Assembly: GCA_018649665.1 (NCBI GenBank)
Contig: JABIHL010000082.1
Location: 1 to 44,392, forward strand
Reading direction: 5' to 3'
DNA: 44,392 bases
Origin: Chloroflexota bacterium
GTDB lineage: Bacteria; Chloroflexota; Dehalococcoidia; Lucifugimonadales; Lucifugimonadaceae
In this document: positions 1-44,392 of the stretch, piece by piece
Numbering within the stretch: position 1 is the first letter of the stretch
How the letters are laid out: each line of letters opens with the position of its first letter
Notes under the pieces: generated by a model
The model's database searches: none
The model's input: the letters and a program-made list of their open reading frames with translations, nothing else
Told to the model about the DNA's origin: nothing
Program-made: the position numbers and the translations under genes

Positions 1-153
1 AAGCGCACCATCGATCAAGGCGGCATGTACCTCAACGGCGAACAAATCACCGACGCAGGCCGCACCGTGGGAGTGAACGACCTAGTAGAAGGACGTCTAC
101 TGGTCATTAGGCGAGGCCGCAAAAACTACTCTCTGGTGAAACTAGTAGAGTAA
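1..153 (+). CDS. tyrS: Tyrosyl-tRNA synthetase, C-terminal end (partial)
   Basis: Frame 1 is open from the left edge to a TAA at 151-153, giving the last 50 residues of a protein. The segment reads QGGMYLNGEQI, then LLVIRRGRKNYSLVKLVE. This is the S4-type RNA-binding tail of bacterial TyrRS (family pattern: QGGVYxNGE, then a basic RRGKKNYxLV strand). The catalytic domain, which charges tRNA-Tyr, lies outside the window. The fragment is short and other S4 proteins share this fold, but the KKNY-like ending favours TyrS. The gene probably ends before the structured leader that starts near 188. Confidence 0.8.
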   Translation, partial: KRTIDQGGMYLNGEQITDAGRTVGVNDLVEGRLLVIRRGRKNYSLVKLVE

Positions 154-187
154 CGATCGAACTCACTCTTTTATTTCGGTATATGAA

Positions 188-270
188 GGTCGGTGATGGG
201 GCTATAAAACCGCCGCACCGACCCTCACTAACTCCTCGCGGGAAATTTACAGCCGTTTTACATGGTGAGG
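188..270 (+). promoter_or_regulatory. Structured leader upstream of the aminotransferase (possible attenuator)
   Basis: An 8-bp perfect stem is formed by 188-195 (GGTCGGTG) and 216-223 (CACCGACC), with a 20-nt loop. CCTCAC at 223-228 can instead pair with GTGAGG at 265-270. The two pairings share base 223 and would compete at their junction, as in an attenuator or riboswitch-like switch. This is seen by eye only. No known riboswitch consensus was recognised, and the first stem could simply be the tyrS 3'-end structure, although it is not followed by a T run. Confidence 0.3.
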
Positions 271-290
271 TTTAGAATTCTTTCGGGGCG

Positions 291-322
291 TCCGCTGATT
301 GTTTGAAAAAACAATCAGCGGA
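291..322 (+). promoter_or_regulatory. Perfect 14-bp hairpin with GAAA tetraloop
   Basis: Bases 291-304 (TCCGCTGATTGTTT) are the exact reverse complement of 309-322, separated by the loop GAAA at 305-308. No T run follows on the plus strand, so it is not a textbook intrinsic terminator. It covers the possible TTG start at 303, which would be buried in the stem, so the downstream GTG at 378 is the better start for the aminotransferase. It may end tyrS transcripts, stabilise mRNA or control the next gene. Confidence 0.6.
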
Positions 323-377
323 AAGACCGCAACTTAGAATAAATCTTAGAAAAAACCCGTATGAAACGAGCACTCCG

Positions 378-1478
378 GTGAGCAGCCAGAACCAGCCAAA
401 TCTTCGAATCCCAGGCCCAGTACCGCTTCCCGACGACGTCCTAGCACTCGCCGGTTCGCAGATGATCAATCACCGAGGCCCCGGGTACGCCGACATGCTA
501 GATCGCATGACGAAGAACTTGAAAACGGTTTTCATGACTAAGAACGATGTGTACTTCATCACATCGTCGGGAACCGGTGCGATGGAAACCGCCGTGGTGA
601 ACACGATTTCACCGGGCGACAAAGTTCTTTCGATCATCATTGGTGCCTTTGGGGAACGATTCGCTGAAATCGCCGAGGCGTACGGTGCCGAGACCACTCG
701 AATCTCGTTCGATCTTGGTCAAGCCGCCGATCTCGACAAGGTTCGAGAGACACTCAAAGGCATGAGCGATGTGAAGGCAGTGATCTTCACCCACAACGAA
801 AGCTCAACTGGCGTCTCCAACCCGCTGGAAGACCTCTGCAAGGTCATTCACGAAGAATCCGACGCCCTCATCCTCGTCGACGCTGTATCGAGCGCTGGTG
901 GCGTTCCAATCGCTGTCGACGCCTGGGGCATCGATGTTGTTGCTACCGCCTCGCAGAAGAGCTGGATTTCACCTCCCGGTATCTCGATGGTTACTTTCTC
1001 AGAGAAGGCTTGGAAGGCTCACGCCACTTCGACCACTCCGAAGTACTACCTCGACATCCAGCAGTACGAGGACTATCTAAAAATCGGCCAGCCGCCGTTT
1101 ACTCCTTGCCTACCAGCGATGTTCACGCTCGAAGTGGCGTTGCAGTCGATGGTCGACGAGGGAATCGAAAACGTATTCGGACGTCACCACGAAATAGCGC
1201 AGCACACTCGCGATGGTGCGAAGGCACTCGGACTGGAGCTACTTCCAGACCCCAAGTTCGCTTCGAACACTGTTACGGCAATCCGCTTGCCGGAAGGTCT
1301 CGACGGTAAGGCGTTCTTGGCTCAGGTCAACCGCGATTACAACGTGATTCTCGGTGGTGGCCAGAAGTCGCTAGTTGGCAAAATCTTCCGAGTTGGTCAC
1401 ATGGGTTGGGTCGAAAAGGCTCACATCGATGAGGCTTTGAAGGCAGCGGAAGAAACCCTCAAGGCGATGACTTCGTAA
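378..1478 (+). CDS. Class V aminotransferase (alanine-glyoxylate / serine-pyruvate family)
   Basis: PLP-dependent transaminase of fold type I, 366 residues from GTG 378. The family hallmark NLRIPGPVPLPDDVL sits at the very N-terminus, followed by NHRGPGY, the phosphate-binding SSGTGAMETA, the PLP-ring aspartate in LVDAVSSAGG (D168) and the Schiff-base lysine in ATASQKSW (K194). Such enzymes move the amino group of alanine or serine to glyoxylate or pyruvate in the cytoplasm; the exact substrate cannot be read from the sequence. The frame is also open back to a TTG at 303, but that codon lies inside a perfect hairpin and the extra 25 residues are not family-like. A strong terminator follows at 1548-1578, so the gene appears to end its own transcript. 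Phosphoserine or isopurine specificities are less likely but not excluded. Confidence 0.88.
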   Translation: MSSQNQPNLRIPGPVPLPDDVLALAGSQMINHRGPGYADMLDRMTKNLKTVFMTKNDVYFITSSGTGAMETAVVNTISPGDKVLSIIIGAFGERFAEIAEAYGAETTRISFDLGQAADLDKVRETLKGMSDVKAVIFTHNESSTGVSNPLEDLCKVIHEESDALILVDAVSSAGGVPIAVDAWGIDVVATASQKSWISPPGISMVTFSEKAWKAHATSTTPKYYLDIQQYEDYLKIGQPPFTPCLPAMFTLEVALQSMVDEGIENVFGRHHEIAQHTRDGAKALGLELLPDPKFASNTVTAIRLPEGLDGKAFLAQVNRDYNVILGGGQKSLVGKIFRVGHMGWVEKAHIDEALKAAEETLKAMTS

Positions 1479-1547
1479 GTTAGTTTGTGTGGATGCCGCA
1501 GTCATAAAACTTTTTGACAGCATTCGCATCTAACTGTGAGAAATCAG

Positions 1548-1578
1548 GAAAAGCGCAGTCGATCCGGCTGCGCTTTTC
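1548..1578 (+). terminator. Intrinsic terminator after the aminotransferase
   Basis: An 11-bp perfect stem is formed by 1548-1558 (GAAAAGCGCAG) and 1568-1578 (CTGCGCTTTTC), with a 9-nt loop. The right arm ends in TTTTC and runs into CTCTATAA. The A- and T-flanked GC-rich stem is typical of a Rho-independent terminator. It separates the aminotransferase from the selenoprotein candidate. Confidence 0.8.
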
Positions 1579-1616
1579 TCTATAAGTAGCTCTTCAGACG
1601 CGTGTCCGCTGGGGCG

Positions 1617-1622
1617 GATAAT
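1617..1622 (+). promoter_or_regulatory. Putative -10 box (GATAAT), possibly leaderless transcript
   Basis: GATAAT at 1617-1622 ends only 4 bases before the ATG at 1627. Initiation at the normal 6-9 nt distance would place the transcript start on or next to the start codon. No Shine-Dalgarno sequence is present, which agrees with leaderless translation. A weak -35 (TTCAGA at 1593-1598) is possible. This is inference from position and consensus only. Confidence 0.4.
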
Positions 1623-1626
1623 ACGG

Positions 1627-2274
1627 ATGAGTTCGAAACTTCCACAAACAAGTCGGTCGGTCATCGCAATCCTATTGGTTGTGGTGTTTTCTCTTGTGCT
1701 CGCTTGCGGCTCGGAATCTGTCGCTGCTACACCGGTGCCGAATACGCCAGCAGCAGCAGCGTCGCCTTCTACTACGATACCCGATCCTACCGAACCGCCT
1801 CTCGTCAACACGCCCGGTCCTGTCTCCAACATTGCGCCCGATTTCAAGCTGCCATCGATTCAAGGCGCTGAGTACACCCTTTCTCAGTTCCGGGGCGAAC
1901 AGCCAGTTGTTGTCGTGTTCTACCGAGCGTACTGGTGAACATTTTGCAGAAGGCAACTCGGGAAGTTGCAACGATCTCAGGCTGAACTTGATTCGAGTGG
2001 TGTACAAATACTCGCAATCAGCACCGACAATCTCGATGGTCCAGCTGCTCTGGCCGCGGCTCAAGGGTATGAATTTCCAATTCTGTTCACCGCGCTCGAT
2101 CCGAGCATCCCTGAGCAGTACGGCGTATTCGATCTGTTTGGCGACGGACTCGCGTCGGCATCAGTATTCTTAATCAACAAAAACGGCGAGATCGTATGGC
2201 AGAGCGTTGGATTGAACTACACACACCAAGTCGAAGCCGAAGAAATCATCGAGCAGGTCGAAAAGCTCGGCTAG
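1627..2274 (+). CDS. Predicted selenocysteine-containing peroxiredoxin-like lipoprotein (UxxC)
   Basis: One continuous reading frame of 215 residues if the TGA at 1936-1938 is read as selenocysteine (Sec104). Residues 1-27 form a lipoprotein signal (hydrophobic run, then VLAC with Cys27), followed by a Pro/Thr/Ser linker. An AhpC/TSA domain starts at about residue 69: APDFKLPSIQG, then VVVVFYRAYW, Sec, TFCRRQL, then ILAISTDN and the closing SVFLINKNGEIVW. Relatives of the PRX-like2 type carry Cys-x-x-Cys exactly here, so Sec replaces the attacking Cys and Cys107 is the resolving partner. The downstream half stays in the same frame and is fully conserved in style. A stem-loop at 1953-1969 fits a bacterial SECIS. 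The protein probably reduces peroxides or thiols at the outer face of the cytoplasmic membrane. The alternative is a nonsense mutation of a TGC/TGT codon. The selA/B/C/D genes are not in this window. Confidence 0.82.
1953..1969 (+). promoter_or_regulatory. Candidate bacterial SECIS stem-loop
   Basis: GCAACT (1953-1958) pairs perfectly with AGTTGC (1964-1969) around the 5-nt loop CGGGA (1959-1963). The loop begins 20 nt after the TGA at 1936-1938. Known bSECIS elements have a short upper stem, a small apical loop with a G in its first two positions, and about 16-37 nt between UGA and loop. All three conditions are met; the G is the second loop base. It would bind SelB and allow Sec insertion at codon 104. 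Confidence 0.65.
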
Positions 2275-2284
2275 ACTCTTCAGC

Positions 2285-2896
2285 GTGAATATCCGAACAC
2301 TCTCAACAATCGCAATCCTGCTCGCGCTGTTCGCTACAGTCGCCTGCTCGAGCCCGGCCACCTCAACACCAACGGTGGAACCAAGCCCGACACCCAGCGC
2401 CACGCCAACAATCGCACCAACCGACAGCGACGCGCTACCGATAGCACCTGTGTTCTCGGTTTCAACAATTGACGGCGAAAATATCCGACTTGAAGACCTA
2501 CTTGGCGTCACACCTGTTTATCTAGTGTTCGTTCCAACCACGACCAATGAACTCGACATCTCACAGATGCGCTTCATCCAATCGCAAATTTCAGAATTCG
2601 ATGAGCTAGGCGCCGAGGTTGTTGTCGTAATTTCCGATCAGCCGACAAGAGTTATCGAGATGCGAGATGAACTTGGACTCGAATTCCCCCTCATCGCCGA
2701 TCCGCTCAATGTTGTTGCAAGCGATTGGCAAGTGTTCGATCTGAACAACTCCGGAGAAAGCAGTCCTGCCAGCTTCGTGTTCGATGCCCACGGCGGTCTG
2801 TTAGCACGGCTCATCGCTACCGATCCAAGCAATCGACCAACCGTCACTGAAGTGCTTTCGGTGATTGAAGAATCGCTCAGTGTAGGCGCAGCTTAG
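2285..2896 (+). CDS. Peroxiredoxin-fold lipoprotein lacking the active-site cysteine
   Basis: 203-residue protein starting at GTG 2285, ten bases after the selenoprotein stop, so probably co-transcribed. Residues 1-21 form a lipoprotein signal ending in TVAC, followed by a Thr/Pro linker. The mature part follows the AhpC/TSA layout: APVFSVSTIDGENIRLEDL, then PVYLVFVPTTTNELDISQM where the FYRxxWC/UxxC site should be, then VVVVISDQP, EFPLIADP and ASFVFDAHGGLLARL. The segment after the VYLVFVP strand has no Cys and no TGA, so the catalytic residue is gone. The only cysteine in the protein is the lipidated one. It is likely a paralogue of the upstream gene that became a structural or binding partner. 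A redox function is not supported. Confidence 0.75.
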   Translation: MNIRTLSTIAILLALFATVACSSPATSTPTVEPSPTPSATPTIAPTDSDALPIAPVFSVSTIDGENIRLEDLLGVTPVYLVFVPTTTNELDISQMRFIQSQISEFDELGAEVVVVISDQPTRVIEMRDELGLEFPLIADPLNVVASDWQVFDLNNSGESSPASFVFDAHGGLLARLIATDPSNRPTVTEVLSVIEESLSVGAA

Positions 2897-4188
2897 AGCC
2901 GCTCGCCAAACTCTTGAATCACGGCACCGGCAGGTGGCTTCGGGTAGAAGTTCGTTGCCTTGGCGGGCAAACGCCAACCGCGTGTAACGATCGATACGAA
3001 CTCATCAAGCGGAACAGGTCGCATGATGAACGCCATTCTGGCTGCACCACTTTCGATCTGACGAGCAATCAGTCCCGCGTCGTGATGCGGACTAATTACG
3101 CTCTCTTCACGTTTCTCAGCGATTGCGGGCCTGAGGATGTGCGAATGCAAGTACGAGTACTCAGATTTCTCAAGCGCATTCTCGGCGGGAGGCGGCGATT
3201 TCATTCGAGCGATATGAAATTTGCCCGGTTCTTTCGAGAACAAACCAAAAGTAACTTCGCTATCTTCACGTTCGCCAAGCGCAACCGAAAACTCTTCGAT
3301 CTGCTCAGATGTCGAAAGACTCTCGCTCGGAGTCCAATCTTCAAGGTCGCATGTTTTTTCTATAGAACCGATGATCGCCGCAAACTCGTCGTCGGTTGCC
3401 GATTCAACAAGACGGTGATAGCCACGGGTAATTAATCCCGGCTCATCGAAAGAAACCATCAGCATTATTCGGAAGTTGATCGACTCGTCGTGCTCAACCT
3501 CTCGTTCAGCACGAACGCTGCCGCGATAACGCAACGCCGCTTCGTACCGATGATGTCCGTCTGCAATAAATAAATCGGCATCTTTCAGAGCGTTCTGAAG
3601 TACACCGATAGTCCCCGGATCAGAAACTCTCCACAGTCTCAACTGCGGCATATCCGGCGGGTTGAAAACTGCCGTGGGTTCACCACCGGCAATCGCACGA
3701 ACCATATTTCCGACACTTGAACGAAGATCGTCTCTGAAAATCGACAATAGTGGGCTGTAGTTCGATTGAGCGGCCGTCATTAACTTCACACGGTCGGCAA
3801 CCCACTCTGCGCGGGTTCCTTCATGTGGAAGCACAACTTTCTGATCGTAATCCTCAAGCCGAACGGCTGCTACGAATCCTCTTCGAAGTAACGTCTCACC
3901 CTGGTACTCGAACTCCTCTTCGGTCACGTAAATCGAAGGCCCCTCTTCGTGCTTCAGCACGCCAGAGTCCATCCAATCTTGAGCCGTTTCGGCCGCCTTT
4001 TCGTACGGATCCTCCGCAAGCCCACGACGCGCAAGTTCGAGTCGCACAATGTTGTACGGCGAGCGAGCGTACAGCTCTTGTTGGAGCTGGGGAGTAATCA
4101 CGTCGAACGGTGGACATACGTTAAGACTCACGTCGCCTGCGACTTCTGGGTTGTAGCGAACTGCCCTGAACGGTTGAATTTCTGCCAT
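2893..4188 (-). CDS. DUF1015 family protein
   Basis: 431 residues, ATG at 4186-4188. The N-terminus (MAEIQPFRAVRYNPE, then CPPFDVI) and the internal YTHHR-like segment FIADGHHRYEAALRYR are hallmarks of DUF1015 (PF06245), a family of about 400-430 residues found widely in bacteria and archaea, often near serine or phosphoglycerate metabolism genes. Its biochemical role is not established, although the conserved GHHR motif suggests a catalytic or metal/phosphate site. Its stop (TAA on the minus strand, 2893-2895) interlocks with the TAG of the lipoprotein gene (2894-2896), a 4-base convergent overlap. It is divergently transcribed from ligA. Confidence 0.85.
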   Translation of the reverse strand: MAEIQPFRAVRYNPEVAGDVSLNVCPPFDVITPQLQQELYARSPYNIVRLELARRGLAEDPYEKAAETAQDWMDSGVLKHEEGPSIYVTEEEFEYQGETLLRRGFVAAVRLEDYDQKVVLPHEGTRAEWVADRVKLMTAAQSNYSPLLSIFRDDLRSSVGNMVRAIAGGEPTAVFNPPDMPQLRLWRVSDPGTIGVLQNALKDADLFIADGHHRYEAALRYRGSVRAEREVEHDESINFRIMLMVSFDEPGLITRGYHRLVESATDDEFAAIIGSIEKTCDLEDWTPSESLSTSEQIEEFSVALGEREDSEVTFGLFSKEPGKFHIARMKSPPPAENALEKSEYSYLHSHILRPAIAEKREESVISPHHDAGLIARQIESGAARMAFIMRPVPLDEFVSIVTRGWRLPAKATNFYPKPPAGAVIQEFGERL

Positions 4189-6545
<2,357 letters not shown>

Positions 6546-6598
6546 CCACACTCGCCGAACCTCCCAGCAATCAACATAGTTTGCTGGAGAATTAAGTC

Positions 6599-6853
6599 GT
6601 GGTTACGCTCACTCACTCATCTAGGCAGGTCAAACCCCTGCCATTTTCGTTCGCTGCCGATCTCATTGGCGAAACCCAACGGATCCATGTCGAACTCGCT
6701 GGGTTCGAATACCCTGGCGAAATTATTGTCGCCGAAGAATGGCGACCCGATTACGGCAAAGAACTCGAACACGACGCTATGTATCGTTTAGTTCTGCTTC
6801 AGTCGAGTTCTGTGCCAGGCAATCGGAAATCATCGATAAACGAATTTGCGTAG
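6599..6853 (+). CDS. Unrecognised protein, 5' part of an apparently frameshifted gene
   Basis: 84 codons from GTG 6599, preceded by GGAG about 10 bases upstream, so translation probably does start here. The protein (VTLTHSSRQVKPL, then AGFEYPGEIIVAEEWRPDYG) shows no domain I know. It ends at TAG 6851-6853, while a long frame shifted by -1 is open from before 6739 to 8679. The wording of both frames around 6790-6830 looks gene-like in turn, so a single 1-base indel near 6800 would fuse them into a protein of about 690 residues. No obvious slippery heptamer for programmed slippage is visible. It could also be a short independent gene. Confidence 0.5.
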   Translation: MVTLTHSSRQVKPLPFSFAADLIGETQRIHVELAGFEYPGEIIVAEEWRPDYGKELEHDAMYRLVLLQSSSVPGNRKSSINEFA

Positions 6854-8679
6854 CGGTTCAGGCTCCACCATCTGAACCCGTTAGCACAAATCGAATTGGC
6901 GAATCACCGTCGACGTATATCGTGGGCTCTTCGAAAACTGATATAGACCCAAAACGAGTCGCCGAAACCGATATCAAATCGATACGAGAGGTTCGCCAGA
7001 ACTATGCCGTAGTAAATGATCCTGAATTGGACAGACTGACGGCAGCGCTTGCTCAGTTGGAAACGGACATCAACAACGTACTTGCCGCCGATTCGCACCA
7101 GGCGTGGAAGATGGGCACGATCGTCTCGGCGAGAGCGGCATCGGAATTCACTGCCACTCCGGCTCAGATATTCCTTCTGGACGATCCTGAAAACTGGATC
7201 ACTACGACCGCCAAAAGTATCCTTCGAACATCGATACTCGCGCCGTCAGATGCGTCCATAACGATTTTCTATTCCGAACTACAAGCCGGGCACATCAACA
7301 CCGCTAAAAACGAGCTTAGACGACTATGCGGTCTTCGGGTTTCCGATGCAGATCCGACGGAGCACATAGCCTCTGTCATCGACGATCATGATGGAGAACT
7401 TCACGGCGCTGAACTAGCCAATATCTTCACCAGCGATTTTATTTTTCCGCCTGCCATCGTGATGGCATGGGTCGCCCTTTTCGTAGCTGATAACGACTCA
7501 GAGATCGAGTTCATTGTCGATTCAGGTGAGATCGTATTCGTATCGAAGGACAACATTTCAGAGCAAGACATTTCGACACTTTCTCCTGTTCAAATTCATT
7601 TATTACGAACTAACAAATCGAACCACTGGGACGCAGTACTGTCGTTTCTACAGTTGATCGTTCCGCACGCCAATTCGACTCGTTACGGTGGTGGTAGAAA
7701 TAGTGATATTGAAGAGTTTCAACTTCAGCTAGATACTGTTTGCGACCGAGTGAAAATGACTTCACCAGCGATGCGATCACTGGAATACGCAGCCGGGGCA
7801 AGCGACCGTCCTCTAACTAGCGATGACGGTCGTTTGATCGAAGTTCTCAGCGCTTTTTCGTGGATAGAGTTCGTTGCGCAGGCTCGCAATGTTTTCGGCT
7901 CTGTTCTGTCTCTACGTTCTGCACTTTCGCAGGCCGCTATGCGCTGGGCCGCTGTGGAATCCGCACCAGAGATCGAAAAAGCAATTCACTACCTCGATCA
8001 GGTAGATTTTGGACGGTTTGATCACACGCTAGCCATTGAACGACAGCTGATACGTTCCCGTATCGATCTAATGTCGATTGTCGAAAATCCTTCAAGGTGG
8101 CTATCGATACAAGATGAATTCGAACGATGGCGACAGGACTATCGCCGCGCTTATCTCGAAGATCACGCACAAAAACGAGATCGACACAGGCAGTTGCGCC
8201 AGCGAATAGTCGCCACGACTAAACAGGTGGAGCAATTGGAGCTACTTGAACGCATCGACGTGGTACATCTAGGTACGATCGATGAACTCGCTGAGCTATG
8301 GGATCAAACAATCCGTTTGTTCAGCGTGTGTGAAAACGAAGGATCCAACATTGGCCTAATCGACATGCCAGTGTGTGCAGATTGCGGAGCTCGACTCGGG
8401 CAGCCGCCCAACCACACCGATGTTGCCGATATGATTTCCGAAGTAGACAAATTGTTCAACGGATATCGTGATCGCCTCGCGTCGGTTGTCGCAAATTTGG
8501 TGATAGTTTCGCCAGAAACTGACAAACTCGTGAGCCTATTCCGGCTCAATTCCGCTGGAGATTTGTCTGACCTAGCAAACGTTCTCGACGATAAGGTCAT
8601 ATCCTTTCTAAACGAATTGTTTGGCAAACCAAGTGGATCAAGCGGGAATATCGACGATTGGACGTCTCCTCACTCTTAG
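6739..8679 (+). CDS. Unrecognised large protein with one CxxC, likely continuation of the upstream frame
   Basis: 646 residues if counted from ATG 6739; the true N-terminus is probably the 6599 frame joined by a frameshift near 6800. The first 35 residues (Arg-rich, RTRTRRY) look like out-of-frame sequence, whereas from about residue 40 the composition is ordinary. The C-terminal third is helical with the patterns WRQDYRRAYLEDHAQ and QVEQLELLERIDVV, then VCADCGARLGQPP with C546 and C549, which may be half of a zinc ribbon. This tail faintly recalls DUF6079-type proteins of defence-associated loci, but there is no P-loop and I would not name it. It lies between ligA and pth and overlaps the pth start by 22 bases. 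No function assigned. Confidence 0.6.
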   Translation: MATRLRQRTRTRRYVSFSSASVEFCARQSEIIDKRICVAVQAPPSEPVSTNRIGESPSTYIVGSSKTDIDPKRVAETDIKSIREVRQNYAVVNDPELDRLTAALAQLETDINNVLAADSHQAWKMGTIVSARAASEFTATPAQIFLLDDPENWITTTAKSILRTSILAPSDASITIFYSELQAGHINTAKNELRRLCGLRVSDADPTEHIASVIDDHDGELHGAELANIFTSDFIFPPAIVMAWVALFVADNDSEIEFIVDSGEIVFVSKDNISEQDISTLSPVQIHLLRTNKSNHWDAVLSFLQLIVPHANSTRYGGGRNSDIEEFQLQLDTVCDRVKMTSPAMRSLEYAAGASDRPLTSDDGRLIEVLSAFSWIEFVAQARNVFGSVLSLRSALSQAAMRWAAVESAPEIEKAIHYLDQVDFGRFDHTLAIERQLIRSRIDLMSIVENPSRWLSIQDEFERWRQDYRRAYLEDHAQKRDRHRQLRQRIVATTKQVEQLELLERIDVVHLGTIDELAELWDQTIRLFSVCENEGSNIGLIDMPVCADCGARLGQPPNHTDVADMISEVDKLFNGYRDRLASVVANLVIVSPETDKLVSLFRLNSAGDLSDLANVLDDKVISFLNELFGKPSGSSGNIDDWTSPHS

Positions 8680-9314
8680 ACAAGCTCTTTCCTAGCGGTA
8701 ACGGCGGTGGCTCAGAAGGCACTCCATGGCTGGTTGTCGGCTTGGGGAATCCTGGGCCTGAATACAAAAACACCCGACACAACGTCGGATGGTGGTCTCT
8801 CGACGAACTCGTCAAACGCACCAACGCCGAACTGAATCGAAAGCGCAAAGAAGTACGATTCGCCGAAGTTGAACTCGGAGGGTCAGCTGTCGTTCTCGCC
8901 TACCCAAGAACGTTCATGAACCGCTCTGGAATGGCTCTCAGCTACCTCACGAATCGGTTCAAAACTACTCCCGACAAAATCCTAGTTGTCACCGACGATA
9001 TAAACCTGAATCCTGGTTCTGTGCGTATACGAAAGCAGGGCGGCCCCGGTGGGCACAACGGTCTGAAATCGATCATCACATCACTCGGCACGAACGAGTT
9101 TCCGCGAGTTCGAATAGGAGTTGGGAATCCGGAATCGTCGGCAGTACAGGTAGATCACGTTTTGGGTACTTTCGACCCGGATACACGAGACTTGGTCAAA
9201 TCGGCAGCCGAACGTGCAGCCGATGCCATAACGATGATCGTCAGCGGCGAATTCGACAACGCAATGAACAAATTCAACGCCAAGCATAATGGCGACAAAC
9301 CACTATCAAAGTGA
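8658..9314 (+). CDS. pth: Peptidyl-tRNA hydrolase
   Basis: Releases peptides from stalled peptidyl-tRNA so the tRNA can be recycled in the cytoplasm. 218 residues from TTG 8658. Signature segments are WLVVGLGNPGPEY (N31), TRHNVGWW with catalytic His41, TFMNRSG (N88), VTDDINLNPG (D113/D114) and GGPGGHNGLKS (N134), all in the right order. About 23 residues precede the usual family start, including a Gly/Ser stretch. No better start codon lies between, so the TTG within the upstream gene is used, giving a 22-base overlap and likely translational coupling. The TGA stop overlaps the following ATG (TGATG). Confidence 0.93.
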   Translation: MDVSSLLDKLFPSGNGGGSEGTPWLVVGLGNPGPEYKNTRHNVGWWSLDELVKRTNAELNRKRKEVRFAEVELGGSAVVLAYPRTFMNRSGMALSYLTNRFKTTPDKILVVTDDINLNPGSVRIRKQGGPGGHNGLKSIITSLGTNEFPRVRIGVGNPESSAVQVDHVLGTFDPDTRDLVKSAAERAADAITMIVSGEFDNAMNKFNAKHNGDKPLSK

Positions 9315-11449
9315 TGTCGCAAATTTTAGACTTCCGCCGTCTGCGGATCAGCTCGCCAAAGCCACTGTACGTAATCAGCCTAATCGCTTTGGTCGCTGCC
9401 GTAATTGGGTGCAGCGCTCCTGTCGCAGATGCCGAACCAACTGCCGCCGCAGCAGTCACTTCACTATCGGCAACCGCCGCGCCACTACCAACGGCGACGA
9501 CTTCATTCGCAACTCCCACATCGGAAAAATCACCTTCACCAACCACCAAAGCTCAAATACCTAACCCAGAGTCCACACAAAATTCTGCCGACCAATCTCA
9601 ACCAACTCAAATCTCGCCAACAGTACCAACAGCAACAGAACAACCCACTGCCACCCGAACGCCGTTCCCAACCAGAGTTCCAACAGCCACACCAGTATTC
9701 GTACCAGCGCAGCCCGAACCGATCATCCCTGCCCCTCCCGAACGCGATTTACAAGAACTGGGCAGGCGACTCGTTCCCGGCTACACCGACCCGAAAACGG
9801 TCGTAGCATCAGAACCTCTCGAAGTTGGCGACGACGTAAATTTCTGGGTGTCGAGGGACATCGGTAGCGTGACAGTAAACGGCACGGTTTCTCATATCTC
9901 AGAACACGTTTACTGGGTATTCGAAACCGGCTATGAACCAGATCCAAACGACATCGAAGATGTCGCCAACAATTTCGAAACTGATGTTTGGCCGGCCGTT
10001 ACTCAAGTTTTCGGAACGCCCCTAACACCCGGGATAGATGGCGATGATCGAATGGTCGTTTACACAGCGGTTCTGCGATCTGGAGTTGCCGGTTATTTCT
10101 CGGCTGCCGACTCATATCCAAAAGAGATTCGCTCACACTCGAACCAACGAGAAGCCCTCTATATGTCTGCCGACAGGGTCAATCTCACGGGCAGAGAATA
10201 CTTAAGCGTGATCGCTCACGAGTTACAACACGCTACTCACTTTGCAACCGACAATAGTGAAGACTCGTGGATCAACGAAGGACTTTCGGAAGTGGCTGCT
10301 GAGATCGCCGGATTTGCCAGATCGGCAGCTTCGGCGTTCGTTCGAGCACCCGCAACATCGCTCACTGCTTGGGCGCAAGATATTTCTGTTTCAGCCGCCA
10401 ACTACGGAGCGGCAAATCTGTTTTTTGCGTTCCTTGCCACCCACTATGGTGGCAACGATATGATCGCGGCTATTGCCCAAAATCAGGCTGACGGAATCGA
10501 GTCAGTTGATCTCACTCTTGCCGAACATGGGTTCGATGTAACAGCCAACGACGTGTACGCCGATTGGCTCGTCGCCAATTATCTCAGCACGAGCGAAGGC
10601 CCCTACTCGTATAAGGATCACTTCGTTCCGCCTGTTCGAAATGTCTACAAACGCGCTCCCGATTCACTCACAGGATCGGTCAAGTCTTACGGCGCCAACT
10701 ATGTTGTGACTTCGAGCGGTTCGGGCAACATGTCAATCGAATTTCAGGGCGAGCCGACGACATCGCTACTAGACACTGAACCGCATTCTGGTGACACATG
10801 CTGGTGGTCGAACCACGGCGATTCTATCGACACAAAATTGACTCGAAATGTCGATCTTAGGTCGGTCGATTCAGCCTCACTAACGTTCTGGGTCAACTAC
10901 AACATCGAAGAGTTTTGGGACTATGCCTATGTGATGGTATCCAACGACGAAGGCAGCACCTGGGACATTCTCGACACCGAGCGCGCCATCAATTTCGACC
11001 CAAACGGCAATGGCTACGGCGCCGGACTTACGGGAAAAAGTCTCGGCTGGGTTCAAGATTCGGTCGATCTTTCTGATTACGCAGGTGAACAGGTATTACT
11101 CAGGTTTGAATACATCACCGATGACGCCGTATTTTCAACAGGCGCGTGCTTCGACGATTTCGAAATTCCTGAACTCGGATGGACTGACGACACATCGACA
11201 ACAGCCGACTGGATCGCCGACGGATTCGTGAGAGTCGAAGAGACCATCCCAACGCAGTATCTCGTTCAGGTTATTCACGAAAAAGACGTTGGCGATCCGG
11301 TTGTCTATCAAGTTCCTGTCAATTCGAACGGTGCAGGAAACCTGACAGTCGAGAACGTCGGCGACGACGATCTCGTAGTATTTATCATCAGCGCAACGAA
11401 TCGCCAATCTACGTCGCCAACGAACTACACGCTAGAAATCCGACCGTAG
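9314..11449 (+). CDS. Secreted M30-like zinc metallopeptidase lipoprotein
   Basis: 711 residues from ATG 9314, which overlaps the pth TGA. Residues 1 to about 34 form a lipoprotein signal ending in VIGC, followed by about 100 residues of Ala/Thr/Pro/Ser-rich linker. The catalytic domain carries HELQHATHF (His302, Glu303, His306) and SWINEGLSEVAAE (Glu322 in NEG), the gluzincin arrangement typical of the M30 hyicolysin family. The C-terminal half contains a beta-sandwich region resembling immune-inhibitor-A type domains (CWWSNHGDSIDTKL, then SASLTFWVNYNIEEFWD and a Cys-Phe-Asp-Asp-Phe segment). It probably degrades extracellular protein while tethered to the membrane. The stop abuts the serS stop without a gap. 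Family assignment is by motif, so M6 is an alternative. Confidence 0.8.
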   Translation: MSQILDFRRLRISSPKPLYVISLIALVAAVIGCSAPVADAEPTAAAAVTSLSATAAPLPTATTSFATPTSEKSPSPTTKAQIPNPESTQNSADQSQPTQISPTVPTATEQPTATRTPFPTRVPTATPVFVPAQPEPIIPAPPERDLQELGRRLVPGYTDPKTVVASEPLEVGDDVNFWVSRDIGSVTVNGTVSHISEHVYWVFETGYEPDPNDIEDVANNFETDVWPAVTQVFGTPLTPGIDGDDRMVVYTAVLRSGVAGYFSAADSYPKEIRSHSNQREALYMSADRVNLTGREYLSVIAHELQHATHFATDNSEDSWINEGLSEVAAEIAGFARSAASAFVRAPATSLTAWAQDISVSAANYGAANLFFAFLATHYGGNDMIAAIAQNQADGIESVDLTLAEHGFDVTANDVYADWLVANYLSTSEGPYSYKDHFVPPVRNVYKRAPDSLTGSVKSYGANYVVTSSGSGNMSIEFQGEPTTSLLDTEPHSGDTCWWSNHGDSIDTKLTRNVDLRSVDSASLTFWVNYNIEEFWDYAYVMVSNDEGSTWDILDTERAINFDPNGNGYGAGLTGKSLGWVQDSVDLSDYAGEQVLLRFEYITDDAVFSTGACFDDFEIPELGWTDDTSTTADWIADGFVRVEETIPTQYLVQVIHEKDVGDPVVYQVPVNSNGAGNLTVENVGDDDLVVFIISATNRQSTSPTNYTLEIRP

Positions 11450-12712
11450 CTAATTCGCTTCGATGCGATCCCAGCCGGTGTATGGAACTAGTACATCAGG
11501 AATGACAATCGAGCCGTCTTCTTGTAGGCCATTCTCGATAACCGCAATCCAAATGCGCGGCAACGCGAGGCCTGATCCGTTCAGTGTGTGCGGCAACTTC
11601 GTCGAAGCCCCCACCTCTGGACGATACCGAGTGCCATTTCGTCGGCTCTGAAAATCGGTGCAAGTAGAAATCGAGCTGACTTCAAGCCATTCGGCACAAC
11701 CCGGCGACCACACTTCGATATCGTAGGTTTTAGCCGACTGGAATCCGATGTCACCGGCACAAAGCTGTAGCACTCGGTGAGTCAACCCAAGTCGAGCGCA
11801 CAACGATTCTGCCTCGCCGACCATCTCTTCCAACATTTCGTCAGAAGTTTCAGGATCGACGTAGCGGAACATTTCGACTTTTTCGAACTGATGAACCCGC
11901 TTGATTCCACGGACGTCTCGTCCTGCCGACGTGTGTTCCTTACGGAAGCTAGGAGTCTGAGCAACGTACTTCAGTGGGAGCCTGTCAGGGTCGATTATCT
12001 GACCCTGATGCAAACCGTTCAGCGCCACTTCAGCGGTAGGAACAAGCCACAAATCCGACTCATCATCCCGGTAGAGATTGTCCTTGAATTTAGGCAGGTT
12101 CCCTGAACCGGTCATCGTCTCGCCACGAACCAACAAAGGAGGGTCGATCTCGGTGTAGCCGTGGACTTCAGTCTGAATATCAAGCATCCATGAAGCCAAC
12201 GCTCGCTGGAGCTTGGCGCCCTTCCCCTTCAGCACGTAAAAACGTGCGCCCGCAATGCTCGCACCGGCTTCAAGATCGAGAATATCTAACTCGGTAGCAA
12301 CATCCCAGTGTGCATTGCCGTGTGTCTCGGTAGGGCCTTCCGAAGTACGAATTACGATGTTTGATTCTTCATCAAGTCCGTCTGGAACATCATCAAGTGG
12401 CGTATTAGGAATCGGCAGCAGAGTGGCATTCAGCTCTTCGAGAACGGCTGCCAAATCTGCCTCGACAGCTTTGATTCGATCGCCAGTCTCCCTCATTTCT
12501 GCGATCTCTTCTGGTGTTGGCTTCCGCTTCTCGTCACCAATAGCCTTGCTCACCTTATTTCGGTTTGCACGGTCGACATCGACCGCCTGAATCAACTCTT
12601 TTCGTCGAGAGTCGAGTTCGATAATCCTGTCGATAGGCGGATCTTCTCCGCGGCGAACCAGTGCGGCTCGAAATTTTTCAGGATCTCGGACTATTTGTTC
12701 CAGTGAAAGCAT
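11450..12712 (-). CDS. serS: Seryl-tRNA synthetase
   Basis: Class II synthetase that charges tRNA-Ser (one such tRNA lies at 25909), and tRNA-Sec where that exists. 420 residues, ATG at 12710-12712. An N-terminal coiled-coil arm (residues about 30-100, charged, with KRKPTPEEIAEMRE) binds the long variable arm of tRNA-Ser. The core has motif 2 (SFRKEHTSAGRDVRGIKR) and a motif-3-like NGSGLALPRIWIAVIEN, plus VPTAEVALNG and CAGDIGFQSAKTYDIE. It is encoded 51 bases downstream of lysS on the same strand, probably the same operon. Its supply of Ser-tRNA-Sec would be needed for the selenoprotein candidate. Confidence 0.95.
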   Translation of the reverse strand: MLSLEQIVRDPEKFRAALVRRGEDPPIDRIIELDSRRKELIQAVDVDRANRNKVSKAIGDEKRKPTPEEIAEMRETGDRIKAVEADLAAVLEELNATLLPIPNTPLDDVPDGLDEESNIVIRTSEGPTETHGNAHWDVATELDILDLEAGASIAGARFYVLKGKGAKLQRALASWMLDIQTEVHGYTEIDPPLLVRGETMTGSGNLPKFKDNLYRDDESDLWLVPTAEVALNGLHQGQIIDPDRLPLKYVAQTPSFRKEHTSAGRDVRGIKRVHQFEKVEMFRYVDPETSDEMLEEMVGEAESLCARLGLTHRVLQLCAGDIGFQSAKTYDIEVWSPGCAEWLEVSSISTCTDFQSRRNGTRYRPEVGASTKLPHTLNGSGLALPRIWIAVIENGLQEDGSIVIPDVLVPYTGWDRIEAN

Positions 12713-12763
12713 TTTTTACTCAAGCTCAATTAGTAAATTCGAAACGACTCAAAAGAGATTAGA

Positions 12764-14344
12764 TCACGTGTTGCGCATAGCTGGGAATAGCAATATTTCT
12801 CGGATCGATACCTCGCCAGCGATCAGCATCGTGAGTCGGTCAATACCTAGTCCCAGACCACCCGTCGGCGGCATGCCATGCTCGATCGCAACGAGGAAGT
12901 CTTCATCCAATCGATCGGCTTCATCGTCACCAAATTCCAAGCGCATTTTCTCTTGCTGCTCAAATCGATCGCGCTGGTCCACCGGATCGTTCAATTCGGT
13001 AAACGCATTGCAAAGTTCAGTTCCCATAACGAAGCCTTCAAACCTCTCGACGATTTCGTCGGAGTCCGGCTTACGTTTTGCGAGCGGAGACATCTCGACC
13101 GGGTAGTCGACCAAGAAATGCGGCTGTACCAAGTGAGGCTCAACTTCCGACGAAATAACCTTGTCGAGCAATCGTCCCCACGCTGAACCAACCTCGACGT
13201 GAATTCCACGCTCACGCATCGCCTGAGACAGCGACTCAGTATCCCGGGTCTCAACGAAATCGATACCAGTTCGCGTTTTGATTTCTTCACGCAGATCAAG
13301 TCGAGGCCAAGGAGGAGTCAGATCAATCTCTGGTCGAACGCCTTCCACTTCCGGCAAAACCATAGAGCCGGTCGTTTCTTTGGCGATAGTCGAAACCAAG
13401 TTCTCGACCATAGTCATCACATCGTTGTAATCGGCGTACGCCTGATAACTCTCGATGGTCGTGAACTCTGGATTGTGATCGTGATCGAGCCCCTCGTTTC
13501 GGAATAATCGACCGATTTCGAATACTCGCTCGATACCGCCGACGATCAGCTTCTTCAGATAAAGCTCTGTTGCAATTCGCAAATACAAATCGCGGTCGAG
13601 CTGGTTATGGTGAGTCTCGAACGGAGTCGCCTGAGCACCACCAGCCACGGGCACAAGAATCGGAGTTTCGACTTCGATAAATCCAGCACTGTGCATGAAC
13701 GATCGCATCGACTGCACGACCTTCGAACGCAACAGCGCGTTCTTCATCGCTTTGTCGTTAGAAATCAGATCGAGATACCGCTGTCGGAATCGAATTTCCT
13801 GATCCTGCAAACCATGCCACTTATCGGGCAACGGACGAATGGCCTTGGTGAGTACGGTGACTTTGGCAGCCTCAACGCTGATTTCACCGCGGCGTGTGCG
13901 TATGACCGAACCTTCAACACCGATGATGTCGCCGATATCCAACAAGCTCAAAATTTCGTACTCGTCGTCGCCCATAGTGTTCTGACGAGCAAACGCCTGA
14001 ATCGATCCGTAACCGTCCTTCAGATCGATGAACGCAGCCTTACCCATGCCGCGCCGAGCCATTACCCGGCCTGCAATTCGAATGGTTTCTGTTCGCGGGT
14101 GCTCGGGATCATCACCAACACCGTTGCCAGCCATTACCTCGGCATACTCGAACAATTTTGTCGCTTCATCAGATGTGTGCGTTCGATCAAAGCGCGCTGG
14201 GTAAGGGTCGATGCCCTTCGCCCGTATCTGAGCCGTTTTGGCGAGACGATCCTCAATGAGTTTTTGTTCGCCTGCCGCCACTTCGGCGTCGTTCAAAGAA
14301 TCTGGCAACGACTCTGGCTGTTCTTGTTGATCTTGGTTGGTCAT
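12764..14344 (-). CDS. lysS: Lysyl-tRNA synthetase, class II
   Basis: Charges tRNA-Lys. 526 residues, ATG at 14342-14344. An N-terminal acidic/Gln-rich extension of about 20 residues precedes the OB-fold anticodon-binding domain (GRVMARRGMGKAAFIDLKD). The catalytic core has FRQRYLDLI, FEIGRLFRNEGLDHDHNPEF (motif 2), TELNDPVDQRDRF and GGLGLGIDRLTML (motif 3). These identify the class II LysRS rather than AspRS or AsnRS. First gene of a probable lysS-serS operon; the start faces a 331-bp gene-free stretch. Confidence 0.96.
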   Translation of the reverse strand: MTNQDQQEQPESLPDSLNDAEVAAGEQKLIEDRLAKTAQIRAKGIDPYPARFDRTHTSDEATKLFEYAEVMAGNGVGDDPEHPRTETIRIAGRVMARRGMGKAAFIDLKDGYGSIQAFARQNTMGDDEYEILSLLDIGDIIGVEGSVIRTRRGEISVEAAKVTVLTKAIRPLPDKWHGLQDQEIRFRQRYLDLISNDKAMKNALLRSKVVQSMRSFMHSAGFIEVETPILVPVAGGAQATPFETHHNQLDRDLYLRIATELYLKKLIVGGIERVFEIGRLFRNEGLDHDHNPEFTTIESYQAYADYNDVMTMVENLVSTIAKETTGSMVLPEVEGVRPEIDLTPPWPRLDLREEIKTRTGIDFVETRDTESLSQAMRERGIHVEVGSAWGRLLDKVISSEVEPHLVQPHFLVDYPVEMSPLAKRKPDSDEIVERFEGFVMGTELCNAFTELNDPVDQRDRFEQQEKMRLEFGDDEADRLDEDFLVAIEHGMPPTGGLGLGIDRLTMLIAGEVSIREILLFPAMRNT

Positions 14345-14675
14345 ATTTTCCGGCGCAGAAATTGCCTGCGTTCACTCGTATCGTGCCACAGGTTTCTACG
14401 TGCAGCACTTCTCTCATCTGATGCTGATAGGCGAAGCGAATATCCGCATGCCAACTTTGCAGCAGTTCATTCTAAGCCAGCTATCTAACCGCCTGTGATT
14501 CACCCACCACGGATTGACCATCGATTCGCCCGGCTCATGACACCGCTTCCGTGTAAAAACGCCAAAACCGGTAATAACTCACGATGGTTAAGAATAGCGA
14601 TTCCCATGAATAATCGAGTTTGTCCCATTTTGCGTAATGGCTTTACGGACACCCGGAGAAATTCAGGGGTTTCAA
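14345..14675. other. Gene-free divergent region between lysS and rsmD
   Basis: 331 bp between two divergent starts. Short ORFs cross it in several frames but show no family signature and none has a ribosome site. It should hold promoters for both operons; I cannot point to a convincing -35/-10 pair. AGGGG at 14665-14669 is the ribosome site of rsmD. Confidence 0.5.
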
Positions 14676-15269
14676 GTGCGGATCGAAAGTGCGATGAGCA
14701 ACAATCGAAGAGGATCGTCACAGTTCCGTCGAAATACTGGTTCCGGCCTCAGGCCTACAACCTCCAAGGTTAGATCCGCTATTTTTTCGATGCTCGGGCC
14801 TGCTGGACCTCAGGGTATGCGGGTACTTGATATTTACGCAGGAACGGGAGCACTAGGAATCGAAGCTCTACAACGTGGCGCAACAAGCGCAACGTTCATC
14901 GAGCAAAACGGTCGCCGGTGCGCAGATATAAAAAAGGCTCTGGAAAAGCACAAATTGGCAATACAAGGCTCAGTACAAAAAGGTAGCGCACTCAACGCAG
15001 TCGGAAGACTGAAGGGTGAGTTCGACCTGATTTTTGCCGACCCCCCCTATGATCTCGTCGAGTTCGAATCACTATTCGAACTCGTCCACAAAGCCCATCT
15101 AATTGCACCTCACGCCATCGCATTTCTCGAACATTCGAAGATGACCGATCTCCCCGATTCACTTCCCGGACTCACGTTATCTACCCACCGACTCTACGGC
15201 GATACCGCAATTTCGGTTTACAAATCTCAAACCACCCCAACCCATACAACGAACCCGGAGGGCGAATAG
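14676..15269 (+). CDS. rsmD: 16S rRNA (guanine966-N2)-methyltransferase, RsmD family
   Basis: 197 residues from GTG 14676, chosen because AGGGGT sits 5-6 bases upstream; an upstream ATG at 14637 lacks such a site. The protein has the RsmD pattern GLRPTTSKVRSAIFSML, the SAM-binding motif VLDIYAGTGALGIEALQRGA and the catalytic ADPPYD motif that positions the target base's exocyclic amine. It methylates G966 of 16S rRNA during small-subunit assembly, using SAM. The N-terminus is a little degenerate (the usual RIIxGxxRG strand is not clear). The TAG stop at 15267-15269 directly abuts the coaD ATG. The rsmD-coaD pair is a common bacterial gene order. Confidence 0.9.
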   Translation: MRIESAMSNNRRGSSQFRRNTGSGLRPTTSKVRSAIFSMLGPAGPQGMRVLDIYAGTGALGIEALQRGATSATFIEQNGRRCADIKKALEKHKLAIQGSVQKGSALNAVGRLKGEFDLIFADPPYDLVEFESLFELVHKAHLIAPHAIAFLEHSKMTDLPDSLPGLTLSTHRLYGDTAISVYKSQTTPTHTTNPEGE

Positions 15270-15776
15270 ATGGCACGAGCGATCTATCCCGGCACGTTTG
15301 ACCCGGTAACCAATGGGCACGTGGATATTGTCGAAAGGGCATCACATACCGTCGATCATCTGACGGTCGGTGTTGTCGAAGTCTCATCGAAACGAACTAT
15401 GTTCAACGTCGATGAGCGGATAAAAATGTTCTCCGATGCCGTGGCACACCTGCCCAACGTATCGGTGAAGGCGTACTCAGGCCTAACCGTCAACGCTGCC
15501 CGAGAAATCGGAGCAACCGTAATCATTCGTGGTTTACGGATCACAAGCGATTTTGAGTACGAAAGTGAAATGGCACTAATGAACCGCAGGATGGCTGAGG
15601 ACGTCGAAACCGTTTGTCTTTTCAGCGCATTGCAATATCAAATCCTGAGTTCATCGAGAGTGAAGGAAGTAGCGGCACTCGGCGCCGATGTGTCGGACCT
15701 AGTTCCTAAAAACGTTTGGGGGCCTCTGGTTGAGAGGCTCGACGCCAAGCGAAAACAAGCAGCAACCAATAGTTAG
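15270..15776 (+). CDS. coaD: Phosphopantetheine adenylyltransferase
   Basis: Transfers AMP from ATP to 4'-phosphopantetheine, the penultimate step of coenzyme A synthesis. 168 residues, near the family norm of about 160. It has the nucleotidyltransferase motif YPGTFDPVTNGHVDIVERA, then IIRGLRITSDFEYE and the C-terminal LSSSRVKEVAALG that resembles the ISSSxxRE motif. The ATG follows the rsmD TAG without any gap. The next gene starts 34 bases after the coaD stop with its own ribosome site. Confidence 0.96.
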   Translation: MARAIYPGTFDPVTNGHVDIVERASHTVDHLTVGVVEVSSKRTMFNVDERIKMFSDAVAHLPNVSVKAYSGLTVNAAREIGATVIIRGLRITSDFEYESEMALMNRRMAEDVETVCLFSALQYQILSSSRVKEVAALGADVSDLVPKNVWGPLVERLDAKRKQAATNS

Positions 15777-15810
15777 TAGCACGCGTCAGTCGACACGCAT
15801 GGAGATAAAA

Positions 15811-16404
15811 ATGACACTTATGTCACAACTCGAAGACCTAGAGGCGATGATCGTCAAAGGTCGAGTACCCGGAACAGCTCGAACGCTCGTGAACCTGGAC
15901 AAAATCACTGTAGTCATCGATGAGATGAAGGGTGAAATGCCAGAACAGTTGAACGAAGCCGAGGGCGTTGTTCGTCAGAAAGACGCGATTATCAAGCAGG
16001 CTGAACTAGAAGCCCGCCGAATTCGCGCATACGCCGATGAAGAAGCAACAACGATTCGCCAGCTCGCCGAAGAGCAGTCGAACACACTGCTTACGACTTC
16101 GCAAGAAGAAGCCCGAAAGATGATCCAGGACACTGAGATCACCCGAATGGCTAACGAAAACGCAACAGAGATCGAAGCCGACGCACAGAAGCGCGCTGGT
16201 AAGTTGATCGATGATGCTGAAGGTCGCGTAAACGGAATCTTGAACGACGCTGAAACTTCAGCTGACTCACGTCGCAAGGGCGCAGACAACTACGCTCGAG
16301 AAGTGTTGTTCACGCTCGAAGAACGAGTCGCCGACACGCTTGGTCAGGTCCGAGGTGGTATTGACCTCCTAGACGCCCGCCCAACAGCAAACGTCGCCGA
16401 CTAG
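15811..16404 (+). CDS. Coiled-coil protein (DivIVA / ATPase-stalk-like), function unknown
   Basis: 197 residues from ATG 15811, supported by GGAG six bases upstream (GGAGATAAAAATG). The frame is open back to 15730 inside coaD, but that part overlaps a real gene. After a short N-terminal segment (SQLEDLEAMIVKGRVPGTARTLVNLDKI) the protein is an almost unbroken Ala/Glu/Arg-rich helix with many AEEQ, ADEEA and EARKM heptads from about residue 35 to 165. This composition is shared by DivIVA-like division or growth scaffolds and by ATP synthase b/E stalk subunits. The position after coaD and the lack of a membrane segment favour a soluble scaffold. The exact role cannot be read. Confidence 0.7.
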   Translation: MTLMSQLEDLEAMIVKGRVPGTARTLVNLDKITVVIDEMKGEMPEQLNEAEGVVRQKDAIIKQAELEARRIRAYADEEATTIRQLAEEQSNTLLTTSQEEARKMIQDTEITRMANENATEIEADAQKRAGKLIDDAEGRVNGILNDAETSADSRRKGADNYAREVLFTLEERVADTLGQVRGGIDLLDARPTANVAD

Positions 16405-16433
16405 TTCTGGTTCGTAATCGCATCAGCCTGAAT

Positions 16434-16622
16434 CGCCCTAATGTCATCCTGAGCCAGTCGAAGGACGATAGGTAGGGCGTGTCTTAAGCGAAGTCGACAA
16501 CTCCCCGCGGAGCTCGCGTGGTGCCCAAGTGCGAAAGCACGCCCGGCACGAACGAAAAGAATCAACCACTCAGCCCTGTGCTCGCCCACGTTCAATCAAA
16601 CGAACCAAGCGACTCAGGGCTG
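16434..16622. repeat. Cluster of short palindromic repeats
   Basis: In the 234-bp gap between two convergent genes, CGCCCTA (16434-16440) pairs with TAGGGCG (16473-16479) and encloses a GTCATCCTGAG...GTCGAAGGAC core, a sequence type common in bacterial intergenic repeats. Next follow a GTGC-GAAA-GCAC hairpin and CAGCCCTG (16571-16578) paired with CAGGGCTG (16615-16622). A similar TGTCATCCTGA core recurs at 33081. No ORF of note. These may act as bidirectional terminators. Confidence 0.55.
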
Positions 16623-16638
16623 TGTTGTCTAAGAACTT

Positions 16639-17790
16639 CTACGGATGCAGGATCACCTTGGTGTAGCCGTCAACTCGCTGGTCGAACTTCTGGTAGGCAT
16701 CAGGCGCTTCGTCTAGCGACACCTCATGCGATACGACAAAGCTTGGTAGCGCCCGACCGGAAATGATTAAATCTCGCAAGTTGGCGTTGTATTGCTTCAC
16801 ATTGCACTGACCAGTTCCCAGACGAATACCCTTCTCGAAAAGCTGTCCAAAGTTGATAGAAAGCGCGCCTTTCTTAGCGCGCTCGTCTACTCCTCCAGGG
16901 TCGGAAGGAACGTAAAGGCCAGGAATTCCTAACGCACCGGTCGGAGCAACCACATCGATTAGCTGATTGAGAACGATGTTTGGCACCTCGTCCTGCTCGC
17001 CCCCAACAGCCGACGAACCGGCAGCAGTCGCCTGATAACCGACAGCGTCGATTCCCTTATCAACACCTTCGCCACCTAGATGTGCTTTGATCTGATCGAC
17101 CGGGCTTGCCACGTCGTAGTTAATCGGAATGGCTCCGATTTCAGCAGCCTTGTCGAGTCGTTCTTGAACGTGATCTACCGCGAACACCTGCGATGCACCT
17201 CGTAAAATTGCACTATACGAAGCCATCAGTCCGACCGGACCACACCCGAACACCGCAACACTTTCGCCCGGGGTCACTCCGGCGAGTTCTGTGCCGTGGT
17301 AGCCGGTCGGAAAAATATCGGCGAGCAAAGCAAAGTCTGCTTCATGGTCAGTGCCTTCAGGCAGCACCAAACAGTTGAAATCGGCGAACGGAACCTGCAT
17401 TAGCTCGGCTTGACCACCGACCCACGGTCCCATCGAAACGTATCCGTAGGCACCACCGGCAAATCCGGGATTCACCGTTGTGCAGTATCCGGTGTAACCG
17501 CCCAGACAGTTCTTACAGAACCCACAAGCGACGTTGAATGGCATCACTACTCGGTCGCCAACCTTACGAGTTTTAACGGCGGGCCCAACTTCAACGATCA
17601 CGCCCATGTTCTCGTGACCAAACACGATGCCGGGCTGTGCTGCCGTACGACCTTCGTACATGTGCAAATCGGATCCACAGATGCAGGAAGACGTGATTTG
17701 CACGATCGCATCGTTCGGATGGAGAATCTGAGGGTCTGGAACCGTCTCGACAGCAACCTTAAACGGCTCTTTGTATACAACGGCTTTCAT
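16639..17790 (-). CDS. Zinc-dependent dehydrogenase, glutathione-independent formaldehyde dehydrogenase type
   Basis: Medium-chain (MDR) enzyme that would oxidise formaldehyde or a related aldehyde/alcohol with NAD+. 383 residues, ATG at 17788-17790, with AGGAG eight bases upstream. It has SSCICGSDLHMYEGR (catalytic zinc Cys), FGHENMG, the structural-zinc set CGFCKNCLGGYTGYC and the Rossmann motif VAVFGCGPVGLMAS. A long insert (YVSMGPWVGGQAELMQVP, then IDAVGYQA) matches the glutathione-independent FDH branch rather than ordinary ADH. Convergent with the coiled-coil gene across a repeat cluster. Its promoter side carries the 130-bp palindromic element at 17941-18070. Confidence 0.87.
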   Translation of the reverse strand: MKAVVYKEPFKVAVETVPDPQILHPNDAIVQITSSCICGSDLHMYEGRTAAQPGIVFGHENMGVIVEVGPAVKTRKVGDRVVMPFNVACGFCKNCLGGYTGYCTTVNPGFAGGAYGYVSMGPWVGGQAELMQVPFADFNCLVLPEGTDHEADFALLADIFPTGYHGTELAGVTPGESVAVFGCGPVGLMASYSAILRGASQVFAVDHVQERLDKAAEIGAIPINYDVASPVDQIKAHLGGEGVDKGIDAVGYQATAAGSSAVGGEQDEVPNIVLNQLIDVVAPTGALGIPGLYVPSDPGGVDERAKKGALSINFGQLFEKGIRLGTGQCNVKQYNANLRDLIISGRALPSFVVSHEVSLDEAPDAYQKFDQRVDGYTKVILHP

Positions 17791-17940
17791 AGCGACATCT
17801 CCTAGTGATTCTCGGAACTGACTTGCTTGCTCGGCACACTATGGTTCGGCTTTTGCAGTTTGTCCAGAGAGAAAGCTGGTATTGGCACGTTTCAGAGATC
17901 GGAATGTTTGCTGAGATTTCGCTTGTGCCAACGGTAAGGC

Positions 17941-18070
17941 CCTCTCCCTCGGGGAGAGGATTTAGGTGAGGTGGAATGCCGGCGACGGCATCGGTGCTCT
18001 GGCTCGCACACCGATGCCATTGAACAATTTTCATGCCCCCTCAACCTAACCTTCTCCCTGAGGGAGAAGG
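17941..18070. repeat. 130-bp nested palindromic element (MITE/REP-like)
   Basis: The element begins with the hairpin CCTCTCCC-TCG-GGGAGAGG (17941-17959) and ends with the 21-bp palindrome CCTTCTCCCT-G-AGGGAGAAGG (18050-18070). Just inside these, TTAGGTGAGG (17962-17971) is complementary to CCTCAACCTAA (18039-18049) with one extra base. In the centre GGCATCGGTG (17987-17996) pairs with CACCGATGCC (18009-18018). Similar CTCTCCCT hairpins are common intergenic repeats in bacteria. The 310-bp gap 17791-18100 holds no supported gene; a 91-codon frame across it is a shadow. Confidence 0.75.
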
Positions 18071-18100
18071 AGTTAGAAGTGAGAATCAGTGACTAACGCC

Positions 18101-19054
18101 CTAAACCAAGCCCGCAGCCCAGTCGCCACCGAGCACTGTCTCGAACATCTCAGCCGATTCATCGTTCCAACCGAAACGATTTACGAGATTCAGGCGGTAG
18201 ATCAGCTCCAACGCACTCAGTCGAGCCGATAACGCGTCATCGCTCAAATCGCCCTGACACAGCTCGACGAACGGATTCATCAGCTCGATATTCAGAGGAT
18301 CGTCGTAGGTCTCTTCCAGCTGCTCTGGCACAAAATTCCATGGGTATCGCCAGAACCTGAGCAACATATCGAGTTCGTAGTCGGCAGGTGCCAATGCCAT
18401 TCGATCGAAATCGAGAATTCCCGACAAACTACCGTCGTTGCCGACTAATATATTGCCGAACCACAGATCACCGTGACACAGCACCCGCGGTCGATCCGTT
18501 AACGCCTCTGCCCACTGCGCAAACGCTGCCTGCGAGGTCGTAAGCACTCGGCCCGGCACTACGGCATCGACGGCACGAAGCGCTCGATTGAATGACTTCC
18601 GAATGTGCGCCGCCCAGTCCTGAGTTTCAGCGTGCAACATGCCTTCGTCTGGTTGGAACTGCTGCATATGGCCCAAAGCAGTCGCCAATTGACCAGTCAA
18701 CTTGCTTCGCCCCGCCTGATCCAAACCTGGCCAAACGTTATAGCCGCTGGAACCTTCGAGTCGATTCAGAATCACCCACGCCCTGCCCTCTAATGCACCC
18801 GTTTCAAGCACATGAGGAGTGGCGACTCCCGGTAATTCCATCTGGCTCACAGCGAGTTCGTGACTGAATCGCTCGGAACGTCCAACTTCAGGGTCGATCT
18901 TGATGACCGTTTCGTTGCCTATGAAAACCCACGTTCCATAACCGAATCCGTAGTCGACATTGCTGCCAAGTTTGTTCGCAGCCCATTCACGGACGCGACC
19001 CAAAGCGGCATGGTCGTCTTTCTCGTAGTTTCGAACCCAGGGATTAATAAGCAT
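18101..19054 (-). CDS. Aminoglycoside/homoserine-type phosphotransferase (APH fold)
   Basis: 317 residues, ATG at 19052-19054. It has the kinase-like APH fold: nucleotide-loop region YGFGYGTWVFIGNETVIKIDPE, hinge AWVILNRLEG, catalytic loop RVLCHGDLWFGNILVG (HGDxxxxN) and the magnesium-binding DFDRMALAP. Such enzymes phosphorylate small alcohols (aminoglycosides, choline, homoserine, sugar amines); the substrate is not predictable here and drug resistance should not be assumed. It is followed at low coordinates by the palindromic element and preceded by the arsM-like gene on the same strand, with 68 bases between. A second, unrelated-looking APH-fold protein lies at 39253. Confidence 0.8.
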   Translation of the reverse strand: MLINPWVRNYEKDDHAALGRVREWAANKLGSNVDYGFGYGTWVFIGNETVIKIDPEVGRSERFSHELAVSQMELPGVATPHVLETGALEGRAWVILNRLEGSSGYNVWPGLDQAGRSKLTGQLATALGHMQQFQPDEGMLHAETQDWAAHIRKSFNRALRAVDAVVPGRVLTTSQAAFAQWAEALTDRPRVLCHGDLWFGNILVGNDGSLSGILDFDRMALAPADYELDMLLRFWRYPWNFVPEQLEETYDDPLNIELMNPFVELCQGDLSDDALSARLSALELIYRLNLVNRFGWNDESAEMFETVLGGDWAAGLV

Positions 19055-19122
19055 GGCTAGTGACTAGTGTAGCCATGCATCGATAAACGTGCGGAATAAG
19101 TTCGGGTGCGTCCGCTCGCATA

Positions 19123-19980
19123 TTATCCGAGCGGCTTGCTTGCCTTAATCGTCAGGCTCTTCACCAGATGCCGCCACTCTTCTGTCCCGTTCGGACCCGG
19201 TCGTTCGTCGACAATCTCAACATCGACGAATCCAGCAGATTCGATCATACGAAGATATGCGCTTCGAACGGCCGCACCACCGACACCCTCAACCCACTGA
19301 CCTGTCGAATCTCGGATGCTGTCAGGGAGCAATTCGTCGGTTACAAGATCGGATATTACGAATCGACCGCCGGGTTTCAACACTCGGAACATCTCGGAGA
19401 ACACCATGTGTTTCCATTCCGATTGCGAAATAACGCCGTTCGAAATAACGAGATCAACCGAAGTCTCATCCTGAGGAATCTGCTCGATATGACCTCGTTT
19501 GAAAACGACGTTGGCTAATTCGAGCTTCCTGGCATTGTCGCGAGCAAGACTGACCATTCGAGGCGTCATATCGACACCGATCACTCGCCCCGAGTCGCCA
19601 ACCGAGCTCGATAGCAGCAAGCAGTCGATACCGCCACCTGATCCAAGATCGAGAATCGTTTCGCCAGCGACAACATCGGCGTAAGCCAAAGGATTACCGC
19701 TTCCAGTCGAAGCACCAGCGGCTTCGTCGGGAATGATCGAGCATTGCGAATCGGAATAAAACTTGTCCGAAGCCTTGTTTTCAGAAGCTTCAAGCCCACG
19801 TTTACCGGCGCGCTCGGCGAGGGCGCCGTAGCGTTGCTTCACAGCGTTCGTGAGGTCTTTCGCATTGCCAGAAAGTACCACGGCTTCGAAATCACAGCAG
19901 CCCGATCCGCAGCACCCGTTCTCGGTAATCGAACTACCGTAATCGGGCGAGACAAAAACGAACTTGCGGGCTTCAGCCAA
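19123..19980 (-). CDS. ArsM-like SAM methyltransferase lacking the arsenite-binding cysteines
   Basis: 285 residues from TTG 19978-19980, with GGAG eight bases upstream. The SAM site [16 protein letters not shown] and the ArsM-type blocks [32 protein letters not shown] and VGGAA match the neighbouring ArsM along the whole length. However, the three positions that hold arsenite in ArsM are changed: Ser94 (neighbour Cys90), Gly182 (Cys178) and Gly232 (Cys228). The N-terminal CCGSGCC cluster (Cys23/24/28/29) is kept. It is therefore a diverged tandem copy that should still bind SAM but probably methylates something else, or has a regulatory role. A terminator at 20114-20150 separates it from the upstream ArsM, so it has its own transcript. 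Confidence 0.82.
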   Translation of the reverse strand: MAEARKFVFVSPDYGSSITENGCCGSGCCDFEAVVLSGNAKDLTNAVKQRYGALAERAGKRGLEASENKASDKFYSDSQCSIIPDEAAGASTGSGNPLAYADVVAGETILDLGSGGGIDCLLLSSSVGDSGRVIGVDMTPRMVSLARDNARKLELANVVFKRGHIEQIPQDETSVDLVISNGVISQSEWKHMVFSEMFRVLKPGGRFVISDLVTDELLPDSIRDSTGQWVEGVGGAAVRSAYLRMIESAGFVDVEIVDERPGPNGTEEWRHLVKSLTIKASKPLG

Positions 19981-20113
19981 CTGAGAATCTCCAAAATCGA
20001 TGGAACTAGTAGGTATCGTACTTCATCACCACACAAATATGCCCGCCTCGCAACCTACATCGGCGACGTCGAAATACTCGACTCGAAGTAACCAACACGT
20101 GCAATCGAACGCG

Positions 20114-20150
20114 AAAACTCCCGCCACAGATAATCCGAAGCGGGAGTTTT
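20114..20150 (-). terminator. Bidirectional-looking intrinsic terminator between the two arsM-like genes
   Basis: AAAACTCCCGC (20114-20124) pairs perfectly over 11 bp with GCGGGAGTTTT (20140-20150), with a 15-nt loop. On the minus strand the stem ends in TTTT, 16 bases after the arsM stop, as expected for ending the padR-arsM transcript. The symmetric A/T flanks would work in both directions. Confidence 0.85.
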
Positions 20151-20165
20151 GTTTACTTGCCTAAT

Positions 20166-21011
20166 TTATTCAGCAGGCTTGAACGCTCGTAGAGTGAGAT
20201 TGATCATTGACGATCGCCACTCTTCAGTTCCACCCGTGCTTTTCCGATCTTCGAGAATCTCAATCTTGTCGAAACCGGTCTCTTCGACCATAGCGAGATA
20301 ATCGCTCATCACAGCGGCACCGCCGACACAGCTTACCCACTCGGCTGCCGATTTTCGAACGTCGTCAGGAAGCGGCTTGTCGGTAACAATGTCGGAAATC
20401 ACAAACCGACCACCGGGCTTGAGAATCCGGAAAATTTCCGAGAAAACCCGTTCTTTCTGCTCGGACAATGCAATCACGCAGTTCGATATCACCAAATCTA
20501 CCGAGTCATCTTCCTGAGGAATCTGCTCAATGTGCCCTAGCTTGAAAACCACGTTTGTCGTCTCGAGTTTTTCTGCGTTAGTGCTTGCAAGTTCAAGCAT
20601 TCTCGGGGTCATATCTATACCGATAACCGAACCCGTTGGTCCAACTTCTTTAGCGGCAAGGAAACAGTCAATACCGCCTCCAGAACCAAGATCGAGAACA
20701 GTCTCGCCAGTCTTGGCGTCGGCAATTCCAACCGGGTTCCCGCAACCAGCTGAAGCACCGGCAGCCTCATCTGTGAGTACCTCGCGTTGCTCTTCGGTAT
20801 AGAGCCGATCAGTAGCCTTGTTGGTCTGTGAAGCTCGTTCACCTGCCCGATCCGCGAGAGCGCCATATTCGTGTTGAACAGCCGCAGTAATCGAGTCAAG
20901 TTGTGCATGAGTAATCTCGGTACTTTCGCCATCGCCGCAGCAATCGTCGCCACAGCAGGCAGCTTCTTCGCTGATTGGCGTCAATGTGCCAAAGGGTTTG
21001 TTAGTCGTCAT
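20166..21011 (-). CDS. arsM: Arsenite methyltransferase
   Basis: Transfers methyl groups from SAM to As(III), giving methylarsenicals. 281 residues from ATG 21009-21011, supported by GGAG about nine bases upstream; the frame stays open 20 codons further but into padR. It has the SAM motif [22 protein letters not shown], and the cysteines that define the family: SAGCGNP (Cys90), ISNCVIALS (Cys178) and SCVGGAA (Cys228). An additional N-terminal CCGDDCC cluster (Cys19/20/24/25) may collect metalloid. It overlaps the end of the PadR gene by 11 bases and is very likely co-translated and regulated by it. A terminator follows directly. Confidence 0.92.
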
Positions 21012-21435
21012 CTGCTTGCTCTCCAAAAATGCTGGAATCAATAACCGTTGTCGTGCAGCAGGCAGTCTCAACGCCCGCTTCCTTCACCGCCGTTTCAAGC
21101 TGCGGCAATACGCTTGACCATGCCTGAGCCGAAGCTCGGTAAGCATCGTTGCCCAACGCAGAAAGCGAATAGTTCTTCCGCTTTCTGCCGTTCACCACAA
21201 CCGTTTCCAACTCTACGTAACCGCCAGTCTCTAACTCCTTCAACATTGGGTAGATCATGGCGTCGGTTGGTCGGGCATCACAGCAAAGCGCTATTCGAGT
21301 GCCGATCTCATAGCCGTGCATCGGTCCACTACTCAGCTGCTGCAACATGAAAAATCTCAGTAGACTTTTTCGGTTAAGCGACTGCCAATAGTCGATGCTA
21401 GCTAGATCATTTGTCGGCTTCGTTGAAGTGGTCAT
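21001..21435 (-). CDS. PadR-family regulator with two Cys-Cys pairs (candidate arsenic sensor)
   Basis: 144 residues from ATG 21433-21435; the frame continues upstream to 21663 but that part is not protein-like. It carries a winged-helix domain with the PadR pattern FFMLQQLSSGPMHGYEIGTRI, then IYPMLKELETGGYV and GRKRKNYSLSALG, followed by a short C-terminal helix. Cys51-Cys52 lie in the DNA-binding domain and Cys126-Cys127 in the tail, so thiol binding of As(III) could change DNA binding, as known for ArsR-type sensors but by inference here. It overlaps arsM by 11 bases and lies divergent to polA. A palindrome sits just upstream in its own leader. Confidence 0.87.
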   Translation of the reverse strand: MTTSTKPTNDLASIDYWQSLNRKSLLRFFMLQQLSSGPMHGYEIGTRIALCCDARPTDAMIYPMLKELETGGYVELETVVVNGRKRKNYSLSALGNDAYRASAQAWSSVLPQLETAVKEAGVETACCTTTVIDSSIFGEQADDD

Positions 21436-21452
21436 TTTGCTCTGCAATAACA

Positions 21453-21516
21453 GCGAATAATTCGCTTTACGGTCAATACCTAGCCACACGATACATCGCC
21501 TTGCTAGACATGTCAA
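21453..21516 (-). promoter_or_regulatory. Promoter and operator candidate for padR-arsM
   Basis: On the minus strand TTGACA (21511-21516) and TATCGT (21488-21493) are separated by exactly 17 bases, a good sigma-70 pair. Downstream of the expected transcript start, AGCGAAT-T-ATTCGCT forms a 15-bp near-perfect palindrome (21452-21466), ending 16 bases before the padR start. This is a natural site for PadR self-regulation. A GACATGTC palindrome (21507-21514) overlaps the -35 and is a second candidate operator. Confidence 0.55.
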
Positions 21517-21674
21517 TATCCTGCCTTCTAGACCTCGCAGGACAGCGAATGTCACATAGATGATGAAACGAGAATCAACGAAGTTCGGCTCGCCCCGCTG
21601 TGATGTTGCGCTGGAAGCTATAATCCGCTCACCTAACAATTCCATCGATAGCGCCGGGCTCACATCAGCTTCAC

Positions 21675-24569
21675 ATGACCACCTCCAAAGCTAAATCTGA
21701 CGACAAACTGTTCCTCCTAATCGACGGACACGCGATCGTGTTCCGGGCGTGGTTCGCCATGCGAGATCATTTGATTACGGCGTCAGGGCAGAACACAACC
21801 GGCGCTAGCGGGTTCATGTCGATGTTTTTGAAGACAATTCGAGAACAAAATCCGACTCATATTGCCGTGACATTCGACACCAAAACTCCGACCTTCCGAA
21901 AGGAATTGTTCCCTGCTTACAAAGCGCATCGACAGGAAGTCGATCCCGCCCTTCACGAGCAAATTCCTATCCTCAAAGAGATTCTCGAACCGATGGGCGT
22001 TCCGGTGTTCGAGTACGAAGGTTTTGAAGCCGATGATCTAATCGGAACGCTTTCGAAACAATCGAGCGAACAGGGCATCAAAACGCTTATTCTCACCGGC
22101 GATGCCGACCAACTGCAGCTGGTCGATGAGTGCACATCACTCCTCATGTACACCGGGTTCGGCGACATGCGCACGTACGACCCAGCGGGAGTCGCCGATA
22201 AATACGACGGGCTTGGCCCCGAGTACGTTGCCGAGATCAAAGCGCTCGAAGGCGACTCTTCCGACAACATCCCAGGCGTACCGGGAGTCGGCAAAAAATC
22301 AGCCCGTGCCGTGCTCACAAAACTCGGTCACTTTCCATCTCTATTCAGCCAGCTCGAAGAAGTCGAAAAAATCGAAGGATTACGCGGTGCCAAGCGCACG
22401 ATGAATCTTCTTGAGGAGCACCGCGAAACAGCCGCTACTGCACTGGTGCTAACGACAATCGTTCGGGATGTACCGGTCGAGTTCGATGAAGCAAAAACCA
22501 AGTTCGGCGATTTCGACCGTGAAGCGGTTATTAAGACGCTAATGAACTACGAGATGCGTCTCATTGCTAATCGACTCCCGAAGGCAGGAGTCGAAAGTTC
22601 CGCTCCTACGACCTCGGCATCTGAAGTCGAAACAGCCCCGGGATGGGAGCCAAACGAAGCTCCGTCGGTCGCAGCGAACGGCCAGATCGACATGATGGGG
22701 GAGGCTCCTCCGGTCGAAGCTTTGGCAGACCCCGAACCGGCTAAGCCCCACGGCGACTACGAAATCGTTACCGACATGACGGCTCTCAACAAAATGATCG
22801 ATGCCCTGCGAGCACAAGGCGAGTTCGCATTCGACACCGAAACTACTGGCCTCAACTCAATGACGTCCGACCTCGTCGGACTATCGTTCTCAATCAAATC
22901 CGAACACGCCTGGTATGTAGCTGTTGGTCACAACGAAGGCGACCAGGTGCCGTTTGCCGAAGGACTCGCAGCACTACGGCCTCTCTTCGAAGACGATTCG
23001 ATAAAAAAGATCGCCCACAACGCCAACTACGACATGATGGTCCTCGCCACCGCTGGGATTACCGTCAATAATTTATCGTTCGACACGATGATCGCAGCAG
23101 CATTGTGCGGTCGGCGTGCTATCGGTCTGAAGCCACTCGCACTTGAGTTGTTCCAATCGGAAATGACTGAGATTAAGACTCTCATCGGAGTCGGCAAAAA
23201 GCAGATAACGATGGCAGCGGTACCGATCGAACTGGCAGGACCATACGCCGCCGCTGATGCCGATTTCACGTGGCGCTTGTACGAGCATTTCGAGCCTGAA
23301 ATCGACGAGCATGAAGCTCGCTATGTGAACGAAGAAATCGAACTTCCGCTGCTTCCTGTGATTATCGAAATGCAGCGCAACGGCATGATGATCGACAAAG
23401 CAGCCCTTGCCGAGATGTCAGAGCAACTCGGAGCCGATGTCGAACTGATCAAGCAGGCCGCAACGTCCGTTATTGGCGGACGCGAACTTAACCTAGCGTC
23501 GAATCAGCAAGTGGCAGCATTGTTGATCGATGAACTGGGTGCGCCAAAGACTCGAAAAACCAAAACCGGTTATTCGATGGACGCTAATGCCCTCGAAAAG
23601 ATTTCAGAAACCACCGGACTCGACGATCGGGTCTACCAAATCGCTGACGCTGTTCTGAAGTACCGCGAACTCACCAAGCTAAAGTCGACATATGTTGATG
23701 CCCTGCCTGAACTCGTGAATCCGCAAACAGGACGTGTTCACACCAGCTTTAATCAGGTTGGTTCGGCAACTGGTCGACTATCAAGCACCGATCCCAACGT
23801 TCAGAACATCCCAGTTCGCACTGAGTTGGGCCGACGAGTCCGCAAGGCTTTCGTAGCCGATTCAGCTCACGGCTGGCAATACCTCGCCGCCGACTACTCG
23901 CAGATTGAACTTCGGATCCTGGCGCATCTTTCTCAGGAGCCCGGACTACTCGAAGCGTTCCATAAGGGCGAGGACATTCACGCTGCAACTGCACAAGCGA
24001 TGTACGGAGTTGAAGAAGTAAATTCCGACCAACGCCGAATCGCCAAGGTTTTGAACTTTGGAGTGATATACGGACTGGGTCCGGTCGGCGTGGCGCGCCA
24101 GACTGATCTCACTCGGGCTCAAGGTCAAGAATTTATCGACCTTTACTTCGGCAAGTACCCGGGAATCCGTGACTACATCGAGCAGGTTAAGCAGTCAGCT
24201 CGGGACACCGGATTCGCCCAGACGATCACCGGTCGCCGACGTTATCTTCCCGACATCAATGCTGGGCATCCGGGTCATCGCGCCGCTGCGGAGCGGGTGT
24301 CGGTAAACATGCCGATTCAAGGCACGGCTGCCGACGTTATCAAGTTGGCGATGATTAACATTTCAAACGAAATGAAGAGCCAGAAGATGCAGTCGAAGAT
24401 GTCGATTCAGGTTCACGATGAACTGATCTTCGAAATCGCCCCTGGTGAACTCATGGAAATGCAGATGATGGTCACAACAATGATGCCCGCCGCTATGGAT
24501 CTCGCCGTTCCGCTCCTAGTAGAAGCCAAAACCGGCCCAACCTGGGGCGACATGGATTCGGTGGATTAG
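21675..24569 (+). CDS. polA: DNA polymerase I
   Basis: 964 residues. Fills gaps and removes RNA primers in replication and repair. Domains: 5'-3' exonuclease (residues 1 to about 300, LLIDGHAIVFRAW, then EADDLIGTL, GDSSDNIPGVPGVGKK), an acidic linker, a 3'-5' proofreading exonuclease with all metal ligands (FDTETTGL, HNANYDMM, YAAADAD), and the family A polymerase with motif A DYSQIELRILAH, motif B RRIAKVLNFGVIYGLG and motif C VHDELIFE. The Phe in NFG at motif B is the usual residue that discriminates against dideoxynucleotides. Proofreading is intact, unlike in several thermophilic homologues. It starts 239 bp from the divergent padR. mutM follows after 38 bases and is probably co-transcribed. 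Confidence 0.97.
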   Translation: MTTSKAKSDDKLFLLIDGHAIVFRAWFAMRDHLITASGQNTTGASGFMSMFLKTIREQNPTHIAVTFDTKTPTFRKELFPAYKAHRQEVDPALHEQIPILKEILEPMGVPVFEYEGFEADDLIGTLSKQSSEQGIKTLILTGDADQLQLVDECTSLLMYTGFGDMRTYDPAGVADKYDGLGPEYVAEIKALEGDSSDNIPGVPGVGKKSARAVLTKLGHFPSLFSQLEEVEKIEGLRGAKRTMNLLEEHRETAATALVLTTIVRDVPVEFDEAKTKFGDFDREAVIKTLMNYEMRLIANRLPKAGVESSAPTTSASEVETAPGWEPNEAPSVAANGQIDMMGEAPPVEALADPEPAKPHGDYEIVTDMTALNKMIDALRAQGEFAFDTETTGLNSMTSDLVGLSFSIKSEHAWYVAVGHNEGDQVPFAEGLAALRPLFEDDSIKKIAHNANYDMMVLATAGITVNNLSFDTMIAAALCGRRAIGLKPLALELFQSEMTEIKTLIGVGKKQITMAAVPIELAGPYAAADADFTWRLYEHFEPEIDEHEARYVNEEIELPLLPVIIEMQRNGMMIDKAALAEMSEQLGADVELIKQAATSVIGGRELNLASNQQVAALLIDELGAPKTRKTKTGYSMDANALEKISETTGLDDRVYQIADAVLKYRELTKLKSTYVDALPELVNPQTGRVHTSFNQVGSATGRLSSTDPNVQNIPVRTELGRRVRKAFVADSAHGWQYLAADYSQIELRILAHLSQEPGLLEAFHKGEDIHAATAQAMYGVEEVNSDQRRIAKVLNFGVIYGLGPVGVARQTDLTRAQGQEFIDLYFGKYPGIRDYIEQVKQSARDTGFAQTITGRRRYLPDINAGHPGHRAAAERVSVNMPIQGTAADVIKLAMINISNEMKSQKMQSKMSIQVHDELIFEIAPGELMEMQMMVTTMMPAAMDLAVPLLVEAKTGPTWGDMDSVD

Positions 24570-24607
24570 ACGCCTACATCCGAAGTCATCGAACGAGAAT
24601 TATCAAA

Positions 24608-25429
24608 ATGCCCGAACTACCTGAAGTCGAATCGTTGCGTCGTTACCTCGTTCGAAACGGCATTGTTGGAAAAACGTTCGTAAAAGTCGAGCTTGAAAAC
24701 AAACCCGAAAGTGCGCACGGCACGGGAACAATCGCCGGATCAAAACAGGCGATAAATCAGACGATTAGCAGCATCGAACGACGCGGCAAGCAGCTTGCAA
24801 TGGTGCTCGATGATTCGGTATTAGGCTTCCATATGGGGATGACCGGCCAAGTGCACGTACTCGATCCTGGCGAACCCTCACCCAGATTCACCCGAGCACA
24901 ATTCGATCTCACCGACGATCACGACAGTCTACGAATCGCACTCGTCGATCCACGCAGATGGGCAAGAATTCAACATTTCGGCTCGCTCGACCACGCCTTT
25001 GCAGGGCTCGGACCCGACGCTCTCGATTCCGCATTCACTGCCAGTCATTTTGTCGAATTACTGGAAGGTAGAACGGCGCAAATAAAACCGCTACTGCTGA
25101 ACCAAACCGTGGTCGCCGGAATAGGCAACATCTACGCCGACGAATCGCTCCACCGAGTGGAAATTTCGCCGGCTAGACGAGTGAGCGATATCTCAAAAGC
25201 CGAGCTAGAAAAACTATTCGAGGCGATTCGAACGTCTCTGGAACACGCTCTCGAATACATCCTGAGTCATCCTGATGACCGAGGCCGACCTTACATCGTC
25301 GATGCCTACGACGACCGAATGCAGCTTCATCGCAAACCGGGTTCGTTCTGTCCTCGCTGCGAAATTCCGCTGGTCACGCTAAAATTCGGCGGCCGCACGG
25401 CGTACTTCTGCTCAAACTGCCAAACGTAA
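24608..25429 (+). CDS. mutM: Formamidopyrimidine-DNA glycosylase
   Basis: Removes 8-oxoguanine and other oxidised purines and cuts the abasic site. 273 residues, the family length. The N-terminus MPELPEVESLRRYL supplies the Pro2 nucleophile and Glu3. RRGKQLAM contains the DNA-contacting Lys, and GFHMGMTGQ, IGNIYADESLHR and the C-terminal zinc finger CPRCEIP...YFCSNC complete the family set. YADESL and the complete finger favour Fpg over Nei. It lies 38 bases after polA, a sensible DNA repair pair, and converges on a small membrane protein gene with 20 bases between. Confidence 0.96.
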   Translation: MPELPEVESLRRYLVRNGIVGKTFVKVELENKPESAHGTGTIAGSKQAINQTISSIERRGKQLAMVLDDSVLGFHMGMTGQVHVLDPGEPSPRFTRAQFDLTDDHDSLRIALVDPRRWARIQHFGSLDHAFAGLGPDALDSAFTASHFVELLEGRTAQIKPLLLNQTVVAGIGNIYADESLHRVEISPARRVSDISKAELEKLFEAIRTSLEHALEYILSHPDDRGRPYIVDAYDDRMQLHRKPGSFCPRCEIPLVTLKFGGRTAYFCSNCQT

Positions 25430-25449
25430 ATCGAGACGAACGATTCGGC

Positions 25450-25674
25450 CTAATGAAACCCAACGTCGTCGAGATCGTCGGTTTTTCTATCACGCAATCT
25501 GTCCCGCAGAGCGACCCAGCCAAGCATGGCAGCACCCAGTAGTCCTAAGACGTAACCGGTGGCGTATAGCTGCCACGAATCTTCAGTGACTATCAACACG
25601 ACAATGCCAACGAGCGCGACGACGATGCCGATAAGCACTGTCAACATTCCAGACATTTCAAGAAGCTGTTTCAT
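25450..25674 (-). CDS. Small two-helix membrane protein
   Basis: 74 residues, ATG at 25672-25674 with a strong AAGGAG ribosome site, so a genuine gene despite its size. Two hydrophobic helices are visible: about residues 8-30 (GMLTVLIGIVVALVGIVVLI) and 38-56 (YVLGLLGAAMLGWVAL), followed by a basic-acidic tail RDRLRDRKTDDLDD. I do not recognise a family. The layout suggests a cytoplasmic C-terminus. Confidence 0.75.
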   Translation of the reverse strand: MKQLLEMSGMLTVLIGIVVALVGIVVLIVTEDSWQLYATGYVLGLLGAAMLGWVALRDRLRDRKTDDLDDVGFH

Positions 25675-25908
25675 GGTTACTCCTTATTTACTGGTGAGCG
25701 CATCGTTTTGCCGATCGTAGTCAAATTTTGGTGACAGACGGCGCGGGTTTGCACGCTCTTATTACAGTATCTACCGCTCGAAAAGGGCTATCTAGTTCAG
25801 ATCACTGAGGAATTTGTAGCGTTTTACCGTTTCAGATTGCCGGTAGTTGCTATTAGAATTACTTACTATCTGTGCGGTTTCACTCCGAAACCCCAGACGG
25901 TCCCCTGC

Positions 25909-25998
25909 GGAGGGGTGGCAGAGCGGTTGAATGCGCTTGTCTTGAAAACAAGTATGGCGGTAACGTCATCGCAGGTTCGAATCCTGTCCCCTCCGCCA
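25909..25998 (+). tRNA. tRNA-Ser (anticodon UGA)
   Basis: GGAGGGG at 25909-25915 pairs with CCCCTCC at 25988-25994, followed by G and an encoded CCA at 25996-25998. The anticodon stem CTTGT/ACAAG encloses the loop CTTGAAA, giving anticodon TGA at 25943-25945, which reads UCA codons. A long variable arm (ATGGCG-GTAA-CGTCAT) and the T arm GCAGGTTCGAATCCTG confirm the serine type. It is not tRNA-Sec, whose anticodon would be TCA. The run TTTTTTT just after CCA probably ends transcription. Confidence 0.97.
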
Positions 25999-26371
25999 TT
26001 TTTTTGCGTTGGTGCGTCAGTCGCGCTCGTCATCGGATGACTCGGCTCCGCAGCGCTGTCTCCCCCTCTAACTCCCCATTCTGGGGGAGGACCGATTTGC
26101 TCCGAGAGTCACTAGCGTGACTTGGTCACAGCGTAAGTTCATTTCAACTAATAGCCCGAGCTTCTCAATAAGAGCCTCAACATGGGGGCGACGGTGTTTA
26201 TTGAAATACCAACCGCTTGATGTAGTCTGTTTCATATAGCGTCAGCATGAATCCACAGTCACCGTCAATAAAGGTGGCTGCCGGTAGCATTCAATCAACC
26301 CTGCTGGTGCGTATAGAAATCTGGTCACGTCCTTATAGCGGTCTCACGTTGATCTGGTAATCAACCTCGAT
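25999..26371. other. Gene-free region between the tRNA and the sensor kinase
   Basis: 373 bp. A seven-T run at the left end serves as tRNA terminator. CTCCCC (26072-26077) pairs with GGGGAG (26084-26089) in a short repeat of the CCCCCTCTAACTCCCC type, and AGTCAC-TAGC-GTGACT forms a small hairpin near 26107-26122. The right half should hold the promoter of the sensor kinase; no clear box is seen. No supported ORF. Confidence 0.5.
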
Positions 26372-29164
26372 ATGGCACAATTCGAAACATCTTCGTTCGT
26401 AGCTTCAGCCACATTTGTCGGAGCTGTGATCGCGCTCATTATGACAGCGTTCATGTGGAACCGTCGGCAAGCACCAGGTGCGGCTTCAGTGGCATGGCTA
26501 ATGATCGCCGCCGCCATATGGTCCGGCGGCTATGCTATCGAGGTGCTGCTCGACGATATCGACGACAAACTGCTTCTGATTCCTCTACAGTACGTTGGAA
26601 TTACCACCGTTCCAATTTTCTGGTTTATCACGGCAGCACATCTCACAGGCCGAATACGTACCGTATCGATTCGTCTTATTCTGAGCCTGCTCGTTATCCC
26701 TGCGACAACGGTAATTCTCACCGCCACGAACAGCTCGCACCATCTCATGTGGAACGATGCTCAGGTGGTCGGCGATACGGGCAGCGTGTCGGTGATATTC
26801 GATCGTGGTGTGTGGTTCTGGGTTTCCTGGGTTTACTCGTATGTAGCGTTCTTCGGCGGGTTCGGATTCCTCTTGTACCGCACGTTTACCGAATCTTCTA
26901 TGTTCCGAAATCAGATGATTGCGACCATCGCCGCAGGAATCATTCCGCTTGCCGCAAACCTTCTTTTCCTAACCGATCTAAACCCACTAGGCGATTTCGA
27001 CCCCACACCAATGTCGTTCGCAGCGTCAGGCGTAATCGTCGCTTATGGCTATGTCCGACTGAAGCTGTTCGATATGGTTCCAGTGGCTTTAGATATTCTG
27101 GTCGAGCGAATTCCAGACGCGATGTTCGTGCTCGAACCTGCGGGTCATATCATCGATGCCAACCCTGCGGCCGAACGGCTCGTATTTCCGTTTGAAGGCC
27201 ATTTAGTAGGCAAGCATCTCTGCGACGTACTTCCGGGAGATCTAACAGAACATGAGCTGTGCTCAGGTAAAGCATCCGACGTTGTGCAAGATGTTGTATT
27301 CGACAGCCCGATTGGCGCTGCCTCATCAACTTACGCACCGAGCGTAACCGAGCTTTCCGACGCTACGAGCGAAAGCGGTTCTAACGGCAGGCTTGTGATT
27401 CTTCGAGATGTAACTGAACAAAGAGCTGCATCGAAATCACTGATGCGGCTCGCCAGAATTACAACTCTGAATACGATCACAACAGCCGTAGTCAAAATGC
27501 ACGATGTCGAGTCGATCATGGCGACAGCTACTTCGCAATTGGGCGATTTACTGCCAGCTGATCACGTAGTTGGATTAATTCTCGAACCAAACAGCGGCGA
27601 CTTCACTGTAGTAACCACTTCAGGCGAACACTCAACCGATCCGATTCCCGTTGGATCGAAAACATTTGATTCTCAGATACTCGCCCCGGGCTCCGATGAC
27701 GGTGTTCACAACCTCTCAGAGACTGGTGGGCATCTCGACGATTTCACCTACCGGTTCGCCGCAGCAGGGCTAAAATCCGTCGTCGGACATACTCTTGCTG
27801 CAAATGGCGAAACTTACGGAGCCATAATCGTGGCACGTAGCAAACCGTCATCTCTCGGCTCAGCTGAAGTCGAGCTCATAACGGCTGTTGGAGCAGCAGT
27901 TGCACAGGCGATTTATGGAGCACGCTTAGTCGACGACCTACGAGTGATGAACGTCGAACTTGTCGAAACTCAACAACGAGCAATGCGGCAAGATAGGTTG
28001 AGAGTGCTCGGGCAGATGGCGAGCGGAATTACGCACGACATCAATAACGCGTTGTCGCCAGTCGTTGGATTCTCAGACATGTTGTTGCAAAACACTAGCA
28101 ATCTCGACGACCACTCGCGAAAGCTACTGCAGTTAATAAGACTTGCCGCTCTCGACATATCAAGGATCGTCGAACGAATGCGTCAACTCTATCGTGATCG
28201 TGAAGCCGACGGCATCGCTTTCGAGCCGGTCGACATCAAACAAATGGTTCGTGAAACCATCGAACTCACCCGGCCAAAATGGCGCGATGAATCGCCAAAT
28301 GGAGCTGAAATACGCATCTCAACCGATTTTGCCCGAGTGTTGCCTCAAGTACCCGGTAGTGACACCGAAATTCGTGAAGCCCTAACGAACCTCGTTCTAA
28401 ACGCTGTCGATGCCATGCCCAATGGCGGAAGAATCATTATCACCGGGTATACCGAACCCGAGCCAAGTGCTGGCGGCGGAACGGTAGATCCAGAAACGGT
28501 CGTGATTGATATCTCTGACGAAGGTTCGGGAATGAGTTCGGAAACTGCCCAGCGAGCACTTGAGCCGTTTTTCACTACTAAAGGGGACGGTGGCACCGGT
28601 CTGGGACTTCCAATGGTCCAGCAGGTTATGCAGCATCATTCCGGCTCTATATCGATTCTGCCGCGAAAAGAAAAAGGAACTATCGTCCGGTTGGTCTTCC
28701 CTGTAGCGACCTCGACCACGGTTAGCAAACCCCGAATTTCAGAAGAACGAACCGACAACTACAAACTCAAAATTTTAGTGGTCGACGATGAGCCCATGCT
28801 GCGAATGGTTGTTGAAGAAATGCTGAAATCTGAAGGGCACACAGTGGAAGTTGCTCCGGGCGGCCCTGAAGCATCGGCTGTCATCAAGGAAAGATACAAA
28901 TCGGGTAAACCGTTCGACGTCGTTGTTTCCGACATTGAAATGCCAGTACTTAACGGCAGGATGCTCGCAGAGTTCATCGAAACCGAATCTCCCGACACCG
29001 AGGTAATCCTCATGACTGGTTGGGCCGATAGTCAGATCGATATAGATACGATCTCAACACGCGTTGTTGGCGTGCTGAGCAAACCTCCAAGGCTCGCCGA
29101 TATCACCGCGCTCATGGCAGTAGTTGCCAGAAATATAGCGCCGGTACATCCAAACGATTCTTAG
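26372..29164 (+). CDS. Hybrid sensor histidine kinase / response regulator
   Basis: 930 residues. The first 230 form seven membrane helices of the histidine-kinase 7TM sensor type (GAVIALIMTAFMW, FWFITAAHL, LLVIPATTVIL and others). A PAS domain follows (about 240-350, RIPDAMFVLEPAGHIIDANPA), then a GAF domain (about 370-525, MATATSQLGDLLPADHVVG). HisKA has the phospho-acceptor in SGITHDINNALS (His555). The ATPase has NLVLNAVDAMPNGG, DEGSGMS and GGTGLGLPMVQ. The C-terminal receiver has KILVVDDEP and the phosphorylated Asp854 in VVSDIEMP, then MTGW and LSKPP. It would sense a membrane or small-molecule signal and relay phosphate to its own receiver. No DNA-binding output is attached. A CheX phosphatase gene follows and may reset it. 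Confidence 0.94.
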   Translation: MAQFETSSFVASATFVGAVIALIMTAFMWNRRQAPGAASVAWLMIAAAIWSGGYAIEVLLDDIDDKLLLIPLQYVGITTVPIFWFITAAHLTGRIRTVSIRLILSLLVIPATTVILTATNSSHHLMWNDAQVVGDTGSVSVIFDRGVWFWVSWVYSYVAFFGGFGFLLYRTFTESSMFRNQMIATIAAGIIPLAANLLFLTDLNPLGDFDPTPMSFAASGVIVAYGYVRLKLFDMVPVALDILVERIPDAMFVLEPAGHIIDANPAAERLVFPFEGHLVGKHLCDVLPGDLTEHELCSGKASDVVQDVVFDSPIGAASSTYAPSVTELSDATSESGSNGRLVILRDVTEQRAASKSLMRLARITTLNTITTAVVKMHDVESIMATATSQLGDLLPADHVVGLILEPNSGDFTVVTTSGEHSTDPIPVGSKTFDSQILAPGSDDGVHNLSETGGHLDDFTYRFAAAGLKSVVGHTLAANGETYGAIIVARSKPSSLGSAEVELITAVGAAVAQAIYGARLVDDLRVMNVELVETQQRAMRQDRLRVLGQMASGITHDINNALSPVVGFSDMLLQNTSNLDDHSRKLLQLIRLAALDISRIVERMRQLYRDREADGIAFEPVDIKQMVRETIELTRPKWRDESPNGAEIRISTDFARVLPQVPGSDTEIREALTNLVLNAVDAMPNGGRIIITGYTEPEPSAGGGTVDPETVVIDISDEGSGMSSETAQRALEPFFTTKGDGGTGLGLPMVQQVMQHHSGSISILPRKEKGTIVRLVFPVATSTTVSKPRISEERTDNYKLKILVVDDEPMLRMVVEEMLKSEGHTVEVAPGGPEASAVIKERYKSGKPFDVVVSDIEMPVLNGRMLAEFIETESPDTEVILMTGWADSQIDIDTISTRVVGVLSKPPRLADITALMAVVARNIAPVHPNDS

Positions 29165-29409
29165 GTACGACGTGCAGTCGTTCGATAATTCTGCATCTTT
29201 TAAAATCACATAACCAATCGCACCGAACCCCGGCGCGCCGTACCCCATTGTGCCTACTAGGTACTTTTACTGATGTTTGGGAATCAGAGTTGTCGTAGAT
29301 TGAATGTTATTGAACGGAGTAGCTGCGATTCACTCACATCACTTCGTAACTCGTTCGTCCCAAGTGGGGCTGACAAATCTAATCTCTAACAAGGTGAAGG
29401 TTCTGACTC

Positions 29410-29895
29410 ATGCGGCAAGAGTTTGTTAACCCGTTCCTCGGTCCCGCCCAAATGGTGTGGCAGAAGGAATTCGGTACTCCGCTAGAAATCGCTGGTGCAG
29501 AGGCTGTGTCATACCAATACACAACCGACGACATCACAGCGATTATCGGCGTAAGCGGAAAATTAGAAGGTAACGTTCTATACGGATTCAGCGACGAAGT
29601 TTCGTCGGAAGTCGTAAAACGGATGATTGGTGAGGACATGGATTCTCGCGACCCGATGGCACTATCTGCCCTCGGTGAAATTGCAAACGTGATTACCGGA
29701 AACGCAGCCACAGAGCTTGCGGCGAACGGTTTCACTTGCGACATCAGTCCTCCCGTCATCATCGAACCACGTGGCTCGACGCTGACTTCGACAGTTCCTA
29801 AGCAGATTCTCGTAACGTTCAAGAGTGATCTTGGAACTTTGACAGCCCGTATCGGTCTATCAGAGAACGCTCGGTATCAGGAAAAAGCCGCGTAG
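29410..29895 (+). CDS. CheX-type phosphatase
   Basis: 161 residues. CheX dephosphorylates CheY-like receivers in chemotaxis. The key ExxN motif is in SALGEIANVITGNAATEL (Glu90, Asn93), preceded by the swapped-sheet region and followed by the PPVIIEPRG strand and a TLTARIGLSE ending. No flagellar or other che gene is near; the only receiver in the neighbourhood is in the hybrid kinase 245 bp upstream, its most likely partner. An AAGG-containing sequence lies upstream of the ATG. A terminator follows at 29936. Confidence 0.85.
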   Translation: MRQEFVNPFLGPAQMVWQKEFGTPLEIAGAEAVSYQYTTDDITAIIGVSGKLEGNVLYGFSDEVSSEVVKRMIGEDMDSRDPMALSALGEIANVITGNAATELAANGFTCDISPPVIIEPRGSTLTSTVPKQILVTFKSDLGTLTARIGLSENARYQEKAA

Positions 29896-29935
29896 CAATC
29901 GTTGCCTGCGGAGCCTAACTCCAATCGAATAATTT

Positions 29936-29969
29936 CAAAACGAGCTCGCAATTTTGCGGGCTCGCTTTG
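29936..29969 (+). terminator. Intrinsic terminator after the CheX gene
   Basis: Left arm 29936-29949 (CAAAACGAGCTCGC) pairs with 29956-29969 (GCGGGCTCGCTTTG) over 14 positions with one mismatch and one G-T pair; the loop is AATTTT. The stem is followed by TTTAATTCTT. Confidence 0.8.
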
Positions 29970-30142
29970 TTTAATTCTTGTTTCAATTGCCTATGCGAAC
30001 CCTCGCTAGCGGCGTATTTCGTAGACACTGACCATCACCCTCGGTACGATGATTTGCGGTCTAGAAAAATAAGGACCGCCCGCACAAGCCATTTCAAGCA
30101 ACACATGCGGGGTCGCTAGCAATCAGAACCGAGTAATCGTTC

Positions 30143-31321
30143 GTGAATATCCACGAGTATCAAGCGAAAGCAATCCTCGATAAATTCGGAGTTCCCACTC
30201 CGAACGCAGAGGTGGCATCGACGGCCGCAGAAGCGAAAGAAATCGCTTCTAGAATCGGCGGGCGTGTAGTGGTAAAAGCCCAAGTACACGCAGGCGGTCG
30301 AGGCAAAGTCGGTGGCGTCAAGCTCGTCGACTCACCAGAAGAGGCCGAACAAGTAGCAGCATCGCTACTCGGCACTAGGCTAGTTACGAACCAGACTGGC
30401 GCTTCCGGTGTGCCGGTCGAAAAAGTGATGATCGCGGAAACTCTCGACATCAAAGACGAGCTATATATCTCGATCGTGATCGACGGCGATGTTGGTGCCC
30501 CACTGGTAATGGCAAGCACTGAAGGCGGAATGGATATCGAGGAAGTTGCGGAATCAACGCCCGAGAAAATCTTCCGGGTAGCCGGTGACCCACTAATCGG
30601 GCTCACCACCTACCACGCCCGTGACATCGCACTCGCACTCGGCGTTCCTGCGAAGTCCGTTCGAGCAACCACGAAGCTCATCACCGATCTCTACAACGTG
30701 TTCGTCGAAAACGACTGCTCACTAGTCGAGATTAACCCGCTTGTAATCACCGAAGACGATCAAGTCTTCGCACTCGATGCCAAGATCAATATCGAAGACG
30801 ACGCACTCTTCCGCCACCCCGACCTTGCGGCACTGCGTGATCCAAATCAGCAGGACCCGCTCGAACAACGCGCCGACAAAGCCGAACTCGCTTACGTGAA
30901 GCTTGAAGGCGGACGAGTCGGTTGCATGGTTAACGGAGCAGGTCTCGCTATGGCGACGATGGATATCACCAAGGCAGCCGGAGCCGACCCTGCCAACTTC
31001 CTCGACATCGGGGGATCTGCCGATCAGGACCGAATCGAAGAAGCGTTCAAGATCATCATTGCTGATGACGATGTCGAAATGATCCTCGTGAACCTATTTG
31101 CAGGTATCGCTCGTTCCGACATTGTCGCTCAGGGAATTGTTGCAGCAGCCAAAGAAACCAACGCATCAGTACCGATGGTGGTTGCAATGCGAGGTACGAA
31201 CGCTGAAGAGGGAATAAAAATCCTCGCCGACTCAGGGCTCAACATCACCGGAGCACCCGATCTCGCAGGAGCCGCTGAAGTGTTAAAAGTGAAATTACTA
31301 GAACTTGGAGAATCCAACTAA
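30143..31321 (+). CDS. sucC: Succinyl-CoA ligase, beta subunit
   Basis: With sucD it converts succinyl-CoA, ADP (or GDP) and phosphate to succinate, CoA and ATP in the TCA cycle. 392 residues from GTG 30143 ([21 protein letters not shown], the family start). The ATP-grasp domain has [25 protein letters not shown] and [13 protein letters not shown]. The CoA-ligase half has [15 protein letters not shown] and FLDIGGSAD. Its TAA overlaps the sucD ATG (TAATG). Confidence 0.97.
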
Positions 31322-32193
31322 TGGCTATTCTTGTTGGAGAGAACACACGACTCCTCGTTCAAGGACTTGGTCGCGACGGTAGCTTCCAAGCAAACCGAAC
31401 ACGTGAATACGGCACAAACATGGTCGCCGCAGTTCACCCAGGTCGAGACGGACAGAAATTTGAAGACGAAGTTCCATACTTCTCAACAGTTGCAAAAGCG
31501 GTTGAAGAGACCGGTGCCAACACCGGGGTGATCTTCGTTCCCGCGCCGTTCGCAATGGACGCAATCATCGAACAGGTCGACGCAGGGCTCGAACTCGTTG
31601 TCTGCATCACCGAAGGCGTTCCTGTGCTCGACATGGTCAAGGTCATGGCGTACATCAAGGACAAGCCGACTCGACTCATCGGGTCAAACTGCCCCGGCGT
31701 GCTAAGCCCGGCATCGAAAGCCAAAGTCGGAATCGTTCCGGGTAACATCGTTCAGCCAGGAAACGTCGGCGTTGTGTCTCGATCAGGCACACTCACTTAC
31801 GAAGCAATCGCTCAGCTTGTGCAGCACGGCATGGGTCAATCGACCTGTGTTGGCATTGGTGGCGACCCGATCCACGGCACAACATTCACTGACGTTCTCG
31901 AGCTATTCCAAGCCGACGACGAAACTGAAGCAATCGTGCTTATCGGTGAAATTGGCGGAATCCGAGAACAACTCGCTGCCGACTACATCAAGGAACACGT
32001 AACCAAGCCCGTTGTTGCTGCAATCGCAGGTAGTTCTGCTCCTGCTGGCAAGCGCATGGGGCACGCCGGAGCGATCATCACCGGCAAGGCTGCGCTCGCT
32101 TCCGAGAAGAACAAAGCACTTGAAGCCGCTGGGGTTCACGTTGTCGAATCGCCAGCACTGATCGGTGCCAAGATGAAGGAAGTGCTCGGCTAA
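31321..32193 (+). CDS. sucD: Succinyl-CoA ligase, alpha subunit
   Basis: 290 residues, normal length. The CoA-binding Rossmann domain has [27 protein letters not shown] and [10 protein letters not shown], and then [10 protein letters not shown]. The catalytic phospho-histidine is in [12 protein letters not shown], and [12 protein letters not shown] and IGEIGGIRE match the family. It forms the complex with the product of sucC, with which it overlaps by one base. The next gene, an alpha/beta hydrolase, starts 19 bases later, so the transcript may continue. Confidence 0.97.
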
Positions 32194-32212
32194 GCCGGGC
32201 CATCCCTTCCCC

Positions 32213-33040
32213 ATGTCGTTTACAGAACGCTACGTTCATACCGGAAAAATCGCACTGAACGTGGCGGAATGGGACGCGTCATCTCCAGAAGCGCCAGTGC
32301 TTGTTTTAGTTCACGGATACGGATCGAACTGGAATACATGGGGACGTGTGGTCGATAAGTTGGCGGCAGAGTTCAGGCTTTTCGCTGTCGATCTACGAGG
32401 CATGGGTCGTAGCGGACGCTACGGCGAGGGTTCAAGTCGTCAGACTTGGGCCGACGACATGGTCGATCTGATCCCGCGACTCAGCGACGGACCGGTTTAC
32501 TTGGTCGGTCATTCACTTGGCGGTTGGGTCACAGCTGCTGTCGCAGCTCAACATTCCGGCCTAGTTTCGAAGGCAATATTGGTCGAACCATACTCAGGAG
32601 CCAACTCGGAAGTACGCAAACAAGCACGCCAGCGACCACACGAAGAGCGCGGTCGCCGAGCGCAACAGATTCGTGATGCTGCAACGCCAAACGATCTGAA
32701 TCAAGCGGTCGCAAAGCAATACGACGGCGCTTCCGAAGACAGCATCAGACGCATTTCTCAGATGTGGTTCCAGATGGATCCTGCGCTAGAAGAAGGACCT
32801 ATCAGTCGATCCGAAGATACTGAAACGTTCGACGATATGTTCTCTTCGATCAAGTGCCCCACTCTGATGATCGCCGGTGCTGCCGATAAAGGTGGAATCC
32901 TGTCTGAGAAAGAATCCGAACGAGTAATCGGACTCATCCCCGACTCTCGACTTCTCACCTGGCCAAAAGTCGGGCACTCACCACACATAGCCCGAAATCA
33001 CGACTTCATCCGAGCAACAAAACGCTTCTGGGCTGAATAA
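32213..33040 (+). CDS. Alpha/beta-fold hydrolase
   Basis: 275 residues, no signal peptide, cytoplasmic. It has the oxyanion-hole region LVLVHGYGSNWNTWG, the nucleophile elbow VGHSLGGW (Ser101) and, near the end, the acid in GAADKGG and the base in KVGHSPHIA. These give a complete Ser-Asp-His triad in the usual order. The cap region (residues about 130-195, Arg/Gln-rich) shows nothing diagnostic, so ester, lactone or C-C hydrolase cannot be chosen. It is 19 bases downstream of sucD. A paralogue lies at 33198 after a repeat. Confidence 0.85.
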   Translation: MSFTERYVHTGKIALNVAEWDASSPEAPVLVLVHGYGSNWNTWGRVVDKLAAEFRLFAVDLRGMGRSGRYGEGSSRQTWADDMVDLIPRLSDGPVYLVGHSLGGWVTAAVAAQHSGLVSKAILVEPYSGANSEVRKQARQRPHEERGRRAQQIRDAATPNDLNQAVAKQYDGASEDSIRRISQMWFQMDPALEEGPISRSEDTETFDDMFSSIKCPTLMIAGAADKGGILSEKESERVIGLIPDSRLLTWPKVGHSPHIARNHDFIRATKRFWAE

Positions 33041-33084
33041 CGCTCCGGTCAACGATACTCAGCAGCCAACTACATACGATTGTC

Positions 33085-33106
33085 ATCCTGAATTCATTTT
33101 CAGGAT
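33085..33106. repeat. Short palindromic repeat (TCATCCTGA type)
   Basis: ATCCTGAA (33085-33092) pairs with TTCAGGAT (33099-33106), with a 6-nt loop, in the 157-bp gap between the two hydrolase genes. The flank TGTCATCCTGA is shared with the repeat at 16442-16452. It could serve as terminator or transcript stabiliser. Confidence 0.55.
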
Positions 33107-33197
33107 CTATCGCCGGTCGGGCTCAACCAGTAGATTCACCAAATCACTCACTTCTGCTAATCTCCCCTCGTAAACATCCTCATTCCAGTCAAACCAT

Positions 33198-34016
33198 ATG
33201 GACACTTACCCAGAAAAGAAATTCGCCGCCAGCACCATCGAAGTGAACTACGCAGAAGGCCCCGACAATGGACCGCCGCTGGTGCTGATCCACGGTATCG
33301 GCGGACGTTGGGCGAACTGGTCGGCGGTGATCGACGATTTCGCCAAAAATTGGCACGTATACGCGGTCGATCTGCGCGGTCACGGCGACTCGGGGAGAAC
33401 TCCCAATAAATACCGATTCATCGACTACCCAATCGAGATAGTCGAGTTCCTCCGAAACGTCGTGGGAGAGCGAGCTTTCCTAGTCGGCCATTCGTTAGGC
33501 GCAGTCACGGCAGCGGGCGTCTCTGCGGTCACACCAGACCTCGTTGCAGCGGCTGTCCTAGAAGATCCGCCGTTGTATGTCGAGAAATCTTCTCGGTTTC
33601 AAACCATCTACGAAATTCGGATGAAGAACTTGAGCGTTGCTGATACTGCGATCGAACTCAGGAAAATAGATACTTCATCTTCGAACGAAACGATTGCGAA
33701 AAGGGCGATATCGGTCGCAAAAGTAGATCCAGAAGTCTGGGCATTCCCGGGTGACGGTCAGCTCGCAGAGTCGTGGGATCCCGATGCGGTACTTGAGGAA
33801 GTAACCCTTCCGGTGCTGCTCATGCAAGCGAGCCCTGACATGGGCGGGGTGCTCAGCGATGTCGAAGCCACCCGGGCGGATGATCTACTAACGAACGGTC
33901 GCTACGTGAAGTGGGATGATGTCGCCCACGGTATGCATGACGCCCAACCAAAACGATTCGTCCAACTTGTGAACGCCTTCTTCGTCCAAATCCTCAGGAA
34001 GCAAGCGAAGACCTAG
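33198..34016 (+). CDS. Alpha/beta-fold hydrolase (second copy)
   Basis: 272 residues. It parallels the previous hydrolase: LVLIHGIGGRWANWS, HVYAVDLRGHGDSG, nucleophile elbow LVGHSLGAV (Ser99), acid in QASPDMGG and base in DDVAHGMHD. The aligned order suggests a tandem duplication followed by strong divergence. The substrate is unknown. The stop TAG at 34014-34016 shares CTAG with the pgpA stop on the opposite strand, a 4-base interlock. Confidence 0.85.
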   Translation: MDTYPEKKFAASTIEVNYAEGPDNGPPLVLIHGIGGRWANWSAVIDDFAKNWHVYAVDLRGHGDSGRTPNKYRFIDYPIEIVEFLRNVVGERAFLVGHSLGAVTAAGVSAVTPDLVAAAVLEDPPLYVEKSSRFQTIYEIRMKNLSVADTAIELRKIDTSSSNETIAKRAISVAKVDPEVWAFPGDGQLAESWDPDAVLEEVTLPVLLMQASPDMGGVLSDVEATRADDLLTNGRYVKWDDVAHGMHDAQPKRFVQLVNAFFVQILRKQAKT

Positions 34017-34519
34017 GCGAAGAAGATCAACCGCACTGCGTTCAGTATGACGGCGCCGATCACGCCCGCTGCGATATCGTCGAACATGATGCCCCATCCG
34101 CCGGGCCAAGCTTCTATCTTGCGAACGCCCAGTGGCTTGAAGATATCCAAAGCCCTGAATACGAAGAATCCTGCGATCATCCACGGCCAAGTGACGGGCA
34201 AAAACAAAACCGTCACCCAAACACCAACCCACTCGTCGATAACGCCGCGTTTCGGATCGTGATCATCTTCATTGTCGATGTAGTCGGTCGCCCATACTCC
34301 GGCCGCTGTCACAACACCGATCAACGCGAAGAACCAAACAGAATCGCCATCGCCATCAAACACAGAAATGTCGAGTAGCCAGTACGCAATTAAAGCGGCA
34401 AACGTGCCCACAGTCGCGGGTGCGACGAACGGCCAATTACCGGAGCCAAAACCAGTTGCGATCGTTTCAGCGACGAACGAAACAACAGGGTTCTTTTGTG
34501 ATCGTGAAGAAGATTCCAA
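34013..34519 (-). CDS. pgpA: Phosphatidylglycerophosphatase A
   Basis: Removes the phosphate from phosphatidylglycerophosphate to make phosphatidylglycerol, in the cytoplasmic membrane. 168 residues from a TTG at 34517-34519. The PgpA blocks are GFGSGNWPFVAPATVGT, then DHDPKRGVIDEWVG with the metal-binding/catalytic acids, then FRALDIFKPLGVRKIE and GGWGIMFDDIAAGV. Four hydrophobic segments are visible. It begins five bases after the PEP carboxylase stop on the same strand, so the two are probably co-transcribed. Confidence 0.9.
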   Translation of the reverse strand: MESSSRSQKNPVVSFVAETIATGFGSGNWPFVAPATVGTFAALIAYWLLDISVFDGDGDSVWFFALIGVVTAAGVWATDYIDNEDDHDPKRGVIDEWVGVWVTVLFLPVTWPWMIAGFFVFRALDIFKPLGVRKIEAWPGGWGIMFDDIAAGVIGAVILNAVRLIFFA

Positions 34520-34524
34520 CGCTG

Positions 34525-37287
34525 TTACCCCGTGTTCTTTAGACCAGCGGCAACGCCGTTGATCGATAGCAGCAATGCACGCTCAACAGAAGGATCGGTC
34601 TCATCGGATGAACGACGGCGTGCCAGCAATGAAACCTGCAGATAGTTGAGCGGATCAACATAATATTCCCGCACCGCCAGAGTTCGTTTCAGAACCGGCT
34701 GGTGATCCAACAGATTTTCCTGTTCGGTTATTCGAAGCAGCTCCTGAACAGACTTATTTCGTTCTCCCTTGATGTCTTCGAATATGTGATGCAAGCTCGG
34801 ATCAACAAGCGTGTCGACGTATCGACCGGCGATCTCCATGCTCGATTTCACAAGCGTCATTTCTACGTTCGAAATAAACGTATTGAAGAACGACCACTCG
34901 TTGAACATCTCGGTGAGGACATCTCCCATTCCCGCTTCTCGAGCCTCACGAAGCGCCTGCCCAACCCCGTAGTAACCCGGCACAACCTGTCGACTCTGCA
35001 TCCAACCGAACACCCACGGAATAGCCCGAAGATCGTCGATGCTCCGCTTGCCGTCCGCTGAAGCTCGACGCGCAGGTCGTGATCCAATGTTCATTCCAGC
35101 AAGCTCTTCTACTGGAGTCGAATCCATGAAGTAATCGACGAACCCGTCGGTCTCGATCAGGCTGCGATATTTGGCGTAAGCCCGCTCGGAAATCCAGTCC
35201 ATCGCAGCGAACCACTCTTCGAGTTTTTCGTCGGTATATCGTGGCTCATCATGGAGCAAACTTGCCTCAATCACAGCAGCTACCGATAGCTCCAGATGGT
35301 TTCTAGCGAGCTCAGGAAGTCCGTATTTATCGGAAATCACTTCACCCTGCTCAGTAATCTTGATTCGCCCATCTACCGTCGCGTATGGCTGAGCCATGAT
35401 CGCGTCCTTGGTAGGTCCTCCGCCACGTCCAACCGTGCCGCCTCGACCATGGAACAACCGAATCGCAACTCCGTGCTTCTGTGCGATAGTTCGCAGCTCG
35501 CGTTGAGCCTTGTATAGCTCCCACTGCGAAGTTGTAATTCCGCCGTCTTTGTTGGAATCCGAGTAGCCGAGCATGACTTCAACGACTCCGCCTGAAGCCT
35601 CTACCAATGACTTGATCTCAGGAATCGACAGGAAGCTATCCATCACTTCGTGGCTGCGTCGAAGGTCTTCAATCTCTTCAAATAACGGAACAACAGAGAT
35701 TCGTGAAATGCCTTCTTCAGGCACCACAAGTCCTGCCTCTTTGGCGAGCACCAATACGGCGAGAAGATCGTCGATGTCACGTGTCATCGCCACGATCCAG
35801 CTTTCGATGACCTGATTTCCATAGTCGTCCTGCGCCTGGCGAACCGTGTCGACCAGATCGAGTACTTCAGTGGTCGCTGGCGAGTACGAAGCTGCTCTGG
35901 AACTAAGAATTCGCTTGGAATTAAGTTCCTCGATCAATCGTGCTGATCGCTCGTCCATCGACAGACTTCCGAATCCACCTTCAATCGATTCAACCCGATC
36001 AATGAGTTCGTTCACCGCAGTACCGGTAACTTCGGCGTGCTGTCGAATGTCCATAGTGGCGAGTGTCATTCCGAATGCCGAGATGCGCTGCATAACGCGT
36101 CGAACGGCACCGTTCGCAGATGCGCCACTCTGGTTCGCTTCGAGCGAGTCGAGCATAATTTCAAGATCAGCCAACAGCGAGTCGACGTTCGAATAACTTG
36201 CCTTACCGCTCTTAGAACCCTCGGTGGCAGAAATTCCATTAAGTACTCGTTCGTAAATAAATGCGCATTTCAGCCGATACGGCTCGTCGGCATCGAGGTT
36301 CCAGAACTCATCCCAAACCGATGGCAGCTCGGCACGATCTTTTTCGAGTGATTCTTTAAGTTCGTCCGATATTTCAACGATTCGTGTCGATTGACTAAGT
36401 GTTTGTGCGAGAGCCGCAATCGCTGGAGCGAACATCTTCAACGCCCGCTCGTGCTGCAAATCGAGAATCTGACGAGTTAGCTCGTGCGTGACGTTCGGGT
36501 TTCCGTCACGATCACCACCAACCCACGTTCCGAACTGCATCGACCTCGTAGTCGGTGTTCGAGAAATTCCGAACGTCTCCAATTGGTCATCGAGCGCCTC
36601 TTCGACCTCGGCAATGGCGAACTTAAACATGTCCTCCATGTAGTACATGATGTTGCGAGCTTCGTCAGTTGGTGCCGGGCGCTGATGCCTCAGTTCGTCA
36701 GTTTGAAGAATCTCTTCGACAACCTCAGACAATCGACTATCGATTCGGCGGGTTTCCGATACCAACAACCGTGGATTCGATCGCTCGTTCAACAGCTCAC
36801 CAACACGACGCAGCTTGTTCAGAATCGAACGCCTTGCGGCTTCAGTCGGGTGTGCAGTGTAGACCGGTCGAACTTCCAAACGATTCACAATATCGCTTAT
36901 CTCTTCAACCGAGATATTGGCTTCACGAATTCGATCAAACGCTTCTTCCAGCCATTCCCGGCGCGCTCCAGCAACACCTTTGAACTCGATTCGGTGGTGC
37001 TGCTCGGCAACGTTCGCAAGATGAAAATAACTGGTGAACGCTCGAACGGTACGAATGACCATCCACAGCGACGAATCATCGAGCTTCTTGAATAGTTCCT
37101 CACGTAGTTCAGGGTTCGGCGATTCTCTCAACGTACGAGTCGAAGCACGAACGTACTCGACCATATCGAAAATCTCGTCACCCCATAGATTCCGCAGAGT
37201 CTCACCAAGCATGTCGCCCATTCGACGAATATCCGCTCGTAGGTCGGCATCTTCGCTATCAAATTGGGTTATGTCTTGTGTGCTCAT
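34525..37287 (-). CDS. ppc: Phosphoenolpyruvate carboxylase
   Basis: Adds bicarbonate to PEP to give oxaloacetate, refilling the TCA cycle. 920 residues from ATG 37285-37287, the usual length; the frame is open 38 codons further, but that part runs back towards the next gene and is not family-like. The catalytic His is in VYTAHPTEAARR (His146). Further hallmarks are GTWVGGDRDGNP, GYSDSNKDGGITTSQW and FHGRGGTVGRGGGP. The C-terminus LLSINGVAAGLKNTG is the family ending, so the protein is complete. Allosteric sites are not obvious. It lies between the hydroxypyruvate-isomerase-like genes and pgpA, all on the minus strand. Confidence 0.97.
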   Translation of the reverse strand: MSTQDITQFDSEDADLRADIRRMGDMLGETLRNLWGDEIFDMVEYVRASTRTLRESPNPELREELFKKLDDSSLWMVIRTVRAFTSYFHLANVAEQHHRIEFKGVAGARREWLEEAFDRIREANISVEEISDIVNRLEVRPVYTAHPTEAARRSILNKLRRVGELLNERSNPRLLVSETRRIDSRLSEVVEEILQTDELRHQRPAPTDEARNIMYYMEDMFKFAIAEVEEALDDQLETFGISRTPTTRSMQFGTWVGGDRDGNPNVTHELTRQILDLQHERALKMFAPAIAALAQTLSQSTRIVEISDELKESLEKDRAELPSVWDEFWNLDADEPYRLKCAFIYERVLNGISATEGSKSGKASYSNVDSLLADLEIMLDSLEANQSGASANGAVRRVMQRISAFGMTLATMDIRQHAEVTGTAVNELIDRVESIEGGFGSLSMDERSARLIEELNSKRILSSRAASYSPATTEVLDLVDTVRQAQDDYGNQVIESWIVAMTRDIDDLLAVLVLAKEAGLVVPEEGISRISVVPLFEEIEDLRRSHEVMDSFLSIPEIKSLVEASGGVVEVMLGYSDSNKDGGITTSQWELYKAQRELRTIAQKHGVAIRLFHGRGGTVGRGGGPTKDAIMAQPYATVDGRIKITEQGEVISDKYGLPELARNHLELSVAAVIEASLLHDEPRYTDEKLEEWFAAMDWISERAYAKYRSLIETDGFVDYFMDSTPVEELAGMNIGSRPARRASADGKRSIDDLRAIPWVFGWMQSRQVVPGYYGVGQALREAREAGMGDVLTEMFNEWSFFNTFISNVEMTLVKSSMEIAGRYVDTLVDPSLHHIFEDIKGERNKSVQELLRITEQENLLDHQPVLKRTLAVREYYVDPLNYLQVSLLARRRSSDETDPSVERALLLSINGVAAGLKNTG

Positions 37288-37328
37288 ATTAGGAATCGAC
37301 CTCAGGAGTAAAAATTTTATCAACGCGT

Positions 37329-38102
37329 TTACAGCCAGGCAGAAGCCCAGCCAAGCGTTTGCTCGGTATTGCCACTCGGGCCGTACTCGCAACCAACCCA
37401 ACCGTCGTAGCCGATTTCATCGAGATACGGCAGGATGTGGTTGTAGTTGATCTCGCCCGTGCCCGGTTCGTGTCGTCCCGGATTATCGGCGATCTGAATG
37501 TGCTTGATAGATGAAAGGTTTTCTTTGACTGTAAGTGAAAGTTCACCTTCCATAATTTGCATATGGTAGAAGTCGTAAAGCAAAGCTAGATTCGGGTGAT
37601 CCGCCTCGGCGATAGCTTCTAGTCCACCCTTCGAGGTGTTCACGAAAAATCCCGGTTGGTCGCGTGTGTTGATCGGTTCAACCAACGCAATTACGCCGAC
37701 TTTCTCAAGCTCTTCGGCAGCGTGACGAATGTTGTAGATGAACATCTCGTGCGCTTCGTCGGGATCGACATCGCCTATTGGTCCGCAACCTATATTTACA
37801 CCGATGCAGCCAAGCCCGGCCGCGTACTCAACAGCCTGTGCAGTTCGTTCTGCGTACAGATCTTTGCGGTCGGCACGGAGAGCAATATTGTTGATCCCGC
37901 TGTCAGGATCGGCAACTGGTGAGTTGATAATTACGTGCTTTAGCGAATTTCGTTCAAGCCGCTCGACGATCTGGTCGATTTCAAGAGAGTACGGAGCCTG
38001 TAGCTCAACTCCCTTGAACCCAGCACGCGCCGCAGCGTCGTATCGATCGATGAGATCGTACTCGTTGAACATCCACTGCAAATTTGCTTCAAGCTTCGGC
38101 AT
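37329..38102 (-). CDS. Hydroxypyruvate isomerase / sugar-phosphate isomerase-like TIM barrel (copy 1)
   Basis: 257 residues, ATG at 38100-38102 preceded by AAGGGA. TIM barrel of the AP-endonuclease-2 family with the Hyi pattern: MPKLEANLQWMFNEY at the start, the metal-binding Glu in LVEPINTRDQPGF, YDFYHMQIMEG, IQIADNPGRHEPGTGEINY and a final Glu in GWVGCEYGP. Hyi interconverts hydroxypyruvate and tartronate semialdehyde in glyoxylate metabolism. Related epimerases have the same motifs, so the substrate is not certain. The second copy at 38218 lies 115 bp upstream on the same strand. Confidence 0.82.
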   Translation of the reverse strand: MPKLEANLQWMFNEYDLIDRYDAAARAGFKGVELQAPYSLEIDQIVERLERNSLKHVIINSPVADPDSGINNIALRADRKDLYAERTAQAVEYAAGLGCIGVNIGCGPIGDVDPDEAHEMFIYNIRHAAEELEKVGVIALVEPINTRDQPGFFVNTSKGGLEAIAEADHPNLALLYDFYHMQIMEGELSLTVKENLSSIKHIQIADNPGRHEPGTGEINYNHILPYLDEIGYDGWVGCEYGPSGNTEQTLGWASAWL

Positions 38103-38217
38103 TTACGATCCCTTTACTCCCTGAGTTCGATACAAACCGGACGCAACAACTAATTATTCAGACAGCCAGAACGAGTACGTCCACGCCGACCAATCGATTT
38201 CCACGAGCCAATTCGAA

Positions 38218-38994
38218 CTAGAGGTACTTCGCAGCCCAGCCAAGCCCGGCAACAGTATCGCCAGCCGGAGCGTCCTCACACCCAACCCAGCCGTCGTAGC
38301 CAAGTGAATCGATGTGCGGCAACAGGAAGTCGTAGTTGATCTCGCCAGTACCGGGCTCGTGTCGCCCCGGATTGTCGGCAAGCTGGAAGTGACCGATGAC
38401 ATCCATGTTTGCTTCAATCGCCCGGGTCACATCGCCTTCCATGATCTGCATGTGGTAAATGTCGTACTGAACCTTCACGTTGTCAGCACCAGTCGCCTCA
38501 ACAGCGGCTCGGCTCTGGTTCGTACGGAACACCGAGTAACCAGGAATATCTATCGTGTTGATCGCTTCGAGCAGCACCATGATGTCAGTACCTGCGACAG
38601 CTTCTGAAGCGAACTTCATATTATCGATCAACGTGTCGTGCATTTTCATGGCACTAACACCAGAAGTCGCTTTACCGGCAAGAACCGTCAGTCGATCACA
38701 GTCGAGAACTTTCGCATATTCCACAGCAGTACCAACGCCATCTTGGAACTCACCGACTCGATCTGGAAAGGCTGCGCATCCACGGTCGCCAGCTGCCCAG
38801 TCGCCCGCAGGAAAATCGAAGAGAACCTGAGTTAGGTCGTACTTGTCTAGCTTTTCCTTGATCTGCTCAGCCGGGAAGTCATACGGGAATAGATACTCGA
38901 CTCCCTTGAATCCGGCATTTGCTGCCGCTTCGAATCGGTCGAGAAAATCGACCTCATTGAACATCATCGAAAGGTTGGCGGCAAGCTTGGTCAT
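38218..38994 (-). CDS. Hydroxypyruvate isomerase-like TIM barrel (copy 2)
   Basis: 258 residues from ATG 38992-38994 (the frame stays open 32 codons further, but the extra part is not family-like). It has the same layout as copy 1: MTKLAANLSMMFNEVDFLDR, Glu in LLEAINTIDIPGY, YDIYHMQIMEGD, FQLADNPGRHEPGTGEINYD and GWVGCEDAP. It follows copy 1 by block, so a tandem duplication is clear. LPHIDSLGYDGW and LGWAAKYL match the ends. The AI-loop differences near VADPDSG (copy 1) and PAGDWAAGDRGC (copy 2) suggest different substrates. Upstream is a 258-bp A/T-rich gap with a TATATAT near 39060. Confidence 0.82.
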   Translation of the reverse strand: MTKLAANLSMMFNEVDFLDRFEAAANAGFKGVEYLFPYDFPAEQIKEKLDKYDLTQVLFDFPAGDWAAGDRGCAAFPDRVGEFQDGVGTAVEYAKVLDCDRLTVLAGKATSGVSAMKMHDTLIDNMKFASEAVAGTDIMVLLEAINTIDIPGYSVFRTNQSRAAVEATGADNVKVQYDIYHMQIMEGDVTRAIEANMDVIGHFQLADNPGRHEPGTGEINYDFLLPHIDSLGYDGWVGCEDAPAGDTVAGLGWAAKYL

Positions 38995-39252
38995 CTGGCG
39001 GGATTCTCCGTGAGTCTCTCTGATGTAACAGAGGATTGTTCGTCTATTTCCGGCTCGAATATATATAAACTCCGTGCCAAAGCTACACAATCATACTTGC
39101 AGTTCTCTATTCCCCAAAACCGCAATACGAACATGGCAATCCGATTACAACAGTGCCATTCCGCCATTCTTAATAACTGGTATTTTTTGTGACTCCAACC
39201 GTTAGCGGTTTCGATATGCTCCAGAACATGTCTCTCGACTGATCAACTGAAC

Positions 39253-40203
39253 ATGAACACTAACCACCCGACTAATAATATTCACAACGCTGAGGCACTG
39301 GCTGACGATATCGAAAAGACTCAGTCGGGCATTATTATCCCGCGTCCTGTAAAGCACCTTGGCTCTGGCTTCCGTAGCACCGTGATACGAGATGCGAGCG
39401 GTCAAGTATTCCGAATCGGCCGAACTTCAAACTCAGTGGGAGGGTATAAGCATGAGGTGAAGTTACTGCAGTTTTTACGTAACCAGTTACCTACGGCAAT
39501 ACCTGAACCACGCTTGTTTGCACCCCGTTCAGAGCAATTCCCGGGTGGAGTGATGACATACCGAGAATTGCCCGGACATACGTTGTCGACCGATGTAGCA
39601 GACGAAGACAGTTGGGGATCGCTTGCAACCGAACTCGGTGAATTTCTTGCAACCCTTCACCAAATTCCGACTACGACATTGCAAGAGCTAAAACCTCAGC
39701 CTTCGCACTCAACCATCGCTGAGTTGGAAAAAACACGAATTGAAACGACACCTACTCTTAAGAACCGCCTGAGCACAGACGAAATGTCGCGCATCAATCG
39801 ATGGTGGGATGAACTATTTTCCGCTCCGGAAATGCACGAATACTCTCCAGTGTTGATACATAACGATTTCTGGCACAAAAATATCCTAGTTAGATCGAAC
39901 CCTCCGAAACTCTCAGGAGTTATCGACTGGGAGCATTCGCGCCTCGGAGACCCGGTAATAGATTTAGTAGCTGTGCGGTATCTCGGCGACAAATTCGCTC
40001 GCCAAGTTAGGGCAGCATACTCGAATCGAATTCATGTTGACCCCATCAATATGAATTTCAGGCTTGAGCGCCAGATAGTGCTCCGGGAGTTCGGAGGGAT
40101 CGGGTACTCGATCTCCCACAATGACAATATCGAACTTGATGCGTCAATCGAAAAACTGAGAAATACCGGAGTAACCGGCATTTCGACGGGACGTTCTACC
40201 TAG
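39253..40203 (+). CDS. Phosphotransferase of the APH/choline-kinase fold
   Basis: 316 residues from ATG 39253. APH kinase fold: nucleotide-loop GSGFRSTVIRDASGQVFRIGR, then VMTYRELPGH (hinge), the catalytic loop VLIHNDFWHKNILV with HND in place of HGD, and IDWEHSRLGDP with the magnesium-binding Asp. The HND substitution keeps the catalytic Asp. The N-terminal 30 residues are Asn/His-rich and not part of the domain. The substrate is unknown. Its stop shares CTAG (40200-40203) with the stop of the opposite SDR gene. Confidence 0.78.
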   Translation: MNTNHPTNNIHNAEALADDIEKTQSGIIIPRPVKHLGSGFRSTVIRDASGQVFRIGRTSNSVGGYKHEVKLLQFLRNQLPTAIPEPRLFAPRSEQFPGGVMTYRELPGHTLSTDVADEDSWGSLATELGEFLATLHQIPTTTLQELKPQPSHSTIAELEKTRIETTPTLKNRLSTDEMSRINRWWDELFSAPEMHEYSPVLIHNDFWHKNILVRSNPPKLSGVIDWEHSRLGDPVIDLVAVRYLGDKFARQVRAAYSNRIHVDPINMNFRLERQIVLREFGGIGYSISHNDNIELDASIEKLRNTGVTGISTGRST

Positions 40204-41000
40204 TAGTAGATTGCCGTTCCAACTCCGCCACCGGCTGCTATTCCATCACCGTTTATTGCAATCGAAAGCGGCGAAGCCAGCATTGTGACCACGTAAGCGA
40301 TGTCGGCAGCATCGATGATCGTGCCTGACAAATTACCTTGCGCCAGCTTTTGCTCGACTTCCTCTTCACTAATCCCCTCGGCAACGGCACGCTTGGCGAC
40401 AACGCCTTCGGTCGCTTCTGTGCGAGTCATTCCGGGATGAATAACAGTGACGTTAATTCCATGCGTGCCAAGTTCTGCTGCAAGGTTTTTCGTCATCGCC
40501 GTTACTGCAACGTTTCGCATCGATCCGACAACAGTTCCAGTGTTGCGAGATGCCATTCCTGAAATGTTGATAATCCGCCCCCAGCCCTGCTCGGTCATAA
40601 TTGGCGCAACTTCACGCGCACATCTCAGGTAGCCCATGACTTTCACGTTCATGTGATCGTTGAACTCTTCAGTCGTCACCCCGGCAAGGGTTGGCACAGT
40701 GCTTTGTCCGCCGGGACGAGCCGCGCAGTTTACGAGAATATCGATGCCACCTAGAACAGCATTTGCTTCGGCAATCAGGTTGCGCACGCTGTCGTCAGAT
40801 CCCGTGTCGGCCACGATTCCAGTAACGATCGAACCTGTCTCGTTTGTGAGCTCTTCGGCAGTCGCATCGAGTGCTTCCTGCCCACGAGCTGAGATCACAA
40901 CCGACACACCCTCTTCCGCCAGCGTCCGCGCAATCGCCTTGCCAATTCCTCGGCTACCGCCCGTAACCACAGCACGCTTACCTAGCAGTTTTAAGTCCAT
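40200..41000 (-). CDS. Short-chain dehydrogenase-like protein lacking YxxxK
   Basis: 266 residues, ATG at 40998-41000. The NAD(P)-binding half is intact: VVTGGSRGIGKAIA, ISARG, DTGSDDSV and LVNCAARPGG. The catalytic Ser is in INISGMAS (Ser147) and Asn118 is present. The usual Tyr-x-x-x-Lys is missing: at the aligned position it reads G159-SMR-N163, just before VAVTAMTKNLAAELG, and no other YxxxK occurs nearby. It may be an inactive or non-redox member, or use another base. The IHPGMTRTE segment is normal. It is downstream of the amidase on the minus strand with 27 bases between, probably one operon. Confidence 0.85.
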   Translation of the reverse strand: MDLKLLGKRAVVTGGSRGIGKAIARTLAEEGVSVVISARGQEALDATAEELTNETGSIVTGIVADTGSDDSVRNLIAEANAVLGGIDILVNCAARPGGQSTVPTLAGVTTEEFNDHMNVKVMGYLRCAREVAPIMTEQGWGRIINISGMASRNTGTVVGSMRNVAVTAMTKNLAAELGTHGINVTVIHPGMTRTEATEGVVAKRAVAEGISEEEVEQKLAQGNLSGTIIDAADIAYVVTMLASPLSIAINGDGIAAGGGVGTAIYY

Positions 41001-41027
41001 GTTGATGATTCCTATCTTGAAGTGACG

Positions 41028-42458
41028 TTACCCAACCACACCCGGTCGTTGTTTCCAGAAATTCGTTTCGCCCTCAAAGGCGCTTGCCAACTGAAGTAGC
41101 CCCATCTCGTCGCGAGGTCGACCCACCAGCTGCAATCCAACTGGAAGCCCGTCTTTCGTAAATCCGGCCGGAACCGACATTGCTGGCAACCCCGTTACCG
41201 ACACGGTGTAGCACGGCCACATCCAGTCGAGATACGTTTCCGGCACCACGCCGTTGATGTCGTTCGGGTACTCCAGATCAATCGAGAACGGCGGCACCGA
41301 CGTCACCGGCATGGCGAGGAATTCGTACTTGTCGAAGAACCCTAAAAGCTGCTCCCACAACCGGGTACGAAGTCGCTCTGCATGTGCAACATCGATCGCC
41401 GACTGGTTCAGTCCTTGCTCAGCGTTCCATCGAACCGTTTCTTTCAACTTCTCGGAATGGTCTCGCAGGTGAGTCTCGTGCTTGATCGCAAAGCTGTAAG
41501 CCCGCAGCACTTGGAAAATTTCATCGGTAGTTGAAAAGTCGGGTTCATCGTCATCAACTATCAACCCCAGATCGTCGAACACATGCTTTACCGACTCTGT
41601 GACCCGACTGTTCTCCGCATCGATAGGTCGACCGCCAAGGTCTTTACTCCACGCAATACGAACGTCTTTGAAATCTCGTGCTAACGAACCTGCGTATCCC
41701 CCTCCGGATTCTCGCAGCGACAAAGGCGAACGAGCATCGTTACCCGCCATAACGCTGAGTTGCAGTGCGACATCATCGACGGTGCGGCCCATCGGACCAT
41801 CTGTAGAAAGATTTAGCCAACCCAGATCGCCACCAACGGAAGGAACCCGACCCGGGCTAGGTCGAATACCAACGACGTTCGACCACGCGGCAGGATTTCG
41901 TAACGAGCCGCCCAGGTCAGAACCGGTCGCAATAGTTGTCATTCCTGTCGCGAGAGCCACTCCAGCGCCGCCTGAGCTACCGCCACAGGTCTTGCTCACA
42001 TCGTACGGATTCTTGGTCGATCCAAAGACGGCATTGAACGTCTGAGATCCTGCACCGAACTCGGGAGTGTTCGACTTACCAATTACGATTGCGCCTGCTT
42101 TTTTCACCCGTTCAACAATCAGCGCGTCTGACTCTGGCACGAAATCTTTGTATATCGGTGAACCCTGAGTCGTAAGAATCCCTTTGGTGTTTTGGAGGTC
42201 TTTGATGGCGATTGGAAGACCGTACAGAGGTCCCATTTTTTCGCCAGCCATACGGGCCATATCGGCTTCGCACGCCTGCTCCAGTGCAGATTCAGCAACC
42301 ATCGTGACCATTGCGTTGACCACTGGGTTCACCCGTTCGATTTGATCCAAATGAGCATTTACTAGCTCTTCCGACAATATCTCGCCTTCAGCGATCAACT
42401 TCGCCTGCTCACGAGCAGTCTTGAACACCAATTCCGAACTCAAAGAACTATCCGCCAA
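41028..42458 (-). CDS. Amidase signature enzyme
   Basis: 476 residues from TTG 42456-42458, with GGGAG nine bases upstream. Ser-cisSer-Lys hydrolase: Lys86 in LPIAIKDLQNTKG, the cis-Ser in TCGGSSGGAG (Ser161/162) and the nucleophile Ser185 in GSDLGGSLRNPA. The later part (TDGPMGRTVDDVAL and MPVTSVPPFSIDLEYP) fits stand-alone amidases rather than GatA, since no gatB or gatC is near. It would hydrolyse an aliphatic or aryl amide. Upstream are two tandem 18-bp palindromic repeats and the cysteine synthase terminator. Confidence 0.88.
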   Translation of the reverse strand: MADSSLSSELVFKTAREQAKLIAEGEILSEELVNAHLDQIERVNPVVNAMVTMVAESALEQACEADMARMAGEKMGPLYGLPIAIKDLQNTKGILTTQGSPIYKDFVPESDALIVERVKKAGAIVIGKSNTPEFGAGSQTFNAVFGSTKNPYDVSKTCGGSSGGAGVALATGMTTIATGSDLGGSLRNPAAWSNVVGIRPSPGRVPSVGGDLGWLNLSTDGPMGRTVDDVALQLSVMAGNDARSPLSLRESGGGYAGSLARDFKDVRIAWSKDLGGRPIDAENSRVTESVKHVFDDLGLIVDDDEPDFSTTDEIFQVLRAYSFAIKHETHLRDHSEKLKETVRWNAEQGLNQSAIDVAHAERLRTRLWEQLLGFFDKYEFLAMPVTSVPPFSIDLEYPNDINGVVPETYLDWMWPCYTVSVTGLPAMSVPAGFTKDGLPVGLQLVGRPRDEMGLLQLASAFEGETNFWKQRPGVVG

Positions 42459-42492
42459 AATTCACAACTCCCAATATTGCCAACAACAATAG

Positions 42493-42528
42493 AAAACGTG
42501 CCACTGGCACAAAACGTGCCCTCGGCAC
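42493..42528. repeat. Two tandem 18-bp palindromic repeats
   Basis: AAAACGTGCCACTGGCAC (42493-42510) is followed at once by AAAACGTGCCCTCGGCAC (42511-42528). Sixteen of 18 bases match, and both copies contain the hairpin GTGCC-NNN-GGCAC. The differences lie only in the 3-nt loop. They sit between the amidase start and the cysteine synthase terminator, on the promoter side of the amidase, and could be an operator or tandem hairpins. Confidence 0.7.
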
Positions 42529-42534
42529 CACAAA

Positions 42535-42566
42535 ACGACCCCCAATCGAAAACGGTTGGGGGTCGT
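42535..42566 (-). terminator. Intrinsic terminator of the cysteine synthase gene
   Basis: ACGACCCCCAA (42535-42545) pairs perfectly over 11 bp with TTGGGGGTCGT (42556-42566), with a 10-nt loop. Read on the minus strand the stem is followed by TTTG (TTTT counting the last stem T), 41 bases after the cysteine synthase stop. Confidence 0.8.
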
Positions 42567-42606
42567 GATAGTAACTCTATTTACGAGAACTTGGGCAGCT
42601 AAGCGG

Positions 42607-43584
42607 CTACCACCAGGTCTTGCCTTCGATTTCCGATTGCTTGAACTTGAAATCTTCACCGTAAATTCCGGTTGAAAGATACTTCCAACCACCATCGGCG
42701 AACATGCAAACAATCTTGCCTTCACGGCCTTCTTTCGACCACTTCTGGGCGATCTTACGAGCCGTGGCGAACGTCGCTCCCGACGAAACTCCAACGAAGT
42801 AGCCTGCATCAGTGAGTAGTCGTCGTGTCCAGTAGAACGCCTCTTCGCCATCTACGAGAATTCGTCCATCGAGCTTATCGAGGTCGAGGATAGGCGGAAT
42901 AAATCCGTGTTCGATTGATCGCAAACCCTGCACTTTATCGTCAGGGTGCGGCGCCGTAGCAATAATCTCAATATCGGGGTTGTGCTCACGAAGAGCCTTA
43001 CCAACACCCATTAAAGTGCCACCAGTTCCAAGCCCCGCAACGAACGCGTCAACGTCCGGCATATCACGAGCGATCTCAGGCCCCGTCGTCGTGTAATGCG
43101 CTCTAGGGTTGGCGAGGTTACCGTACTGATACGGCATGTGATACGAAGGATTTTCTTCTGCCAACTGTTTGGCGACAAGAATAGATTCGTTCGTGCCTTT
43201 GTCCTTGTGCGACAGAATCACTTCTGCCCCAAACGCCTCTAGAAGATGAACTCGCTCCGGCGGAACACTCGCAGGCATAACAACTTTTACGTTGTACCCC
43301 TTGATTCGACCGATCATCGCTAAACCAAGCCCGGTGTTACCCGAGGTCGGTTCGAGAATCGTGTCACCGGGTTTGATTAGACCTTCTTTTTCAGCGGTCT
43401 GAATAAGTGATCGAGCGGCACGGTCTTTCACCGAACCGGTTGGGTTTACCGATTCGAGCTTGCCGTAGATTTTTATCTTAGGATCTGGACTCAGGATCGA
43501 CACGTCGACCAACGGCGTGTTGCCGATGGCTTGGAGTGCATCTGATTTCACCGCTGTAAACGGTGCGACATAAGTTGAGGCCAA
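42607..43584 (-). CDS. cysK: Cysteine synthase (O-acetylserine sulfhydrylase family)
   Basis: PLP enzyme joining an activated serine with sulfide or a thiocarboxylate to give cysteine. 325 residues from TTG 43582-43584. IGNTPLVDV, the Schiff-base lysine in NPTGSVKDRAA (Lys53), the substrate loop EPTSGNTGLGLA and the phosphate loop GLGTGGTLMG are all present. The C-terminal ending (SSGATFATARKIA, then FADGGWKYLSTGIY) is the CysM/CysO-dependent style seen in actinobacterial CysM, which also fits the MoeB/ThiF-like gene immediately upstream. The symbol cysM would be equally defensible. The terminator at 42535 ends the transcript. Confidence 0.9.
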   Translation of the reverse strand: MASTYVAPFTAVKSDALQAIGNTPLVDVSILSPDPKIKIYGKLESVNPTGSVKDRAARSLIQTAEKEGLIKPGDTILEPTSGNTGLGLAMIGRIKGYNVKVVMPASVPPERVHLLEAFGAEVILSHKDKGTNESILVAKQLAEENPSYHMPYQYGNLANPRAHYTTTGPEIARDMPDVDAFVAGLGTGGTLMGVGKALREHNPDIEIIATAPHPDDKVQGLRSIEHGFIPPILDLDKLDGRILVDGEEAFYWTRRLLTDAGYFVGVSSGATFATARKIAQKWSKEGREGKIVCMFADGGWKYLSTGIYGEDFKFKQSEIEGKTWW

Positions 43585-43645
43585 GAAAAATATCTTTCGT
43601 AAGTAAGTGAGTTAGTGACTAATCTCTAAGAATTTCGACCTGAGC

Positions 43646-43678
43646 GCAGTGCGTCCCGATAAATTCGAGGCGCACTGC
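43646..43678. other. Hairpin between the MoeB-like gene and the cysteine synthase
   Basis: GCAGTGCG (43646-43653) pairs with CGCACTGC (43671-43678) over 8 bp, with an outer GAG/CTC extension after a bulge and a 17-nt loop. No clear T run on the minus strand, so it may be an attenuator or processing site rather than a terminator. Confidence 0.4.
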
Positions 43679-43726
43679 TCATAGGTGCGATTATGGTTTT
43701 CCGCCCAGAGGCAAAGCACCAACTAA

Positions 43727-44392
43727 TTAGTCAGCCGACACCATCTGCTCTTCAACGGATACAGGAGGAAGGATCCCGCAGAAAATCTCGTAATCGATCA
43801 ATTCTGTGACTTCCGGATTAGCTCCGCAAAGTTTGCAATCTGGATTCTGGCGAATTTTGATCTCCCGGAAGTCCATCGTCAAAGCGTCGATCAGAAGCAT
43901 TCGACTCGTGAGTGTTTCACCAACACCCATAGCGAGCTTGATTACTTCCAACGCCTGAATTGAACCAACAAGTCCAGGAAGTGCGCCAATTACGCCAGCT
44001 TCTGAACAGTTAGGAACTTCGCCCGGAGGCGGAGGATCTGGGAACATGCAGCGGTAGCAACCACTACCCGGCTGATAAGTCGTCGCCTGCCCATCGAACA
44101 CCAGAATGGCGCCATCGACAAGCGGTTTGCCAGACAAATAGGCTGCGTCGTTCACAAGATATCGAGTTGCGAAGTTATCCGCCCCGTTCACGATGATGTC
44201 GTAGTTGGGGATGATATCCATCGCATTGTCGGAATTAATCGGTTCCTCGTGGAGGATTACGTTTGTTTCCGGATTGTGTGCGTTGATCGTCTCTTTAGCC
44301 GAAATAACCTTCGGGCGCCCAACATCTGCATCAGTGTGCAAAATTTGGCGCTGCAAGTTCGAAACGTCAACGGTGTCGAAATCGACTATACC
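43727..44392 (-). CDS. MoeB/ThiF-family E1-like adenylyltransferase (partial, runs off the right edge)
   Basis: The frame is open to the edge. Its first 12 codons read GIVDFDTVDVSN, directly before LQRQILHT, which is the MoeB/ThiF hallmark. Further segments are PNYDIIVNGADNFATRYLVND, LVDGAILVFDGQAT and zinc-binding CYRCMFP...CKLCG, and PNCSEAGVIGALPG. The family adenylates the C-terminus of a ubiquitin-like sulfur carrier (MoaD, ThiS or CysO) before sulfur transfer. The end ELIDYEIFCGILPPVSVEEQ stops where MoeZ-type proteins would continue into a rhodanese domain, so that domain is absent. The N-terminal P-loop-like GxGxxG part lies outside the window. Upstream of cysK, supporting a sulfur-carrier role for cysteine synthesis. 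Confidence 0.9.
   Translation of the reverse strand, partial: GIVDFDTVDVSNLQRQILHTDADVGRPKVISAKETINAHNPETNVILHEEPINSDNAMDIIPNYDIIVNGADNFATRYLVNDAAYLSGKPLVDGAILVFDGQATTYQPGSGCYRCMFPDPPPPGEVPNCSEAGVIGALPGLVGSIQALEVIKLAMGVGETLTSRMLLIDALTMDFREIKIRQNPDCKLCGANPEVTELIDYEIFCGILPPVSVEEQMVSAD

What the first reader, a model, noticed from the sequence alone, without database searches (positions are those of the whole stretch)
1627..2274. Selenocysteine-containing peroxiredoxin-like lipoprotein with a UxxC site
A lipoprotein AhpC/TSA frame is interrupted by TGA exactly where relatives have the attacking Cys of CxxC (FYRAYW-TGA-TFCRRQL), and the same frame then continues to a complete domain end. Automated callers will split it into a 103-residue fragment and a second ORF starting at TTG 1966. 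TGA is a stop elsewhere in the window, so recoding is specific. A membrane-anchored, outward-facing Sec-peroxiredoxin in this lineage would be a notable redox defence enzyme.
Basis: partly seen in the sequence, partly recalled or inferred. Interest (0 to 1): 0.88.

Follow-up and report, generated by a model that had tools for sequence, protein, structure and literature searches.

The report
Selenium-containing membrane-anchored redox lipoprotein
A Chloroflexota bacterium carries a cell-surface redox enzyme gene whose internal stop codon is read as selenocysteine at the active site; it belongs to a known type of selenoprotein, but this lineage has multiplied it into many copies and keeps a relative without redox residues beside it.

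Summary
The finding holds. Window 1627-2274 is one gene interrupted by an in-frame TGA at 1936-1938 (codon 104). The genome has selA, selB, tRNA-Sec (anticodon UCA) and a selD with its own in-frame TGA. TGA is invariant in 12 same-genus sequences and present in 132 of 173 aligned homologs; others have Cys there. A 6-bp hairpin 17-33 nt after the UGA is kept by paired synonymous changes (Gln CAA/CAG with Leu TTG/CTG: 106 Watson-Crick, 16 wobble, 1 mismatch), as a bacterial SECIS would be. I accept selenocysteine insertion, without direct protein proof.

One correction: 'peroxiredoxin' is too specific. U104 aligns with the Thr of the peroxiredoxin PxxxTxxC motif, not with its peroxidatic Cys; the site is the thioredoxin-like W-U-x-x-C. 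It fits the known 'Prx-like, UxxC' selenoproteins, so it is a new member of a known kind.

Beyond the finding: (1) this order and a second Chloroflexota group carry many such genes, often in tandem; (2) the next gene (2285-2896) is a paralog lacking both active-site residues, syntenic in the genus, placed beside Cys forms near a Sec clade, and kept where the Sec gene has decayed. Its role is unknown.

The parts
1627..2274 (+). Sec-containing redoxin lipoprotein gene, 215 residues, UGA read as Sec at codon 104, true stop TAG 2272-2274
   Evidence: PF00578 across the TGA; gapless orthologs with TGA
1627..1707 (+). signal peptide with lipobox LVLA-C, lipidated Cys27 predicted
   Evidence: read from the sequence; orthologs have Cys at the same place, e.g. 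TTACG, LVACG; no signal-peptide program was run
1936..1938 (+). TGA codon for Sec, first residue of the U-T-F-C redox motif
   Evidence: invariant in 12 same-genus sequences; TGA in 132 of 173 aligned homologs, Cys in 19
1945..1947 (+). Cys107, partner Cys of the UxxC motif
   Evidence: invariant in alignment A1
1953..1969 (+). bacterial SECIS-like hairpin GCAACU-CGGGA-AGUUGC, 5-nt apical loop with G, 17-33 nt after the T of TGA
   Evidence: synonymous-codon null and covariation
2285..2896 (+). downstream paralogous lipoprotein with AhpC-TSA domain in which U is Asn and the second Cys is Asp; no Cys except the lipobox
   Evidence: PF00578 E 3.6e-17; conservation; tree, synteny
1593..1622 (+). 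weak promoter-like site just upstream of ATG 1627, possibly a leaderless start
   Evidence: about as many expected by chance (0.7 per shuffle), so suggestive only

Best explanation
The gene encodes a membrane-anchored, extracytoplasmic thioredoxin-fold selenoenzyme. SelB brings Sec-tRNA-Sec to the UGA at 1936, directed by the hairpin at 1953-1969 inside the coding sequence. The protein is exported and lipidated at Cys27, so that its domain faces outward. U104 is the attacking selenolate; Cys107 three residues on resolves the intermediate as a selenenyl-sulfide, which an unknown reductant opens again. The substrate is most likely a hydroperoxide or a protein disulfide at the cell surface. Shown here by sequence evidence: gene structure, Sec machinery, TGA conservation, selection on the hairpin, fold class. 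Inferred: Sec insertion itself, lipidation, catalysis, substrate and reductant.
For: Sec machinery in the same genome. TGA conserved while true stops vary, with coding-type substitutions on both sides. Homologs with Cys at the same position in Acidobacteria and in other Chloroflexota. The hairpin is held against synonymous codon choice: mean 5.63 of 6 pairs versus 4.00 (sd 0.09) in the null; 67% fully paired versus 5%. Codon covariation 57/49/16/1, with 6.2 phylogenetically independent pairs in the expected direction and 0 against (median p 0.03). Of 62 genomes with a strong TGA-bearing match 58 have selA, against 58 of the 87 others, Fisher p 1e-4. In one genus member the gene has decayed by deletion and frameshifts (G001) and in another only remnants remain (G012), so an intact frame means selection. 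AlphaFold2 gives a thioredoxin fold with U104 just before helix 105-116; Foldseek finds Bcp4, ResA and AhpE.
Against: No direct evidence of Sec in the protein. The single-sequence fold of the hairpin is not unusual against shuffles (z 0.12), so the SECIS case rests on the comparison. The QL..LQ amino acids themselves favour a palindrome; the synonymous null addresses this, but assumes independent sequences. No DsbD/CcdA-type reductant was found in the genome, which is about 86% complete. Four genomes with the gene lack a selA match (74-88% complete).
Confidence: 0.93

Rival explanations
1. The TGA is a real stop and the gene is a pseudogene, or two separately translated fragments.
For: Automatic calling with table 11 gives two ORFs. 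Real decay of this gene occurs in two related genomes.
Against: TGA is invariant across the genus orthologs and in 132 homologs; the downstream frame is gapless and changes mainly at third positions; the fragments would split a thioredoxin domain at its active site; Sec machinery is present.
Confidence: 0.02
2. A finer reading of the best explanation: the enzyme is a Sec-peroxidase proper, which reduces hydroperoxides at the cell surface.
For: PF00578/PF08534 membership; fold matches Bcp4 and AhpE; the GLASASVFLI strand resembles AhpE GIANAGTFVV.
Against: The Prx motif PxxxTxxC is absent (R100 and U104 instead of Pro and Thr); U104 aligns with the Thr of true Prxs, and C107 with their peroxidatic Cys.
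Confidence: 0.45
3. The other finer reading: the enzyme is a thiol:disulfide oxidoreductase of TlpA/ResA type that handles protein disulfides outside the membrane.
For: W-U-x-x-C motif, lipoprotein anchor, ResA and DsbE among the best structural and sequence matches.
Against: The cis-Pro position typical of TlpA/ResA appears to be Ala or Ser here (DGLASASVFLI against DGIPHPSIFIL in Cys homologs); no DsbD/CcdA found.
Confidence: 0.4
4. UGA is read as another amino acid (a reassigned or suppressed code).
For: None beyond the read-through itself.
Against: TGA ends other genes in the window and ends two of the orthologs; tRNA-Sec(UCA), selA, selB and selD are present; Cys in homologs at that place.
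Confidence: 0.01

Closest known systems
Prx-like (thiol:disulfide oxidoreductase) selenoproteins, PF00578, UxxC (Sargasso Sea and GOS sets; PMC1088965, PMC2398784; review PMC13188914)
   Same: AhpC/TSA domain, thioredoxin-like UxxC instead of the TxxU of Sec-Prx, in-gene hairpin with a G in a small apical loop, Cys homologs
   Different: Those papers describe the family from metagenomes; here it is a lipoprotein in one Chloroflexota lineage, multiplied and in tandem. I could not compare their sequences directly.
SelL-related redox protein, NCBIfam NF040769
   Same: best NCBIfam match, residues 70-146, 51.3 bits
   Different: far below the curated cut-off of 120 bits
Rcas_1661 family thioredoxin-like (seleno)lipoprotein, NCBIfam NF041057
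   Same: also a Sec-capable lipoprotein; the name points to a Roseiflexus (Chloroflexota) gene (my knowledge)
   Different: 18.9 bits against a cut-off of 190, residues 17-109 only; a separate family
Thioredoxin-dependent peroxiredoxin PrxU, NCBIfam NF040737, and Sec-Prx with TxxU
   Same: AhpC/TSA fold
   Different: in the TxxU peroxiredoxins Sec is at the peroxidatic position, three residues later than here; 28.4 bits against 270 for NF040737

Membership tests
Bacterial selenoproteins | in-frame UGA conserved against Cys or UGA in homologs | tested here: met
   132 TGA, 19 Cys, among 173 aligned sequences
Bacterial selenoproteins | Sec-decoding genes selA, selB, selC, selD in the genome | tested here: met
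Bacterial selenoproteins | hairpin just after the UGA, small apical loop with G | tested here: met
   loop G in 102 of 107; described feature in PMC1088965. Rfam found no match
Bacterial selenoproteins | selenium in the purified protein | not testable with these tools
   needs 75Se labelling or mass spectrometry
Prx-like UxxC selenoproteins (PF00578) | AhpC/TSA domain with UxxC | tested here: met
   PF00578 87.5 bits, cut-off 26; U104-T-F-C107
Peroxiredoxin sensu stricto | PxxxT/SxxC motif with peroxidatic Cys or Sec | tested here: not met
   RAYWUTFC; U104 aligns with Thr of true Prxs
SelL-related redox protein NF040769 | score over the curated cut-off | tested here: not met
   51.3 against 120 bits
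   no CDD search at hand; motif resemblance is from memory only
Bacterial lipoprotein | hydrophobic signal with lipobox Cys | tested here: inconclusive
   read by eye, conserved in orthologs; no dedicated predictor run

The most novel reading that the evidence does not exclude
The Sec lipoprotein and the redox-dead paralog beside it form a two-part extracytoplasmic system: an active selenoenzyme and a pseudo-redoxin that descended from a Sec enzyme through a Cys stage, and that now serves as a docking, regulatory or substrate-binding subunit. The same lineage has an order-wide radiation of Sec redoxin lipoproteins in tandem arrays.
Probability: 0.3. Interest if true: 0.65.

Novelty: new member of a known kind. 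Interest (0 to 1): 0.5.

Why it matters
Automatic annotation splits these genes at the active site, so a lineage rich in selenoenzymes looks poor in them. Three papers on prokaryotic selenoproteomes that I searched do not mention Chloroflexi in their main text (not a full literature survey). Sec, Cys and redox-dead copies lie close together on one tree, which makes the loss of Sec in a duplicated gene directly testable. The codon-covariation test used here can help tell a read-through UGA from a stop.

Tried and rejected
Pseudogene or sequencing error: rejected. Recoded genome: rejected. Rfam for the hairpin: no match at E 5. Single-sequence folding of the hairpin: uninformative, replaced by the synonymous-codon null. 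DsbD/CcdA as reductant: not found. Other in-frame TGA joins with a redox-like motif in the window: only 1936 lies in a recognised domain; the others look like frames opposite or beside annotated ORFs and were not tested further. In one search the aminotransferase query was translated in a wrong frame; the hits still mark the same DNA region because the DNA is similar, but those identities should not be used.

Full report
OBSERVATION. The frame 1627-2274 translates to 215 residues with one TGA at codon 104 (1936-1938) in FYRAYW-U-TFCRRQL. Table 11 splits it at that codon. PF00578 covers residues 67-191. The neighbouring genes are a class-V aminotransferase upstream and, downstream, a second AhpC/TSA lipoprotein (2285-2896) and a convergent DUF1015 gene.

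SEC MACHINERY. The genome (2.65 Mb, 180 contigs, about 86% complete) has selA over the curated cut-off (529 bits), selB over the cut-off (320 bits), tRNA-Sec with anticodon tca (66 bits) and selD (366 bits). selD has an in-frame TGA of its own; reading L031 from 1481 gives MSDKPVRLTELATCAGUAGK. Three other matches to the protein in this genome have an in-frame TGA, among them FYRGGWUPYC in L069 and a TxxU peroxiredoxin in L072.

CONSERVATION. The window and 11 other genus members align without a gap over 149 codons around the TGA. Substitutions by codon position are 358/242/1337 before and 1464/847/3857 after it. Codon 104 is always TGA, whereas the final stops are TAG, TAA or TGA. L005-L008 from public assemblies look like the same genomes as four of these and are not counted twice. 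Over the order and phylum, 132 of 173 distinct aligned sequences have TGA there and 19 have Cys; most of the rest are the partner or true peroxiredoxins with Thr or Ser there. Genomes with a strong TGA-bearing match nearly always have selA: 58 of 62, against 58 of 87 others (test; the counts were made by hand from the two tables).

SECIS. A hairpin GCARCU-N5-AGYUGC lies in the same register after the UGA in nearly all copies. Because the amino acids QL..LQ would give a partial palindrome anyway, synonymous codons were resampled with the genes' own usage: the null forms 4.00 of 6 pairs (sd 0.09), the real genes 5.63; fully paired 67% against 5%. The third base of the Gln codon covaries with the first base of the Leu codon: CAG-CTG 57, CAA-TTG 49, CAG-TTG (G-U) 16, CAA-CTG (mismatch) 1. 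On a protein tree the independent comparisons go 6.2 in the expected direction and 0 against, median p 0.03. The apical loop has G at its second place in 102 of 107, as described for bacterial SECIS elements (PMC1088965). The window's hairpin alone is not exceptionally stable.

FUNCTION. The AlphaFold2 model (pLDDT 73.9 overall, above 80 over most of the domain) is a thioredoxin fold with U104 just before a helix. Foldseek's best matches include Bcp4, ResA and AhpE. Aligned to true peroxiredoxins, U104 takes the place of Thr and C107 that of the peroxidatic Cys. The active site is thus thioredoxin-like on an AhpC/TSA body. Both a peroxidase and a thiol:disulfide oxidoreductase remain possible; I put them at about equal odds.

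PARTNER GENE. The gene 2285-2896 has Asn and Asp where the Sec gene has U and C. It sits beside the Sec gene in the genus orthologs, and the order aminotransferase, Sec gene, partner, DUF1015, ligA is kept in L005-L008. The 12 partner sequences form one clade (support 99). Their nearest rows are four copies with Cys at the U position, and these together lie next to FYRGFFUGIC Sec copies (supports 93 and 89, quick tree). This suggests Sec to Cys to redox-dead, but the tree is unrooted. In G001 the Sec gene has lost codons 101-153 and carries frameshifts, in G012 only remnants remain, and in both the partner is intact; in G011 a deletion fuses the leader to the rest of the partner. So the partner does not depend strictly on the Sec gene. 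Its AlphaFold2 model has low to medium confidence (63.2).

EXPANSION. Relatives carry up to three such genes in a row, e.g. L054, L056, L060, L063, and a second group in the phylum (f74) also has several per genome.

STATUS. The kind is known: Prx-like UxxC selenoproteins were described from the Sargasso Sea and GOS metagenomes (PMC1088965; PMC2398784) and are listed in a 2026 review (PMC13188914). This is a new member, with an unusual genomic setting.

Noticed in passing
window 2285-2896: Redox-dead paralog next to the Sec gene, conserved in the genus and kept in two species that lost the Sec gene.
   Followed up: partly
L031 1481-2538 (G000:C168): selD of this genome carries an in-frame TGA at its active site, so it is itself a likely selenoprotein.
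   Followed up: partly
L068, L069, L072 (G000:C167, C9, C180): Further redoxin-like genes with an in-frame TGA in the same genome.
   Followed up: no
window 19123-19980 and 20166-21071, minus strand: Two arsenite-methyltransferase-like genes in a row; one passes the NF008823 cut-off (277 against 263 bits), the other does not (238).
   Followed up: no
window 9311-11449: Large lipoprotein-like gene with an immune-inhibitor-A-like MAM domain (PF20773).
   Followed up: no
L054, L056, L060, L062, L063, L064: Tandem arrays of up to three Sec redoxin lipoproteins.
   Followed up: partly
L164 (G011:C2): A deletion appears to fuse the leader of the Sec gene to the C-terminal part of the partner.
   Followed up: no
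L008 5730-5732: TAA in the leader or linker of the partner gene in one species; decay or assembly error.
   Followed up: no
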